From Myxococcus xanthus (lineage in GTDB: Bacteria > Myxococcota > Myxococcia > Myxococcales > Myxococcaceae): a DNA stretch of 64,000 bases. A model generated the notes under the pieces. It was not told the origin of the DNA. It saw only the letters and a list, made by a program, of their open reading frames with translations, and made no database searches. The position numbers were made by a program, and so were the translations under genes. The stretch spans positions 62,001-126,000 of the forward strand of contig NZ_CP017174.1 of NCBI RefSeq assembly GCF_006402735.1, written 5' to 3'. Below are positions 1-64,000 of the stretch, one piece after another (position 1 is the first letter of the stretch; each line of letters opens with the position of its first letter).

Positions 1-1
1 G

Positions 2-1517
2 CGCATCATGGGCTACCGCGAGGCGGAAATCCTGGGCCAGCCCTCCAGCGTCTTCTATCCGCCGGATGCGGTGGCGGCGGGGATTCCGGACAAGGACCTG
101 GCGCGGGCCCGGAGGGATGGGCGGCTGCACACGGAGGGCTGGCGGGTGCGCAAGGACGGCTCGCGCTACCTGGCGGACACCAACGTCACCGTGCTCCAGG
201 ACGCGCACGGGCAGCCGCGCGGCTTCGCCAAGGTGACGCGCGACATCACCGAGCGGCGCCGGGCCGAGCGCACGCAGCAGTTGCTGGCGGAGGCAGGGGG
301 CCTCTTCCACCAGTTCCAGGACCCCGACCAGACGGTGGCTGAGCTGACGCGCATCATGGTGCCGGAGGTGGCGGACGCCTGTCTGCTCTTCCTGATGACG
401 ACCAGTGGCGACCTCTGGCCTCGCGCGGTGGCGCACGCGGTGCCGGAGAAGGAGGCGTGGCTGTGGGACGCGGCGCGGCGCTTTCCGCCACCGCGAGACT
501 CGCAGTGGGGCATCTGGCAGGTGATGCGCACGGGACGCTCCGAGCTCAAGAGCGATGTGTCCCCGGAGACGCTGTCAGAGGGACTGGTGGGCCCCGAGCC
601 CCTGTCCCTGATGGAGAAGGTGGGCGTGCGCTCCTACCTCGGTGTGCCGCTGCGGGTGGGGCGGCAGACGCGCGGGGTGTTCGTGCTGCTGACGTCCGCG
701 CCGGAGCGCCGGTTGACGGTGACGGACCAGGTCTTCGTGGAGGAGGTGGCGGGGCGGGCCGCGCTCGCGGGACAACGCCCGGCTCTGGAGCGAGGCGCAG
801 GATGCGGTGGAGCTCATCGGCGTGGCGGCGCACGACTTGGGCAATCCGTTGAACACGCTGCAGTTGCTGCTGCGAAGGCTTCAGCGGATGGAGCTCGCGG
901 GTGAGCAGAAGGCGCGCGACGGGCTGGCGGCGGCGCTGAAGCAGACGCAGCGGCTGGGGCAGCTGCTGCACAACCTGCTGGACTTGTCGCGGCTGTCGTC
1001 GGGGAAGCTGATGCTGGACGTGGCGCCGGTGGACCTGCCGGAGCTGGTGCACGAGGTGGTGGAGCGCTTCGCCGAACAGGCCGCGGAGGCGGGCTGCAAG
1101 CTGGAGTTCGGCGCGGAATTGGGGCTGGTGGGCCGGTGGGACCGGCTGCGGTTGGACCGGGTGGTGACGAACCTTTTGTCCAACGCGCTGAAGTTCGGCA
1201 GGGGACGGCCGGTGGAGGTCCGGGTGGAGTACGCGGGCGTGGCGCGGGCGCGGCTGTGCGTGAGGGACCACGGCGTGGGCATTGCCCCGGAGGCGCAGCG
1301 GCGCATCTTCGAGCGCTTCGAAAGAGAGCCCTCCGGCGGCCAGCATGCGGGCTTCGGGCTGGGGCTCTACATCGTCCGGCAGCTGGTGGAGGCGCACGGC
1401 GGCACCATCCGCGTGGAGAGCGCCCCCAGCGAGGGCGCCACCTTCATCGTGGAGCTGCCGCTGATGCTGCTGGGTTCGGAGCTGCGCGAGCCACCCGATA
1501 TATCCCTGCACTCATGA
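2..1517 (+). pseudogene. Sensor histidine kinase (PAS-GAF-HisKA-HATPase), 5'-truncated by window edge and frameshifted
   Basis: Reading from base 2 gives a PAS domain (GYREAEILGQ, then DITERRRAE at its end) and a GAF domain up to about base 765. The frame then degenerates. From base 771 the adjacent frame continues with a DNARLWSEAQ linker, the H-box AAHDLGNPL (phospho-acceptor His), NLLSNALKF (N box), DHGVGIAP (G1) and GFGLGLYIV (G2), and stops at 1517. The two halves rejoin if two bases, CT, are restored between 769 and 770 (RAALAL-DNARL). The start lies upstream of the window. A PAS/GAF kinase normally senses a cytoplasmic signal and phosphorylates a response regulator; none is nearby. Whether the shift is real or a sequence error cannot be told from here. 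Confidence 0.85.
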
Positions 1518-1526
1518 GCCCGCCCG

Positions 1527-2426
1527 TCACGCGTGCAGCGGCGGCTGGGTATCCACGAAGGTCCGCAGGGGCGACAGCGTCGGCGCCTTCTCCTGCTCCT
1601 CCAGCAGCTCGAACTCCAGCGAGTCATGCGCGCAGAACACCGTGACGACCCGTCCGTGCCGCTGCACCAGCTCGCGCAGCCGGCGCATGTTGTGCCAGCG
1701 CAGATAGCCGTCCTTCTGCATCAGCTTCTGGTAGGCGCGCAGCCCTGGCGTGCACCGGTACCGGTCAGGGGCCATCTCCCCGTGGTAGAAGTACGCGTCT
1801 CCGGCGTGCAGCAGCCAGCCGCTGCCATTCTGGATGGCCACGCCCGCGTGGCCCAGGGTGTGGCCCGGCAGTGGCACCAGCAGGATTTCCGGCGGCAGGC
1901 CTGTCAAATCCCGCACGCACTCGAAGCCGAACCAGCGCTCACCGTCTCCACCGGAGGGGTACGTCACCCACTGCGTCTCGTGCATCCACTGCAACGGCCG
2001 GTAGCGGCGCCGGTCCAACGGCGTCGCCTGGGCCACGGCGCCCTGGTACTCGTCCGACAGCAGGTGGACCCGGGCGTGTGGGAAGTCGTCCAGGCCGCCG
2101 GCATGGTCGAAGTCCAGGTGGGTGAGGACGATGTCGCGCACGTCCCTGGCCTGGAAGCCCATGCGCTCAATCTGCCGGATGGCCGTGGAGCCCTCGTTGA
2201 GCTGGGGCCGCATCAGCAGGTCGAGGAACAGGGGCGACAGCCGGGGGCGCCGGTGCTTCACGTCCTCCAGGCCGAAGCCGGTGTCCACCAGGATGAGTCC
2301 CTGCCGGCCTTCCACCAGGAGGCAGTGACACGTCAGTGCCGCGGGCCCCTTGAAGCCCTTTCGTCCGTCCACCAGCCGGCCGCCCGGTGGGCACATGGTG
2401 GTGCAGTTCAGGTGGTGGATGCGCAT
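1527..2426 (-). CDS. MBL-fold metallo-hydrolase, AHL-lactonase-like
   Basis: 299-residue metallo-beta-lactamase-fold protein without a signal peptide. The HxDxDH zinc motif is HLDFDH at residues 103-108. Further ligands appear at GHTLGH (His189), HAGDAY (Asp210) and CAHD near the C-terminus. The HxDxDH form and the length near 300 resemble N-acyl-homoserine-lactone lactonases and related lactone hydrolases, but the substrate cannot be fixed from sequence. The gene converges on the kinase with only 9 bases between the stops. Start ATG at 2426 gives the usual family N-terminus. Confidence 0.85.
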   Translation of the reverse strand: MRIHHLNCTTMCPPGGRLVDGRKGFKGPAALTCHCLLVEGRQGLILVDTGFGLEDVKHRRPRLSPLFLDLLMRPQLNEGSTAIRQIERMGFQARDVRDIVLTHLDFDHAGGLDDFPHARVHLLSDEYQGAVAQATPLDRRRYRPLQWMHETQWVTYPSGGDGERWFGFECVRDLTGLPPEILLVPLPGHTLGHAGVAIQNGSGWLLHAGDAYFYHGEMAPDRYRCTPGLRAYQKLMQKDGYLRWHNMRRLRELVQRHGRVVTVFCAHDSLEFELLEEQEKAPTLSPLRTFVDTQPPLHA

Positions 2427-2565
2427 CGCTTCCGCTCCTCGGCAGGGAGCCGCTCGGGCGGCCCGGGTCCGGAGCTAAAGGTGCGCCGCGCGGCGCCACG
2501 GAGGAATCCGCGCGAGCGGGGTGGCAGAAGGCTCGCCCGCCCGGCGGGGTGCCTGGACGTCCGCC

Positions 2566-3051
2566 TCAGAGCTGCTGCAGGTGCTCGGCCGTCCGCTCCT
2601 CGCGGACGTTGCCGGTGTTGAGCGTGGTGGCGGGCTCGAAGAGCAGGACGTGGACCTCCTCCTCCGCCACGGGACGGTGCTCCACGCCGCGAGGAATGAT
2701 GATGAACTCGCCTGGGCCCACGTTCACCGTGCGCTCGCGCAACTCCATGCGCAGCTGGCCGTGGAGCACGAGGAACAGCTCGTCCTCGGCGTCGTGATGG
2801 TGCCAGACAAAGGGGCCGTGGAGCCGGGCCAGCCGGACGTGTTGGCCGTTCAGCTCGCCCACCACCTTCGGGGACCAGTGCTCGGAGAAGAGGGCCAGCT
2901 TCTGCGCGAGGTTGACCTTGTCCACCTCGGGGGCTGGTGCGTCCAGGGTGCCAGTGCCTTCCAAGGCACGGGCAGTGTCGGCGCGGCGGCGGGAGTCCCA
3001 GCGCGGACGACGTCCGGCGAGGACCGTGGGGCTGCGATGAGGCGCGCTCAT
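2566..3051 (-). CDS. Cupin-domain protein
   Basis: 161 residues. The C-terminal two thirds is one small cupin barrel: WHHHDAEDELFLVLHG carries the first metal-binding motif (three His and a Glu) and PRGVEHRPVAEEE carries the second. The N-terminal 40 residues are Arg-rich and low-complexity. I chose ATG 3051 because GGAAGGAG lies 11 bases upstream; the frame stays open further upstream to 3324 but the extra residues look non-coding. Single-cupin proteins of this type may be mannose-6-phosphate-isomerase-like or sensory metal-binding proteins; the substrate is unknown. Confidence 0.8.
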   Translation of the reverse strand: MSAPHRSPTVLAGRRPRWDSRRRADTARALEGTGTLDAPAPEVDKVNLAQKLALFSEHWSPKVVGELNGQHVRLARLHGPFVWHHHDAEDELFLVLHGQLRMELRERTVNVGPGEFIIIPRGVEHRPVAEEEVHVLLFEPATTLNTGNVREERTAEHLQQL

Positions 3052-3235
3052 GCGGGTGTCATCTCCTTCCGCGGCGCCGCTGCATTGGCTTGCGCCATGA
3101 GTTCGTCGTCGGAGTGTCTGTCTTCTGCGGAGGATAATCCCGCCTGTCAGCGCGCGGGAGTGGCCGCGAGGTCGACTACCCGACGGATGACGTGAAACAT
3201 CGCGCCCGCGTGTCACGAAGGCGTCTGTCTCGAGC

Positions 3236-4165
3236 TCAGTCCGGGAAGAACATCGGGTCGCGCGTGGTGACGAACGAGGAGATGGCGCTGGCCACTTCCG
3301 CCGGCAGCCCGGTGAATTGCACACCCACGCCTGGCATCAGCTCCGGCGTGCGGGAATTGGCCTCGCGCACCCAGCGCACCACGCCCGCCACCTTCATGGG
3401 ACGGCCGCCCGGCAGCGTGAAGTCCAGCTCCACCTGCGTGCCGCGCGGCACCGCGTCCACGGTGGCGATGAAGACGCCGCCCTCGCTGATGTCCAGTGAG
3501 AAACCCGTGAAGAAGTTGGAGTCGCTGCGCATGTCGATGGACGTGTGCATCCGCACCCGTCCGTTGCGCCGCGCGTCGTTCTCCGGCGCCGCGGCGGGCC
3601 GTGCCGCGGCTGCTGGAAGGGGCGCGTGCCCCTGGGCCCTCGCCGCGGCGGCCGCCCGCGCCAGCTCGGCCTGGCGGGCCTTGGCCGCTTCGTGCTGTGC
3701 CCGCGACGCGGCTTCCTGGCGGGCCTTGGCCGCCTCGGCCTGACGCTTGAGCACCGCTTCCGCCTCGGTCACCGCGCGGGCCACCTGCGCCGCCTGCTCC
3801 TGGTGCGCCCGCAGCAGCGACTGCATCTCCGAACCCGCCTGCCGCCGGGCCTGGAGCGCCGCCTGCCGGGCCTGGAGCGCCCGGGCGCGCGGCGCCTCCA
3901 CGTCCAGCGCGGGCGCAGCGGCAAGCTGCAACCGGGAGGCCTGTTCCCCCAGCATGGGGTCGGCGCCGGGGGCCTGGTGGGCCCGCGTCAGCGCCTGCCG
4001 CGTCTGCTCCAGCCGGGTGGCCAGCGTGGACGCCTCCGCCGTGGTCTGGGCGAGTTGTTCATGGAGCCGGGCCTCCAGCGTGGACAGCTCGCTCTCGGCG
4101 CGAGCCAGCTCCGCTTCACGGGAAGCAGCCGGGGGCATGCGGGCAGCAGGGGACGGCGAGCTCAT
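3236..4165 (-). CDS. PilZ-domain protein with Ala-rich coiled-coil N-terminus
   Basis: 309 residues. Residues of about 10-190 form an Ala/Glu/Arg/Gln-rich heptad-like stretch predicted to be a long coiled coil. The last 110 residues are a PilZ domain with the c-di-GMP-binding signature: NDARRNGRVR (the RxxxR switch) and SLDISEGGVF (the D/NxSxxG motif), followed by the beta-barrel and the hydrophobic end ISSFV. PilZ proteins are c-di-GMP effectors that often act on motility or exopolysaccharide in myxobacteria. The ATG at 4165 has TGGAG 10 bases upstream; an upstream ATG at 4216 adds residues unlike the family. Confidence 0.8.
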   Translation of the reverse strand: MSSPSPAARMPPAASREAELARAESELSTLEARLHEQLAQTTAEASTLATRLEQTRQALTRAHQAPGADPMLGEQASRLQLAAAPALDVEAPRARALQARQAALQARRQAGSEMQSLLRAHQEQAAQVARAVTEAEAVLKRQAEAAKARQEAASRAQHEAAKARQAELARAAAAARAQGHAPLPAAAARPAAAPENDARRNGRVRMHTSIDMRSDSNFFTGFSLDISEGGVFIATVDAVPRGTQVELDFTLPGGRPMKVAGVVRWVREANSRTPELMPGVGVQFTGLPAEVASAISSFVTTRDPMFFPD

Positions 4166-4307
4166 GGGCGAAAGACTCCAGGGGCGCCCACTGTAGCGTC
4201 CCCCGGACGGCCCCACGAGCCCTACGCGCCGAGCCGGAAATGACCCGGGGCCGCCCGCCTCCCGGGGATTGGCGGCGGGCAGGCGGCCGTGCGCCGCCCG
4301 GGCCGCC

Positions 4308-5660
4308 TCAGTCCGCGCCCTTGATGCAGGCCACCGGCTTGAGCCGGTAGGCCACCCGGGCCAGCCCCGCCATCTCCACCGTCTCCAGGACGTCGTCCAG
4401 GTTCTTGTAGCAAGGGCCGGACTCGTCCAGCGGCGTCTGGCGGGTATTGAGGAGGATGCCCGCCTCGGCCATGCGCTTGTCGGTGGCGTCCTGCTTCAGC
4501 ACGCGCCTCGCCTCGCCGCGCGACATGCGGCGGCCGGAGCCGTGGTTCACCGAATAGATGGACTTCTGTGCGCCCGGCTCGGCGAAGAGGATGGCGCTGC
4601 CCGTCTCCATGGAGCCCGGGATGAGGATGGGGTGGCCCGTGTTCTCCCAGGGCGTGCCCTTCAGCGCGGGGTGTCCTCCGGGGAACGCGCGCGTGGCGCC
4701 CTTTCGGGCGACGAACTTCCCCGCCTCCTTCTGGATGAGGTTGTGGGAGATTTCGTAATACACGCTGGCCGTGCCGCCGAAGACGTCCTCCAGCGCCGCG
4801 CACACCGCCTCACCGATGATGAGCCGGTTGGCCACCGCGAAGTTGGCCGCCATGTTGTGGAGGTTCCAGTAGTCGCGGCCCAGCGGGCTCTCCGCGTCCA
4901 GCCAGACATGGTCCTCGCTGCGGCTCTTGAGGCCCAGCTGCGCGGCGCCCTCCACGAAGAAGTGCTTGGCGATGTTCCACCCGAAGCCGCGGCTACCGGT
5001 GTGCAGCATCACCCACACGCGGCCGTCCTGGTCCACCTGCATCTCGGTGAAGTGGTTGCCGCCGCCCAGGCTGCCCAACTGCTCACGCTTGCCGAAGGCG
5101 CGCTCGGGGATGTCCACCCGGTCGTCCTCGACGGGGATGTAGTCGCGCTCGGTGACGGATGAACCCCGGCCCAGGGCCTTGGCACCGTGGCGCACCACGT
5201 CCGCGAAGGTGCGGTCCGTCACCCTGCGCTGCTTCTGCACGCGGCTGGCGCCCACGCCCACGGCGATGCGCTTCGTCACCTCTTCAATCCAGCGGCGGCG
5301 CTTCGTGGCGTCGGCGACGTCCTCGGCGGTGAGCGTCGTCTGCAACTGCACCATGCCGCAGCCGATGTCGTAGCCGGCGGCGGTGGGCAGGAGGATGCCG
5401 TCCGTTTCCACCACCGTGCCAATGGGTACGCCGTAGCCCAGGTGACAGTCGGGTGTGACAGCCACGCGGGTGACCCCGGGGAAGGATGCCGCATTCACCA
5501 CCTGGTCAAAGACAGAGTCCTCCAGTCCAGGTTGCTCGGGGCCCTCCCCCCACAGCAACTTGTCGGACAGGAACAGGTCCGCATCGACCTTCATGCTCTT
5601 GGTCTTCGCCAGGACGTAATGGCCCTCTGAGACCTTCTCCAGCCGCTGCTTCCAACTCAT
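4308..5660 (-). CDS. rtcB: RtcB-type 3'-phosphate RNA ligase
   Basis: 450-residue RtcB family protein. RtcB joins RNA 2',3'-cyclic-phosphate or 3'-phosphate ends to 5'-OH ends with GTP and Mn2+. Visible signatures are TPDCHLGYGVPIG, GYDIGCGM (metal-binding Asp98 and Cys101, spaced like E. coli Asp75/Cys78), LGGGNHFTEMQ, HTGSRGFG and, near the C-terminus, SVNHGSGRRMSR carrying the guanylylated His. All motifs are complete and the length is normal. It stands alone: no rtcA, rtcR or archease gene is next to it, so it is probably not under RtcR control here. The start ATG is 278 bases from the divergent gene at 5938. Confidence 0.93.
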   Translation of the reverse strand: MSWKQRLEKVSEGHYVLAKTKSMKVDADLFLSDKLLWGEGPEQPGLEDSVFDQVVNAASFPGVTRVAVTPDCHLGYGVPIGTVVETDGILLPTAAGYDIGCGMVQLQTTLTAEDVADATKRRRWIEEVTKRIAVGVGASRVQKQRRVTDRTFADVVRHGAKALGRGSSVTERDYIPVEDDRVDIPERAFGKREQLGSLGGGNHFTEMQVDQDGRVWVMLHTGSRGFGWNIAKHFFVEGAAQLGLKSRSEDHVWLDAESPLGRDYWNLHNMAANFAVANRLIIGEAVCAALEDVFGGTASVYYEISHNLIQKEAGKFVARKGATRAFPGGHPALKGTPWENTGHPILIPGSMETGSAILFAEPGAQKSIYSVNHGSGRRMSRGEARRVLKQDATDKRMAEAGILLNTRQTPLDESGPCYKNLDDVLETVEMAGLARVAYRLKPVACIKGAD

Positions 5661-5937
5661 GACCCGAATCCCCCAGATGGGATGAACACGCGGCAGCGAC
5701 GGGAGCGTCCAGGGAAGCTGACGCCAGGAGCCGAAACCCGAAAACAGGAGCAGAGGATGCTGGGGGCACAGGCGGGAAGGCGAGCGAATTCGGAGCCGCG
5801 CGCGGCCGCGGCCGGGACGTGCCCGGCCGGGCGAAAGTCAGCCCGAGAGCGGACGGCGAGGCTCCGATCGCCCCGGGACTTGTCACGTCCGGATTCCATT
5901 CCCATCCATTCCGCAGCATCCAGGTAGGGGGTGGGCG

Positions 5938-6270
5938 ATGGGTTTCCTTGGTGGGATTTTCCTGGCGGTGGCGTTGCAGACGGGACCCGTGGAGAAGGAG
6001 CAGGCACAGACGTCGGTGGAGGTGGCAGCCCCGGTGTTCAATCCCTCCGCGTGCGCGAAGAAACGGGTGGACCCCTGCGGGTGTCACCATGTGTATGGCA
6101 TCCGGCACTGCCACCCGAATCGGAAGGGTGACCACTGCGAGGCACCGGTGAAGGCGGAGGTCGAGGCCCCGCGCAAGAGCCAGGACGCCTCGAAGAAGGC
6201 GGACACGCAGGCCCGGACGCGCGAGCCCGAGAAGAAGCAGCTCGACCCGAGCAAGTCCGTGTCCATGTAG
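5938..6270 (+). CDS. Small Cys/His-rich hypothetical protein
   Basis: 110 residues with no family I recognise. The N-terminal 16 residues are hydrophobic (MGFLGGIFLAVALQ), a possible short signal sequence. The middle (about 40-65) packs four Cys and five His, including CGCHHVYG, RHCHP and DHC, suggesting metal binding or disulfides. The C-terminal third is Lys/Glu/Ala-rich and probably disordered. ATG 5938 follows a purine-rich GGTAGGGGGTGG a few bases upstream, which supports this start. It is divergent from rtcB. Confidence 0.6.
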   Translation: MGFLGGIFLAVALQTGPVEKEQAQTSVEVAAPVFNPSACAKKRVDPCGCHHVYGIRHCHPNRKGDHCEAPVKAEVEAPRKSQDASKKADTQARTREPEKKQLDPSKSVSM

Positions 6271-6286
6271 GACCCAGGCGCGCGGG

Positions 6287-6508
6287 CTATTCGCGGAGGA
6301 ACGCGGAGACCTCGCGCGCCAGCAATTCAGGCGCGGTGACGTGGGCCACGTGGCCCTGTCCGGGCAGGATGCCCAGGCGGGCGTGGCTCAGCGTCCGCGC
6401 GAGCGCACGGCAGGGCTGGGCCAGGAGCACCTCCGGGCTGCGCGCTCCCAACAGGCCCAGGGGAAGCCCTTCCAGCGCGCGCAGCTCCCGGGCGAAGCGG
6501 GGCGTCAT
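6287..6508 (-). pseudogene. Alpha/beta hydrolase, C-terminal remnant
   Basis: About 73 residues read as the last part of an alpha/beta hydrolase: LPLGLLGARSPEVLLAQ followed by ARLGILPGQGHVAHVTAPEL, where GQGHVAH carries the catalytic-His strand-loop typical of the fold, and the end helix LLAREVSAFL. No nucleophile elbow (GxSxG) or N-terminal strands exist; upstream of the Met near 6508 the frame becomes Arg/Gly/Pro-rich and stops looking like protein. It lies tail-out next to the LysR remnant at 6530-6667. Confidence 0.6.
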
Positions 6509-6529
6509 CTTCCACCCGCCGCGACCACC

Positions 6530-6667
6530 GCGGCGTCTGACGGAAGGCCTCCAGTCATGGTGGAGCGGGGTGCCTTGTGGCTGGTGTGGCCGCCCGCGCG
6601 CCCCACGCCGCCCAAGGTAATGGCCTTTGGCGACTTCCTGGCGCAGTGGCTCGCCGAACTGTCGTGA
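6530..6667 (+). pseudogene. LysR-family regulator, C-terminal remnant
   Basis: About 45 codons ending at 6667 match the extreme C-terminus of LysR regulators: RGALWLVWPPARPTPPKVMAF then GDFLAQWLAEL, equivalent to the usual PPKVRAFxDFL end. Everything N-terminal, including the helix-turn-helix, is missing. With the hydrolase remnant on the opposite strand it looks like the outer ends of a divergent LysR/target pair whose promoter and both 5' halves have been deleted. Confidence 0.5.
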
Positions 6668-6752
6668 AGGCCGGGTGGAAACGGGGGGAGGGAACGGGGT
6701 AACTAGGCGGGTGAGCCGTGCCGCTCCAGGCACGCGCGGTGCCGAGGTGCGC

Positions 6753-7667
6753 ATGCGAACGCAGCAGAGCCGCTCGCTCGTCTTCCTCCAGCAGCTCGGC
6801 CCCGGGGCACGTGAGGGCTACGAGGCCCTGCCCGGGCTGGAGGACACGCTGGTCGCGCTCTACGCGGCGGCGCGGCAGGCCTGGCCGGGCGTGACGCTGG
6901 CGGAGGAAGACTTCCTGCGCCACCTTGCTTCGTGCCTGCCACGGGACGAGGAGCCCTCACGGGTGCTGGCCACCGTGCATGCCGCGGACCTCTATCTGGC
7001 GTGCGCCTGTGTGCGGGGGAGCGCCGCGGCGCATGTCGCGCTGGAGCGCCACGTTCTTCCCAAGGCGGCGGCGTCCTTGGCTCGGATGCGGGACACGGGG
7101 GTGGACCCCTCCGAGGTGGTTCAACACCTGCGCGAGCGGCTGCTCGTCCCGGAAGGTGACCGGCCCGCGCGCATGGCGGAATACCAGGGCAGTGGTCCGC
7201 TCGCGGCCTGGTTGCGGGCGGCAGCGGTGCGCACCGCCCTCAACCTCCAGCGCTCGGAGCGCCGGAGGGCCCACGCCGAAGAGGAGGCGGAGGCGCTCCC
7301 GCTGCCAACCCAGGCGGGCATGGCGGACGTCGAGCTGGACTACCTGCGCAAGAACCACCGCGAGCATTTCCAGGCGGCGCTCTCCGAGGCACTGAATGCC
7401 CTGCCCACGCGGGAGCGCACCGTGCTGCGCTTGCACGTGGTGGAGGGGCTGAGCCTGGAGCGCATCGGCACCATGTACCAGACGCACAAGTCCACCGTGT
7501 CGCGCTGGGTGGCCCGCGCCCGGGAAGCGGCGCTGGAGGGCACACGTCAGCGGCTGGCGGAGCGGCTCCGGCTCACCTCCGGCGAACTGCACAGCCTGAT
7601 GCAGGTGGTACAGGGAGAGCTGGACCTGAGCCTGTCGTCCTTGCTGAGCCTGCCTGGGGCTTCCTGA
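6753..7667 (+). CDS. RNA polymerase sigma-70-like factor, Myxococcales family
   Basis: 304 residues. A region 2-like segment lies around residues 70-170 (including YQGSGPLAAWLRAAAVRTALN) and a clear region 4 helix-turn-helix around 210-265 (LPTRERTVLRLHVVEGLSLE, then IGTMYQTHKSTVSRWVARAR). Length and layout fit the large myxobacterial subfamily of ECF-like sigma factors (gmx1 type), which are often encoded near Ser/Thr kinases carrying a zinc-finger motif, as here (kinase at 9168). ATG 6753 is preceded by GAGGTG with short spacing; a GTG at 6748 region is possible. It is 96 bases upstream of the CpaC-N-like gene and could be co-transcribed with it. Confidence 0.8.
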   Translation: MRTQQSRSLVFLQQLGPGAREGYEALPGLEDTLVALYAAARQAWPGVTLAEEDFLRHLASCLPRDEEPSRVLATVHAADLYLACACVRGSAAAHVALERHVLPKAAASLARMRDTGVDPSEVVQHLRERLLVPEGDRPARMAEYQGSGPLAAWLRAAAVRTALNLQRSERRRAHAEEEAEALPLPTQAGMADVELDYLRKNHREHFQAALSEALNALPTRERTVLRLHVVEGLSLERIGTMYQTHKSTVSRWVARAREAALEGTRQRLAERLRLTSGELHSLMQVVQGELDLSLSSLLSLPGAS

Positions 7668-7763
7668 GGGTCCGCAGACTTTTTTCGCGGCCGCGTGCAA
7701 CGCTCCGGCATGGCCGGTGTCATCCGGGTGAAGGTGGAACACCCCCCTCTTGGAGGACACACC

Positions 7764-8087
7764 ATGCATCACCCAATTGGCCTTGCCCTGGTTGCGCTGG
7801 CGTTGGTGGGAGCGCCTGCGCTGGCGGAGGAGTCGAAGCCGGCCCCGTCTTCTGGGGCCTCGGCCACCACCGAGGAAACGGTGGTCGTGAAGAAGGGCAG
7901 CCATCGCGAGCTTCAAATTCCGGGAATGGTCCGCATCGCGATTGACGAACCGGAGATTGCGGACATCAAGGCGCTCGGCAAAGGGGTGCTGCGCATCACC
8001 GGTAAGCAAGCCGGTGAGACAGCGCTGCTCGTGTGGGCGGGGCCCGAGAACAAGCGCAGCAGCTACCGCATCGTCGTCACTGATTGA
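7764..8087 (+). CDS. Secreted protein with pilus-assembly (CpaC/RcpA) N-terminal-like domain
   Basis: 107 residues. A signal peptide (about 1-21, ending APALA) is followed by a short linker and one domain of 70 residues: RELQIPGMVRIAIDEPEIAD, then KGVLRITGKQAGETALLVW. This is the N-terminal domain found in CpaC/RcpA secretins (pilus formation protein N-terminal type), here standing alone without a secretin. The same domain, with the motif xPGxxRIAxxEP, is at the C-terminus of the kinase at 9168. The ATG has GGAGGA seven bases upstream. It probably resides in the periplasm. No pilus genes are near, so a sensory or partner role for the kinase is inferred. Confidence 0.75.
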   Translation: MHHPIGLALVALALVGAPALAEESKPAPSSGASATTEETVVVKKGSHRELQIPGMVRIAIDEPEIADIKALGKGVLRITGKQAGETALLVWAGPENKRSSYRIVVTD

Positions 8088-8158
8088 TGCAGGGCATTGG
8101 TGGCCATGGTGCCGCCATGTGACATGAATGGAATCCGCGCTCCTCCGCGCAGGGATGA

Positions 8159-8335
8159 GGGGCGTGGGCGCCGCTGGACCAGGGCTTCGCGCCGTCGGAA
8201 GCGGCCGGGGACAAGGTGCATGCGAGAGCGGTGCATCACCTGCCGCCGCACGAAGGCGCGTCGCAGTTGGAGGTGGTTCAGCGGATGCGGTGGGGGCCAC
8301 CGCCCCACTTGTCCGAGCTGACGTGTCCGCCGTGA
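8159..8335 (+). pseudogene. Unidentified coding remnant without start codon
   Basis: Between a TGA at 8156 and a TGA at 8333 the + strand reads 58 codons with strong G/C third positions and balanced composition (APLDQGFAPSEAAGDKVHAR, HHLPPHEGASQLEVV, RMRWGPPPHLSELTCPP). There is no usable start codon near its beginning. It looks like the 3' end of a decayed gene rather than random antisense sequence. I do not recognise the family. It fills most of the 310-base gap between the CpaC-N-like gene and the TetR gene. Confidence 0.3.
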
Positions 8336-8399
8336 GCCCTGGATGCGCGTGGTCACCTCCCGAAGGCGGATTGCCACCACCTCGAGGCTTGGAGGGCTC

Positions 8400-8978
8400 A
8401 TCTAGAGAGAGCGCCTTCCAGAGGACCTCCGCGGCAGTCTCGACGTCTTCTTCACTCACCACCTCGCCCCGGCCCGCGCGGCGCACGAGCTCCGACAGCA
8501 CGCCCCACACCATGCACTCATGGAGCCAGGTGCGGCCCTTGGGAAACACCTTCTCGCGCTCGCCATGCTCGAGGACCTCCAGCACCTGCGCGCGCGTCCG
8601 TCCGTCATGCTCGCCCGGTGGGTCCGTGTCCGGATGGTTGTGAAGGAAGGTGAAGCCCACGAGGTGGGGCTGCAACAGCGCCCAGGTCGCGAACTCGCGC
8701 CAGAAGGCGATGAAGACGTCGCGAAAACCCTGCCGCAGCGGGTCGCCATCCGCCATCTGGTAGGCGACGAAACCCGTGTAGGACAGCTCGCGCTCGGTGA
8801 GGGTCCGTATCGCCCTCGCGATGCCCTGCTTGCTGCCGTAGTAACGATACAGCGAGCCCACCGAGAGCCGCGTGGCCCGGGCCAGTTCCGCGGCCCGGAC
8901 GTTGTCGAACCCCCGCTGTGCCAGCAACTCCGCCGCGTCACGCAGCCTGAAAGCGCGCATCTCCGCCAACGTGTACAT
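8400..8978 (-). CDS. TetR/AcrR-family transcriptional regulator with run-on 3' end
   Basis: The first 190 or so residues are a typical TetR repressor: helix-turn-helix at about 17-62 (RGFDNVRAAELARATRLSVG, SLYRYYGSKQGIARAIRTL) and an all-helical ligand domain ending LWKALSLD. TetR proteins should stop here, but the frame stays open to 6957, running antisense through the CpaC-N-like and sigma genes with Pro/Arg/Ser-rich nonsense. In the neighbouring frame a TAG sits at 8404-8402, right after an (AG)4 run at 8404-8411, so a one- or two-base slip in that run probably removed the stop. The coordinates given cover the part supported as coding. A palindrome at 9010-9031 lies just upstream. Confidence 0.7.
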
Positions 8979-9009
8979 CCGCCCGTCCCCCTGTCTTCGC
9001 GGCCGTCGC

Positions 9010-9031
9010 GTGGAAGGAACGTTCCCTCCAC
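9010..9031. promoter_or_regulatory. Palindromic operator candidate for the TetR regulator
   Basis: A 22-base inverted repeat with one mismatched pair: GTGGAAGGAAC facing GTTCCCTCCAC, centred on GGAACGTTCC. It lies 32 bases upstream of the TetR start in the divergent region before the kinase gene. Position and symmetry fit an autoregulatory TetR operator; it could also affect the kinase promoter. Binding is inferred. Confidence 0.5.
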
Positions 9032-9167
9032 GACGACCTGTCTACAGGGAGGGGCTGACACGAGGTGGGAGGTCGGGTCGGCGCGGCAGCGGAGCTGACT
9101 TCGAGGGTGGGAACACTCGGGTGGGCTGTTCGGCGCGGACCCGGGCTGCGATGATTCGAGGTGCGCC

Positions 9168-10604
9168 ATGAACCCGTTGCACCGTCCTCCGATGTCCGCA
9201 TGTCCGGATGAGAACCTGCTCGCGGCCTTCGTCAGTGGCTCGGCTCCCGTGGGGAAGGTGGCGGTGGTGGAAGCGCACCTCGACGGTTGCGCGGACTGCC
9301 GGGCGTTGGTGGCGGTGGTGGCGGCCAGTTCCTCCCTGCCGGGCACGGTCGCCGTTGAGCGTGAGGCGGAGGCGTCCACGCGGTGGGACACGGGCGCGGC
9401 GACGTTGCCGGACGCGCGGGAGGAGCCGGTCCTGCCGCCAGGGACGCGGCTGGGGGCCTATCTGCTGCAGGGCGTGTTGGGCATGGGAGGGATGGGCGTG
9501 GTGTACGCGGCGGATGACCTGCGGCTGGGGCGGCGGGTGGCGCTCAAGCTGTTGAGGCCGCTGCCCGCGGGCGCGCAGGACCAGGGTCGTGAGCGGCTGC
9601 TTCGCGAGGCCCAGGCCATGGCGCGGCTCTCACATCCCAACGTGCTGCCGCTCTTCGAGTTGGGGGCGGCGGAGGGGCACGACTTCCTGGCCATGGAGTG
9701 GGTGGACGGCACGACGCTCGCGGACTGGCTTCGGGAACGCGAGCGTCCATGGCGGGACGTGTTGGATGTCTTCCTGGCAGCGGGAGCGGGGCTGGCCGCC
9801 GCCCATCGCGCGGGGATGGTGCACCGCGACTTCAAGCCGTCCAACGTGCTGGTGGGGCGCGACGGCCGGGTACGCGTCACGGACTTCGGGCTCGCGAGGC
9901 GCGGCACGGGGGCGTCTCCCGAGGCGCCGGTCGGTGTGGGCGAGGGTGCATCGAAGGCCTCCATGCTCACGGAGTGGGGGCAGGCGGCGGGAACGCCGGC
10001 GTACATGTCTCCCGAGCAGCGCGCGGGAAGGGCCGTGGACGCCCGCAGCGACCAGTACAGCTTCTGCGTCGCGCTCCACGAAGCGCTCCACGGTGAGCGC
10101 CCCGGCCACCTCGCTGCCCCGGCCGCACCGCGAACGTCGAGCGTGCCGAGGCGTCTCCGCACCGCGCTGGCGCGGGGGCTCGCGAACGCGCCCGAGGACC
10201 GCTTCCCCAGCATGGAGGCGCTGATGGCGGTGCTCTCCCTGCCTTCGCCGGAATGGGGCCGCCGGGGCATCCTGGCCCTGGCGGGAGCGGGTTCCCTGGT
10301 GGTCCTGGGCGTGCTCCTGTGGAAGCCGTCTTTTCTGTTCCAGTCCGACGCCGCCACGCCGCGAGCCGAGAGGCCCGGGCGCATGGGCGCATCGCCGATT
10401 GTCCTGCGCGTCGGCGACGTGCACGAACTGGCTGTTCCTGGACTCCAGCGCATCGCGGTGGGTGAACCGAGCCTCGTCGAACTCACCGTGCCGCGTCAGG
10501 GCGTGGTGCGTCTGAGGGGGATGGAGGAGGGCATCACGGACCTGATTACGTGGAGTCACGCCGGGGAGATGAAGTCCCGAGTCCTGGACGTCACCGCGCG
10601 CTGA
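9168..10604 (+). CDS. Membrane Ser/Thr protein kinase with zinc-finger motif and extracytoplasmic CpaC-N-like domain
   Basis: 478 residues in four parts. Residues 12-44 carry an anti-sigma-type zinc-finger motif (Cys12, His37, Cys41, Cys44). Residues 95-360 are a Hanks-type kinase: glycine loop GVLGMGGMGVV, Lys127, HRDFKPSN (219-226), DFG (239-241), GTPAYMSPEQ. One membrane helix spans about 367-385. Residues 410-475 are a CpaC-N-like domain (PGLQRIAVGEPSLVEL) homologous to the free-standing protein at 7764. All catalytic residues are present. The predicted topology puts the kinase in the cytosol and the CpaC-N domain in the periplasm. The zinc finger suggests control of a sigma factor, for which 6753-7667 is the obvious candidate. 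ATG 9168 has GAGGT upstream; 9192 is an alternative start. Confidence 0.88.
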   Translation: MNPLHRPPMSACPDENLLAAFVSGSAPVGKVAVVEAHLDGCADCRALVAVVAASSSLPGTVAVEREAEASTRWDTGAATLPDAREEPVLPPGTRLGAYLLQGVLGMGGMGVVYAADDLRLGRRVALKLLRPLPAGAQDQGRERLLREAQAMARLSHPNVLPLFELGAAEGHDFLAMEWVDGTTLADWLRERERPWRDVLDVFLAAGAGLAAAHRAGMVHRDFKPSNVLVGRDGRVRVTDFGLARRGTGASPEAPVGVGEGASKASMLTEWGQAAGTPAYMSPEQRAGRAVDARSDQYSFCVALHEALHGERPGHLAAPAAPRTSSVPRRLRTALARGLANAPEDRFPSMEALMAVLSLPSPEWGRRGILALAGAGSLVVLGVLLWKPSFLFQSDAATPRAERPGRMGASPIVLRVGDVHELAVPGLQRIAVGEPSLVELTVPRQGVVRLRGMEEGITDLITWSHAGEMKSRVLDVTAR

Positions 10605-10606
10605 CG

Positions 10607-10837
10607 TCAGCGTCCGCCGGGAGCCCTGCGTGCCTGGCGGGGCGTTTCCTGTCTCAGCAGCCGGTACGCCTGCTGCCGGTGTTCGCGCAGCGTGGGCAGC
10701 GTGTCCCCGAGCAGCGCTTGCAGCCCGGCGTCGCCGGAGAACTGCTGCTGACCCGCCATCACCTTGGCGATGTCCGCGTCATGGTCGCCCACCATGGCGG
10801 CCAGGAAGGCGCGGTCGAACGTTGTCAGCGGCTCCAC
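10607..10837 (-). pseudogene. DUF4142-like C-terminal fragment
   Basis: 77 residues resembling the second half of DUF4142 proteins, a ferritin-like helical periplasmic family: FDRAFLAAMVGDHDADI, then LPTLREHRQQAYRLL. The usual signal peptide and first helices are absent, and the fragment begins just at the 3' end of the thioesterase gene (10842). A GTG at 10837 could start translation, so a short expressed protein is possible, but truncation by loss of the 5' half is more likely. Confidence 0.45.
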
Positions 10838-10841
10838 ACGT

Positions 10842-11306
10842 CTACTGCTCCGACAGCAGGAACAACGCGTGCGCGCTGGCGATGGGCCGCGTGCGGTCGT
10901 CCTGCCACGCATCCACCCGGACGTTGGCCACGCGCCGGCCCTGGCGGGTGATGAACGCCTTGGCGAAGGTGTCCTGCGGTTTGCCCGAGCGAAGGAAGTC
11001 CACCGTGAGCGAGATGACCTTCGGCACGCGCTCGGTGTTCGTCTGCAGCAGCAGCTCGAAGACGGCGGCGGATTCCAGCAGCGCGCCGAGCGTGCCGCCG
11101 TGCAGGGCGGGAATCAGGCTGTTGCCGATGTTCCTCGGGTTGAAGGCCATGCGGCAGAGCATTTCGCCGGCGAGATTCTCCACGCCGATGCCCATGAAAC
11201 GCGTGTAGGGGATGGCGTCGGTGAGGCGCTTGTACTCGCGCGTCTTGCGCACCTGGCGCACCAACTCGGCGAGGGGAGGCGTCGTGGACTCGGACATGGT
11301 CGTCAT
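10842..11306 (-). CDS. Hotdog-fold thioesterase (PaaI-like)
   Basis: 154 residues. The segment PRNIGNSLIPALHGGTLGAL matches the active-site helix region of small acyl-CoA thioesterases (HGG before the long hot-dog helix, then LLESAA), followed by the strand VPKVISLTVDFLRSGKP. The ATG at 11306 overlaps the TGA of the upstream thioesterase gene (ATGA), indicating translational coupling. A second ATG nine bases later (11297) is the alternative. Probable substrate is an acyl- or aryl-CoA; specificity is not visible. Confidence 0.75.
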   Translation of the reverse strand: MTTMSESTTPPLAELVRQVRKTREYKRLTDAIPYTRFMGIGVENLAGEMLCRMAFNPRNIGNSLIPALHGGTLGALLESAAVFELLLQTNTERVPKVISLTVDFLRSGKPQDTFAKAFITRQGRRVANVRVDAWQDDRTRPIASAHALFLLSEQ

Positions 11307-11755
11307 TCCTCTGTCCGCATGAAGGTGCCCTGGGCGGAAGCCACGGGGTGGCCCGGGTCGCCCTGGTGGACGAGCGCGCGGACGAAGGCCACCTGGCGGG
11401 TGAGCCGGTAGCACTCGGCCACGCAGGTGAGAACGATGCCGGGCCGCGCGGGGCGCAGGTAGTCGATGCGCAGGTCCAGCGTGACGAGCGGGGCGAAGCG
11501 GCCCAGCTTGAGGAACACGGCGGTGCCGCAGGTGGCGTCGATGAGCGTCGTCACCGCGCCGCCGGCGATGACGCCGGTTTCCGGGTTTCCGACGAGGTTC
11601 TCCGCGTAGGGCAGCTCGACGGTGGCCTCGGCGGCGACGACGTCCACCAGCCGCAGCCCCAGCGCGTGATTGTGGGGCACGACGTCGGTGTAGAAGATCG
11701 CGCAGCGCTCCATCCGCTCGGCCTTGTCTTCAGGAAGCGTGAAGTCGTCCGACAT
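11303..11755 (-). CDS. Hotdog-fold thioesterase (PaaI-like)
   Basis: 150 residues. HNHALGLRLVDV, then TGVIAGGAVTTLIDATCGTA (hot-dog helix with GGAVTTLID) and VTLDLRIDYLRPARPG define a PaaI/YbgC-like thioesterase. It is the first gene of a coupled pair with the related protein at 10842-11306; the two may form a heteromer or two specificities from one duplication. ATG 11755 gives the expected length. Confidence 0.78.
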   Translation of the reverse strand: MSDDFTLPEDKAERMERCAIFYTDVVPHNHALGLRLVDVVAAEATVELPYAENLVGNPETGVIAGGAVTTLIDATCGTAVFLKLGRFAPLVTLDLRIDYLRPARPGIVLTCVAECYRLTRQVAFVRALVHQGDPGHPVASAQGTFMRTEE

Positions 11756-11821
11756 GAGGGGCGCGATACCAGATTCAGGGCCGCATGGCGCCCTGTGTTT
11801 TGACGGGGGCCGGAACGCCCG

Positions 11822-12823
11822 CTAGGCGGCCACGGCCGCGGCGCTGGAGAGCTGCTTCCACGCACCGGCAAGCGACGTGCCGATGTCCCGCATCACCGCG
11901 TCATCCGACCAGTAGAAGGGGTGGACCAGGGGTGTCCACGAGAAGAGCGGGCCCGCCACGCGCACGGCGCGGTCCTCCACCGCGGCGTGATAGGCGGCGC
12001 TGAGGGGCTGGAGCGGCCAGGCGAAGACGTCGTCCTCGTCGTGGAAGTTGAGCCACCGTCCGCCAAGCCCCGGATGGTGGCCCGCCAGCTCCGGCGCGGG
12101 GACCTGCACGGGCTGGTCGAGCTCCGCGTGGGGATAGCGCAGGCTCCACAGGGCCATGGGACTGCCCAGCGTGTAGAAGTGGCTGAGCGTCTCGCCACGC
12201 TCCAGGGGCGAGCTGCCCTGGGCCGCGCGCACCGTCTCCTCGATGATGTCCCGCCCGGCCAGTCGCTGGGCCTGCAAGTCATAGAAGTAGTTGCTGGCGA
12301 TGACGCTGCCCAGGCTGTGCGCGATGACGCAGAGCGGAGCGGTGTCACCGGCCTGCTGGCGCAGGCGGCCCAGGGCCTCGGCGACCTTGCGGTGGATGCC
12401 CGTGTAGACGTCCGGGTCGGCGGGGTTCGTCTGGTAGGCGATGATGTCGCCCACGAAGTGCACCAGCATCCACCGCAGGCCGGGGTAGCGCAGGTCCATG
12501 CCGCGCAGGGACGGCCGCATCAAGCGGAGCATCATCGGCACGAGCGCGGACTCGTGACCCTGGTTCACCGTGCGCACGCTGTCATAGAGGGATTTCCAGT
12601 AAGCGTCCGCGTCGGCCGAGGCGTAGCGGGCGAGCAGGTCCTTCTCCGCACCTTCCAGCACGGAGGCCCAGTTCACCGTCTCGACGGCGAGTGTGTCCGG
12701 CCCGGCCCCCGCGTGCTGCGCGAAGTGCTGGCGCAGCAGGCGCACGGCGGTGTCGTAGAGACCCGGGTCATCCACTTCAATGCCGTGGATGACGAGCACG
12801 GCGAGCTTCTGACGCGTCTGCAT
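11822..12823 (-). CDS. Alpha/beta-hydrolase-fold protein, lipase/esterase-like
   Basis: 333 residues. The N-terminus AVLVIHGIEVDDPGLYD is the first strand and oxyanion-type loop, and VIAHSLGSVIASNYFYD holds the nucleophile elbow (HSLGS). LNFHDEDDVFAWPL probably supplies the acid, and a late His (VHPFYW) may complete the triad. There is no signal peptide, so it is probably cytoplasmic. ATG 12823 has GGGGGAG six bases upstream. The reading frame continues far upstream antisense to 16678, but that part is a shadow of the amidohydrolase gene. It is divergent from the gene at 12986. Confidence 0.75.
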   Translation of the reverse strand: MQTRQKLAVLVIHGIEVDDPGLYDTAVRLLRQHFAQHAGAGPDTLAVETVNWASVLEGAEKDLLARYASADADAYWKSLYDSVRTVNQGHESALVPMMLRLMRPSLRGMDLRYPGLRWMLVHFVGDIIAYQTNPADPDVYTGIHRKVAEALGRLRQQAGDTAPLCVIAHSLGSVIASNYFYDLQAQRLAGRDIIEETVRAAQGSSPLERGETLSHFYTLGSPMALWSLRYPHAELDQPVQVPAPELAGHHPGLGGRWLNFHDEDDVFAWPLQPLSAAYHAAVEDRAVRVAGPLFSWTPLVHPFYWSDDAVMRDIGTSLAGAWKQLSSAAAVAA

Positions 12824-12985
12824 GGAGACTCCCCCCTCGGAATCAGTGCTGCTCGACGGGCGTGAGCTTACACGGCCCGGAAGAGGCTCGCCTGTTCGCC
12901 TGTTCTCGGCCGGCATCCAACAGCCCCTTGGGGCCGGATAGTCTCCGGCACCCGACACACGGTTTCTTCCTGATGAGGACTTCTG

Positions 12986-15900
12986 GTGAAACGACTGACC
13001 TCCTCCCTCCTCGCCGTCCTGCTGATGCCCGCCGCGCCGATGGCCGCGCAGCAGGCTCCGGCGAAGCCTCCCGCGGTCCGGCAGGACCCGCCACGGCCGG
13101 CACCCGACACGAAGGACGCCGCGCGCGACGCGGCCCGCGCCGCCGAGGTAGACGCCCCGCGTCCGCCGTCCGGTGAGGCCGCGCAGAAGGCGGAGAAGGA
13201 AGGGGGAGACACCTGGAAGGTGGACGCGCCGGGCTTCCCCGCCCGCCAGGTGAACATCGACGTCACCGAGGGCACGTGGATGAACGTGGACGTCAGCCCG
13301 CGCGGAGACGAAATCGTCTTCGACCTGCTGGGGGACATCTACGTGCTGCCCATGGGCGGCGGCGAAGCGAAGGCGCTGACGTCCGGCGTCGCGTGGGACA
13401 TGCAGCCGCGCTTCAGCCCGGACGGCAAGCGCATCGTCTTCACCAGTGACCGGGGCGGCGGAGACAACATCTGGGTGGTGGACCGGGACGGCTCGAATGC
13501 GCGGGCGGTGACGGAGGAGAAGTTCCGCCTGCTCAACAGCCCCGCGTGGAGCCCGGACGGGCAGTTCATCGTGGCGCGCAAGCACTTCACCGCGCGGCGC
13601 TCGCTGGGCGCGGGCGAGGTGTGGATGTACCACCGCGCCGGTGGCGAAGGCGTGCAGCTCACCGAGCGCACCAACGACCAGAAGGATTTGGGCGAGCCCG
13701 CCTTCTCCCCCGACGGACGCCACGTCTACTTCAGCCAGGACGTCTCGCCGGGGAAGAGCTTCGAATACAACAAGGACCCCAACGGCCAGATTTACGCCAT
13801 CCAGCGGCTGGACCTGGAGACGAAGGAAATCGAGCCCTTCATCACGGGGCCGGGCGGTGCCATCCGCCCCACGCCGTCGCGTGACGGCAAGCAGCTGGCG
13901 TTCGTCCGCCGGGTGCGCGCCAAGAGCGTGCTCTACGTCACCGACGTGGCGTCCGGCGCGGAGCGCTCGCTGTACGACGGGCTCGACCGGGACATGCAGG
14001 AGACGTGGGCCATCCACGGCGTGTATCCGGGCATGGCGTGGACGCCGGACAACAAGGCGATTGTCTTCTGGGCGGGCGGCAAGCTGCACCGCATCGACGT
14101 GGCCACGAAGAAGGTGACGCCCATTGCCTTCCGCGTACGGGGCACGCGCACGATTTTCGAGGCCGTGCGCAGCCCGCAGGCGGTGGCCCCCGAGCGCTTC
14201 TCCACGAAGATGCTGCGCTGGGTGCAGGTGTCCCCCAAGGGGGATCGCGTGGTGTACCAGGCGCTGGGCAAGCTGTACGTGAAGGAGTTGCCCGCGGGTA
14301 CGCCCCGGCGCCTGACGAAGCAGGACGACCACCTGGAGTTCTACCCGTCGTTCTCCCGGGACGGGCGCTCCATCGTCTACACGACGTGGGACGACGAGAA
14401 GCTGGGCACCATCCGCGTGGTGTCCGCCACCGGCGGCGAGGGCAAGGTGCTGACGCAGCAGCCGGGCTACTACGTGGAGCCCGCGTTCAGCCCGGATGGC
14501 AAGACGCTGGTGTACCGCGCGTCCGGGGACGGCTACCTGATGCCCGGGCTGTGGAGCCGGAACACGGGCCTGTTCGCCATGCCCGCGGGCGGCGGCACGC
14601 CGAAGCGCCTGGCGCGTGACGGTGAGCAGCCGCACTTCGGCGCGCGCTCGGACCGCGTCTATTTCCTGCACGTGGAGCACAAGGAGAAGGAGGACGTCCG
14701 CTCCCTGAAGAGCATCGGGCTGAGCGGGAGCGAGGAGCGCACGCACCTGACGAGCGCCGAGGCCACCGAGCTGCGCGTCTCCCCGGACGAGCGGTGGGTG
14801 GCGTTCCGGGAGAACTTCAACGCCTTCGTCGTCCCCTTCGCGCTGGGTGCGAAGTCGGCCTCGGTGGGGCCCGGCGCGAAGGCGCTGCCGCTGGCGAAGG
14901 TGAGCCGGGACGCGGGCGAGTACCTGCACTGGTCCGGCGACAGCCAGCGCCTGCACTGGGCGTTGGGGCCCGAGCTCTTCACGCGTGCGCTGAAGGAGAG
15001 CTTCGCCTTCATCGACGGTGCGCCGGAGAAGCTGCCGGAGGCGCCGGAGAAGGGCGTGGACCTCTCCTTCCCGGTGAAGGCGGACGCGCCGGAGGGCACG
15101 CTGGCCCTGGTGGGGGGCCGCGTCATCACCATGAAGGGTGACGAGGTCATCGAGCAGGGCGTGGTGGTGGTGCGAAACAACCGCATCATCGCCGTGGGCC
15201 CGGTGGGCAAGGTGCAGGTGCCGTCCGGGGCGAAGGTGGTGGATGTGAAGGGCAAGACGTTGATGCCCGGCCTCATCGACGTGCACTGGCACGGGGCCAT
15301 GGGCATGGACGGGCTGATGCCCGAGCAGAGCTGGGTGCATGCGTCGTCCCTGGCCTTCGGCGTGACGACGCTGCACGACCCGTCCAACTCCTCGGAGGAG
15401 GTCTTCGCGGCCAGTGAGCTGGCCCGGGCGGGCGGCGTGGTGGCGCCGCGCATCTTCTCCACGGGCACCATCCTCTACGGCGCGTCCGGCGCGGGCTACC
15501 GCGCGCCCATTGAGACGGTGGACGACGCGCGCTCGCACCTGCGGCGGATGAAGGCCATGGGGGCCTTCAGTGTGAAGAGCTACAACCAGCCGCGCCGGGA
15601 CCAGCGGCAGAAGGTGCTCCAGGCGGCGCGCGAGCTGGACATGCTGGTGGTGCCGGAGGGCGGCTCGCTGCTCCAGCACAACCTCACGATGGTGGTGGAC
15701 GGGCACACCGGCGTGGAGCACGCGATTCCGGTGGCGCGCATCTACGCGGACGTGAAGCAGCTGTGGGGCAAGAGCGGCACCGGCTACACGCCGACGCTGG
15801 GCGTGGCCTACGGCGGCGTCTGGGGTGAGAACTACTGGTACCAGAAGACGAACGTGTGGGAGGACGAGCGCCTGTTGTCCTTCGTCCCGCGCCGGGTGGT

Positions 15901-16393
15901 GGATTCGCGCAGCCGCCGGCCGTCCATGCACGTGCCGGACGACGAGTTCAACCACTTCGCCGCCGCCACCGTGGCGCGTGAGCTGAGTGACGCGGGCGTG
16001 AGCGTGCAGCTGGGTGCGCACGGCCAGCGTGAAGGCCTGGCTGCGCACTGGGAGGTCTGGATGTTCGGCCATGGCGGCATGAAGCCGCTGCAGGCGCTGC
16101 GCTCGGCGACGCTGAGCGGGGCGCGCTACCTGGGCCTGGACGGGGAGATTGGCTCGCTGGAAGAGGGCAAGCTGGCGGACCTCATCGTGCTGGATGGCAA
16201 TCCCTTGCAGGACCTCAAGCACAGCCGCTCGGTGCGCTACACCATGGTGAACGGGCGCCTGTACGACGCGGCCACGCTCAACGAGGTGGGGACGCGCCAG
16301 CGCCCGCGCGCGAAGTTCTTCTTCGAGAAGGACGGGAACGAAGGCTGGAGCCCCAAGGCCACGGAGCACACGCACACGCACGCGTGCGACTGA
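12986..16393 (+). CDS. Secreted TolB-propeller (PD40) / amidohydrolase fusion protein
   Basis: 1135 residues. A signal peptide (1-22, ending MAAQQ) and a Pro/Ala/Asp linker precede about 550 residues of repeated PD40/WD40-like blades (RFSPDGKRIVFTSDRGGGDN, AWSPDGQFIV, AFSPDGRHVYFS, AFSPDGKTLVYRA). The C-terminal 400 residues are an amidohydrolase: LVGGRVITMKGDEVIEQG, PGLIDVHWHGAM (HxH metal site) and GSLEEGKLADLIVLDGNPL. It is a periplasmic or outer-membrane hydrolase, with the propeller perhaps holding peptides or polymers. Start GTG 12986 has GAGGA upstream, seven bases away; the next internal Met would cut the signal peptide. Confidence 0.88.
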   Translation: MKRLTSSLLAVLLMPAAPMAAQQAPAKPPAVRQDPPRPAPDTKDAARDAARAAEVDAPRPPSGEAAQKAEKEGGDTWKVDAPGFPARQVNIDVTEGTWMNVDVSPRGDEIVFDLLGDIYVLPMGGGEAKALTSGVAWDMQPRFSPDGKRIVFTSDRGGGDNIWVVDRDGSNARAVTEEKFRLLNSPAWSPDGQFIVARKHFTARRSLGAGEVWMYHRAGGEGVQLTERTNDQKDLGEPAFSPDGRHVYFSQDVSPGKSFEYNKDPNGQIYAIQRLDLETKEIEPFITGPGGAIRPTPSRDGKQLAFVRRVRAKSVLYVTDVASGAERSLYDGLDRDMQETWAIHGVYPGMAWTPDNKAIVFWAGGKLHRIDVATKKVTPIAFRVRGTRTIFEAVRSPQAVAPERFSTKMLRWVQVSPKGDRVVYQALGKLYVKELPAGTPRRLTKQDDHLEFYPSFSRDGRSIVYTTWDDEKLGTIRVVSATGGEGKVLTQQPGYYVEPAFSPDGKTLVYRASGDGYLMPGLWSRNTGLFAMPAGGGTPKRLARDGEQPHFGARSDRVYFLHVEHKEKEDVRSLKSIGLSGSEERTHLTSAEATELRVSPDERWVAFRENFNAFVVPFALGAKSASVGPGAKALPLAKVSRDAGEYLHWSGDSQRLHWALGPELFTRALKESFAFIDGAPEKLPEAPEKGVDLSFPVKADAPEGTLALVGGRVITMKGDEVIEQGVVVVRNNRIIAVGPVGKVQVPSGAKVVDVKGKTLMPGLIDVHWHGAMGMDGLMPEQSWVHASSLAFGVTTLHDPSNSSEEVFAASELARAGGVVAPRIFSTGTILYGASGAGYRAPIETVDDARSHLRRMKAMGAFSVKSYNQPRRDQRQKVLQAARELDMLVVPEGGSLLQHNLTMVVDGHTGVEHAIPVARIYADVKQLWGKSGTGYTPTLGVAYGGVWGENYWYQKTNVWEDERLLSFVPRRVVDSRSRRPSMHVPDDEFNHFAAATVARELSDAGVSVQLGAHGQREGLAAHWEVWMFGHGGMKPLQALRSATLSGARYLGLDGEIGSLEEGKLADLIVLDGNPLQDLKHSRSVRYTMVNGRLYDAATLNEVGTRQRPRAKFFFEKDGNEGWSPKATEHTHTHACD

Positions 16394-16441
16394 GCCCCCA
16401 GGCACCCCCACCCGAGGCGGGCTGGCGCTAGAGTCCGCGCC

Positions 16442-16906
<465 letters not shown>

Positions 16907-16967
16907 GCTCCGTCAGCTGGATGCAGGGACCAGGATTGACCTGTTCCAACGCAATAGGACTGAAGCG

Positions 16968-17546
16968 ATGCTTCGATTTTTCAAGAAGAAGAAGTCGGGT
17001 CTCATCGTGCTCTCGTTGAACGCGCGGCTGCAACCCATGCACCGGGCCGAGTTGGAGGATGCCTTCGACGAGGTTTCCGAAACGCTGGGATTGGGCGCAC
17101 GCGTCACCGGCGGAGGAACGCTGATGGCGCCCGATGGAGAGATCGAGCGTTGCGACATCGACATCGAGCTGGATGACTACTCGCGCGAGCTCGCGGAGAA
17201 GGTTGCCGCCGTGGTGGGGGAGATGCTGGCGCCGAAGGGCTCCGAGGTCATTCTGCCCGACGATGAGGGCTCGATTCCGTTCGGCTCAGATGAAGGGCTG
17301 GGGCTGTACCTGAACGGCACGGACTTGCCCGCGGAGGTCTTTGCCTCATGCGATAGCAATCACGTCCACGACGAATGCGAGCGCTTGCTGGGCGAAGAGG
17401 GCATGATTCATAGCCATTGGCAGGGGCCCACGGAAACGGCGTTCTACATGTATGGCCGCAGTTACGAAGAGATGCTGGCCAGAATCAGTGGATTCATCGC
17501 CGAGTATCCTCTGTGCCAGAAGTGCCGCGTCGTTCGGCTTGCCTGA
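16968..17546 (+). CDS. Conserved hypothetical protein
   Basis: 192 residues, no signal peptide, N-terminus basic and short (MLRFFKKKKSG). It is acidic in the middle, with an ordered alpha/beta pattern (IERCDIDIELDD, EVILPDDEGSIPFGSDEGL) and a Cys pair near the end (CQKCRVVRL). I recognise no family; a standalone immunity- or chaperone-like protein is possible but not supported. ATG 16968 is 61 bases after the macro gene, and a strong hairpin follows the stop at 17570. Confidence 0.65.
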   Translation: MLRFFKKKKSGLIVLSLNARLQPMHRAELEDAFDEVSETLGLGARVTGGGTLMAPDGEIERCDIDIELDDYSRELAEKVAAVVGEMLAPKGSEVILPDDEGSIPFGSDEGLGLYLNGTDLPAEVFASCDSNHVHDECERLLGEEGMIHSHWQGPTETAFYMYGRSYEEMLARISGFIAEYPLCQKCRVVRLA

Positions 17547-17569
17547 TTTGGGAGAAGTCGCACAGAGGT

Positions 17570-17603
17570 GCAGCGGCCGGAGGCACTCACCCTCCGGCGC
17601 TGC
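17570..17603 (+). terminator. Intrinsic-type hairpin after 16968-17546
   Basis: GCAGCGGCCGGAGG faces CCTCCGGCGCTGC across a seven-base loop, a 13-pair stem with one bulged base, beginning 24 bases past the stop. The T-tract is weak, as is common at this GC content. Confidence 0.55.
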
Positions 17604-17847
17604 TGCCATGCGCGCGCTCTTACCAGAGCCAGTGACCGGAGGCTTGCCCGCGGGCGGGCTGTCTCGCAGTCGCTCGACTTGGGCCAACCCACCCCGGCGT
17701 GAAAGCCAATAGGCACCGCCGCGAAAGTATTCGTCAGGGGCTGGAGCGGCCCGTTGTCTGATGTCAGACCCTGCGTCTAATTCTCGCTTTACCTCGAATC
17801 TATCGAGGCAAGGCGAAATGGCCGGGACGGCAACTGGGCAAGACCTC

Positions 17848-19053
17848 ATGACGAATCGACGTTCTGGAGTTGCATTTGCAGGTGGGTGGCGTTGGAGTGT
17901 GGCATTGCTGACCGCGGTGGTGGGCTGTGGTGCGCAGGAGAAGCCGCTGGACCCCCCTCCTCCTGCCGCTGAGCAGGAGACGCTGCGTGCCGCGGAAGAG
18001 CAGGCGGCGCTGCTGACGCCACCCGCCGGGTGTACCGAAATCACCATGGGCGAGCTGACGAACGGCATCGAGCGGACGCCGGTGCAGTATGGCCCGCAGC
18101 CGACCTACGTCGGCTCGTTCTCCGACCAGGGCGACCCGGCGGTGGCGGATGTCGCCCGCATCCGGCTGGATGTGAATACGGCGCCGGGCGTCTATGACCT
18201 GGCGACTGGAGGCACCAACCTCTTCACGTGCGAACAGTGCGTCTGGGGTGTCCAGGACTCCGGTACCTCCACGGCGAAGACCTTCGTGGCGGAGTCGGGC
18301 ACGCTGATGCTCGCGCTCAAGGTGTCGCCGCAGCAGACGATTGGCGCGCTGGCCAACGTGACGCTGCGCCAGACGGTGGCCGCGCCGCCGCTCTACGCGC
18401 CGTACACCGGCACCGTGCCGGTGGCGGAGGGCGAGTGCCGGTGGATTCGCTTCGCGACGTGGAACACCGCCCGCCACGGCGGGTGTGACCCTCGCGAGGG
18501 CTCGCTGACGGCGAACATCTCCGGCCACACCTGCGTGGCCACCAACCGCGCCGCGGATGACGGCACGCTGGAGCGGTCGCTCGGCACGAAGACGCAGGGC
18601 GAGGCGTGCACCTACACCGCGGCGACGAGTGAGTACGAACTGGCGACCACGGACTGCGAGGAGGGTTACGCCTGTACCTCTGCCTGGGGCTCACCGCGCC
18701 AGTGCCTGGCGACGTGTGACTACATGGCGGTGGATCCGGGCTGCCCCTCGGGCACCGTGTGTGGCGTCCAGGGCCTGTGCCAGGCTCAGTCGGTGATGCA
18801 GCCTGCGGGCTTCGACTTCGATGCCGCGCTCATCGGTGAGCAGTGCACCCTGTCCTTCGCCGAGTTCTGCGGGACGGAAGGTGCGCGCGGCGTCTGCGCG
18901 AACGTGACGGGCTCCGGCCCCAGCTACTGCTACCCCTACGCCCGCGCCCGCTCGGACTGCGGCGCGGGTGAGGAGCTGGGCTACGTGTCCTACCCGCTCT
19001 CCGGTGGTGGCTACGACCGCACCTACGGCTTCTGCTATCCGGATGGCCTCTAG
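17848..19053 (+). CDS. Putative secreted Cys-rich lipoprotein
   Basis: 401 residues. A basic N-terminus and hydrophobic core end in a lipobox (LLTAVVGC), followed by a Pro-rich linker (PLDPPPPAAEQE). The mature part has at least 14 Cys, several in pairs spaced like small disulfide repeats (CEQCVWG, CEEGYACTSAW, CDYMAVDPGCPSGTVCGVQG, CTLSF...CGTEG). I recognise no named family; it is like other large myxobacterial surface lipoproteins. The frame is open from 17761; ATG 17848 is chosen because it sits directly before the signal, although an ATG at 17818 has a better AAGGCG. The 300 bases before it hold the hairpin at 17570 and short inverted repeats at 17756 and 17792, and no gene. Confidence 0.65.
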   Translation: MTNRRSGVAFAGGWRWSVALLTAVVGCGAQEKPLDPPPPAAEQETLRAAEEQAALLTPPAGCTEITMGELTNGIERTPVQYGPQPTYVGSFSDQGDPAVADVARIRLDVNTAPGVYDLATGGTNLFTCEQCVWGVQDSGTSTAKTFVAESGTLMLALKVSPQQTIGALANVTLRQTVAAPPLYAPYTGTVPVAEGECRWIRFATWNTARHGGCDPREGSLTANISGHTCVATNRAADDGTLERSLGTKTQGEACTYTAATSEYELATTDCEEGYACTSAWGSPRQCLATCDYMAVDPGCPSGTVCGVQGLCQAQSVMQPAGFDFDAALIGEQCTLSFAEFCGTEGARGVCANVTGSGPSYCYPYARARSDCGAGEELGYVSYPLSGGGYDRTYGFCYPDGL

Positions 19054-19063
19054 CCACCGCCAG

Positions 19064-19096
19064 CCCCGCTTCCGCCCGTCCTGTGCGGAAGCGGGG
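19064..19096. terminator. Bidirectional terminator between convergent genes
   Basis: A perfect 12-bp inverted repeat, CCCCGCTTCCGC and GCGGAAGCGGGG with a nine-base loop, between the lipoprotein stop (19053) and the SDR stop (19105). Confidence 0.75.
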
Positions 19097-19104
19097 TGTT
19101 GTTC

Positions 19105-19983
19105 CTACTCCTTCGACTCACCCCCGAGGATGCGCGGCGCCGACGCGCGGTGGAAGCCCTCGTAGGGCTTGGAGGCGGTGGTCTCCTCCAGCGGGAAAAT
19201 CTTCGTGTTGCACGAAGCACCGCCGTCAATCTTGATGACCTCGCCGGTGATGAAGGCCGCGGCGTCGGTGAGCAGGAAGACGATGGCAGCGCTCACCTCG
19301 GACTCGGTGGCGAGCCGCTGGAGCGGCACCTCCTTCTTGAGGAGGGGAATCATCGCCCGCACGCCCTCGTCCTTGTAGCTGTCCATTCCGCTGGAGGCCA
19401 CCCAGCCGGGCGCCACGGCATTCACGCGCACGCCGGACGCGGCCCACTCCACGGCGGCCGTCTGCGTCAGGTTGAGCATGCCCATGCGCGCCGCGCCAGA
19501 GTGCCCCATGCCCGGCATGCCGCCCCACGAGTCCGCGAGCATGTTGACGATGGCGCCCCCGTGGTTGCTCATGGATTGGAGATAGACTTCCCGCGCCATC
19601 AGGAAGCCGCCGGTGAGGTTGGTGGACACCACCGCGTCAAAGCCCTTCTTGGAGATGGCCGACAGCGGCGAGGGGAACTGCCCGCCTGCGTTGTTGACCA
19701 GGCCGTGGATGGGGCCGTGCGCGGCGATGATGCGCGCCACGGTGGCCTTCACGCCCTCCTCGTCGCGGATGTCGAGCACCTCGAAGGACACCTTGCCGCC
19801 GTCCTCCTGGATTTCCCGCGCGACGGCCTCCAGCTTGTCGGGCTTGCGGCCCACCAGGACGACGTTGGCGCCCAGCGCGGCCAGCTCGTGCGCGGTGCAG
19901 CGGCCAATGCCACTGCCGCCGCCGGTGACGACGATGGTGCGGTTGCTGAAACAGCCCGGTGCGAAGAGAGAGCGGTAGCTCAT
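19105..19983 (-). CDS. SDR-family oxidoreductase with non-canonical active site (Atu-locus type)
   Basis: 292 residues. The Rossmann cofactor loop is TGGGSGIG (after VV), with NNAGGQ and the VNAVAPG strand. Where classical SDRs have YxxxK, the ungapped alignment of GMPGMGHSGAARMGML puts Ser and Arg in place of Tyr and Lys. Similar substitutions occur in dienoyl-CoA-reductase-like SDRs and the SDRs encoded with Atu (acyclic terpene) genes, so a CoA-thioester reductase or dehydrogenase of the branched-chain pathway is the best inference. The ATG 19983 has CAGGAG upstream. It follows the TetR gene by 43 bases on the same strand and is probably co-transcribed under the palindrome at 20681. Confidence 0.85.
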   Translation of the reverse strand: MSYRSLFAPGCFSNRTIVVTGGGSGIGRCTAHELAALGANVVLVGRKPDKLEAVAREIQEDGGKVSFEVLDIRDEEGVKATVARIIAAHGPIHGLVNNAGGQFPSPLSAISKKGFDAVVSTNLTGGFLMAREVYLQSMSNHGGAIVNMLADSWGGMPGMGHSGAARMGMLNLTQTAAVEWAASGVRVNAVAPGWVASSGMDSYKDEGVRAMIPLLKKEVPLQRLATESEVSAAIVFLLTDAAAFITGEVIKIDGGASCNTKIFPLEETTASKPYEGFHRASAPRILGGESKE

Positions 19984-20026
19984 GGTCAGCTCCTGATGTG
20001 GAGGTCGTTCATGAAACCTTTGGTCC

Positions 20027-20656
20027 TCAGCCCTTGCGGGTGCGCCGGACACTCAGGGCCTCGTCCAGGGTGAGCGCCCAGCGGTGGAGGACCTTCTTCC
20101 TGCGCGCGCTGTCGTCCCTCAACAGGTTGGCCAGCGCGAGTCCCCGGATGAGGTCGAGCGTGCCCTGAATCAGCTCGCGCACCTCCGCGACGCTGTCGTC
20201 CACGCCGAGCAACTGCACCGTCAGCCGGTGGAACTCCCGCCCCACGCGGGCCTCCAGCGGGGCCAACTGCGCGCGCAGCTCCGCGTCCGCCACGGCGGCC
20301 ACCCACAGCTGCACCGCGGCGGTGAAGACAGGGCTGAGGTAGATGCCGGCCAGCATGTGGAGGATGGCCTCCGTGCGGCGAGCGTCGGCCGGCAACTGGG
20401 CGGCCTTGCGGAGCACGGCCTCCACCTGCTGGTGCCCCACGTACTCCACGGCGGCGGCCACCAGGTCGGCGCGGGTGGGGAAGTGGTGCTGACAGGCGCC
20501 CCGGGACACACCCGCGCGCTCGGCAATCACAGTCATGGTCGCGCCCGCCCACCCCAGCTCGGAGAGCGCGCCAATGGCCGCCTCCATCAGACGCTGGCGC
20601 GTGACGCGGCTGCGCTCCTGCTCCTGCCTGCCGGGCGTGCCGGATGCCTCACTCAC
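20027..20656 (-). CDS. TetR-family regulator of the Atu-like locus
   Basis: 209 residues. Helix-turn-helix at about 15-60 (GWAGATMTVIAERAGVSRGA, CQHHFPTRADLVAAAVEYV); the C-terminal domain is helical. The frame also opens at an ATG (20695), but that codon is the centre of the 28-bp palindrome, so I prefer GTG 20656. Divergent from atuA; the palindrome between them makes it the likely repressor of both arms, comparable with AtuR of pseudomonads. Its ligand is presumably an acyl-CoA of the pathway (inferred). Confidence 0.8.
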   Translation of the reverse strand: MSEASGTPGRQEQERSRVTRQRLMEAAIGALSELGWAGATMTVIAERAGVSRGACQHHFPTRADLVAAAVEYVGHQQVEAVLRKAAQLPADARRTEAILHMLAGIYLSPVFTAAVQLWVAAVADAELRAQLAPLEARVGREFHRLTVQLLGVDDSVAEVRELIQGTLDLIRGLALANLLRDDSARRKKVLHRWALTLDEALSVRRTRKG

Positions 20657-20680
20657 CCGGCCAGGATGCGAGCCAAGGGT

Positions 20681-20708
20681 TAAAAAAGCAAGCATGCTTG
20701 CTTTTTTA
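20681..20708. promoter_or_regulatory. Perfect 28-bp palindrome, operator candidate of the Atu-like locus
   Basis: The half-site TAAAAAAGCAAGCA is followed directly by its exact reverse complement. It lies in the 104-base divergent region between the TetR start and atuA. Its A/T-rich flanks stand out in a GC-rich background. The symmetry and position fit a TetR dimer site controlling both directions. As a hairpin it could act as a terminator, but no gene ends here. Confidence 0.75.
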
Positions 20709-20760
20709 GACCCGCCTGCCCAGACTCACGCGTCCTTCGTTGCTGCCGAGTGGAGAGCTC

Positions 20761-22470
20761 ATGCCTGCGTCCCCCCTGCGTGTCGGCAATGCCTCGGGCT
20801 TCTATGGAGACCGCTTCTCGGCGGTCCGGGAGATGCTCGAAGGCGGCCAGCTCGACGTCCTGACTGGCGACTATCTGGCCGAGCTGACGATGCTGATTCT
20901 GGGCCGGGACCGGATGAAGGACCCGTCCACCGGCTATGCCAAGACGTTCCTCCGACAGATGGAGCAGTGTCTGGCGTTGGTGGCGGAGAAGAAGGTCAAG
21001 GTCGTCACCAACGCGGGAGGGCTGAACCCGGCGGGGTTGGCCACCGCGCTCCGTGAGGTCGCCGCGAAGCTGGGCGTGAAGGTGCAGGTGGCGCACGTGG
21101 AGGGGGATGACCTCTCCGGGCAGGCGGACGCGCTGGGCCTGGGCTCGCCGCTCACCGCGAATGCGTACCTGGGCGGGTGGGGCATCGCCGCGTGCCTGCG
21201 CGCTGGGGCGGACATCGTCGTCACCGGACGAGTGACGGATGCCTCGCTGGTGGTGGGCCCGGCGGCGGCGCACTTCGGCTGGAAGGTGGATGACTGGGAC
21301 CGGCTGGCGGGGGCCATGGTCGCCGGCCACGTCCTGGAGTGCGGCACGCAGGCCACGGGGGGCAACTTCTCCTTCTTCACGGAGCTGGACGCGCGGCGCC
21401 CCGGCTTCCCGCTGGCGGAGCTGTACGAGGACGGCAGCAGCGTCATCACCAAGCACGCGGGCACGGGCGGCGCGGTGACGGTGGACACGGTGCTGGCGCA
21501 GCTCGTCTATGAAATCACCGGGGCGCGGTACGCGGGCCCGGACGCCACGGCGCGCTTCGACACCATCGCCCTGGCGTCGCATGGCAAGGACCGCGTCCGC
21601 ATCTCCGGCGTGCGCGGCGAGCCGCCTCCCCCCACGGTGAAGGTGTGCCTCAACAACCTGGGGGGCTACCGGAACGAGGCGACGTTCATCCTGGTGGGGT
21701 TGGACATCGAGGAGAAGGCGCGGCTGGCGCGCGAGCAACTGGAAGCGGCGCTGACACGCAAGCCGAAGGAGCTCCAGTGGATGCTCACGCGGACGGACCG
21801 CGAGGACGCGGCCACGGAAGAGCAGGCCGCCGCCTTCCTGCGCGTGGTGGTGAAGGACGCCGACGCGAAGGTGGTGGGCCGGGCCTTCAGCGGCGCGGCC
21901 GTGGAGCTGGCGCTGGGCAGCTACCCGGGCTTCACGATGACGGCGCCTCCCTCGGACGGCGCGCCGTATGGCGTCTACACGCCGGCCTATGTCGAAGCGG
22001 AGCGCGTGAAGCATGTCGCCGTCCTCGAGGACGGAACGCGCACCGCCATCACGCCTCCCGGCGAGACGCGCGCACTGGAGTCCGTGGAGCCACCGCCGCT
22101 GCCACCGCGAGTGCCGGACGGCCCCACGCGCCGGGTTCCGCTGGGGCGCATCGTCGCCGCGCGCAGTGGTGACAAGGGCGGCACGGCGAACATCGGCGTC
22201 TGGGCGCGCACGGATGCGGCCTGGCGGTGGCTGGCGCATGCGCTCACGGAAGAGAAGCTGCGCGAGCTGCTCCCGGAGGCCGCGCCGCTGCGCATCGAGC
22301 GGCACGTCTTCCCCAACCTGCGGGGGCTGAACTTCGTCGTCGATGGCTTGCTGGGTGAGGGCGTCTCCTCGTCCACCCGCTTCGACCCACAGGGCAAGGC
22401 GCTGGGCGAGTGGCTGCGCTCGCGGCACATGGACATTCCCGAGGCGCTGCTGCGCGAAGGACAGGAGTAG
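20761..22470 (+). CDS. atuA: Acyclic terpene utilisation AtuA-like protein
   Basis: 569 residues. The N-terminal 450 residues are the DUF1446/AtuA core (VGNASGFYGDRFSAVREML, TNAGGLNPAGLATALREV, IVVTGRVTDASLVVGPAAAH, CGTQATGGNFSFF). The last 110 residues are the AtuA C-terminal ferredoxin-like domain (ARSGDKGGTANIGVWAR, HVFPNLRGLNFVV). AtuA is essential for citronellol and geraniol growth in pseudomonads; its reaction is unknown. Start ATG 20761 follows GGAGAGC; an in-frame TTG at 20740 is less likely. The 22475 gene starts four bases after the stop, so the genes form one operon. Confidence 0.85.
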   Translation: MPASPLRVGNASGFYGDRFSAVREMLEGGQLDVLTGDYLAELTMLILGRDRMKDPSTGYAKTFLRQMEQCLALVAEKKVKVVTNAGGLNPAGLATALREVAAKLGVKVQVAHVEGDDLSGQADALGLGSPLTANAYLGGWGIAACLRAGADIVVTGRVTDASLVVGPAAAHFGWKVDDWDRLAGAMVAGHVLECGTQATGGNFSFFTELDARRPGFPLAELYEDGSSVITKHAGTGGAVTVDTVLAQLVYEITGARYAGPDATARFDTIALASHGKDRVRISGVRGEPPPPTVKVCLNNLGGYRNEATFILVGLDIEEKARLAREQLEAALTRKPKELQWMLTRTDREDAATEEQAAAFLRVVVKDADAKVVGRAFSGAAVELALGSYPGFTMTAPPSDGAPYGVYTPAYVEAERVKHVAVLEDGTRTAITPPGETRALESVEPPPLPPRVPDGPTRRVPLGRIVAARSGDKGGTANIGVWARTDAAWRWLAHALTEEKLRELLPEAAPLRIERHVFPNLRGLNFVVDGLLGEGVSSSTRFDPQGKALGEWLRSRHMDIPEALLREGQE

Positions 22471-22474
22471 ACCG

Positions 22475-24091
22475 ATGCCACGAATCACCTCGCGAATCGA
22501 CCCGGGCTCCGAATCCTTCAAGGCGAACCGCGCGGACATGCTGGCCCGCGTCTCCGAACTGCGCGCCATCGAGGCGAAGGTCCGGAACACGGAGAACCAG
22601 GCGAAGGAGAAGTTCCACAAGCGAGGGCAGCTCTTGCCTCGCGAGCGGCTGATGCTGCTGCTCGACCGGGGCTCGCCCTTCCTGGAGCTGTCCACGCTGT
22701 GTGGCTATGGCTACCACGACGACAGCGACGGCTCGCTGGCGGGTGGCAACAGCATCATCGGCATCGGCTACGTGTCCGGGGTGCGGTGCATCGTCTTCGT
22801 GAACAACTCCGCCATCAAGGGTGGCACCGCGTCGCCGTGGGGCGTGCAGAAGGCACTGCGCGCGCAGGCATTGGCGCTGGAGAACAAACTGCCCATGGTG
22901 TCGCTGGTGGAGAGCGGCGGCGCCAACCTGATGTACCAGCAGGAAATCTTCATCCCGGGCGGGGAGACCTTCTACAACCAGGCGCGGCTGTCGGCGGCGG
23001 GCATTCCCCAGGTGACGGTGGTGCACGGCTCCAGCACGGCGGGCGGCGCGTACCTGCCGGGCCTGTCCGACTACGTGGTGATGGTGAAGAAGAAGGCGAA
23101 GGTGTTCCTCGCGGGCCCGCCGCTGCTCAAGGCGGCCACGGGGGAAGTCGCCACGGATGAGGAGCTGGGTGGCGCCCAGATGCACGCCACGGTGGCGGGC
23201 ACCGCGGACTACCTGGCGGAGGACGACGCGGACGCCATCCGCATGGCCCGCGAAATCGTGGCGAAGCTCGGGTGGAACGCGCAGCTCCCGCCCACCGAGC
23301 GCCCCGCCTATGCCGAGCCCGTGTACTCGCCCGACGAGCTCTGCGGCGCCGTGCCCGTGGACTACCGCAAACCGTACGACTGCCGCGAGGTCATCGCGCG
23401 CATCGTGGATGGCTCGGAGTTCACTGGCTTCAAGGACGAGTACGACGCGCACACCGTCTGCGGCTGGGCGAGCCTGTACGGCCACCCGCTGGGCATCATC
23501 GGAAACAACGGGCCGATTTCGCCCCAGGGCGCGACGAAGGCGGCGCAGTTCATCCAGCTGTGCTGCCAGAAGGACACGCCCATCCTCTACCTGCAGAACA
23601 CCACGGGCTACCTGGTGGGCACGCAGCCGGAGCAGGGGGGCATCGTGAAGCACGGCGCGAAGATGATTCAGGCCGTGGCCAACGCGACGGTGCCGCAGCT
23701 CACGGTGCTGATTGGCGGCGCGTTCGGCGCGGGCAACTACGGCATGTGCGGCCGTCCGTTCCATCCGCGCTTCATCTTCGGGTGGCCCAACTCGCGCACC
23801 GCCGTCATGGGCGGCGAGCAGGCGGCGAAGGTGATGTCCATCGTCTTCGGGGAGAAGCTGGCCCGGCAGGGACAAGCGGTGGACGAGGAGCAAATCAAGG
23901 CGTTCTGCCAGCCCATCATCGACCAGTTCGACAAGGAGTCGCACCCGTTCAACTGCAGCGCCCGGATGTTCGACGACGGGCTCATCGACCCGCGGGACAC
24001 GCGGCGGGTGCTCGGGTTCGCGCTGTCGGTGTGCCGTGAGGCGAAGCGGCGGCAGGTCCATCCCAACACGTTCGGCGTCGCGCGGCTGTGA
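22475..24091 (+). CDS. atuC: Acyl-CoA carboxylase carboxyltransferase (beta) subunit, geranyl/methylcrotonyl-CoA type
   Basis: 538 residues, normal length. N-terminal CoA-binding half: RGQLLPRERLMLLLDRGSPF, VESGGANLMYQQEIFIPGG, GSSTAGGAYLPGLSDY. C-terminal carboxybiotin half: LQNTTGYLVGTQPEQGG, IGGAFGAGNYGMCGR. Paired with AtuA it fits geranyl-CoA carboxylase; methylcrotonyl-CoA carboxylase is the alternative, since the two differ in few residues. The reaction transfers carboxyl from biotin to the gamma carbon of the enoyl-CoA. AGGAG precedes the ATG. Probable complex partner is the product of 24106-26100. Confidence 0.85.
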   Translation: MPRITSRIDPGSESFKANRADMLARVSELRAIEAKVRNTENQAKEKFHKRGQLLPRERLMLLLDRGSPFLELSTLCGYGYHDDSDGSLAGGNSIIGIGYVSGVRCIVFVNNSAIKGGTASPWGVQKALRAQALALENKLPMVSLVESGGANLMYQQEIFIPGGETFYNQARLSAAGIPQVTVVHGSSTAGGAYLPGLSDYVVMVKKKAKVFLAGPPLLKAATGEVATDEELGGAQMHATVAGTADYLAEDDADAIRMAREIVAKLGWNAQLPPTERPAYAEPVYSPDELCGAVPVDYRKPYDCREVIARIVDGSEFTGFKDEYDAHTVCGWASLYGHPLGIIGNNGPISPQGATKAAQFIQLCCQKDTPILYLQNTTGYLVGTQPEQGGIVKHGAKMIQAVANATVPQLTVLIGGAFGAGNYGMCGRPFHPRFIFGWPNSRTAVMGGEQAAKVMSIVFGEKLARQGQAVDEEQIKAFCQPIIDQFDKESHPFNCSARMFDDGLIDPRDTRRVLGFALSVCREAKRRQVHPNTFGVARL

Positions 24092-24105
24092 GAGGAGCGG
24101 ACACG

Positions 24106-26100
24106 ATGGAGCGTTTCAAGAAGGTCCTCATCGCGAACCGCGGCGAGATTGCCGTCCGGGTGATTCGGACCTGCCAGCGGTTGGGCTACCGCACCGTGGC
24201 GGTGTTCTCCGAGGCGGACCGCGGCGCGCCGCACGTGCTGGCGGCGGACGAGGCGGTGGCCATTGGCCCGTCTCCGGCGAAGGAGTCCTACCTCGTCATC
24301 GGGAAGATTCTGGAAGCGGCGAAGGTGTCCGGCGCGGAGGCCATTCACCCGGGCTACGGCTTCCTGTCGGAGAACGCGGACTTCGCGCGCGCCTGTCATG
24401 ACGCGGGCCTGGTGTTCATCGGCCCGGAGGCCGAGGCCATCACCCTGATGGGCAACAAGCGTCAGGCGAAGCTGCGCATGATTGCGGCGGGCGTGCCCTG
24501 CATTCCTGGCTACGAGGCGTCCGACCTGGATGACGAGGAGCTGGCGGTGGAGGGCGAGCGCATCGGCTTCCCGCTGATGGTCAAGGCGGCGGCGGGTGGC
24601 GGCGGGCGCGGCATGCGGCTGGTGCACGAGGCGTCGCAGCTTCGCGCGGCCCTGCGCGCGGCGCGCTCGGAGGCGACGAATGCCTTCGGGAGTGGCGAGC
24701 TCATCCTGGAGAAGGCCGTCATCGACGCGCGGCACGTGGAGGTCCAGGTCTTCGCGGACACGCACGGCAACGTGGTGCACCTGGGCGAGCGGGACTGCTC
24801 GGTGCAGCGCCGGCACCAGAAAATCGTGGAGGAGAGTCCGTCACCGGCGGTGAGCCCGGCGCTGCGCGCGCGCATGGGTGAGGTGGCGGTGGCGGCGGCC
24901 CGGGCCATTGGCTACCGGGGAGCGGGGACCATCGAGTTCCTCCTCGCGCCGAGCGGTGACTTCTACTTCATGGAGATGAACACGCGCCTCCAGGTGGAGC
25001 ACCCGGTGACGGAGCTGATTACCGGGTTGGATTTGGTGGAGTGGCAGCTCCGCGTGGCGGCGGGGGAGAAGCTGCCCCGGACGCAGGAGGCGATTTCTGC
25101 GTCGGGGCATGCCATCGAGGTCCGCCTCTGCGCGGAGGACCCCGCGAAGGGCTACGCGCCCCAGGCCGGGCGGCTGTTGGCGTGGAGGCTGCCGGTGCGC
25201 GAGGGCGTGCGCATCGACCACGGCGTGCGGGAGGGGCAGGCGATTCCGCCCTTCTATGACTCCATGCAGGCGAAGGTGATTGCGCACGGCCCGGACCGGG
25301 AGACGGCGCGCCGGCGGCTGGTGGAGGCGCTGCGCGAGCTGACGGTGTTTGGCGTCACCACCAACAAGAACCTGTTGTTGTACGTGCTGGAGCACGCGGC
25401 GTTCCGTTCAGGGGAGTACGACACGGCGTTCATCGCGAAGCACGCGGCGGCGTCGGAGGTGAAAGGGCTGTACCAGGCAAACGCGAAGGCGCGGGCGCTG
25501 GCGGCGGCGCTGCTCTTCCACGACGAAGGCCTGAAACTGGCGGACACGGCGGGACTGGATGTGTCCCTGCTGAACTGGAACACGTCCCACCGCCACCCCG
25601 TGCGGATGAAGCTCGCGAGCCGTGGCGCGGAAGAGTCTGTCACCGTCCAGCCCGTGTCCGCGGAAGGGTACGAGGTGGGCGTGGGGGATGCGTCGTTTGA
25701 AGTGTCCGTGTTGGGGTTGTCCGCGGGCGTGCTCGAATTCGCCAGCGCCGGGACGCGGGGCCGCGCGCGCTACCTGAGGGACGGGGACACGCTGTGGCTG
25801 GACCTGGGCTCGGGGGCACACGCCGTGACGGACGTAACGTTCCGTCCGCCGTCGAAGTCGGACGGAGTGGGCAGCGGACGGCTGGCGGCGCCCATGGATG
25901 GGCGCATCCTGCGCGTGGACACGCAGGTGGGCGCGGCGGTGAAGCCCGGGGACGTCCTGGTGGTGCTGGAGGCCATGAAGATGGAGTTCCAGGTGGTGGC
26001 GGACGTCACGGGCACTGTCGCGGAGCTCAACGTGTCCGTGGGCAGCCAGGTGAAGGCGAAGCAGCTGCTGGTGTCGCTGGCGGCGGAGAAGGCTTCCTGA
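24106..26100 (+). CDS. atuF: Acyl-CoA carboxylase biotin carboxylase/BCCP (alpha) subunit, geranyl/methylcrotonyl-CoA type
   Basis: 664 residues. Biotin carboxylase: KVLIANRGEIAVRVIRTCQR, IHPGYGFLSENADFARAC, AAAGGGGRGMRLV (ATP-grasp), FMEMNTRLQVEHPVTE. A BT-like linker follows, then the biotinyl domain with EAMKMEF, target Lys625. All parts are intact. AGAGGAG lies before ATG 24106; a GTG at 24088 overlapping the preceding stop is less likely. It is last of the atuA-C-F operon, ending at a terminator. An enoyl-CoA hydratase, an acyl-CoA dehydrogenase and an acyl-CoA ligase for the full pathway are not in the window. Confidence 0.88.
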   Translation: MERFKKVLIANRGEIAVRVIRTCQRLGYRTVAVFSEADRGAPHVLAADEAVAIGPSPAKESYLVIGKILEAAKVSGAEAIHPGYGFLSENADFARACHDAGLVFIGPEAEAITLMGNKRQAKLRMIAAGVPCIPGYEASDLDDEELAVEGERIGFPLMVKAAAGGGGRGMRLVHEASQLRAALRAARSEATNAFGSGELILEKAVIDARHVEVQVFADTHGNVVHLGERDCSVQRRHQKIVEESPSPAVSPALRARMGEVAVAAARAIGYRGAGTIEFLLAPSGDFYFMEMNTRLQVEHPVTELITGLDLVEWQLRVAAGEKLPRTQEAISASGHAIEVRLCAEDPAKGYAPQAGRLLAWRLPVREGVRIDHGVREGQAIPPFYDSMQAKVIAHGPDRETARRRLVEALRELTVFGVTTNKNLLLYVLEHAAFRSGEYDTAFIAKHAAASEVKGLYQANAKARALAAALLFHDEGLKLADTAGLDVSLLNWNTSHRHPVRMKLASRGAEESVTVQPVSAEGYEVGVGDASFEVSVLGLSAGVLEFASAGTRGRARYLRDGDTLWLDLGSGAHAVTDVTFRPPSKSDGVGSGRLAAPMDGRILRVDTQVGAAVKPGDVLVVLEAMKMEFQVVADVTGTVAELNVSVGSQVKAKQLLVSLAAEKAS

Positions 26101-26118
26101 GCGATTGGGCCTGGCTCG

Positions 26119-26146
26119 AGCGGCGGAGCGTCAGGCCTCCGCCGCT
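26119..26146. terminator. Bidirectional terminator between carboxylase and MFS genes
   Basis: AGCGGCGGAG and CTCCGCCGCT form a perfect 10-bp stem over an eight-base loop, 19 bases after the carboxylase stop and overlapping the last codons of the converging MFS gene. Confidence 0.6.
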
Positions 26147-27342
26147 TCAGGCACAGTGCCCTTCGGCCCTCGCTTGAGCGCCAACAGGGCCACGACACAC
26201 AGCGCGGCGCCGGAGGCGCACACCCCGCTCCATCCCCAGTGCGTCCAGGCGAAGGTCCCCAGCCATGAGCCCGCGGCGCCGCCCGCGAAGTACGTCACCA
26301 TGTAGAGCGTGTTCAGCCGGCTGCGGGCCTCCGGACGTAGCGAGTACACCCGCGTCTGATTGGAAATCTGGTTCGCCTGGACGCCCAAATCGAGCAGCAC
26401 CACGCCCAGCGCCATGCCCCACAGCCAGCGCCCCAGGGGCCACATCACGACGAAGGACAGCAGCAGCACGACGATGGCCGCGCCGTTGATGCGCCGGTCC
26501 CCGCGCTTGTCGGCGTAGCGGCCCACCAGCGGGGCCACGGCGGCGCCCGCCACGCCCACGACGCCGAAGAGCCCGGCCACCTGCGCGTCGTACTTCTGCG
26601 GCAGGCTCTGGAGGTACAGCGCCAGTGTGGACCAGAACACGCTGAACGCGCCGAAGCTGAGTGCGCCCAGCACCGCATGCAGCCGCAGCACGGGCTCGGT
26701 GCGCGCCAGGTGGATGAGCGAGCGCAACAGTTGCGGATACGGCATGGAGGCCATGGGCGGCTGGGATGGCAGCGTGAAGCGCAGCACGCCGGCCAGCGCG
26801 AGCATGAGCCCCGCCGCAATCCAGAACATGGCGCGCCAGCCCAGGTGCGTCCCGACGAAGCCCGCCGCCGTCCGGGACAGGAGGATGCCAATCAGCACAC
26901 CGCTCATGACGGTGCCCACCACCCGGCCTCGCTGCGCCGCGGGCGCCAGGTGCGCCGCGAAGGGGACGAGGAGTTGGGGAATGATGGTGGTGACGCCCAC
27001 GACGAAGCTCGCGGCCACCATCCAGTGGAGCGTCGGCGCGAGTGCCACGCCCACGAGCGCCAGCGCCACCAGTGTGTTCATGGTGACGATGACCCGCCGC
27101 CGCTCCAGGCTGTCGCCCAGCGGGACGATGAAGAGCATCCCCACCGCGTAGCCCACCTGCGTCAGCATGGGCACCAGCCCCAGCGCGCTCCCCGAGGCCC
27201 CCAGGGCCGCGCCGATGTCTCCCAGCAGCGGCTGGTTGTAATAGAGGTTCGCGACGGTGGCGCCCGAGGCGGCGGCCATCAGCCACACGAGCCCGGTGGA
27301 CAGAGCGGTGTGGGGAGCTTCCGGAGGGGAATGCGTCGGCAT
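26131..27342 (-). CDS. MFS transporter, 12-TM drug-exporter type
   Basis: 403 residues with about 12 hydrophobic segments. Signatures: [13 protein letters not shown] in helix 1, [12 protein letters not shown] (MFS loop 2-3 motif), [20 protein letters not shown] (loop 8-9). It resembles the YbjJ/arabinose-exporter-like MFS branch. Substrate unknown. ATG 27342 is chosen; upstream in-frame codons to 27426 are Pro/Arg-rich and overlap the divergent gene at 27405. The 62-base divergent gap gives a shared control region with 27405-28475. Confidence 0.78.
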
Positions 27343-27404
27343 GGCGGCGGGCGGACTCTCGCGCCGCGCCCTGCCGGGGTCCAGACCTGTGTAGGCTCCC
27401 GGGA

Positions 27405-28475
27405 ATGACAGGTCCGGATTCCGCACGGGGCGGCTTGCCCGTCATCGACATGGCGTCACTGTTCGATGCATCCCGCGTCACCGAGCGTGCGCGCGTCGCG
27501 CGTGAAATCGAGCAGGCCTGTCGCGACAGCGGCTTCTTCTACGTGACGGGCCACGGCGTGTCCGGCGAGGTGCTCGCGCGGTTGGAGCGGGAGAGCCACC
27601 GCTTCTTCGCGCTGCCCCGGGCGGCGAAGGAGGCCATCGCCATGTCGATGGGCGGTGTCGCGTGGCGGGGCTGGTTCCCGCTCGGGGGGGAGCTGACCTC
27701 GGGGCGTCCGGACCGGAAGGAGGGGTTGTATCTGGGCACGGAGCTCGGAAGCGAGCACCCGCGCGTAAAGGCCGGCTGGCCGTTGCACGGCGCCAACCTG
27801 TGGCCCACGGAGGTGCCGGAGCTGCGCGCGGCGGTGCTCGACTACATGGCGGCCTGCACGCGCGCCGCGCATGCGCTGATGGAGGGCGTGGCGCTGAGTC
27901 TGGGCCTGGACGCGGACTACTTCCGGCGGCACTACACGGCGGACCCGACGGTGCTCTTCCGCGTCTTCCATTACCCCGCCGAGCCCCAGTGCGAGGAGGA
28001 GAGCTGGGGCGTGGGCGAGCACACCGACTACGGCCTGCTCACGCTGCTGGCCCAGGACGACAACGGCGGGTTGCAGGTGAAGACGCCGCGCGGCTGGATG
28101 GAGGCACCGCCGCTGCCCGGGACGCTGGTGTGCAACATCGGCGACATGCTCGACCGGATGACAGGCGGCTGGTACCGCTCCACGCCGCACCGGGTGAAGA
28201 ACGTGAGCGGCAAGGACAGGCTATCCTTCCCACTCTTCTTCGACCCGGACTTCGCCGCCGAGGTCCACCCCCTGCCACGCGGCGCGGGCGCTGACGTGGA
28301 CGTGGACCGCGCACGCCGCTGGGACGGCGCCAGCGTCCACGCCTTCCAGGGGACCTACGGCGACTACCTGCTGGGCAAGGTGTCCAAGGTGTTTCCGGAG
28401 CTGGTGCGGCGGGTGTGGGAGCGCGCGCCCACGGCACTGCCGGAGGAGACACCCCGAGGACCGTTACCGCGTTGA
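27405..28475 (+). CDS. 2-oxoglutarate/Fe(II)-dependent oxygenase, isopenicillin-N-synthase-like
   Basis: 356 residues. N-terminal DIOX_N-like domain ([20 protein letters not shown]), then the core jelly roll. The iron ligands are His206 and Asp208 (GEHTDYG) and His262 (TPHRV), and Arg272-x-Ser (DRLSF) binds the 2-oxoglutarate carboxylate, so all catalytic residues are present. This family covers many oxidations, often in secondary metabolism. Divergent from an MFS exporter, which fits a small detoxification or metabolite-modification unit. Start ATG is the first in the frame; its SD is weak. Confidence 0.85.
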
Positions 28476-28562
28476 CGGAGCCCGGGTCGCGTGCTTGAGA
28501 GCGCTGCGCCGGATGGCGAGATTCGGCGCGTCCACACCGCTCGCCGACCAGGAGACATCACG

Positions 28563-29207
28563 ATGATGACCATCAGCGCGTTCAAGTGGGTTCCGCCGTT
28601 CGCACAGGGACTGGTGAGGGACCTCCGGGTGCGGTGGGCGCTCGAAGAGGCGGGGCTGCCGTACCAGGTGCGGCTCATCGACAACAAAGTCCAGGCCTCG
28701 CCCGACTACCGCAAGCTCCAGCCCTTCGGTCAGGTGCCGGTGCTGGAGGAGGACGGCCTCGTCCTCTTTGAATCAGGCGCCATCGTCCTCCACATCGCCA
28801 ACAAGTGTGAGGCGCTGCTGCCGGCGGACGCGGCGGGCAGGGCTCGCGCGGTGACGTGGCTCTTCGCGGCGCTCAACTCCATTGAAATCATGATTCAGCC
28901 GCTCGCCGAGGTGGACCTGTTCTTCGCCCAGGAGGAGTGGGCGAAGCTGCGCAGGCCGGGCGTCGTGGAAGCGCTGAAGGAGCGCCTGGGCGAACTCGCG
29001 GCGCATCTGGGTGAGCGCGAGTACCTGGAGGACCGCTTCAGCGCGGGCGACCTGATGATGGTGACGGTGCTCCGCATCCTTCGGCACACGGACGTGCTCG
29101 ACGGCTTTCCCACGCTGAAGGCCTACAAGGAACGCTGTGAGGCCCGGCCCGCGTTCCAGCGCGCCCTGGCGGCCCAGATGGAGCCGTTCCAGCAGCCTCG
29201 CGCTTGA
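28563..29207 (+). CDS. Glutathione S-transferase family protein
   Basis: 214 residues. Thioredoxin-like N-terminal domain with the cis-Pro strand (FGQVPVLEEDGLVLFESGAI, where ESxAI binds glutathione) and an all-helical C-terminal domain (EYLEDRFSAGDLMMVTVLRI with the conserved Asp cap). The start Tyr/Ser is not certain. ATG 28563 has AGGAGA eight bases upstream. It stands between the oxygenase and a TetR gene with its own spacing on both sides. Confidence 0.85.
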   Translation: MMTISAFKWVPPFAQGLVRDLRVRWALEEAGLPYQVRLIDNKVQASPDYRKLQPFGQVPVLEEDGLVLFESGAIVLHIANKCEALLPADAAGRARAVTWLFAALNSIEIMIQPLAEVDLFFAQEEWAKLRRPGVVEALKERLGELAAHLGEREYLEDRFSAGDLMMVTVLRILRHTDVLDGFPTLKAYKERCEARPAFQRALAAQMEPFQQPRA

Positions 29208-29247
29208 GCGTCTGGGGGACCAGCCGGACGTAAGTGCCTGAAATGAG

Positions 29248-29263
29248 GGGCCTTTCGAGGCCC
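29248..29263. terminator. Small hairpin after the GST gene (terminator or operator)
   Basis: GGGCCT and AGGCCC form a six-pair stem over TTCG, 41 bases past the GST stop and 49 before the TetR start. The short palindrome could equally be the binding site of the TetR product. Confidence 0.35.
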
Positions 29264-29311
29264 TAAAATGAAGGTTGAAAAGAATCCATCCGGACGGCAT
29301 GTTTCGGGCGC

Positions 29312-29881
29312 ATGACGAGCGCGCACCAACGCAAGAAGCAGCCCGACGTCATCCGCGCGCAGCTTCTCCGCGCCGCGGCGGAGCTCGTCACGCAGGGGGG
29401 GACCCAGGCCGTGACGCTCGAGGCTGTCGCGGCCCACGCGGGGGTGACGAAGGGCGGCCTCCAGCATCATTTCAAGAGCAAGCAGCTGCTGCTCGACGCG
29501 CTGTTCGATGAGATGAACCAGCAGTTCATCGAGTCGTTCCACGCGAACATCGCGGACGACCCGGACGCTCATGGGCGCGAGGCACGTGCGTATCTCCGTG
29601 CCATGGTCTCCAGCCCCGCCAACCCCGAGCAGATCCGGGGATTGAGGGCGCTGATTGGAAGCATGATGGTGGAGCCCGACCTTCGTGAACGCTGGAACTG
29701 CAGCTGGCAGGAAGACCTCCAGCTGAAGTCCGGTGAGGTCAGTCCCCAGGACATCAATTCCCTCATCTGCCGACTCGCGGCTGACGGCTTGTGGCTCGCG
29801 GACCTGCTCGAGGACCAGGGAATCGGGCCTGAGGTGAGGGCCGCGGTCATCCGAAGGCTTGAGGAACTCACACGGGAGTAG
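29312..29881 (+). CDS. TetR-family regulator, probably of the RND pump
   Basis: 189 residues. Helix-turn-helix at about 30-65 (TQAVTLEAVAAHAGVTKGGL then QHHFKSKQLLLDALFDEM). C-terminal ligand-binding helices follow. It lies 237 bases upstream of an RND efflux operon on the same strand, the standard place for a local repressor of such pumps. ATG 29312 gives the standard length for the family. Confidence 0.82.
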   Translation: MTSAHQRKKQPDVIRAQLLRAAAELVTQGGTQAVTLEAVAAHAGVTKGGLQHHFKSKQLLLDALFDEMNQQFIESFHANIADDPDAHGREARAYLRAMVSSPANPEQIRGLRALIGSMMVEPDLRERWNCSWQEDLQLKSGEVSPQDINSLICRLAADGLWLADLLEDQGIGPEVRAAVIRRLEELTRE

Positions 29882-30036
29882 GCGCCCATCACCGTCAGTG
29901 TGTCCGCATCCGGCTGACACCTCGGTCCGGAGTTCGTCTGTCAGGAGTCTCCGTGAGGGGGCCGTCAGTGACGGGCTTGTGCCTCGATATGTCTCATTCG
30001 TCATGTCATCTGCGCTGGAGCAGGTGGCGCTTCATT

Positions 30037-30059
30037 CCCTGGTTGCTGGCGAACCAGGG
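30037..30059. promoter_or_regulatory. 23-bp inverted repeat upstream of the RND operon
   Basis: CCCTGGTT and AACCAGGG with a seven-base spacer, 60 bases upstream of the membrane-fusion gene and 155 after the TetR stop. Its length and position fit a TetR operator; it might also be the terminator of the TetR gene. Confidence 0.45.
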
Positions 30060-30118
30060 CGCGGCTTTGTGAGAAAAGTATGTTTTTGCGTATCTCTCGA
30101 CGTTTTCGCCAGACGACA

Positions 30119-31255
30119 ATGCCTATCAACAAGTCGACGAGCCTTCTCCTCGCTTGGACGCTGCTCCCGCTTCTCGCTTGTGACGGCAAGCAGGAGGAAG
30201 CGGCCTTCGCACCGCCGGTCCAGGAGGTGTCCACGCTGAAGGTGAAGGGGGAGGCCGTTGTCCTTCACGACGAATTCCCCGCGCGTGTCTCCGCGTTCCG
30301 GGTCGCGGAAGTCCGCCCGCAGGTGGGTGGGCTCGTGCGCAGCCGGCGCTTCTCCGAGGGCGACACGGTCCAGAAAGGGCAGCCGCTCTACCAACTGGAA
30401 GCGGCGGTGTTCCGCGCGAACGTGGAAGGCGCGGCGGCGGCCCATTCGGCCAGTGAGGCCGGGCGGCTCCAGGCGGAGTTGCATGCGGGGCGCATCCAGT
30501 CCCTCTTCGAAAAAGGCGCGAGCACCCAGCAGGCCCACGATGACGCCCGGGCCGCGCTCGCCATCGCGAACGCGGAGGTGGCGCGTGCCCGCGCGGCGCT
30601 GGACAGGGCCCGCGTCGACCTGGACTACGCCACGATTACCGCCCCCATCGCGGGGCACATCGGCATCTCCCAGGTCAACGAAGGCGCGCTCGTCGGCCCC
30701 GCGGATGCCACGCCGTTGAGCGTCATCCAGCAGATTGACCGCGTCTTCGTCGACATCAAGTCACCCGTGGAGCGCGCGGCGGGCTTGCAGTCACTCCAGG
30801 GAGGCACCGGAGAGGTGGGAGCGGAGGTCATCGTGCTCTCCTCGGCGGGGACGCCCTATCCGGAGCGCGGCCGGGTCCAGTTCTCGGACATCTCGGTCGA
30901 CCCCGGTTCCGGCGAGCTTACGGTGCGCGCCCTGGTCCCCAACGCGCAACGCAAGCTCCTGCCAGGCATGTTCGTGAAGGCGCGCGTCGTGCTCGGAGAG
31001 GTGGCCGATGCGCTCCTCGTTCCCCAGCAGGCCGTGCTTCACGACGCGCAGGGCCAGGCGCAGGTCTTCATCATCCGAGAGGACAACACCGCGGAGGCGC
31101 GCAACGTCCGCGCCGGCCGCATCGTCAGCGGACGTTACCTGGTGGAGGAAGGACTCTCCGCCGGAGAGCGTGTCGTGGTCGAGGGGCAGGACCGTCTTGC
31201 GCCAGGCCAGCAGGTCACCCCCGTCGAGTGGCAGCACGCCCCGGCCTCGCGCTGA
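30119..31255 (+). CDS. RND efflux periplasmic adaptor (membrane-fusion) lipoprotein
   Basis: 378 residues from this start. Signal and lipobox LLPLLAC, then a hydrophobic linker, the biotinyl-lipoyl half (VRPQVGGLVRSRRFSEGDTV), a coiled-coil hairpin (RIQSLFEKGASTQQAHDDAR...) and the second half (YATITAPIAGHIGIS), beta-barrel and membrane-proximal parts (PGMFVKARV, VPQQAVLHD). Typical AcrA/MexA layout. Another in-frame start at 30080 would add 13 residues; I chose ATG 30119 because the signal peptide begins there. It is 14 bases upstream of the pump gene. No outer-membrane TolC partner is in this window. Confidence 0.85.
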   Translation: MPINKSTSLLLAWTLLPLLACDGKQEEAAFAPPVQEVSTLKVKGEAVVLHDEFPARVSAFRVAEVRPQVGGLVRSRRFSEGDTVQKGQPLYQLEAAVFRANVEGAAAAHSASEAGRLQAELHAGRIQSLFEKGASTQQAHDDARAALAIANAEVARARAALDRARVDLDYATITAPIAGHIGISQVNEGALVGPADATPLSVIQQIDRVFVDIKSPVERAAGLQSLQGGTGEVGAEVIVLSSAGTPYPERGRVQFSDISVDPGSGELTVRALVPNAQRKLLPGMFVKARVVLGEVADALLVPQQAVLHDAQGQAQVFIIREDNTAEARNVRAGRIVSGRYLVEEGLSAGERVVVEGQDRLAPGQQVTPVEWQHAPASR

Positions 31256-31269
31256 ACCTGGAGTAAGCC

Positions 31270-34200
31270 GTGCCAAGATTCTTCATTGAACGCCCGGTCT
31301 TCGCCTGGGTGATTGCCATCTTCATCGTGCTCGCCGGAGCCATCTCCATTCCCCGGCTTCCCATCGAGCGCTACCCGTCCATCGCGCCGCCGAGCGTGAC
31401 GATTACCGCCACCTATCCCGGCGCCACGCCGGCCGCGATGAACGACAGCGTCGTGTCGTTGATTGAGCGCGGCCTGTCCGGCGTGAAGAACATCCTGTAC
31501 TTCGAGTCGTCGAGCGACACGTCGGGCGTCGCGCAAATCGTGGTGACGTTCGCGCCCGGAACGGACCCGGACCTGGCGCAGGTCGACATCCAGAACCGCC
31601 TGAAGACAGTCGAATCGCGGCTGCCGCAGATGGTCCGGCAGCTCGGGCTCCAGGTGGAGACGACCACCACCAACTTCCTGCTCTTCTCCACGCTCGTGTC
31701 GAGCGACGGCCGCTACGACGAGGCCGAGCTGGGTGACTTCCTGAGCCGGAACGTGGTCGAGGACCTGCGGCGCGTGCCCGGCGTGGGACGCGTCCAGCTC
31801 TTCACGCCGGCCCGCGCGCTGCGCGTCTGGTTGGACCCGGAGCGGCTCATCTCGCATGGAATCTCCGTGGACGAGGTCGCGGCCGCGATTCGCGCCCAGA
31901 ACGCGGAGGCGTCTCCCGGACGGCTGGGGGACATGCCCGCGGTTCCAGGCCAGCGCGTCACCACCCCCCTGATGCTCCAGGGGCAGCTCCTGGACGTCGC
32001 GGACTTCGAGCGCGTCATCATCCGGGCCAATCCGGATGGTTCGAACGTGCTGCTCAAGGAACTCGCCAAGGTGGAGCTGGGGCCCCAGAGCTACGCCTCA
32101 TCCACCCGGCAGAATGGGAAGAACGCCGCCACGTTCGGCGTGCAGCTGGCCCCGGGGGCGAACGCGCTCGATACCTCCGAGCGCATCCGCGAGCGGATGG
32201 CGGACCTCTCCCGGGCGTTCCCCGCGGGCGTCGAGTACACGATTCCGTATGACGCGGCGCCGTTCGTGCGCGTCTCCATCCAGAAGGTCGTTCAGACTTT
32301 CTTCGAGGCGATGCTGCTCGTCTTCGCGGTGATGTATCTCTTCCTGCAGAGCGTGCGTTACACGCTGATTCCCGCCATCGTCGCGCCCATCGCGCTGCTG
32401 GGAACCTTCGCGGTGATGCTGGCGTCGGGGTTCTCCATCAACGTCCTGACGATGTTCGGCATGGTGCTGGCGATTGGCATCATCGTCGACGACGCCATCG
32501 TCGTGGTCGAGAACGTCGAGCGCATCATGGCGGAGGAGGGGCTGTCCCCCCTCGAGGCCACGAAGAAGGCGATGAAGGAAATCACGGGCGCTGTCATCGG
32601 CATCACCCTGGTGCTCACGTCCGTGTTCATCCCCATGGCGTTCGCCACGGGCTCCGTCGGCACCATCTACCGCCAGTTCAGCCTGGCGATGGCCGTGTCG
32701 ATTCTCTTCTCCGCGTTCCTCGCGCTCACGCTCACCCCGGCGCTCTGCGCGACGCTGCTGCGCCCGGTGGAGCCCGGCCACGCGGGGAAGCGCCGCGGCT
32801 TCTTCGGCGGGTTCAACCGGCTGCTGGAGCGGGTGACGGGGCGCTATGCGAACTGGACCCGGGCCATTGTCGGACGCCTGGGCCGGGCGTTCTTCGCGTA
32901 CGCGGTGGTGGTCGCGATGGTCGCCCTGGCGTTCTGGCGGCTGCCGGGCGCCTTCTTCCCGGAGGAGGACCAGGGGTTCCTCAACGTCTCGGTGCAGCTC
33001 CCGTCAGACGCCACGGCCGAGCGGACGAACAGCGTGCTCGGGGAACTGGAGTCCTTCTTGAGCGAGCGCAAGGGCATCCAGGACGTGCTGACCATCCAGG
33101 GCTTCGGCTTCTTCGGCTCGGGGGCGAACGCCGGTCTCATGTTCGTGATGATGCGCGACTGGGACCAGCGCCAGGGTGAGACGGCGGCGGGTGAGGTCGC
33201 CGCCGCCAACGCGCGCTTCGCCTCTCCGCGCGAGGGCATGGTCATCAACGTGCTTCCGCCCGCGGTGGACGGGCTCGGCAACAGCGCGGGCTTCGCCATG
33301 CGGCTGGAGGACCGCTCCGGACACGGCACCAAGGCGCTCAACGACGCCATGAACCACGTCCTCCGGCGTGCCTCGGAGAGCCAGGTCATCGCCTTCCCGT
33401 ATCAGGAGGGCTTGCCGGAGGGCTCGATGGTGCGAATCCAGGTCGACCGCGAGCGCGCGGCGGCGCTGGGTGTGTCGTTCGCGGAAATCAACTCGGTCAT
33501 CTCCACCGCGCTGGGGTCGACGTACGTCAACGACTTCCCCAACAAGGGCTACATGCAGCAAATCATCCTCCAGGCGCGCGCGGAGTCCCGCATGCAGGTG
33601 GAGGACGTGCTCAAGCTCCCCGTGCGCAACGCGCGCGGGCAGATGGTGCCCCTGTCCTCGGTGGCCGAGCCCATCTGGGAGCGGGGGCCCATGCAGTTGG
33701 TCCGCTACAACGGCTACCCCGCCGTGCGCATCGCCGGAGCGGCGGCACCCGGCTTCAGCAGCGGTGACGCCATGGCGGAGATGGAGCGCATCGCTGGCGA
33801 GCTCCCACCCGGCTTCGCGGTGGAGTGGACGGGGCTCTCCTTCCAGGAGCGGCTCTCCGGCTCGGAGGCCCCCATCCTCCTGGCGCTGTCGATGCTCGTC
33901 GTCTTCCTGGTGCTGGCGGCGCTCTACGAGAGCTGGTCGATTCCGCTGTCGGTCATGCTCGTCGTGCCGCTGGGACTCATCGGCGCGCTGGTGGCGGTGA
34001 TGTCTCGCGGGTTGATGAACGACATCTTCTTCAAGGTGGGCCTCATCACCATCATCGGCCTGTCCGCGAAGAACGCGATTCTCATCGTCGAGTTCGCCAA
34101 GCAGCTCGAGGAGCAGGGACGTTCACCGCTCCAGGCCGCGGTGGAGGCGGCGCGGCTGCGCTTCCGTCCCATCCTGATGACGTCGCTCGCCTTCGCGCTG

Positions 34201-34410
34201 GGCGTGGTGCCGCTGGTGGTGGCCAGCGGCGCGAGCGCGGAGACGCAGCGGGCCATCGGCACGGGCGTGTTCGGCGGCATGGTGTCCGGCACCGTCCTGG
34301 CCATCTTCCTGGTCCCCGCCTTCTACGTCGCCGTGCGGAGCCTGCTCAGACACCGCGCCTCCGCCACGGCGGCGCCGTTGGTGAAGGAGGAACCGGCGGG
34401 GAATCACTGA
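31270..34410 (+). CDS. RND multidrug efflux pump inner-membrane transporter (HAE1, AcrB-like)
   Basis: 1046 residues, the normal length. MPRFFIERPVFAWVIAIFIV opens the family; proton-relay Asp407 and Asp408 (GIIVDDAIVVVEN) have exact AcrB numbering and the partner Lys is at 934 (GLSAKNAILIVEFAKQ). Two repeats of six membrane helices and two large periplasmic loops are present. It exports hydrophobic drugs or metabolites together with 30119-31255 and an unlinked outer-membrane channel. Start GTG 31270 has TGGAG upstream. Confidence 0.93.
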   Translation: MPRFFIERPVFAWVIAIFIVLAGAISIPRLPIERYPSIAPPSVTITATYPGATPAAMNDSVVSLIERGLSGVKNILYFESSSDTSGVAQIVVTFAPGTDPDLAQVDIQNRLKTVESRLPQMVRQLGLQVETTTTNFLLFSTLVSSDGRYDEAELGDFLSRNVVEDLRRVPGVGRVQLFTPARALRVWLDPERLISHGISVDEVAAAIRAQNAEASPGRLGDMPAVPGQRVTTPLMLQGQLLDVADFERVIIRANPDGSNVLLKELAKVELGPQSYASSTRQNGKNAATFGVQLAPGANALDTSERIRERMADLSRAFPAGVEYTIPYDAAPFVRVSIQKVVQTFFEAMLLVFAVMYLFLQSVRYTLIPAIVAPIALLGTFAVMLASGFSINVLTMFGMVLAIGIIVDDAIVVVENVERIMAEEGLSPLEATKKAMKEITGAVIGITLVLTSVFIPMAFATGSVGTIYRQFSLAMAVSILFSAFLALTLTPALCATLLRPVEPGHAGKRRGFFGGFNRLLERVTGRYANWTRAIVGRLGRAFFAYAVVVAMVALAFWRLPGAFFPEEDQGFLNVSVQLPSDATAERTNSVLGELESFLSERKGIQDVLTIQGFGFFGSGANAGLMFVMMRDWDQRQGETAAGEVAAANARFASPREGMVINVLPPAVDGLGNSAGFAMRLEDRSGHGTKALNDAMNHVLRRASESQVIAFPYQEGLPEGSMVRIQVDRERAAALGVSFAEINSVISTALGSTYVNDFPNKGYMQQIILQARAESRMQVEDVLKLPVRNARGQMVPLSSVAEPIWERGPMQLVRYNGYPAVRIAGAAAPGFSSGDAMAEMERIAGELPPGFAVEWTGLSFQERLSGSEAPILLALSMLVVFLVLAALYESWSIPLSVMLVVPLGLIGALVAVMSRGLMNDIFFKVGLITIIGLSAKNAILIVEFAKQLEEQGRSPLQAAVEAARLRFRPILMTSLAFALGVVPLVVASGASAETQRAIGTGVFGGMVSGTVLAIFLVPAFYVAVRSLLRHRASATAAPLVKEEPAGNH

Positions 34411-34416
34411 TGCGGT

Positions 34417-34446
34417 CGCTGGCGGGCACGCACCCGCCCGCCAGCG
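34417..34446. terminator. Bidirectional terminator between RND pump and DUF59 genes
   Basis: CGCTGGCGGGC and GCCCGCCAGCG form a perfect 11-bp stem over an eight-base loop, between converging stops at 34410 and 34459. Confidence 0.65.
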
Positions 34447-34458
34447 CCGCGGCACGGC

Positions 34459-34827
34459 TCAGGAGCGGCGCTGCGCCGAGTCCTGGGGCAGCAAGCGGCC
34501 ACCCAACATGGTGATGCGCTTGGCCGCGAGCCGCTGGCGGGCCTCCGGCTCGATGTCCTGCGGCGTCCACTTCAGGTCGTGGTCGAACTCCACGTTCACC
34601 GTGGTGACGCCGTCCACCGCCAGCAGCCGCTGCTCGATTTCCCGCATGAAGTAGGCGGCCATCATGCACATGGGCGAGGTGATGTGCAGGCGCACCGTCA
34701 CCTGGCCCTCCGTGCGCTTCACGGACTCAATCAGCCCCATCTCCCCGATGCCCAGCGGCACGCCGGTGGCGCAGCTGCACGGGTCCGGGATGTCCTGGAT
34801 GCGCTCGCGCAGGGCCTGCTCACTCAT
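34459..34827 (-). CDS. DUF59 / MIP18-family metal-sulfur cluster assembly factor
   Basis: 122 residues. DPCSCATGVPLGIGEMGLIE and HITSPMCMMAAYFMREIE match the DUF59 fold, with the conserved Cys in SPMC (position 54) and two extra Cys at 18 and 20. DUF59 proteins help mature Fe-S enzymes (SufT/PaaD type). It begins inside the upstream amidohydrolase gene (eight-base overlap), so the pair is coupled and may serve one metal-containing enzyme. Confidence 0.8.
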   Translation of the reverse strand: MSEQALRERIQDIPDPCSCATGVPLGIGEMGLIESVKRTEGQVTVRLHITSPMCMMAAYFMREIEQRLLAVDGVTTVNVEFDHDLKWTPQDIEPEARQRLAAKRITMLGGRLLPQDSAQRRS

Positions 34828-35896
34828 ACAGGCTCTCCCGGTAGCCGTACGGCTGGATGTTGCCGCGCGCCTTCAGCTTCGCGAACTCGTCGTTGGCGAT
34901 GTTCTTCTTCACCGCCTCCACGTCCACGCCCGCGTAGCGCGCGTAGTTTCCGCCCAGAATCAGCCGCTTCACGTCCGGCGTCACCTGCATGCCCGCCACC
35001 TGCACCAGTTCGTCCGGCAACTGGAAGTCATGCCAGAACTTGTGCAGCGCCGGGTGCGGGTGGCTGAACACCGTCCCGGAGCCCCACATGATTTTCTCCG
35101 GGCCCGCCCACTTCAGCAGCGCCGCCAGGGACTCGGCGAACCAGCGCTCGCGCTTCACGATGAGCGCGCCCGTCACTTCCAGGTTGACGTACACGTTGGG
35201 GAACAGCGACAGCTGCATGCCCGTCTCGTCCAGGAAGGCCATGCCGCCGTGGACGATTTCGAAGTTCAGGTCGGGGAAGGCATCCGCCGCCCCGCCGATG
35301 TCATCCACCTTGTAGGGCTCCAGCGGCACCGCGCCCATGGGCAGGCCCTTGTGCACGGCGATGTTCTTGATGCCCAGCTTCTGCGCACGCTCGAAGAGCG
35401 GGAAGGCGATGCTCGGGTCATCCATGCGCCAGCCCGTGTGGCGGAACTTGTCGCCCAGCCACGCCGCCGGGTAGAGCTTCAGGCCGCTGGGCTTGAGCGT
35501 TTCGTACTGCTGCTCCAAATCATCCAGCGCTGCCGTGCCGCGCAGCGGGTCCACGCCCGCGTACACCAGGAAGCGGTGGGGATAGTTGCGGTGAATCTCC
35601 AGCGTCTTCTCATAGGAGCACAGGCCGTCGTGGTACAGCGTCTGGAGCGGCAGCACATGGTGCACCGCCAGGTCGACGCCGCTCTCCACGAAGAGCAGGT
35701 GCGCCAGCTCCCTCACGGACCAGTTCTTCAGGAAGCCTTCCGCCGTGGGGACGCGGTGCGTCTCCCCGGACAGTCCGCTGTGCAGCCCCCAGATGAGTCC
35801 CGCGAGCGACTCGGCGTACTTGCCGGCGCGGTAGTTCGTGGGATGGAGGTTGTAGGCGTGTGTCACCGCATCGATGACGAAGTTGCCGTCAATCAC
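34820..35896 (-). CDS. Amidohydrolase_2-type metal-dependent hydrolase
   Basis: 358 residues of a TIM-barrel amidohydrolase (Amidohydro_2-like): NFVIDAVTHAYN at the N-terminus, IKNIAVHKGLPMG, NFEIVHGGMAF, and a C-terminal MWGSGTVFSHPHPALHKFWH. The last segment has GSGT where most members have a metal-ligand Asp (GSDxP), and the N-terminus has one His instead of HxH, so the metal site is unusual. The ATG has a TTTCACAG/AAGGAG-like region upstream (CTTTCACAGTTGGG on + strand). It is coupled to DUF59 (overlap), suggesting an Fe or Fe-S-dependent pathway. Substrate unknown. Confidence 0.75.
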   Translation of the reverse strand: MIDGNFVIDAVTHAYNLHPTNYRAGKYAESLAGLIWGLHSGLSGETHRVPTAEGFLKNWSVRELAHLLFVESGVDLAVHHVLPLQTLYHDGLCSYEKTLEIHRNYPHRFLVYAGVDPLRGTAALDDLEQQYETLKPSGLKLYPAAWLGDKFRHTGWRMDDPSIAFPLFERAQKLGIKNIAVHKGLPMGAVPLEPYKVDDIGGAADAFPDLNFEIVHGGMAFLDETGMQLSLFPNVYVNLEVTGALIVKRERWFAESLAALLKWAGPEKIMWGSGTVFSHPHPALHKFWHDFQLPDELVQVAGMQVTPDVKRLILGGNYARYAGVDVEAVKKNIANDEFAKLKARGNIQPYGYRESLYE

Positions 35897-35938
35897 CCGA
35901 GGACTCCTTTCACAGTTGGGCCGGGAGGACGCCCGGCG

Positions 35939-38215
<2,277 letters not shown>

Positions 38216-38380
38216 GCTTCCCTTGGGTTGCCAGGGCGCAGCCAGCGCCGGCTTGGGGGGAAGGCCGGGTCATGGCATGCGAGGTGTTCGTAGATGCCTT
38301 TGCGCTTTCCAGGACATAGACACTATTTGTGGAAAAATTGCATGTCCTGATTTCGTGGATGGGGCCGCTCATACGCGGAG

Positions 38381-39127
38381 TCAAGGCGCTGACGGGCTGC
38401 GCAACAGATAGAACACGTAGCCGTAGGTGTGTTCGTACTGGCGATAGAGGCGGGTCTCCTGCTCGGCGGCCGAGAGCGCGGCTTCCAATGACGCGTCACC
38501 GTGGGCGCGCAGGTGTGCGACGCGCTGGAGCAGGGGCGTGTAGTAGGTGTCCCACCACGCGGAGGCGGGGAGGGTGAAGGTGTCGAGCACCTCGTAGCCC
38601 GCGGCTTCCGCGGCGGCGCGGTTCTCCAAAACCGTACCCATGGTGGGGTAGGCCTCACCCCAGAAGCGCGCGATTTCGTCAGGGCGCTCATCGGTCAGCC
38701 AGGTGCATTCGGTGATGGCGGCCACGCCTCCGGGCGCGAGCAGCGGACGCCAGCGCCGCAGGCCCGGACCGAAGCCCAGGTGGTAGATGGCGCCTTCGGA
38801 CCAGAGGAGGTCAAAGGAAGCCTCGGGCAGCGACAGTGCACCCATGTCCTGCCGCTGTATTTCGACGAGCGCGTCCAGGCCCCGCTCGAGTGCCCGTGCC
38901 TGGAGTTGGTCGAGGAAGGGCCCGTGCAGGTCCACTGCGATGACCCGGGTGCGAAGCGCCTCGGCGAGCACCAGCGTCTGCGCGCCCGCGCCACAGCCGA
39001 GGTCCACCACGCGCGGGTGCGGTGGCAGTGGAGGCAGCCGTCGCAGGGCCTCCCGTGTGCAGTCGTCGCTGCCGGGGCCGTGACGGGGCAGGTCGTCATA
39101 GACGGTGAAGAAGGCGTCTTCGCTCAT
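38381..39127 (-). CDS. Class I SAM-dependent methyltransferase, third gene of the DUF262/HipA operon
   Basis: 248 residues. Motif I VVDLGCGAGAQTLVLAEAL at 40-58, motif II VIAVDLHGPF, motif III RQDMGALSL, motif IV-like LLWSEGAIYHLG, and a C-terminal aromatic-rich region (WWDTYYTPLL). It is a small-molecule or protein methyltransferase; no target-recognition domain of DNA methylases is visible. ATG 39127 is 13 bases after the HipA stop, same strand, so it is probably in the operon. Upstream in-frame residues to 39202 overlap hipA and are rejected. Confidence 0.8.
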   Translation of the reverse strand: MSEDAFFTVYDDLPRHGPGSDDCTREALRRLPPLPPHPRVVDLGCGAGAQTLVLAEALRTRVIAVDLHGPFLDQLQARALERGLDALVEIQRQDMGALSLPEASFDLLWSEGAIYHLGFGPGLRRWRPLLAPGGVAAITECTWLTDERPDEIARFWGEAYPTMGTVLENRAAAEAAGYEVLDTFTLPASAWWDTYYTPLLQRVAHLRAHGDASLEAALSAAEQETRLYRQYEHTYGYVFYLLRSPSAP

Positions 39128-39140
39128 GGAGGGCTCCGGT

Positions 39141-40370
39141 TCATTGCCCCTGGAGCAGGGGCACGCGCTTCCAGTGGGCTTCGATGCGGCGGCGGCTCTC
39201 ATCCGGCAGGGGCAGCTGCGCGTGAAGCGAGGACCAGGTGTCGAGCGACGCTTCCACCGCGGACTTCACCACCGGCAACACGTCACTTGTGGGCAGCGCC
39301 AGCTTGCGCGCCAGCCGTTCGAAGCTGCCCAGGGAGATGTCATCGAAGCGCTTCGACTTCGCGAAGTTGAGCGCGAGCGTGTCCGCCGGCATGTACTGGA
39401 GCGTGGACACCAAATCGTACGCGGGTGACAGCGTGGCCCGGGTGCCGTCCGGGTAGAGCAGCGACCAGTTCTTGTGGTGCGCGTCCCCGTTGCCAATGAC
39501 GGCGATGAACACCAGCCGCCGCAGGAACTCGTGCAGCGCGTCCAGTCCGGCGACCTTGTAGATGACGTTGGCGACCGTCTCGTAGTTGTACTTCTTGTAC
39601 TTCTCATCCGCGTACAGCCCCAGCACCTGCGTCAGGTCCTCCATGTGGACCCGGCGGCCGGGCTCGGGGCGGTCGAAGCGGCGCACGGCGTAGGCCACGT
39701 CCTCGCGCAGGGTGATGCCTTCGGGCAGGCCCTGGATGTCGGCCACGTCCAGCAGCGACACCTCGGGCACGGTGATGCCGGCGGCGCGGGCCCACGTCAT
39801 CATGGAGAACTCGTTCTCCGGGACGCGGTCGTAGCGGTTGTCCGGCAGCTTCACAATCCAGTTGCCGCCGCGTCCGCCCGCCGGGAGCGTCATCGCCTTG
39901 TCCCGGCGCAGCATGGAGAACTTGAGCTGCACGCCGGCCAGCGAGAAGCGCAGCGGCTCCTGCTCCTGCGGCGCGTTGGGCGCCTGGGGCTCCTCCAGCG
40001 GCTCCAGGCCACTGAGCGACAGCACGCTGGCGGGCCGCACGACGATGGCGCCGGGCAGGTCCTCACCCAGCCGCGCGATGAGGAAGAACTCGCGCTGGCG
40101 GGCCACCTGCTCGCGTTCGGCGATGAGCTCTCGCAGCGTGCCTTCCGGGAGCAGGTTGGAGAAGAACGAAGGCAGGCGCAGGCGACTGACGTGCCGGCGC
40201 GTGAGGTCGTCCTCGAAAATCTGTCCCAGCACCGGGCGCGGGTAGCGCTGGCGGTACTCCTCCGCGATGACGAACTCGATGCGTTCGTCCTCCAGCAGCG
40301 TCAGCGTGCCGACGTGCACGTCGCCCAGGTGGACGTCGAGGATTCCGGCCGTGGTGCGGGTGGGCTCCAA
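39141..40370 (-). CDS. HipA-like Ser/Thr kinase toxin
   Basis: 409 residues. N1 domain (VGTLTLLEDERIEFVIAEEY, FFSNLLPEGTLREL) is followed by the HipA catalytic fold. Ser143 in RFSLAGVQLKFS aligns with the autophosphorylated Ser150 of E. coli HipA; Asp296 (GNGDAHHKNW) and Asp319 (PAYDLVS) are 23 residues apart as in E. coli Asp309/Asp332. All catalytic parts are kept. The start is TTG at 40370, one base after the DUF262 stop, with GGAGGAGGA behind it; no in-frame ATG exists before residue 153. There is no HipB-type helix-turn-helix gene next to it. Full-length HipA phosphorylates glutamyl-tRNA synthetase or tRNA-synthetase-like targets in E. coli; the target here is unknown. Confidence 0.85.
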   Translation of the reverse strand: MEPTRTTAGILDVHLGDVHVGTLTLLEDERIEFVIAEEYRQRYPRPVLGQIFEDDLTRRHVSRLRLPSFFSNLLPEGTLRELIAEREQVARQREFFLIARLGEDLPGAIVVRPASVLSLSGLEPLEEPQAPNAPQEQEPLRFSLAGVQLKFSMLRRDKAMTLPAGGRGGNWIVKLPDNRYDRVPENEFSMMTWARAAGITVPEVSLLDVADIQGLPEGITLREDVAYAVRRFDRPEPGRRVHMEDLTQVLGLYADEKYKKYNYETVANVIYKVAGLDALHEFLRRLVFIAVIGNGDAHHKNWSLLYPDGTRATLSPAYDLVSTLQYMPADTLALNFAKSKRFDDISLGSFERLARKLALPTSDVLPVVKSAVEASLDTWSSLHAQLPLPDESRRRIEAHWKRVPLLQGQ

Positions 40371-40371
40371 G

Positions 40372-42045
40372 TCAGTCCTCCTCCTCGACGACCAGCGATT
40401 GGAGGGACGGACGGTCCGACTCCTCGTAGCGGGTGCGGGCCCGCAGGAACTCGATGATGTGTCTATCGATGAGCTCCATGCGCTGCATGAGGAATTCGAG
40501 CGTGCCGCCCTCGCGCAGCGTGTCGCGCATGGCGGGGGTGATGGCCTGGCTCTGGAGGACCTCGGGCGCCGGCGCGGGCTCGTCGCGCAGCACGTCCAGC
40601 AGGGGCTGGCCGGGCAGGGGCGGGTGCATCAGGTAGTTGGCGGGGGTGTAGAGGAAGGAGCGGTACAGCGCGGGGTCCAGCTTCAGCTCGGCGTCGGGCT
40701 CCTGCACGGTGAGGGACTTGAGCACGGGGCTGAGGCTGGCGGGGTCGGTGTCGCTGAAGAGCTGGGATGGCTCCAACAGGGCTCCGGTGCGCAGGTGCCG
40801 CGGCTGGAGCGAGTACAAGGCATTGAGGGCCATGCCGCGCGAGCGCAGCGCGAGGCCAAACGTCGCGGGCTGCGCGTGCTGGGCCAGCCATTCGTCGGAC
40901 AGGGGCCGCACCTGCGCCAGCAGGGACTGGACGGACTGCTCCTCGTCGGGGCCGATGGCGGCCAGCAGCTCCTGCGGCGACAGGGCCCGGCTGTCGAGGA
41001 AGCTGTCCACCAGGCTGCCGCGCCAGAACCCCCGCGCGAGCAAATCCCGGGTGCGCGGCGACGGCTCCGGGTGCAGGTGGAAGAAGCGCGCGAGCAGCAC
41101 GAAGTAGAGCGGGTTCGTCAGCAGGCGCCCGTGAGGGATTCCCGCGTCGCGCTTGAGGAAGATGATGACGCTGCGCAGGGCCGCTTCCGTCTGGAGCAGC
41201 GTCTGCGTGAGGTCGTCCTCCTCGCGGAGCTGCTTCTGGAAGTCCTGGGTGAAGTCCAGGCCGCGTACCGCGAGCACGGCCTTGAGCAGCAGGGATTCAT
41301 CGATGCGGCCGAAGCCCAGCTCCAGCAGGCTGGTGGCCAGCGCCTTCAGATTGGGCAGCCGCGAGCCCGCGGTGCCGCCGTAGAGCGCGTTGAAGACCTC
41401 GTCGTCGGTGAGCGGCTTTCCGGAGGTGTTGAGCCGCTTGAAGATGATGCGCAGCGTCTTCTCCTCCGCGGCTTCGACGACGTACGCGGGCATCTGGTAC
41501 TCGCGCGCCGCCTTGCCCAGACGGATGGCCGCGCGCACGTGCTCCGGGTTCTTCTCGCGCCCCGGGTAGCGGTCCAGCCAGCCCAGCAGCTGCTCGCTGT
41601 CGAGCACCCGGTTGAGCGGCAGCCAATGCGGAGGCGTCGGCTCGCCGTGCGCGGGCTGGACGATTTCCTGCGTGTCCAGGTCGAAGAAGAGCGTGAAGCC
41701 GTCCCGCGCGGCGGGCTCCTGCTCCGGGTGGAGGAGCACCGCGGCCAGCGCGGTGATGCGCTGCTGCCCATCCACCACCCACAGCGCCTGGCTGTGGGAG
41801 GGCGCGTCGATGCGCACCGGGCCGAAGCTCACGCTGGCGGCGGGGGCCTCGCGCTTCCAGAAGAGCAGCGTGCCGATGGGATAGCCGCGGTACACGCTGT
41901 CGAGCAAATCCCTCACATCGCCGGCCTCCCAGCGCAGGGGCCGCTGGAAGTGGGGGAGACGCACCTCGCCGCGCCGGACGCGGTCCAGCAGGTCCTCGAT
42001 GCTGAATGCCGTCGCCTGGGGCCGCCGCGTCAGGGTGGATTGCAT
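40372..42045 (-). CDS. DUF262-domain protein (GmrSD N-terminal-like), first gene of HipA operon
   Basis: 557 residues. DUF262 signatures are RRGEVRLPHFQRPLRWEAGD (25-44), YPIGTLLFWK (55-64) and VVDGQQRITALAAVL (90-104; the DGQQR of the ParB/sulfiredoxin-like fold). A DUF1524 HNH nuclease motif is not visible in the C-terminal half, unlike GmrSD or SspE. DUF262 proteins are commonly NTP-dependent nuclease or sensor modules of phage defence. ATG 42045 is preceded by AAGGT. The stop is one base before the hipA start, so translation is coupled. Residue composition and codon use are like the host. Confidence 0.8.
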   Translation of the reverse strand: MQSTLTRRPQATAFSIEDLLDRVRRGEVRLPHFQRPLRWEAGDVRDLLDSVYRGYPIGTLLFWKREAPAASVSFGPVRIDAPSHSQALWVVDGQQRITALAAVLLHPEQEPAARDGFTLFFDLDTQEIVQPAHGEPTPPHWLPLNRVLDSEQLLGWLDRYPGREKNPEHVRAAIRLGKAAREYQMPAYVVEAAEEKTLRIIFKRLNTSGKPLTDDEVFNALYGGTAGSRLPNLKALATSLLELGFGRIDESLLLKAVLAVRGLDFTQDFQKQLREEDDLTQTLLQTEAALRSVIIFLKRDAGIPHGRLLTNPLYFVLLARFFHLHPEPSPRTRDLLARGFWRGSLVDSFLDSRALSPQELLAAIGPDEEQSVQSLLAQVRPLSDEWLAQHAQPATFGLALRSRGMALNALYSLQPRHLRTGALLEPSQLFSDTDPASLSPVLKSLTVQEPDAELKLDPALYRSFLYTPANYLMHPPLPGQPLLDVLRDEPAPAPEVLQSQAITPAMRDTLREGGTLEFLMQRMELIDRHIIEFLRARTRYEESDRPSLQSLVVEEED

Positions 42046-42496
42046 GCGCTTACCTTTGTCCGGCCTGTAACACGCCCCGCACGGGATGCCCGCCTTCCGG
42101 TGGCTGTCCTGGGGAATCGCCTGGCTTGGACAGTGACAGTGGAATCGTCTGTGTTCACCGGGTGTGAATGTTCGATTATGGGCTCGGAGGGGGAGCGTGC
42201 TTGACGGGCGCTCGCCTGCCCTTCAACATGCCGTCCACGTTTCCTCTTCGGAGTGAGACGCGGCGGCGGTGATTGCCTCCCCCAAAAGCGACACCGTCGT
42301 GGAAGTCCCAGTTGAGCCCCGCGCGCCGCGTTCCCCCTCTCGGCGCGCGGTGGCCCCTGGGATTCTCGCTCCGCCCCTCGGTTCCATGCCTGCATGACGC
42401 ACGGGCGTTGTCCGCTTCCGGGCGGTGGTGACGCTCACCGTCGCTTGCGAGGCCCAGGGGCTCGACGGAGAGTGGGCGCCTCCCCTTGGAGGCCCC
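42046..42496. other. 450-base intergenic region between DUF262 and M28 peptidase genes
   Basis: Divergent control region. No gene I can support. It contains a 10-bp perfect inverted repeat (CCGCGCGCCG 42319-42328 and CGGCGCGCGG 42341-42350) and a somewhat A/T-richer stretch around 42100-42180 that may carry promoters for the DUF262 operon. Confidence 0.3.
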
Positions 42497-43978
42497 TTGC
42501 CCGTCGCCACCTTCATCCTGCCCGCTTCCCTCGCGCTCCAGTTGCTGTCGGGAGCCGCACCCGCCGCGAAGCCGGCGCCCAAGGCTGTCCCCGCGAAGCG
42601 CGCCGCGCCCGTGTACGCGCAGGCGACCGCCGAGAAGCTCATTGGGCCCGCGCTCACGGATGGCCATGCCTATGCGCGCCTCGCCGAGCTGACGGACGGC
42701 ATTGGCCCGCGCCTGTCGGGGTCGCCGGGCGCCGAGGCCGCCGTGCAGTGGGCGCTGCGTTCCTTCAAGGCCGACGGGGTGAAGGCGTGGTTGGAGCCGG
42801 TGAAGGTGCCGCACTGGGTGCGAGGCGAGGCGTCCGGCGAGGTGCTGGCCTCCGAGCGCACGCGGGGGCACCCCCTGGCGCTGCTGGCCCTGGGCGGCAG
42901 CCCGCCCACCGCGCCCGAGGGACTCACCGCCGAGGTGGTGGAGGTGACGTCGCTGGAGCAGTTGGAGTCGCTGGGCGCGGCGGTGAAGGGGAAGTTCGTC
43001 TTCTTCAACCACACCATGACGGTGGCCGCGGACTACGGGCGCTTCGCGGGGCTGCGCTCACGAGGCCCCGCCGTCGCCGCGAAGCACGGGGCGGTGGGCG
43101 CGCTGGTTCGCTCGCTGGCCACGGCGTCGCTGCGCACGCCGCACACGGGCGCGACGAACTTCCCCAGTGAGGGGCCGCGAATCCCTGCGGCGTCGGTGGC
43201 CACGGAGGACGCGGACCTGCTCCACCGGCTGCTGGCGGGTGGCCCGGTGCGCGTGAAGCTGATGCTGGGCAGCTCCGAGCTGCCGGACGCGGATTCCTCC
43301 AACGTCGTGGCGGAGATTCGCGGCCGGGAGAAGCCGCAGGAAATCGTGCTCATCGGCGCGCACCTGGATTCGTGGGACGTGGGCACGGGCGCGCATGACG
43401 ACGGCGCGGGCGTGGTGATGGTGATGGAGGCCGCGCGCCTCATCGCGAAGCTGCCGCAGGCGCCCCGGCGCACGGTGCGGGTGGTGCTCTTCATGAACGA
43501 GGAGAACGGCCTGCGCGGTGGGCGGGCCTATGCGGAAGCGCACGCCGCGGAGCTGCCTCGGCACGTGGGCGCGTTGGAGATGGACGCGGGCGGCGGGCGG
43601 CCCGTGAGCGTCAGCGTGCGCGCGGGCGAGGGCGGGCAGGACCTGCTGCGCCCGTGGCTGCCGCCGCTGACGGCGCTGGGCGTGACGCAGTTCTCCGCGC
43701 GCGAGGCGGGTGGGGCGGACATCAGCCCGCTGATGCCCGCGCGCGTGCCCTTCTTCGGCGTGGAGGTGGACAGCAGCCGCTACTTCGACGTGCACCACAC
43801 GGAGGCGGACACGCTGGACAAGGTGGATCCGCAGGACCTGGCGCGCAGCACCGCCGCCGTGGCGTGGATGACGTACGCGCTGGCGGAGATGCCCGGCACG
43901 CTCACGCGTCCCGAGGCGCCGGCACCGCGTGGGCCTGTGCCGGCGCCCGCGCAGCAGTCGAAGACCTCGGGGAACTGA
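42497..43978 (+). CDS. Secreted M28-family zinc metallopeptidase
   Basis: 493 residues from this start. Signal-like hydrophobic N-terminus (LPASLALQLLSGAAPA), then a protease-associated-like insert and an M28 catalytic domain with metal ligands His289 (GAHLDSWD), Asp301 (AHDDGAG), Glu335/Glu336 (NEENG) and His433/434 (DVHHTEAD). TTG 42497 is my start because GGAGG lies 5 bases upstream; a GTG at 42425 is also open. Aminopeptidase or glutamate-carboxypeptidase-like activity in the periplasm or outside is likely. A copy of its last 26 bases plus flank reappears after the AbiE module. Confidence 0.8.
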   Translation: MPVATFILPASLALQLLSGAAPAAKPAPKAVPAKRAAPVYAQATAEKLIGPALTDGHAYARLAELTDGIGPRLSGSPGAEAAVQWALRSFKADGVKAWLEPVKVPHWVRGEASGEVLASERTRGHPLALLALGGSPPTAPEGLTAEVVEVTSLEQLESLGAAVKGKFVFFNHTMTVAADYGRFAGLRSRGPAVAAKHGAVGALVRSLATASLRTPHTGATNFPSEGPRIPAASVATEDADLLHRLLAGGPVRVKLMLGSSELPDADSSNVVAEIRGREKPQEIVLIGAHLDSWDVGTGAHDDGAGVVMVMEAARLIAKLPQAPRRTVRVVLFMNEENGLRGGRAYAEAHAAELPRHVGALEMDAGGGRPVSVSVRAGEGGQDLLRPWLPPLTALGVTQFSAREAGGADISPLMPARVPFFGVEVDSSRYFDVHHTEADTLDKVDPQDLARSTAAVAWMTYALAEMPGTLTRPEAPAPRGPVPAPAQQSKTSGN

Positions 43979-44024
43979 GGGGGCAGCTTGGGGGGAGGCC
44001 AGCCGGGACGCCCTTGGAGCGCAT
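43955..44024. repeat. Left imperfect direct repeat flanking the AbiE-like module
   Basis: 43955-43980 (CAGTCGAAGACCTCGGGGAA and on past the peptidase TGA) matches 46015-46040 at 24 of 26 bases; further partial similarity reaches CCCTTGGAGC at 44011-44020, matched at 46073-46082. Copies are about 2,060 bases apart with the toxin-antitoxin pair between. Confidence 0.65.
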
Positions 44025-44030
44025 TGTTCG

Positions 44031-44110
44031 TTAATTTTGTCGATATTGGCCGTTTTCGGCCAATATGCGCACGTATCTTGCGCATATCTGCGTATTATCG
44101 ACAGAGTTAA
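44031..44110. promoter_or_regulatory. Nested inverted repeats upstream of the AbiEi-like gene
   Basis: A/T-rich 80-base block with three inverted repeats: outer arms 44031-44045 and 44096-44110 (13 of 15 matching), a perfect 10-bp pair ATATTGGCCG (44043-44052) and CGGCCAATAT (44057-44066), and ATATGCGC (44063-44070) with GCGCATAT (44080-44087). AbiEi antitoxins autoregulate by binding inverted repeats at their own promoter, so this is probably the operator and promoter. Binding is inferred. Confidence 0.6.
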
Positions 44111-45234
44111 TGGACTCGACTGCGGAGTTTCGAGAAGCATTCTGGAAGCAGGACCTCCGATTGCCTCGGGGGGTGGAACTCCTGCGCCAAGACGTCTTCC
44201 TGTTGCCGCGCAGAGGACCTGGTGGGCAGGCGGTCTATGAACTCGCCGAGGTGGTTCTCCCCCAGGTACGAGTGCCGGTCCTGATGGCCTACCGCGCGCC
44301 GTTGCTCCCGGCGGACGTTCACTCACTTCGGGAACGCCTGCGCGCGGCGAGCGTGGCGCTGGACCGGCGGGATGGGACCGCCGAGCGCCTGCCCGTTGTC
44401 CGCATCCCGATGATTGCGACGGATTCCGCGTCATCTGGAGTCATCGCGGCCTGCGAGCATGAAGACGTCGCATTGGTCGATCAGCGAGGAACATTCTTCC
44501 TGCGCTCAGGCAGCACCTTCATTCGTGTACAGGGGCGCGAACCGTCGCAGCGGCGTCCCCGTGAGCCGGTGTTCCACGGGAAGGGGTGCCGCATTGTCCG
44601 GACCCTGTTGCAGTCGCCGGGAGAAGCGCAGACGGTCCGCGCGTTGTCGGAGCGGACGCAGACCAGTTACTCCTATGCGTACGGCGTCGTCCGCCACCTC
44701 GTGCTCGATGGGTATGTCGAGCCGGTCGGCAAGCGGAGTGGGTTTCGGCTGAGGGCTCCCGTGCGCCTGCTGAGGGCGTGGATGGCAAGTGGCGAGAAGA
44801 CCTCCGTGACACTGGACGGTTTCAACGCGCCTTCCACCACGCCGGAGTTGTTGGGGAAGGGCCTTGAGCGATTGAAGGCCCAAGGCATTCGGGGCATCTA
44901 CACGCTGGCGAGCGCCTTGCTACCTGAAGAGCGCTTCGTGTCGGGACTGCCTCACGGGCTCTATCTCACGGGCTCTATCGACGCGGCTGTCGAAGCCTTC
45001 GGGCTGCGCCGGCTGATGCCTCATAACTTCTGGGTGCTGCGGGCAGAGCCCTCGGCTGAGACGGATGCCGGGGGGGTCTTCTTTTCGCCACGAACGCTTC
45101 CTCATGGCCCGGGTGTGGCGTTGCCTCAGTTGACCGTGGACTTCCATCAAAGTGGGGGGCGCGGCAAGGAGCAGGCGGATGAGCTGGTGCGGCAATTCGC
45201 ACGGGCGCTGCCCATTCCAGAGGATGCGCCATGA
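44110..45234 (+). CDS. AbiEi-like winged-helix protein, probable type IV antitoxin
   Basis: 374 residues. A winged helix is visible at about 157-215 (KGCRIVRTLLQSPGEAQTVR, SERTQTSYSYAYGVVRHLVL, DGYVEPVGKRSGFRL), with an N-terminal alpha/beta part and a C-terminal domain typical for AbiEi-type regulators. The TGA overlaps the ATG of a nucleotidyltransferase gene (ATGA), the usual AbiEi-AbiEii arrangement. ATG 44110 is chosen; the ATG at 44065 would lie inside the inverted repeats. The family call rests on context as much as on sequence. It represses its own operon and neutralises the toxin, if the family role holds. Confidence 0.65.
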   Translation: MDSTAEFREAFWKQDLRLPRGVELLRQDVFLLPRRGPGGQAVYELAEVVLPQVRVPVLMAYRAPLLPADVHSLRERLRAASVALDRRDGTAERLPVVRIPMIATDSASSGVIAACEHEDVALVDQRGTFFLRSGSTFIRVQGREPSQRRPREPVFHGKGCRIVRTLLQSPGEAQTVRALSERTQTSYSYAYGVVRHLVLDGYVEPVGKRSGFRLRAPVRLLRAWMASGEKTSVTLDGFNAPSTTPELLGKGLERLKAQGIRGIYTLASALLPEERFVSGLPHGLYLTGSIDAAVEAFGLRRLMPHNFWVLRAEPSAETDAGGVFFSPRTLPHGPGVALPQLTVDFHQSGGRGKEQADELVRQFARALPIPEDAP

Positions 45235-46001
45235 CCGAGCAGGAGCAGTTCGAAGAGATTCTGCGAGAACTGGGCGAACTCCTGCTGCAACTGGGAGATC
45301 TCTCCTGGAACGTCGTGCTCATCGGTGGGCAGGTGCTCGCGTTGGAGTCGCTCCGCAAGGGTGGGTCGGGGGTCATCGCCGTCACGACCGACACAGGAGC
45401 CGTGATTGAGCGCGGCTATTCCCACGAGCCTGATCTGCTCTTCGACATGGATGGCACCGAGTTCGGGGCGGAGCGTCTACCTGAGGTCCTCAAGCTCCGG
45501 GGGTACGAGCGAACGCGCAGTTTTCGTTGGTCGAAAACCCTTCCGGGAGGGGTGATGCACCTCGACCTGTTCGCACCTGCTGGAGTCGATTTGGAACAAC
45601 TCCCCACGAACATGACGCCGCTGCCTGATGCGCGGTTGGCGCTGCGTGGAAGTCAGCCCGTGTTTCTCCCAATGGGAGAGACCTCGCTGCGAATCCGGCT
45701 GCCGGACGCAGTTGGATTCCTCTCGATGAAGGTTCGCGCCAAGTTGGAGCAGCGGCCAACGGAGACCAAGGACTGCTTCGACATCTTTGCCTACGTCAAG
45801 CTCGTGGGGCTGGATGACGTGCGCGCATCACTGAAGCAGGCCGGCGAGGAAGGGCAGGCGCTCCGTGCCAAACTGCAGCGCTTGTTCTGGAGCACGGATG
45901 CCGCAGGTGTGCTGGATATCATTGCCTATGCAGAAGGACTCGAAGAGGTCGACCGGGCTTTGCTCGCTCAGGCGGCCGTCGACTTGTTCGCGGATCTCTA
46001 A
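45231..46001 (+). CDS. AbiEii-like nucleotidyltransferase, probable type IV toxin
   Basis: 256 residues. Nucleotidyltransferase signs: NVVLIGGQVLALES (GG at 32-33), HEPDLLFD with Glu66-x-Asp68 in place of the usual DxD, and the third acidic residue in HLDLF (Asp112). A helical C-terminal half ends in TETKDCFDIFAYVKL and an extended helical tail. AbiEii toxins transfer nucleotides to tRNA or another target. GC content and codon use near the start of the pair are lower than for neighbours, which fits transfer. ATG overlaps the antitoxin stop. Confidence 0.65.
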   Translation: MTEQEQFEEILRELGELLLQLGDLSWNVVLIGGQVLALESLRKGGSGVIAVTTDTGAVIERGYSHEPDLLFDMDGTEFGAERLPEVLKLRGYERTRSFRWSKTLPGGVMHLDLFAPAGVDLEQLPTNMTPLPDARLALRGSQPVFLPMGETSLRIRLPDAVGFLSMKVRAKLEQRPTETKDCFDIFAYVKLVGLDDVRASLKQAGEEGQALRAKLQRLFWSTDAAGVLDIIAYAEGLEEVDRALLAQAAVDLFADL

Positions 46002-46014
46002 GCTCACTTCCGGT

Positions 46015-46084
46015 CAGTCGACGACCTCGGGAAACTGAGGGCGACTTGGGGGCCCTTGGATTTCCGAGGCACCCCTTGGAGCAT
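46015..46084. repeat. Right imperfect direct repeat flanking the AbiE-like module
   Basis: 46015-46040 repeats the last codons and stop of the M28 peptidase gene (24 of 26 bases) and CCCTTGGAGC recurs at 46073-46082. The region carries no gene. See the left copy at 43955. Confidence 0.65.
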
Positions 46085-46189
46085 GGCGTCGTCGGCGTCA
46101 CGCGGGTGGTTGCTCAGCCTACGGGCCTCGTCTGCGTTGGCGTATGTCTTGCTTGGCTCGGACAGTCACTGGTTCGTGGGAGGACATTC

Positions 46190-46516
46190 ATGATGAAGCA
46201 AGGCAAGCGTGTTCCGGGGCTGAAGTGGATCATCGCCGCGTTCATCCTGGCGGGCTGTCGTGGCGCCGAAGGCGAGGTGCCCCCGTCGAATGAATCCAGG
46301 CTGTCGTTGAAGGAGGGCCAGGTGCTCGGCCCTGCATGCACTGGAGAGCAGAAGCAATGCCCAGAGGGGCTCTCCTGCGCCTCGTTCAACCTGGGCGCTG
46401 GCCCCGAAGTCCGCTGCGTCCAGTCCCCGGAAATCTGTGACTTGTTCAAGTGCAGCAGCGGCGAGTGCGTGGTGCTGGAGAGCCACCCGATCCAGGTTCG
46501 TTGCAGCGGCTCCTGA
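46190..46516 (+). CDS. Small Cys-rich lipoprotein
   Basis: 108 residues. Signal with lipobox WIIAAFILAGC, then a mature part with nine Cys in close spacing (GPACTGEQKQCPEGLSCASF, CVQSPEICDLFKCSSGECVV), so disulfides are expected. ATG 46190 has GGGAGGA six bases upstream; the frame upstream of it is not used. A family name cannot be given. It lies 188 bases after the AbiE module. Confidence 0.72.
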   Translation: MMKQGKRVPGLKWIIAAFILAGCRGAEGEVPPSNESRLSLKEGQVLGPACTGEQKQCPEGLSCASFNLGAGPEVRCVQSPEICDLFKCSSGECVVLESHPIQVRCSGS

Positions 46517-46528
46517 GCCGCGCGGCCG

Positions 46529-48262
46529 CTACGGCTCCGGCGCGGACTGGAGGCGCCGGCGCTTGCGGCGCAGGTGCTGCTCCGGCAGGAACAGCGTCAC
46601 CAGCAGCGCCGCACCGGCGATGAACAGGGCCACGTGGTACACGGCGGAGACGCCGCGAGTGAACGCCATCTTCAACGCCCGGCCCGCCGCGTCCACCGCC
46701 GCCAGCGCCTGCCGCTCCTCCGCGTCCACCTTCGCCCGGGCCTCGGGGACGACGGCCGTCCGCCGTTCGGCGTCGAACTCCGCGCGCACCCGCGCCTTCA
46801 CCTCCTCCGCGCGGAACACCTGTCCGGTGGGGCCGCCTTCGCCACTGACGCCCGGCGCGGCGCGCATCACCTCGGCCTTCACGGTGTCCGGGAGCGCGGC
46901 GGTGGCCTGCGCCATGCGCGTCTCCAGCTCCGAGGACAGCGTGGACGCGAACACCGTCCCCAGCAGCGCCACGCCCAGCGTCATGCCCAACTGCCGGAAG
47001 AACGTGGCCGCCGCCGTGCCCACGCCAATCTGGTCTGGCGGCACCGCGTTCTGGATGGCCATCGTGTAGAGCGGAATCGAAGGCCCCAGGCCCAGGCCCA
47101 CCAGCACCATCTTCGCCGTCACCTCCGCCTGGGTGGAGTCCGGCGTCAGCGTGAAGGCCATGACGGCGAAGCCCGCAATCAGCAGCACCAGCGAGCCCAG
47201 CAGCAGCGCCTTGTAGCGGCCCACCCGGGACACGAGCTGCCCGCTCAACACGTTCCCCGCCACCACGCCCAGCGTCAGCGGCATGACCGTGAGCCCCGAG
47301 CGCGTCGCCGACAGCCCCACCACGTTCACCATGAACAGCGGCAGGAAGACGACGCCCGACAGGAACGCCCCGCCGATGATGAACACCGCCGCGTTGCCCG
47401 CGCTGAAGGCCCGCAGGCGGAACAGCTTCAGGTCGAGCAGGGGCTCGGGCGCGCGCCGCTCCGCCCAGAGGAAGGCCGCCAGGCCCACCGCCGACAGCGC
47501 GAACAGGCCCAGGATGCGCCACGACGTCCATGCCCAATCGCCGCCGTCTTGCTTCCCCAGGCTGAGCGCCAGCAGCAGCGGCACCAGCGCCACCGCGAGC
47601 GTGAACGCCCCCACCAGGTCCAACCCACCCCGGGAATCACGCTGGGGCTTCAGCCGTGGCATGCGCAACAGCACCAGCGCCAGCGCCACCGCGCCCACGG
47701 GCAAGTTGATGAAGAACACCCAGTGCCAGCCCAGGTGGTCGGTGATGAACCCACCGGCCAGCGGCCCCACCACGCTGGCCAGGCCGAACATGGCGCCGAA
47801 GAGGCCCTGGTACTTGCCTCGCTCACGCGGCTCGAAGAGGTCGGCCACCACCGCCAGCGCGGCGGTGAACAGCGCCGCGCTGCCCAGCCCCTGCACGGCG
47901 CGGAAGAGGATGAGCGCCACCGTGGAGCGCGCCACGCCGCACAGGAAGCTGCCCGCGAGGAAGATGACGATGCCCGCGGCCAGCACCGCGCGCCGGCCCA
48001 GCAGGTCCGACAGCTTGCCCCACACGGGCACCATCATCGTCGACGCGACGAAGTACGACGTGGTGAGCCACGGGTAGAGCGAGGCGGGGATTCGCAGGTC
48101 CGCCTGGATGGCCGGCCCCGCGGTGGCGACAATCGTCTGGTCCAGCGCGGCGAGCAATAGCCCCAGCACCGCGCCCAGCAGGGTGAAGACCTTCTGGGCG
48201 CGCGTGAACGCCGGGAAGGCGGATGGCGCATCGGCGGTGGCGGGAGCGGCGGACGGGGCCAT
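46529..48262 (-). CDS. MFS transporter, DHA2/EmrB-QacA family (14 TM)
   Basis: 577 residues with 14 hydrophobic segments. Family marks: [19 protein letters not shown] in helix 1, [13 protein letters not shown] in loop 2-3, [13 protein letters not shown] and [10 protein letters not shown]-like loop. A 100-residue Ala/Glu/Arg-rich cytosolic insert lies before the last helix. It exports drugs or lipids by proton antiport. ATG 48262 is taken; codons further upstream read as a shadow. Converges closely (12 bases) on the lipoprotein gene. Confidence 0.85.
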
Positions 48263-48537
48263 GTGTCGCGGTGGCTCCCGGGACAGGGAGCGCCAGGGGA
48301 AAGGTGGGGACGTTCCTACCAGACGGCCACCAGCAGAGCCCCTTTGCGGCACCAGATGTTTCCGTGCGGCGGCAAGATTGCGCCCGTTCCGGCGCCGCGA
48401 GGGCGCGCGCGCCGGGAGATGCCCCGCACCGGGCAAGCACTTCGCGTTGCGTGGAGTGAACGGTCTATACGCTGCGGACGTCCAATCCCAGACGTCGCGA
48501 GGGACCGGCCCGCGACGCGTTTCCCGGACAACACCCC

Positions 48538-50577
48538 ATGCAACGCATTCGCGCTGTCGCCCTGACCTCGCTGCTGGCCGTTTCACTCTGCGCCTGTGAT
48601 GACCCCGTGGAGCCGGGGGAACCCGACTCGGGCACGCCGGATGCCGGGCAGCCCGACGGAGGGGCGCCCGACGCAGGCGCTCCCGATGCGGGTGAGCCAG
48701 ACGCGGGAGCCGGGGACGGAGGCACGTTCCTCTCCGAGGTGCCGCTCTGGCAGGTGGAGCACGACCCCGCGCACGCCACCGGTTGCTTCGGCCGCTCCAT
48801 CGCGCTGGGCGACGTGAATGGCGATGGCCAGAGGGACCTGGTCGTCGCCGCGCCCCCGTGTCTTTCGCTCACGAGAGACCCCGGCCGGGTGTCGCTCTTC
48901 GCGGGTGAGGCGCCGTACTTCTCCACGCAGGGGGTGACGGCGGTGATGGATTGGCGCAACGCGAACTCGAGGACCAATGGCAACCGGATGACGGTGTCCA
49001 CGGGCAACGTGGACGGGGACGACTTCGCGGACGTGCTCGTCTCCGGCCAGTACGGCGCGCTCGTCTTCAAGGGCCAGGCGGACCTGGCCAGCGTCTTCAC
49101 CGAGCCCGCGTTCGTGGTGCCCGGCGGCGGCGTGTACAACAACGCCGTCTTCGCGGACGTCAACGGGGACGGCCTGGATGACGTGGTCAGCGTGAGGGGG
49201 CTGGCGGTGTCCGTCTTTCTGGCCACGCCCGGCGCGCCGGGCGGGCCCTTCACCCTGGTGGAGCGCGCGGAGCCGCTCTACACCGGCTCCGTCCGCCGCG
49301 CGGGAGACGTGGACGGGGATGGGGCACAGGACCTCGTGCTGTCGAGTTCGATGGGGGATGGCTATTCGCTGGTGCCTGGCTGCAAGTCCGGCAGTCCCGG
49401 GCCGTGTGAGGGCGGGCTCGCGGCGCAGCCCTTCTGGACGGTGGGCAGCCAATCGCTGAGCCTCTTCCCGGACCTGAATGGGGACGGGGTGCCGGAGCGC
49501 TTCACGGGGCCGGGCGGTGGCACGGTGCGGCTCCACCTGTCGGAGGCGGGCGGCGGTTATGCCTCCGCCCCGACGTGGTCCGCCATGGGCGACCCCGTCT
49601 TCGCGAACTTCGGCTCATCCATCACCTCGGTGGGGGACGTGGACGGAGACGGCCAGCGCCAGGACTTCGTCGTGGGCTCCGACGGGCGGCTGTACTTCTA
49701 CTCACCGGCGGAAGGGGTCTCCTCGGCGCTGAATCCCGTGTGGTCCTGGCCCCGCGCGGACGTCCTGCCGCAGGGGTACGAAGGCTTCAACCGCTTCGCC
49801 GTCATCCCGCCGGGAGACCTGAACGGCGACGGCTTCGATGACCTGGTGGCGGGCTTGGCGCCCCCGACGGGGCTCGTCGGCGGGCCGGCGGGCCGGGTCG
49901 TCATTCTCGGTGGTGGCCAGGTGCCCGCGGAGCCGGCGACGGCACCGTATCTGCCGCCAGTGGCGGGATGTGGCCTGACGCTGGACCCGGAGCACGGCAA
50001 GGCGGACCTCGCCGTGGACGCGGACGTGCTGGCCCGCACGTTGTACGTGGAGCGCCGCACCTTCGCCGCTGACTCCTGCGAGATACTGGAGGGCTGCGTG
50101 CCCGCGCCCGGTGAGCGGCGCCTGCTGCGCTTCAGCACCTCCATCCAGAACCTGGGCTCGGCGGCGGCCGTGGTGCCCGGCTGGGACGAGCGGCCGGACC
50201 TCTACATCTGGGACGAGTGCCACGGCCATGACCACCTCACCAACTTCGCCCAGTACGCGCTGCGGGACGCGCAGGGCAACGAAGTCGTGGAGGGCCGCAA
50301 GCAGGGCTTCTACCTCATTGACTACCAGCGCCAGTGCGATGACGCGGCGCCCTACCTTCTCTCATTCGACCGGATGAGCATCTCCGTCGGCTGGACGGAC
50401 ATCTACGTCGCCGACATCCCCTGTCAGTGGATTGACATCACCGACCTGACGGACGGCACGTACTCCCTGCGCGTGGGCGTGGATGAGCAGGACATCATCG
50501 AGGAAGCGGACGTGCTCCCCAACGAGGCCATCCTGAACGTCCGCATCCAGGGCGATTCCGTGACGGTCGTCCCGTAG
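48538..50577 (+). CDS. Lipoprotein with FG-GAP-like repeats and C-terminal lysyl oxidase domain
   Basis: 679 residues. Signal and lipobox (LLAVSLCAC), an Asp/Pro/Gly/Ala linker ([13 protein letters not shown]), then about six VCBS/FG-GAP-type blades with Ca-binding DxNGDGxxD loops ([41 protein letters not shown]). The last 200 residues are a lysyl oxidase (LOX): copper site HGHDH (His562, 564, 566), Lys588 ([11 protein letters not shown]) and Tyr623 ([14 protein letters not shown]), 35 apart, exactly as the LTQ pair Lys320/Tyr355 in human LOX, and the [18 protein letters not shown] end. A copper amine oxidase at the cell surface is likely. Start ATG 48538 with 275 bases of promoter region before it. 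Confidence 0.88.
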
Positions 50578-50824
50578 TCCCAGCGGCCTTCCGTTCCCGC
50601 CCCGCGTGGAGACAGGGGGTGGCCGCGCGGGCGCATGCTGGGTGTGGGGGCCGGCACGTCCCGGGAGTGGGACACCTACACGGATGGGCCGGGAACCGCT
50701 TCGCGCGGGGTTCCAGACGGATTTCCGTCACGCTGCATTTGCACCGAGGGAATGTCGCGTGCAATCACCCGTTCCGGGGCCCGTATCAACAGCGCGACGT
50801 GCAACGCAGCGGAGAAAATCTGAC

Positions 50825-52051
50825 GTGAGCATCCGGGTCGATGTGTGGGAGGGGGCGCGCATCGCGCTGTTCTCGCTCCGTTCCAACCGCCTGCGGACCG
50901 TGCTGACGACGGTGGGCATTGGCGTGGGCGTGTGCACGCTGCTGGCCATTGTCGGCATCATCCAGGGCATCAACCGCTCCTTTGAGGACCAGCTTTCGAG
51001 CATTGGCGCCAACACGCTCCAAATCTCGAAGTTCCCCTGGACGCTCAACGGCGACTGGTGGTCGTACCGCAACCGCAAGGACCTGAGCGCGGACCTGGTG
51101 CCGCCCATCCTCAACGCGTCCGAGCACGTGCTGGCCGCGGCGCCGCTCTTCTTCGAGCGCGTGGAGGGCCGCTTCCTGGACCGCAAAATCGGCTCGGTGC
51201 TGCTGGTGGGCACCACGCCGGACTACGCCACGGTGGGCTCGTTCACCCTGGAGCGGGGCCGCTTCCTCACCCACGCGGACGTGGACAACCGGGCGCAGGT
51301 GGCCGTCATCGGCGCGGAGCTCGTGCGCTCGCTCTTCCCCGGAGTGAACCCGGTGGGGCAGCGCATCCTCTTCGAGGGCAAGCCCTTCCGCGTGGTGGGA
51401 ACACTGGAGGCCAAGGGCACCATCCTGGGAGAGAACCAGGACCTGGTGGTGATGGTGCCCTTCCGCACCTTCCTGGCGCACTTCGGCAAGAAGCGCTCAC
51501 CCAACATCGCGGTGGCCCTCACGTCGCCGGAGCATGCGCCAGCGGTGGTGGACAAGCTCACCGCGGTGCTCCGCCGGGAGCGCAACACGCCGCCGGGGCT
51601 GCCGGACGACTTCGCCATCAACCGGCCGGACCAGTTGGCCAGCATGTACGCGCAGCTCACCGGGGCGCTCTATGGCGCGGCCATGGGCGTGGGCCTCATC
51701 ACGCTGCTGGTGGGCGGCATCGGCATCATGAACATCATGCTGGTGTCGGTGCGCGAGCGGACGCGGGAGATTGGCGTCCGCCGGGCGCTGGGGGCCCGCA
51801 AGCGCACCATCATCCTCCAGTTCCTGATGGAGGCCTCCTGTGTGTCCGCCCTGGGCGGCACCATGGGGACGGTGGTGGGCCTGGGGCTGGCGCGCATCGT
51901 GTCCTTGATTACACCCCTGGCGGCGGCGGTGGAGCCGCTGACGGTGGTGGCTGGCGTGGGGTTCGCGGCGATGGTGGGGCTGCTGTTCGGCATCTGGCCG
52001 GCGGCGCGGGCGGCGAACCTGGACCCGGTGGAAGCGCTTCGCCACGAGTGA
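50825..52051 (+). CDS. ABC transporter permease, MacB/FtsX family (first)
   Basis: 408 residues: one N-terminal membrane helix (RTVLTTVGIGVGVCTLLAIV), a MacB_PCD periplasmic domain, and three C-terminal helices with LVGGIGIMNIMLVSVRERTR, EIGVRRALGARKR, LDPVEALRHE. GTG 50825 is chosen with GGAG about nine bases upstream. It has a partner permease 19 bases downstream, but no ATPase or adaptor gene in the window, so the pump must use one encoded elsewhere. Confidence 0.85.
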   Translation: MSIRVDVWEGARIALFSLRSNRLRTVLTTVGIGVGVCTLLAIVGIIQGINRSFEDQLSSIGANTLQISKFPWTLNGDWWSYRNRKDLSADLVPPILNASEHVLAAAPLFFERVEGRFLDRKIGSVLLVGTTPDYATVGSFTLERGRFLTHADVDNRAQVAVIGAELVRSLFPGVNPVGQRILFEGKPFRVVGTLEAKGTILGENQDLVVMVPFRTFLAHFGKKRSPNIAVALTSPEHAPAVVDKLTAVLRRERNTPPGLPDDFAINRPDQLASMYAQLTGALYGAAMGVGLITLLVGGIGIMNIMLVSVRERTREIGVRRALGARKRTIILQFLMEASCVSALGGTMGTVVGLGLARIVSLITPLAAAVEPLTVVAGVGFAAMVGLLFGIWPAARAANLDPVEALRHE

Positions 52052-52070
52052 TGGACGGGAGACGGCGGCG

Positions 52071-53291
52071 ATGATGGCAATCTGGGACACCCTGCGGCTG
52101 GCGTTCGGAACGTTCCGTTCCAACCTGCTGCGCTCATTCCTGACGCTGCTGGGCATCGTCATTGGCGCCACCACGGTGGTGTCGATGATGGGGCTCATCG
52201 AGGGCCTGCGCATCCAGGTGAACGAGAGCATGTCCGAGCTGGGCTCCGACTGCTTCCAGGTGCAGCGGCTGCCTTTCGGCGGAAACCTGTCCCTGGCGGA
52301 GCTGGCGCGGCGGCCCCGGCTGAACGAGGGCGATTTGGAGGCCATCCGGCTGCAGCCGTCGGTGCTGCTGGCGGCGGCGGAGGACTCCAAGGGTGGACAG
52401 AAGGTGTCCACGCAGCAGCGCGAGTCGCGCCCCAATGTGACTATTTGGGCCGGCACGCCGGAGTACTTCCAGACGAACTCGGTGGTGGTGGAGTTCGGGA
52501 GGCCCTTCACGGACGCGGAGTACCTGGACGGCCGCCGCGTGGCGGTGATTGGCCAGGACCTGGCGGACACGTTGTTCCCGGGCGTGCAGCCCCTGGGGCA
52601 GAACATCCGCATCCTGGGGCGCAGCTTCCAGGTGATTGGCACGCTCAAGCGCCGCGGCAGCTTCATGGGCGGAGGCAGCCAGGACAACCAGGTGATGATG
52701 CCGCTGTCCGTCTACAAGGCGCTGTTCGGGGTGCGCAACTACCGGGTGAGCGTCCAGGCCCAGTCGGCGGAGGTGCTCCAGCGCGCGCAGGACGAGGTGA
52801 CGCTGCTGATGCGGCGGCGCCACAACCTGAAGCCGCTGGAGGAGGATGACTTCTTCGTGTTCTCCAACGAGAGCGCCACGGAGATGTTCAACAACATCTC
52901 GAAGGTGATTTCCGCGGCCAGCTTCGGCGTGTGCATGCTGTCGCTGCTGGTGGGCGGCATCGGCATCCTGAACATCATGCTGGTGGCGGTGACGGAGCGC
53001 ACCCGGGAGATTGGCATCCGCAAGGCGCTGGGCGCGAAGAAGCGCCGCATCCTCGCGCAGTTCGCCATCGAGGCGGTGGTGCTGTCGCTGGTGGGTGGCG
53101 TGTTGGGCGTGGGCCTGGGCATGGGCCTGGCGCACCTGGCGAAGTGGATGGTGGGGCTGCCCGCGCAGGTGCCGGCCTGGGCGGTGATGCTGTCGCTGGC
53201 CATGAGCAGCGGCGTGGGCCTGCTGTTCGGCATCTACCCGGCCGCGCGCGCCGCGAAGCTGGACCCCGTGGAGGCCATGCGGACGGACTGA
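52071..53291 (+). CDS. ABC transporter permease, MacB/FtsX family (second)
   Basis: 406 residues with the same layout as its neighbour: LLRSFLTLLGIVIGATTVVS, the MacB_PCD domain, and LVGGIGILNIMLVAVTERTR, EIGIRKALGAKKR, KLDPVEAMRTD. The two are about 35% alike by eye and probably form a heterodimer. Starts with two ATGs (52071). Probable substrates are toxins, peptides or lipoproteins. Confidence 0.85.
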   Translation: MMAIWDTLRLAFGTFRSNLLRSFLTLLGIVIGATTVVSMMGLIEGLRIQVNESMSELGSDCFQVQRLPFGGNLSLAELARRPRLNEGDLEAIRLQPSVLLAAAEDSKGGQKVSTQQRESRPNVTIWAGTPEYFQTNSVVVEFGRPFTDAEYLDGRRVAVIGQDLADTLFPGVQPLGQNIRILGRSFQVIGTLKRRGSFMGGGSQDNQVMMPLSVYKALFGVRNYRVSVQAQSAEVLQRAQDEVTLLMRRRHNLKPLEEDDFFVFSNESATEMFNNISKVISAASFGVCMLSLLVGGIGILNIMLVAVTERTREIGIRKALGAKKRRILAQFAIEAVVLSLVGGVLGVGLGMGLAHLAKWMVGLPAQVPAWAVMLSLAMSSGVGLLFGIYPAARAAKLDPVEAMRTD

Positions 53292-53328
53292 CGCCACGCC
53301 GGTGCCGCAGGGTGGCTGGGAATGAAAC

Positions 53329-53361
53329 GGGGCCTCCTCCGCGCGGTGCGGAAGAGGCCCC
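53329..53361. terminator. Bidirectional terminator between permeases and small peptide gene
   Basis: GGGGCCTCCTCCGC facing GCGGAAGAGGCCCC, 14-base arms with a single mismatch and a five-base loop, between the stops at 53291 and 53389. Confidence 0.7.
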
Positions 53362-53388
53362 AGGTGTTTCAGCACGTGTGTCCGGGGA

Positions 53389-53559
53389 TTACGGACACGG
53401 GGTGCCGCAAATCCACTCACCGGTGATGGGGTGCTTGTAGCAGGGCGGCTGGCAGTCGTCGGCGACGGCCGTGGCCGGCGTCATGGTGATTCCCAGGCCC
53501 AGCACGGCGGCGGCGGCGGTGAGGACGACGGCGATTCGGAGGTGCTTGCGAGCAGTCAT
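53389..53559 (-). CDS. 56-residue secreted four-cysteine peptide
   Basis: Signal peptide of about 33 residues (basic start, VVLTAAAAVLGLGITM, cleavage near ATAVA) and a mature peptide of about 23 residues with four Cys (36, 40, 51, 55): DDCQPPCYKH, then GEWICGTPCP. Two disulfides or a metal site are expected. ATG 53559 has GGAGAG upstream. I recognise no family. Convergent with the permease operon across the terminator at 53329. Confidence 0.6.
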   Translation of the reverse strand: MTARKHLRIAVVLTAAAAVLGLGITMTPATAVADDCQPPCYKHPITGEWICGTPCP

Positions 53560-53715
53560 TGCGGTCTCTCCAACAGCGGTGTCCGTACAGCGCGGCGGAG
53601 TGTGGAGCCCAGGTCTGACAATCACAATGCGCCGCGTGTCACACGCACTGCGTCTGAGACTGCAAGGACTTGGGCGGTGCACAACGCGTGTGTGTGTGAA
53701 GCAGATGCAGCGGAA

Positions 53716-54444
53716 CTATTGCGTGTGTCCGTCTGGGCGAGGTCCACTGCCTGCCCATTGATAGCCCAACGTCGCGCCCACGCCGATGAATCCCAGGGCG
53801 ATGAGCTGACGGCCGCTCTTCAAGCGGGCGCTGGGCTTGGACAGCTTCACCAGGGACTCGTGGACGATGACGCCCAACAGCGTGCCCAGCGCCGCGCCGC
53901 CGAGCGCGCCCAGGTAGGCACGGCCCGGATGGTGACTCTTGCCAAAGGCGAGCTCGCCCAGGCCCCACGTCCCGAGTGCGGTCAGGGGCGGTGTCAGCAC
54001 GAAGCCGCCGCTGAAGGCCACGGTCTCCAATTCCATCCACCGCCCCGGGCTGGGCGCCGCGGGGCGGAAGAAGAGGAGCCGCGAGGGGATGGCGCCCAGG
54101 AGCATTCCCGCCGCCGTCTCCGTCGCGGTGGCACCCACGCGCGTGTCCCCGCCCACGCGGCTGGCGCCCCAGACGCCGGCCACGGGAAGCAACGCGAGCC
54201 CTCCGTGCGCCACCCAGGCCCCCTTGGGGAGCGGCACGTCCTCCGGTTCGATGTACGTGGGCACGGCCGCTCTTTCCGGTGACGGGGCGGCGGGCGTGTC
54301 GAAGTACTTGGAACGAGGCTCGGAAGGTGGGGTGTCGCGCAGCGGTGCGTCCGCGGCGACCGCGTGACTCACGGTGGGCAGCAGGCAGCCCAGCAGCAGC
54401 GTGCACGCGAGGGTGGAGCGTCGGTGAGAAGGCACGTTGGGCAT
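53716..54444 (-). CDS. Hypothetical membrane protein
   Basis: 242 residues. Signal (LACTLLLGCLLPTVSHAVAA), a Pro-rich linker and three or four membrane-like segments rich in Gly/Ala (GGLALLPVAGVWGASRV, AYLGALGGAALGTLLGVIV, LIALGFIGVGATLGYQWAG). Gly-Ala-rich helices with small residues resemble outer-membrane or peptidoglycan-associated proteins of myxobacteria. No family recognised. Start at 54444 (ATG) or GTG 54477. Confidence 0.55.
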   Translation of the reverse strand: MPNVPSHRRSTLACTLLLGCLLPTVSHAVAADAPLRDTPPSEPRSKYFDTPAAPSPERAAVPTYIEPEDVPLPKGAWVAHGGLALLPVAGVWGASRVGGDTRVGATATETAAGMLLGAIPSRLLFFRPAAPSPGRWMELETVAFSGGFVLTPPLTALGTWGLGELAFGKSHHPGRAYLGALGGAALGTLLGVIVHESLVKLSKPSARLKSGRQLIALGFIGVGATLGYQWAGSGPRPDGHTQ

Positions 54445-54591
54445 TGGCGACACGCGGTGTGTCCCGAAGGTGAGCACGCGGGGCGGGGGCTTCCACCCTC
54501 ACGGTGGAGATGTGCCGTTTACGCGGCTCGGGGTGTCTTCCGTGAGACATCGGCAGGTGCGCCGCGGGCCATGGGCGCTTAGCTTCCGGCA

Positions 54592-55839
54592 GTGAAGCTC
54601 GCCTGGCTCGTGCCCGTGGTGTTGATTGCCGCTGGGTGCCCCGCTCCCAATCACCGGCATGACCTGCGCCTGCGCTCATTGCCGGGAAGCAGCCCGGAGG
54701 CGCGTTCGCTCGCGTTCTTCCAGTCGCTGGGCGTGGCGCTGGTGCCGGGCCACCGCGTGGAGCTGGTGGAGAACGGCTTCATCTTCGACGCCATCGAAGA
54801 GGAGATTCTCGCCGCGCACACCAGCATCCACATCACCAGCTACATCTGGCGGCCCGGTGAGCCGTCGGACCGGCTGGTGCGGGCGCTGGCGGCGCGGCGG
54901 CCCGGGGTTGCGTGCCGCGTGCTCGTGGACCCGTTGGGCAGCGTCAACTTCGAGGCGGTGATGCCCGCGCTGGCGGCCAGCGGCTGTGACGCGCGCTACT
55001 TCCGGCCCATCCAAGGTGACTTCGTGGCCCTGGACGCGGTCCGTCTCCGGGCGCGGAGCCACCGGAAGCTGGTGGTGCGGGATGGCGAGGTGGGCATCAC
55101 GGGTGGCTGGGGCATCTGGAAGAGCTGGATGGGGAATGCGCAGGGCGCGGATTACTGGCGCGACATGAACATCCGCGTGGAGGGCCCGGCCGTGCGGGAC
55201 ATGCAGGTCGCCTTCGCCCAGAACTGGCAGGAGTCAGGTGGGGATTTCCTGCCCGCGACCGACTTCCCGGAGCCGCGCTACGCAGGGGACGCGCGCGCGG
55301 GCTTCGTGGCCAGCACGGACAACCGGTTCCTGTCGGACGCGCGGCGAATGACGCTGCTCACCATCGCGGCGGCGAAGGAGCGGCTCTGGATTGCGAACTC
55401 GTACTTCATCCCCTCCGACGCCATCAGTGACATGTTGTTGGAGAAGGTGAAGCAGGGCGTGGACGTGCGGGTGCTGGTGCCCGGGCGGCACCATGACGTC
55501 GGGCCGGTGCACGCGGCGCAGCGGGCGACGTATGCGCGCTTGCTGGAGGGTGGCGTGCGCATCTGGGAGTACGAGCTGTCGATGATGCATTCCAAGACGA
55601 TGCTCGTGGATGACTCCCTGTCCGTCGTGGGCTCCACCAACATGGACCCGCTGGCGTTGACGACGTTGGAGGAGTGCTCGGTGGTGGTGGAGGACCCGGC
55701 GCTGGCGGCGCAGCTCGCCGCATCTTTTGAGAAAGATTTACGCCACTCGCGAGAAATTCACTGGAGCGGGTGGAGGCGGCGCGGGCTCTTGCAGAAGCTG
55801 GGCGAGCGGCTGCCGTGGTTCATCGGCAACTATCTCTGA
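54592..55839 (+). CDS. Phospholipase D / cardiolipin-synthase-like lipoprotein
   Basis: 415 residues. Lipobox VVLIAAGC. Two HKD motifs: His157, Lys159, Asp164 (SHRKLVVRDGEVGITGG) and His333, Lys335, Asp340 (MHSKTMLVDDSLSVVGSTN), so both halves of the active site are there. Layout is like bacterial cardiolipin synthases, but the lipoprotein signal and missing N-terminal helices point to a periplasmic or surface PLD. Start GTG 54592. Confidence 0.85.
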   Translation: MKLAWLVPVVLIAAGCPAPNHRHDLRLRSLPGSSPEARSLAFFQSLGVALVPGHRVELVENGFIFDAIEEEILAAHTSIHITSYIWRPGEPSDRLVRALAARRPGVACRVLVDPLGSVNFEAVMPALAASGCDARYFRPIQGDFVALDAVRLRARSHRKLVVRDGEVGITGGWGIWKSWMGNAQGADYWRDMNIRVEGPAVRDMQVAFAQNWQESGGDFLPATDFPEPRYAGDARAGFVASTDNRFLSDARRMTLLTIAAAKERLWIANSYFIPSDAISDMLLEKVKQGVDVRVLVPGRHHDVGPVHAAQRATYARLLEGGVRIWEYELSMMHSKTMLVDDSLSVVGSTNMDPLALTTLEECSVVVEDPALAAQLAASFEKDLRHSREIHWSGWRRRGLLQKLGERLPWFIGNYL

Positions 55840-55874
55840 CGCAGCAGTGCAGGGCCGGATGGTAGAAACCGGGC

Positions 55875-57191
55875 ATGGCTCGCGCCCGCCCGACATCGCC
55901 TCGTTGCCCCCGCTGTCATGCGCCCATCGTCCTCGAGGAAGGCCGGGTGCTCTACACCTGTGGCTACTGCAACGCCTCCATCGACACGCAGGGCGAGAAG
56001 GCGCCGCGTCCCGAGTATCAGGCGCCGGCCTCGACGGGGGCGGGAGGGAACACGGGCGGCCTGTTGGTGGGAGGCATCCTGTCGCTCTGCTTCACGGCGG
56101 GGCTCGTGGCCTTTTACAGCTTCAGCTCCGTCACGGAGTCCACCAGCGGGCCCACCCCCACGAGCGTCCCGGAGCCGTCTCCCGTCGTCGTGGCGCCGCC
56201 ACCGGTGGCGGAGAAGAAGGCGAAGTTCCAATGGGACTCCCAGGGTGTTCCCCTCGCCGTGGACCTCAACGGTGACGGAACGGACGACATCATCGGCCGT
56301 ATCCGTCGCCTCAGTCTCGTTCCCGGAAAGACGGAGACGCGCAACCAGGTTGCCGCGTTCGATGGGAAGTCGCTCGACCTGCTCTGGGAAGCGGACCTCG
56401 AGGGGACGATCTCGGACTTGTCCGGCGCGGTGCACGTCGTTCACCAGGGCGGCCGCGTGGTGATGAGTGAGCCGGGCGCGGTGCATCTCCTCGAGCCGAA
56501 GACAGGCAAGCCGCTGGGGCGGGTGGCGCTCTCGGACAAGCCCAGCAGGCTCTGCATCCCGAAGGGCGACACCGAGTCCGTCTGGGTCGAGGTGGTGGAT
56601 GGGCAGAACCTCCTGTTCAACACGAAGACGGCGACCGCCCGGCCCGCCATCGAGCCTCCGCCCCCCTGCGCGCCGGTCAAATGGAGCCACCATCTCTGTT
56701 TCGTTCCGGTGTTCAGGAAGAGTCCCGTCCCTTGTGCGCGCCCGCGCAACCTTCCCGCCGTTCCCGGATTCCGGGCGGAGAACGTCTACAAGCTCGAGGA
56801 CCTGGACGTCGCGATGGGTGCACGGAGCCCTGGGAGCCGGGTGCCCATGGTGGCGGTGTTCCGGCGGGGCGAGAAGGCCGCGCTGTGGGCGGAGAACGTC
56901 GCCGACATGGACCCCAGGAACGTGAAGGAGTCCACGGTGGACGTCGTCGACTTCTCCGAGGACTCGCTCTTCATGGTCTACGCGTTGAAGGAGGGCGGGG
57001 AGCAGCTCGTTCGTAGGGACCTGCTGAAGGGGAGCGTGGGGTGGGACGTCCCCATTCCCAACTCCCGGAGCGGCTCGGGGGTGTCCCAGATTCGGGAGCA
57101 CGGTGGGCGCATCTATGTCCCTCACTGGGTGTGGCTGGATGTCTTCGACGCGAAGACGGGCAACCTGATTGGCACCCTGGGCGCGTGGTGA
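55875..57191 (+). CDS. Zinc-ribbon membrane protein with beta-propeller-like domain
   Basis: 438 residues. Residues 10-35 are a zinc ribbon (CPRCHAP and CGYCNAS). A membrane helix at about 62-85 (GGLLVGGILSLCFTAGLVAF) is followed by a Pro-rich linker and a domain of repeated strands like PQQ or FG-GAP blades (AVDLNGDGTDDIIGRIRR, HLLEPKTGKPLGRVA, DVFDAKTGNLIGTLGAW). I recognise no named family; a sensor or scaffold is possible. ATG 55875 is 35 bases after the PLD gene. Confidence 0.7.
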   Translation: MARARPTSPRCPRCHAPIVLEEGRVLYTCGYCNASIDTQGEKAPRPEYQAPASTGAGGNTGGLLVGGILSLCFTAGLVAFYSFSSVTESTSGPTPTSVPEPSPVVVAPPPVAEKKAKFQWDSQGVPLAVDLNGDGTDDIIGRIRRLSLVPGKTETRNQVAAFDGKSLDLLWEADLEGTISDLSGAVHVVHQGGRVVMSEPGAVHLLEPKTGKPLGRVALSDKPSRLCIPKGDTESVWVEVVDGQNLLFNTKTATARPAIEPPPPCAPVKWSHHLCFVPVFRKSPVPCARPRNLPAVPGFRAENVYKLEDLDVAMGARSPGSRVPMVAVFRRGEKAALWAENVADMDPRNVKESTVDVVDFSEDSLFMVYALKEGGEQLVRRDLLKGSVGWDVPIPNSRSGSGVSQIREHGGRIYVPHWVWLDVFDAKTGNLIGTLGAW

Positions 57192-57283
57192 CGCCGACGC
57201 AGTGTCGGCCTGCACGCAGACATGAGCGCGGCTGGCTGGGGTGAAATCGCGCGGACGCGCGGCCAGTCGTAGAGTTCCGGGCC

Positions 57284-57814
57284 ATGGACACCCGGCATGT
57301 CGTGGAGCGGGCCCTCGTTCGCGAGGCACGGCCCGAGGATGACGCGGTGGTGGGGGACTTGTTGGTGGAGGCCTTCCTCACCCAGTACGCGAAGAAGCTC
57401 CCGGACGTCGTCTATGGCGACGAGCGCAAGCGCGAGCTGCGGGACGTCGCGTCCCGGCGCAAGGTGGCCACCGTGCTGGTGGCCGAGGTGGACGGGCAGG
57501 TGGTGGGCACTGTCGCGCTCTTCAAGCCGGGCGCGCCGGGCTCCGAGGCCTGGCTGCCCAACGCCGCCGACCTGCGCGGGCTGGCCACCGCCGTGAGTCA
57601 CCATGGCACCGGGCTGGCCCGGCCGCTCATGGACGCCGCCGAGGCCCTGGCCCGGGAGTGGGGCGTGGACGCCGTGTGCCTCCACGTCCGAAGGGGCGCG
57701 GAGGGCGTGGGGCGCATGTACCTGCGGCGGGGCTTCGTGCGCGAACCCGTGGGCGACCTGGACCTGCCCACGGTGTTCCTCGAAGGCTACGTGCTGCGCT
57801 TCAAGAAGGACTGA
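57284..57814 (+). CDS. GNAT-family N-acetyltransferase
   Basis: 176 residues. VREARPEDDAVVGDLLVEAF opens, VLVAEVDGQVVGTVALF is the acetyl-CoA fold strand, and GTGLARPLMDAAEALAREWG with CLHVRRGAEGVGRMYLRRGF are motifs A and B. The start ATG gives the normal length. Substrate unknown. It converges on the sheath gene with two bases between stops. Confidence 0.85.
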   Translation: MDTRHVVERALVREARPEDDAVVGDLLVEAFLTQYAKKLPDVVYGDERKRELRDVASRRKVATVLVAEVDGQVVGTVALFKPGAPGSEAWLPNAADLRGLATAVSHHGTGLARPLMDAAEALAREWGVDAVCLHVRRGAEGVGRMYLRRGFVREPVGDLDLPTVFLEGYVLRFKKD

Positions 57815-57816
57815 CT

Positions 57817-59484
57817 TCAGCCGCGCAGCGGCAGGGTGAAGGCGAGCTGGAAGCGCGTGCCCGCGTGCTCCGGGCGGACGGTCGCGGTGACGTGCACGCC
57901 GCGGCCGTTGTCCGTGGCCACCAGCTGGCCGCGCAGCTGCCCGTTCTCCGTGGCGCCCCGGAAGAGGAACACCTCCGCGGCCTGCGAGAAGATGGCGTCC
58001 ACGTCGTCGCCGCCGGTGCCCGCGGGGAGCTGGTCCCGCACCCAGGTAGCGAAGCGCACGATGCGCCCGGTGAGCAGCTGCGCGGGCAGCGGCACCGCGT
58101 AGCCTCCGCCGAAGACCATGGGCGCGGCGGCCAGCAGCACCGCGTCCGCGTTGCGCCCGCTGCCCAGGCCCAGGATGCCGCGCTCCTCCAGCCGCGCCTG
58201 CGCCCGGATGGGGAGGAAGTGCTCGGTGGGAATGCTCAGCCCGGTATCGCGGCCGGTGGGCAGCTCCCACATGGCGGGCGCCTTCAGTCCGCCCTGCTGG
58301 CCCATGATGCGCGCGAAGGCGCTGGTGTCCCGGAAGCTGGCCGCCAGCATCGCCGCCACCGCCAGCGCGGGGCTGGTGAAGCTCACGCGCCGGGCCGCGC
58401 CGCGACCCTCGCTGGCCACCACCGCGCGGTTGATGACGGCGCACAGCCAGCGCGCGGACTCGTCCTGGCGCAGCTCCGTCCAGGCCTCGGAGACCTGCTC
58501 GCGTTCCTCTTCCAGCGCCGTGGCCAGCTCCGCCTGCGCCACGCCCAGGAGCGGCGCGGACACGGCGGCCACCACCGGAAGCTGCGCGCGCTCGCCCATC
58601 GCCGCGAGCTTGCCCAGGAGGGCGACGTCGTCGGTGGCATCCACGATGAAGACGGCGTCAGGGCGTTCGAAGGGCTCGGCGCCTAGCGCGCCCTGCACGG
58701 CGTCCAGCAGCCCGGCGCGCGCCACGTCCAGCACCTCCACGGAGATGCCCGAGGAGGCGGGCACCTGGTCCAGCAGCCACTTGAGGCCGCGCCACCCGGA
58801 CTCCAACTGGGCCACGGGCTCGGCGCCGAGCAGGTCCTTCGCCGTGAGGAGCAGCGCTTCCTCCACCAAATCCCGGGCCGTCTGCCGGGTGGCGGCCTCC
58901 GGCGTGACGACGGGCGCGGGCGTGGCGGGCACGCGCGGATTGATGGCGCGCAGGAAGGCATCCACCGCGCGGGACGCGGCGGCGGGCGTGCTCGCGTCGG
59001 CGCGGCTGAGGAGCGTCTCCACCAGGTCCTCGCCAGATTCGGTGGGCGCGGCCGGAGCGGTGGGCGCGGCCGGTGGGGCGGAGGCGGCGCGCAGGGCCTC
59101 GGCCACCGCGTCCGGCAGGCGGCCCGGGCCGGTGACGGTGGCCACGCGCGTGGCGGCCTCCTCGGGCGTCAGCGTGCGCAGCGGGTCGGACGTGGACAGC
59201 GATTCGTGCAGGTGCTGCAGGGCGCGCAGCTCCGGGACGCGGGTGATGACGTCCGCGAAGCTGAATGCGCGGAGCCGGTCGAAGGACAGCTCGACGGTGC
59301 GCGTGTCACCTGCTCCGAGCCGGTCAGCCACGGTGACGCGGAGCCCGCTGGCGGCGCGCGTGAGCTCATCCCCGAAGGTGTTCACCGTGAGCGGGAAGCG
59401 CCGACCCGAGGGAGACGGGGAGAAGGCACCCACCACCAGCCAGCGCACGCGCGCGCTCTCGGCACTGCTTCCGTTCTGGCTCAT
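57817..59484 (-). CDS. Fused type VI secretion sheath-like protein (TssB-TssC type)
   Basis: 555 residues. Residues 12-135 resemble TssB/VipA (WLVVGAFSPSPSGRRFPLTV, VADRLGAGDTRTVELSFDRL, DVITRVPELRAL). Residues 200-500 resemble TssC/VipB (LESGWRGLKWLLDQVPASSG, EVLDVARAGLLDAV, WLCAVINRAV, IMGQQGGLKAPAMWELPTG). A Pro/Ala linker joins them. Sheaths are normally two proteins, so this is a fusion. No tssK, tssE, clpV or hcp gene is in the window. ATG 59484 has GGAGGGG upstream (about 12 bases). Confidence 0.7.
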   Translation of the reverse strand: MSQNGSSAESARVRWLVVGAFSPSPSGRRFPLTVNTFGDELTRAASGLRVTVADRLGAGDTRTVELSFDRLRAFSFADVITRVPELRALQHLHESLSTSDPLRTLTPEEAATRVATVTGPGRLPDAVAEALRAASAPPAAPTAPAAPTESGEDLVETLLSRADASTPAAASRAVDAFLRAINPRVPATPAPVVTPEAATRQTARDLVEEALLLTAKDLLGAEPVAQLESGWRGLKWLLDQVPASSGISVEVLDVARAGLLDAVQGALGAEPFERPDAVFIVDATDDVALLGKLAAMGERAQLPVVAAVSAPLLGVAQAELATALEEEREQVSEAWTELRQDESARWLCAVINRAVVASEGRGAARRVSFTSPALAVAAMLAASFRDTSAFARIMGQQGGLKAPAMWELPTGRDTGLSIPTEHFLPIRAQARLEERGILGLGSGRNADAVLLAAAPMVFGGGYAVPLPAQLLTGRIVRFATWVRDQLPAGTGGDDVDAIFSQAAEVFLFRGATENGQLRGQLVATDNGRGVHVTATVRPEHAGTRFQLAFTLPLRG

Positions 59485-59684
59485 GTCCCGCATCCCCTCC
59501 ACGACGAGAAGGCCGCTACGTTAGCGCGCCAGCATGTCGGCACGGCTGCCGGACGGAGCCTGGTGACTGCGACCACCGCCCCCCTGACGGCAGTCACCAG
59601 GGGCCAGGGCCTCGCGGGGCGCGGGCGCTCCCGGGACTCAAGTGAAATCAATGACTTGGCGGGTGAACGAGGGCTCCTGGTGGT

Positions 59685-59700
59685 TGGCACACCTGCTGCT
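59685..59700 (+). promoter_or_regulatory. Sigma-54-type promoter candidate before the transglycosylase gene
   Basis: TGGCACACCTGCTGCT has the GG (-24) and GC (-12) dinucleotides ten bases apart with good surrounding matches to the TGGCAC-N5-TTGC consensus, 59 bases upstream of the start at 59758. A sigma-54 activator gene is 2 kb away. Confidence 0.45.
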
Positions 59701-59757
59701 ACTGGTGCGTGGGTCGCCTACAGCAGCCCTCCAACCCCTCCCCGAAGGAACTTCCCC

Positions 59758-60861
59758 ATGCGCCTCTCTCCTCTCAGCGGCTCCGCCTCTTCCGCCGTCC
59801 GCTCCCCGGCCCAGGATGTCTCCGTCTCCCGGCCTTCCGCGTCGCTGTCGGGTCCCTCGAGTGCTTCGGCCCAGAAGCCGTCGCTGGGGCGCATCGGGAT
59901 GCAGCAGGATGGCTTCGACCTGGGCGGCGGCAAGGCCGCGTCCGTGGGAAAGCTGCTTGAGGGAGCCATGGCGATCATCAGCACGCTCACCCAGCTCCAG
60001 CAGGCCATGCAGGGCGGCGCGGCCGGTGGCGCGCAGGGCGCTTCGTGCGGCCAGGGCTCGTCCCCGTCCAAGTGCTTCTCGGACAGCTCCTTCTCGCCCG
60101 CGTCGGCCTGCGGTGGCCGTCCTCCCGTGGAGCTGAACCCCAGCGCTCAGGGCCCGTCTCCGTTCATGAATGATCCGGTGGAGGGCCTCATGTCGGCGCC
60201 GCCGGCGGGTGGCCCCGCGCCCGCTCCGGTGAGTGGCATCGAGGGCGCGCCTGTTCCGGTGGGTGGCCCCGCGCCTGTTCCGGTGGGCGGCATCGAGGGC
60301 ACGCCGGTGGGGGGCTCCGCGCCCGCGCCGGTGGGCGGCATCGGCGCGGCGCCCTCGGTGGGCGCGAACACGAGTGCCGGCGGCGCGAGCCTGGGCGGCA
60401 ACCTGCCTCCGGCGCTGGAGAAGCTGCGTCCGGCGCTCGAGTCCGCGGCGGCCAAGACGGGCGTGCCGGTGGAGATGCTGGCCGCGCAGGTGTGGGCGGA
60501 GTCGCGCGGTGACGTGGCCGCCACGTCCACCAACGGTGGCAACGGCCTGACGGACACCGGGCTGATGCAGGTGAACCCCAACACCTTCAAGGAGCTGCAG
60601 GGCAAGTACCCCGAGCTGCAGGGCAAGAGCCTCTCCGACCCGGCGACGAACATCCTCGCGGGCGCCTGCTACATGAAGGACATGAAGGAGCAGTTCGGGA
60701 ACTGGGACCTGGCCCTGCGCGCCTACAACTCCGGTCCGAACGGCGTGGACAAGAGCAACCCGCACGCGATTCCCGCGGGCACGGGTGACGCCATGTACGT
60801 GCAGAAGGTGAATCAGTTCGCCAGCACCCTGGCTTCGGGCCAGGGCACGCTGCCGGCGTAG
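59758..60861 (+). CDS. Lytic transglycosylase (SLT domain) with repeat linker, no signal peptide
   Basis: 367 residues. N-terminal Ser/Ala-rich 50 residues, a segment with three Cys (about 97-118), then a linker with PV/GG repeats (PVSGIEGAPVPVGGPAPVPV, GGIEGTPVGG, APVGGIGAAP). C-terminal SLT domain: catalytic Glu248 in WAESRGD, DTGLMQVNPNTF and AYNSGPNGVD. It cleaves peptidoglycan. There is no signal peptide; similar proteins are carried by other secretion routes. ATG 59758 follows AAGGAA. Confidence 0.8.
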   Translation: MRLSPLSGSASSAVRSPAQDVSVSRPSASLSGPSSASAQKPSLGRIGMQQDGFDLGGGKAASVGKLLEGAMAIISTLTQLQQAMQGGAAGGAQGASCGQGSSPSKCFSDSSFSPASACGGRPPVELNPSAQGPSPFMNDPVEGLMSAPPAGGPAPAPVSGIEGAPVPVGGPAPVPVGGIEGTPVGGSAPAPVGGIGAAPSVGANTSAGGASLGGNLPPALEKLRPALESAAAKTGVPVEMLAAQVWAESRGDVAATSTNGGNGLTDTGLMQVNPNTFKELQGKYPELQGKSLSDPATNILAGACYMKDMKEQFGNWDLALRAYNSGPNGVDKSNPHAIPAGTGDAMYVQKVNQFASTLASGQGTLPA

Positions 60862-60894
60862 TCGAGGCCGGCAGGTCGGACGGCGGCGGGAGGC

Positions 60895-61665
60895 TCAGGA
60901 AGACTCGCGGCCGAAGCTGCCGCGAGCCCGGGAGCCACCACCGTCGGTGTTGCCCAGGACGCTGGTGTGGAGGGAGCTCTTCTCCACCAGCGTGCCTTCG
61001 TCCATGGCGCTCTGCGGGTCGCCGACGACGAGCATGCCGCCACCCTGGTGCAGCTCCCACGCGGAGCCCACGGAGTCGGCAATCTGCTGACCGGACACGG
61101 AGTACTTGGAGCCCGTGTTCGTGTCCTTCACCTGGTAGTTGCCCTTGTCGTCCATGGCGTCGACGACGACCCAGTGCGAGCCGCCGGCGACCTTGGAGTC
61201 CACGCCCGTGGCGAGCCGGTTGGTGTCCAGTTGGACGACGACTTGCTGCCCGCGGGCCAGCGCCTCGTTCACCGAAGGCATGTCGAAGTTCGAGGTGCCC
61301 TTCTTCACCTCCAGGCCCTCGTGCGCGAGCATCTTCGCGAGCTCCTCCGGGGTCGTGCCGCCGCCGTCGGTGAAGCGCGACTCCAGCGCGTCCATCTTCT
61401 GCGCCGCCGACGCGGAGTCCTTGCCCGCGGTGCGCGACAGCAGGGTGGCCACCGCGGCGCCGCAGTTGGCGTCCTTGGTCTGCTTGATGACTTCCGATGC
61501 GTCCGCGGCCTCGAAGCTGTCGGTGAAGTACCGGGCCACCACGTCGGGGACGGACGGCTGCTGGGGAGCCTGGGCCTGGGCGGGGCCGGACGCGGCGGGC
61601 GGGACGCTCTGCTGCGGCCGGGTCTCCGAGGGCCTCGCGATGGACTGGAAGAGGTTCACTCGCAT
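60895..61665 (-). CDS. C39-like cysteine peptidase, no signal peptide
   Basis: 256 residues. N-terminal Pro/Gln linker, then a papain-like C39 core: Cys68 (KDANCGAAVATLL), His164 (GGSHWVVVDAMDD) and Asp181 (YQVKDTNTG) form the triad. A C-terminal Gly/Ser-rich tail follows. Like its neighbour it lacks a signal peptide, so export by a contractile or other route is possible. ATG 61665 with AGGGAAG upstream. A short inverted repeat TCTCCA-N5-TGGAGA is at 61720-61736. Confidence 0.78.
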   Translation of the reverse strand: MRVNLFQSIARPSETRPQQSVPPAASGPAQAQAPQQPSVPDVVARYFTDSFEAADASEVIKQTKDANCGAAVATLLSRTAGKDSASAAQKMDALESRFTDGGGTTPEELAKMLAHEGLEVKKGTSNFDMPSVNEALARGQQVVVQLDTNRLATGVDSKVAGGSHWVVVDAMDDKGNYQVKDTNTGSKYSVSGQQIADSVGSAWELHQGGGMLVVGDPQSAMDEGTLVEKSSLHTSVLGNTDGGGSRARGSFGRESS

Positions 61666-61754
61666 GGGCGGTCTTCCCTGGGGGATGGGCGGAGCCCGCA
61701 TGGCTCCAATCCGAGGTTATCTCCAAACTCTGGAGAAAGTTGTTTCCGCGGCGC

Positions 61755-63095
<1,341 letters not shown>

Positions 63096-63153
63096 GGGGG
63101 CGGGACGCTAACACGGTCGACGCGGCCCGCCACCCGTTGGGTCCGTGGCGACT

Positions 63154-64000
63154 TCACCGCCGAGGCTTGCGACCCGCGGGCCGGGGGGCAGGCTCGGGCG
63201 GCAGCGTCGAGAGCCAGGCGTCCACGTCCGCCACCCGCGCCTCCATGCCGGCCTCGGTGAAGCGCGCCCGGGCCTGGGCCGCCTCCCCGCGCGCCGCCGG
63301 GGGCTGCTGCGTCATCCACAGGGCGCGAGCCAGGGCGAAGCCGGACTCGGCCAGCACGTCGGGCGGGGCCGACACGAAGGAGACGGCCTGCCGCAGCGGC
63401 GCCACCGACTCGTTCGCCTTGCCCAGCTCCAGCAGGGCCTGGCCCACGCCGTCGTAGGAGTACTGGAGCCGCTCGTCGTCGGCGGGCAGCGCCGCGCGCT
63501 TGATGAAGAGCGCCTCTTCGTAGGCCTTCAGCGCCTCGTCGTAGCGCTTCATCGCGTGCAGGCACATGCCCACCTCGTCCAGGGCCTCCGCGTACAGGAC
63601 GCTCGTCTCGCCCCGCGTGGCCTTGCGGACCTGGGCCGCCGCCTGCGCGTGCTTCAGGGCCTTGGCGTCCTGCTTCAGCTCGCGCAGCGTCAGCGACAGC
63701 ATGCCGTGGCGCTGGGCCATGTCCGGATGCCAGGGGCCCACCGCGGCCTCCGTCAGCGTCAGCGCTTCCTCCAGTAGCTCCACCGCCTTCTCGGGCTGTT
63801 CCAGGTCCAGCATCACGCCGCCCAGCAGGAAGGTGGTCCGCGCGCGCTTGGGGTGGCCCAGGGGCAGGGCGCGGGCCTGGAGCGCCTTGGCCTGCTCCAG
63901 CAGCGTGCGCGCGTCCTCGAAGCGCTCCTGTGACACCGCGAGGTTGGCCTGGTTCATCCGCACGTCGGCTTCCAGCACGGGCTCGCCGCCCAGGCGCTGG
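63154..64000 (-). CDS. TPR-repeat protein, partial (probable C-terminus of a Ser/Thr kinase)
   Basis: The gene runs off the right end; 282 residues are visible, with stop at 63154. It has at least five TPR-like helical pairs (AVSQERFEDARTLLEQAKAL, LEQPEKAVELLEEALTL, MKRYDEALKAYEEAL, LGKANESVAPLRQAVSF). TPR tails of this kind are common on myxobacterial Ser/Thr kinases next to FHA activators. A kinase domain is not in view, so the call is limited to TPR. Confidence 0.65.
   Translation of the reverse strand, partial: QRLGGEPVLEADVRMNQANLAVSQERFEDARTLLEQAKALQARALPLGHPKRARTTFLLGGVMLDLEQPEKAVELLEEALTLTEAAVGPWHPDMAQRHGMLSLTLRELKQDAKALKHAQAAAQVRKATRGETSVLYAEALDEVGMCLHAMKRYDEALKAYEEALFIKRAALPADDERLQYSYDGVGQALLELGKANESVAPLRQAVSFVSAPPDVLAESGFALARALWMTQQPPAARGEAAQARARFTEAGMEARVADVDAWLSTLPPEPAPRPAGRKPRR

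Follow-up and report, generated by a model that had tools for sequence, protein, structure and literature searches.

An FG-GAP/lysyl oxidase lipoprotein fusion in Myxococcus xanthus: predicted architecture, distribution and candidate roles

Lysyl oxidases (LOX) are known mainly for building the animal extracellular matrix, where they cross-link collagen. In this family, Cu(II) held at three histidines drives formation of the LTQ cofactor from a lysine and a tyrosine, and the LTQ quinone then carries out the oxidation of primary amines; the products are aldehydes, H2O2 and ammonia. The family also has prokaryotic members. A haloarchaeal LOX is an active amine oxidase on lysine polymers that is inhibited by BAPN, and its specificity is relaxed, with many small amines oxidised, including aminoglycosides and polymyxin (PMC6452851). 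Bacterial LOX, including those of Deltaproteobacteria, have already been published, and these papers raise the question of what LOX do in bacteria (PMC4448552, PMC6452851). Prokaryotic LOX architectures are simple in all but three sequences, according to Grau-Bove 2015 (PMC4448552).

We analysed a 64,000-nucleotide window of DNA from M. xanthus, a social bacterium of soils (contig NZ_CP017174.1, positions 62,001 to 126,000) that encodes a LOX domain joined to an FG-GAP beta-propeller in a predicted lipoprotein (Table 1), present as one copy in this genome. Literature searches returned no description joining lysyl oxidase with FG-GAP as in this fusion, and no match for lysyl oxidase, bacteria and Myxococc- names combined. 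The lipoprotein fusion appears undescribed, whereas the LOX family itself is not new; the fusion may be among the three non-simple architectures counted in PMC4448552. An earlier note on this DNA had recognised the LOX domain, its catalytic set, the propeller and the anchor, all of which stand, but it overlooked both the published bacterial LOX and the conserved transporter neighbourhood. The fusion offers a tractable test case: the genus includes the genetic model M. xanthus, the specific inhibitor BAPN exists, and there are natural contrasts in a clean absence (one case), a frameshift (one), a paralogue without the five catalytic residues (one) and tandem paralogues with different sorting signals.

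The window protein shares with animal LOX and LOXL2 (PF01186, 5ze3) the catalytic fold, the HxHxH copper motif and the Lys/Tyr cofactor pair, but has no SRCR or propeptide region, carrying a lipid anchor and an FG-GAP propeller instead, and is one residue shorter than animal LOX directly after HxHxH. Cysteines C514, C520, C561 and C629 align with those of human LOX, whereas the other human disulfides lack counterparts here. At the position of the first human histidine, H289, the protein has Asp559, which is the usual situation in bacterial LOX (PMC4448552). The haloarchaeal LOX is likewise prokaryotic and a copper/LTQ amine oxidase, as would be expected of the window protein by analogy; it differs in being archaeal and in having no reported FG-GAP propeller, and its activity was measured, whereas the window protein is known from sequence. 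Other bacterial LOX, from Bacteroidota and Sorangium loci and from Grau-Bove 2015 (PMC4448552), share the domain and the catalytic residues. Bacteroidota LOX carry a type 9 secretion tail at the C-terminus, in contrast to the N-terminal lipid anchor and propeller found here.

Architecture, predicted fold and lipid anchor

Table 1 Features of the FG-GAP/LOX locus, in window coordinates
Feature	Position	Strand	Evidence
FG-GAP/LOX lipoprotein gene	48538-50577	+	Single ORF, ATG start, 679 aa
Signal peptide and lipobox, residues 1-20	48538..48597	+	Cys20 invariant in 33 homologues
Low-complexity Pro/Asp/Ala/Gly linker, residues 21-62, predicted disordered	48598..48723	+	pLDDT <50 for residues 1-61
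Seven-bladed FG-GAP beta-propeller, residues 63-464	48724..49929	+	PF01839, PF13517, seven DxDxDG-like motifs, integrin alpha matches
Lysyl oxidase catalytic domain, residues 477-679	49966..50574	+	PF01186, 5ze3 superposition
Copper-ligand motif H562-G-H564-D-H566	50221..50235	+	Residue positions, alignment, conservation
Lys588, predicted LTQ-forming lysine	50299..50301	+	Residue position, alignment, conservation
Tyr623, predicted LTQ-forming tyrosine	50404..50406	+	Residue position, alignment, conservation
MFS drug-efflux-type transporter, DHA2/EmrB subfamily	46529..48586	-	TIGR00711 3.2e-82, PF07690
MacB-like permease 1, no ATPase domain	50606..52051	+	PF12704, PF02687
MacB-like permease 2, no ATPase domain	52071..53291	+	PF12704, PF02687; synteny

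The Pfam Lysyl_oxidase model matches residues 490-677 (E 1.1e-28; 100.7 bits against a curated cut-off of 20.4), and none of the NCBIfam models matched the protein. In a sequence search of the PDB, the only clear relative of the C-terminal domain was human LOXL2 (chain 5ze3, E 2.4e-22), whose structure is of the precursor form. A full-length AlphaFold2 model, built with 33 sequences and containing, as such models do, neither metal nor cofactor, reached a mean pLDDT of 83.6 and a pTM of 0.84, and its only long stretch below pLDDT 50 lies in the N-terminal 61 residues. The earlier note had proposed structure prediction for the C-terminal part, and this gives a LOX fold both ways: the predicted domain superposes on 5ze3 at Z 21.4 (2.3 A, 190 residues, 33% identity) when taken from the full-length model, and at Z 20.5 (2.7 A, 194 residues) when folded alone, the next, unrelated fold scoring Z 7.7. 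Profile match, PDB sequence match and model superposition together bear out the homology to LOX, and the profile and sequence matches, those to FG-GAP included, go well past what chance would give.

The copper-motif region reads W558-D-E-C561-H562-G-H564-D-H566, and the translation confirms K588 and Y623; the numbers that the earlier note had assigned to all five catalytic residues are correct. Its comparison of spacing also holds: 35 residues separate Lys588 from Tyr623, as they separate the human LOX pair K320/Y355, and the alignment independently places K588 and Y623 at the LTQ positions of 5ze3.

Upstream of the LOX domain, matches to FG-GAP (PF01839, 1.3e-21) and FG-GAP_3 (PF13517, 1e-16) cover a region with seven calcium-type DxDxDG-like motifs, starting at residues 92, 157, 207, 257, 312, 367 and 427, a number that fits a seven-bladed propeller. 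The model folds this region as a propeller. Its matches, at 3-4 A and a Z of about 21, include integrin alpha headpieces as well as other beta-propellers, so the integrin-like description given earlier is apt as to profiles, motifs and fold. The likeness to the integrin alpha subunit comprises the seven blades, the DxDxDG-type motifs and the headpiece match, but identity is about 18-20% at ~4 A, and many unrelated propellers tie with the integrins. We therefore discounted kinship argued from match rank; as modelled, the likeness is one of fold only.

The lipobox reads L-C-A-C20 and, with its cysteine unvaried among the homologues, supports the proposed lipid anchor; the linker that follows differs in length between the 33 full-length fusions. 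In M. xanthus, Lys at +2 marks inner-membrane lipoproteins (8 of 12 proteins) and Ala at +7 marks those of the extracellular matrix (7 of 10), rules that derive from few proteins, and outer-membrane lipoproteins have no clear sorting signal (PMC3222651). Because the mature N-terminus, CDDPVEP, has neither +2 Lys nor +7 Ala, the outer membrane would be its destination by default, and by these rules the window lipoprotein is probably located there. Lys does occupy +2 in a fair number of the 33 homologues, though in fewer than half; some of these are second copies from genomes in which the first copy has another residue there. At three loci (L042, L043 and L044) LOX genes stand in tandem, one copy with +2 Lys and the other with +2 Pro, which suggests copies dedicated to different membranes.

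Conservation of the catalytic set and predicted activity

The 33 full-length fusions, whose identity to the window protein spans 48-96%, all keep H562, H564, H566, K588 and Y623 as well as the LOX cysteines. The same five residues, together with Cys514, 520, 561 and 629, show no variation either across 36 bacterial LOX domains, a set drawn from Myxococcota (including Sorangium) and Bacteroidota. The LOX domain is under purifying selection, with dN/dS of about 0.2-0.4 against close relatives, a value that is approximate, since the genome is GC-rich and the counting method simple. This invariance and this selection argue against a catalytically idle LOX fold that serves purely as a binding or structural module. 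A point in favour of such a module is an FG-GAP/LOX paralogue in genome G029 (L049:677-2617 (+)) that has lost all five catalytic residues and keeps its reading frame; for the window protein we consider an idle fold very unlikely. The earlier expectation of an active amine oxidase was a fair inference from the profile, the structure models and the conservation, and with the haloarchaeal LOX as precedent the window protein is very probably an active copper/LTQ enzyme.

The G029 paralogue is, by its sequence, a natural inactive copy, and the joint loss of the five residues in this one degenerate copy with an open frame also counts in favour of a catalytic role for them in the fusions. Separately, the LOX gene of Myxococcus genome G017 (L045:6945-9167 (-)) is frameshifted inside the catalytic domain, which may reflect either genuine loss or faulty assembly.

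Distribution and gene neighbourhood

Of the 195 Myxococcota genomes sampled, 71 have a LOX domain, and these fall in 18 of the 90 genera. The earlier note had suggested following the fusion across bacteria; among the matches listed it is confined to the family of the window's genome (Myxococcus, Corallococcus and several other genera), and in the LOX-domain tree the fusions form one clade (24 rows, support 100/99). Outside this clade, none of the scanned myxobacterial and Bacteroidota LOX proteins gave an FG-GAP match. One candidate for a fusion outside the family, L097, has several DxDxDG motifs, yet it too had no FG-GAP match and was rejected. Because Bacteroidota LOX proteins bear a type 9 secretion tail, bacterial LOX appear to have been exported repeatedly. 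One of these, a Flavobacteriales protein of 1494 aa (L105:5428-9909 (+)), combines LOX with PKD domains, the secretion tail and four putative metal-binding motifs of the MopE type (PF11617, 4.1e-25), a hint that the enzyme may carry its own supply of copper.

In the window, the LOX gene is flanked by a divergent MFS gene, whose true start probably lies inside the annotated ORF, and by two MacB-like permease genes. The arrangement recurs: a divergent MFS gene lies near 45 of the 63 fusion genes whose surroundings were compared, and for 50 of the 63 MacB permease 1 lies no more than 6.5 kb away in the same orientation, counts that are not independent, as some regions end at contig ends and some genes stand in tandem at one locus. 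In G029, G033 and several relatives of G033 the gene order is altered and the MacB link is retained. No ATPase partner for the MacB-like pair was found among the scanned genes (44065-57191).

Given neighbours of the efflux type and the broad substrate range of the haloarchaeal enzyme, oxidation of amine drugs is the main rival to a role in modifying surface proteins. Under this explanation, small primary amines, such as aminoglycosides, polymyxin-like peptides or prey polyamines, would be oxidised outside the inner membrane, for detoxification or scavenging, in parallel to the neighbouring transporters. That those neighbours recur across several genera, even where the gene order has changed, favours it, as do the oxidation of aminoglycosides and polymyxin by the haloarchaeal LOX (PMC6452851) and the finding of no lysine-rich collagen-like partner in the window's genome. 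The neighbours do not need LOX, however, since LOX-less relatives retain them. Four closely related Myxococcus genomes are without the LOX gene, which is therefore dispensable; all four keep the MacB pair and at least three keep the MFS gene, the contig of the fourth ending at the site. Some paralogues, moreover, are unlinked and have no MFS or MacB neighbours, and small substrates would not obviously call for an integrin-like propeller of 400 residues. We regard detoxification or scavenging as rather unlikely.

Retention of the pair in the four LOX-less relatives also led us to reject LOX and the MacB pair as an obligatory functional unit. In one of these genomes, G018, almost exactly the LOX gene is missing, with ~71 bp left between flanks homologous to the window. 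In a second, G023, the MFS and MacB genes are instead separated by ~2.1 kb of unrelated DNA, which replaces LOX and carries a HipA-like kinase gene (PF07804; L080:4414-5742 (-)). The other two, G015 and G021, have other DNA at the site (loci L078 and L081). Judged from these sequences, the position occupied by LOX may be a slot for varying cargo.

Predicted action at the cell surface and candidate substrates

The reading that we slightly favour is of an exported, membrane-anchored, active LOX that would act at or outside the cell surface. The protein would be exported and lipidated at Cys20, ending most likely in the outer membrane, and a flexible tether of ~40 residues would hold the propeller and the LOX domain beyond it. 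The propeller, presumably stabilised by calcium, would serve as a docking or spacing module that presents the LOX domain to amine substrates on the cell surface or beyond it. With copper on His562/564/566, Lys588 and Tyr623 would be converted to LTQ by self-processing, and the enzyme would then turn primary amines into aldehydes, with H2O2 and ammonia as further products; the likeliest such amines would be lysine side chains on proteins of the surface or the extracellular space. The aldehydes could go on to cross-link. That protein lysine is the main substrate is an even call or a little better. Counting against this reading, the neighbouring genes encode transporters and are not matrix genes, the gene is dispensable in four relatives, and the collagen-like proteins of the genome contain hardly any lysine and do not follow LOX in their occurrence.

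A fuller version of the surface reading has the propeller LOX covalently cross-linking surface lysines of its own or neighbouring cells, in social life or predation, and has duplicates sorted between membranes by the +2 residue, copies with +2 Asp, Pro or Ser going to the outer membrane and those with +2 Lys to the inner. Taken jointly, these elements make an improbable whole.

The earlier note suggested amines on matrix, prey or the cell's own surface proteins as possible targets, and one version of this, the collagen type, is weakened here. Cross-linking in the animal manner, in which LOX would join collagen-like lipoproteins of the cell's own matrix, is extremely unlikely. A PF01391 search of the window's genome and 60 relatives did find two collagen-like, lipoprotein-like proteins in the window's genome, which speaks for this explanation, but they are almost free of lysine (one Lys in 303 Gly-X-Y residues), and such proteins occur in 59 of the 61 genomes whether LOX is present or not. 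The two proteins, encoded at L209:2960-4867 (+) and L210:2132-3112 (-), both have lipobox-like starts.
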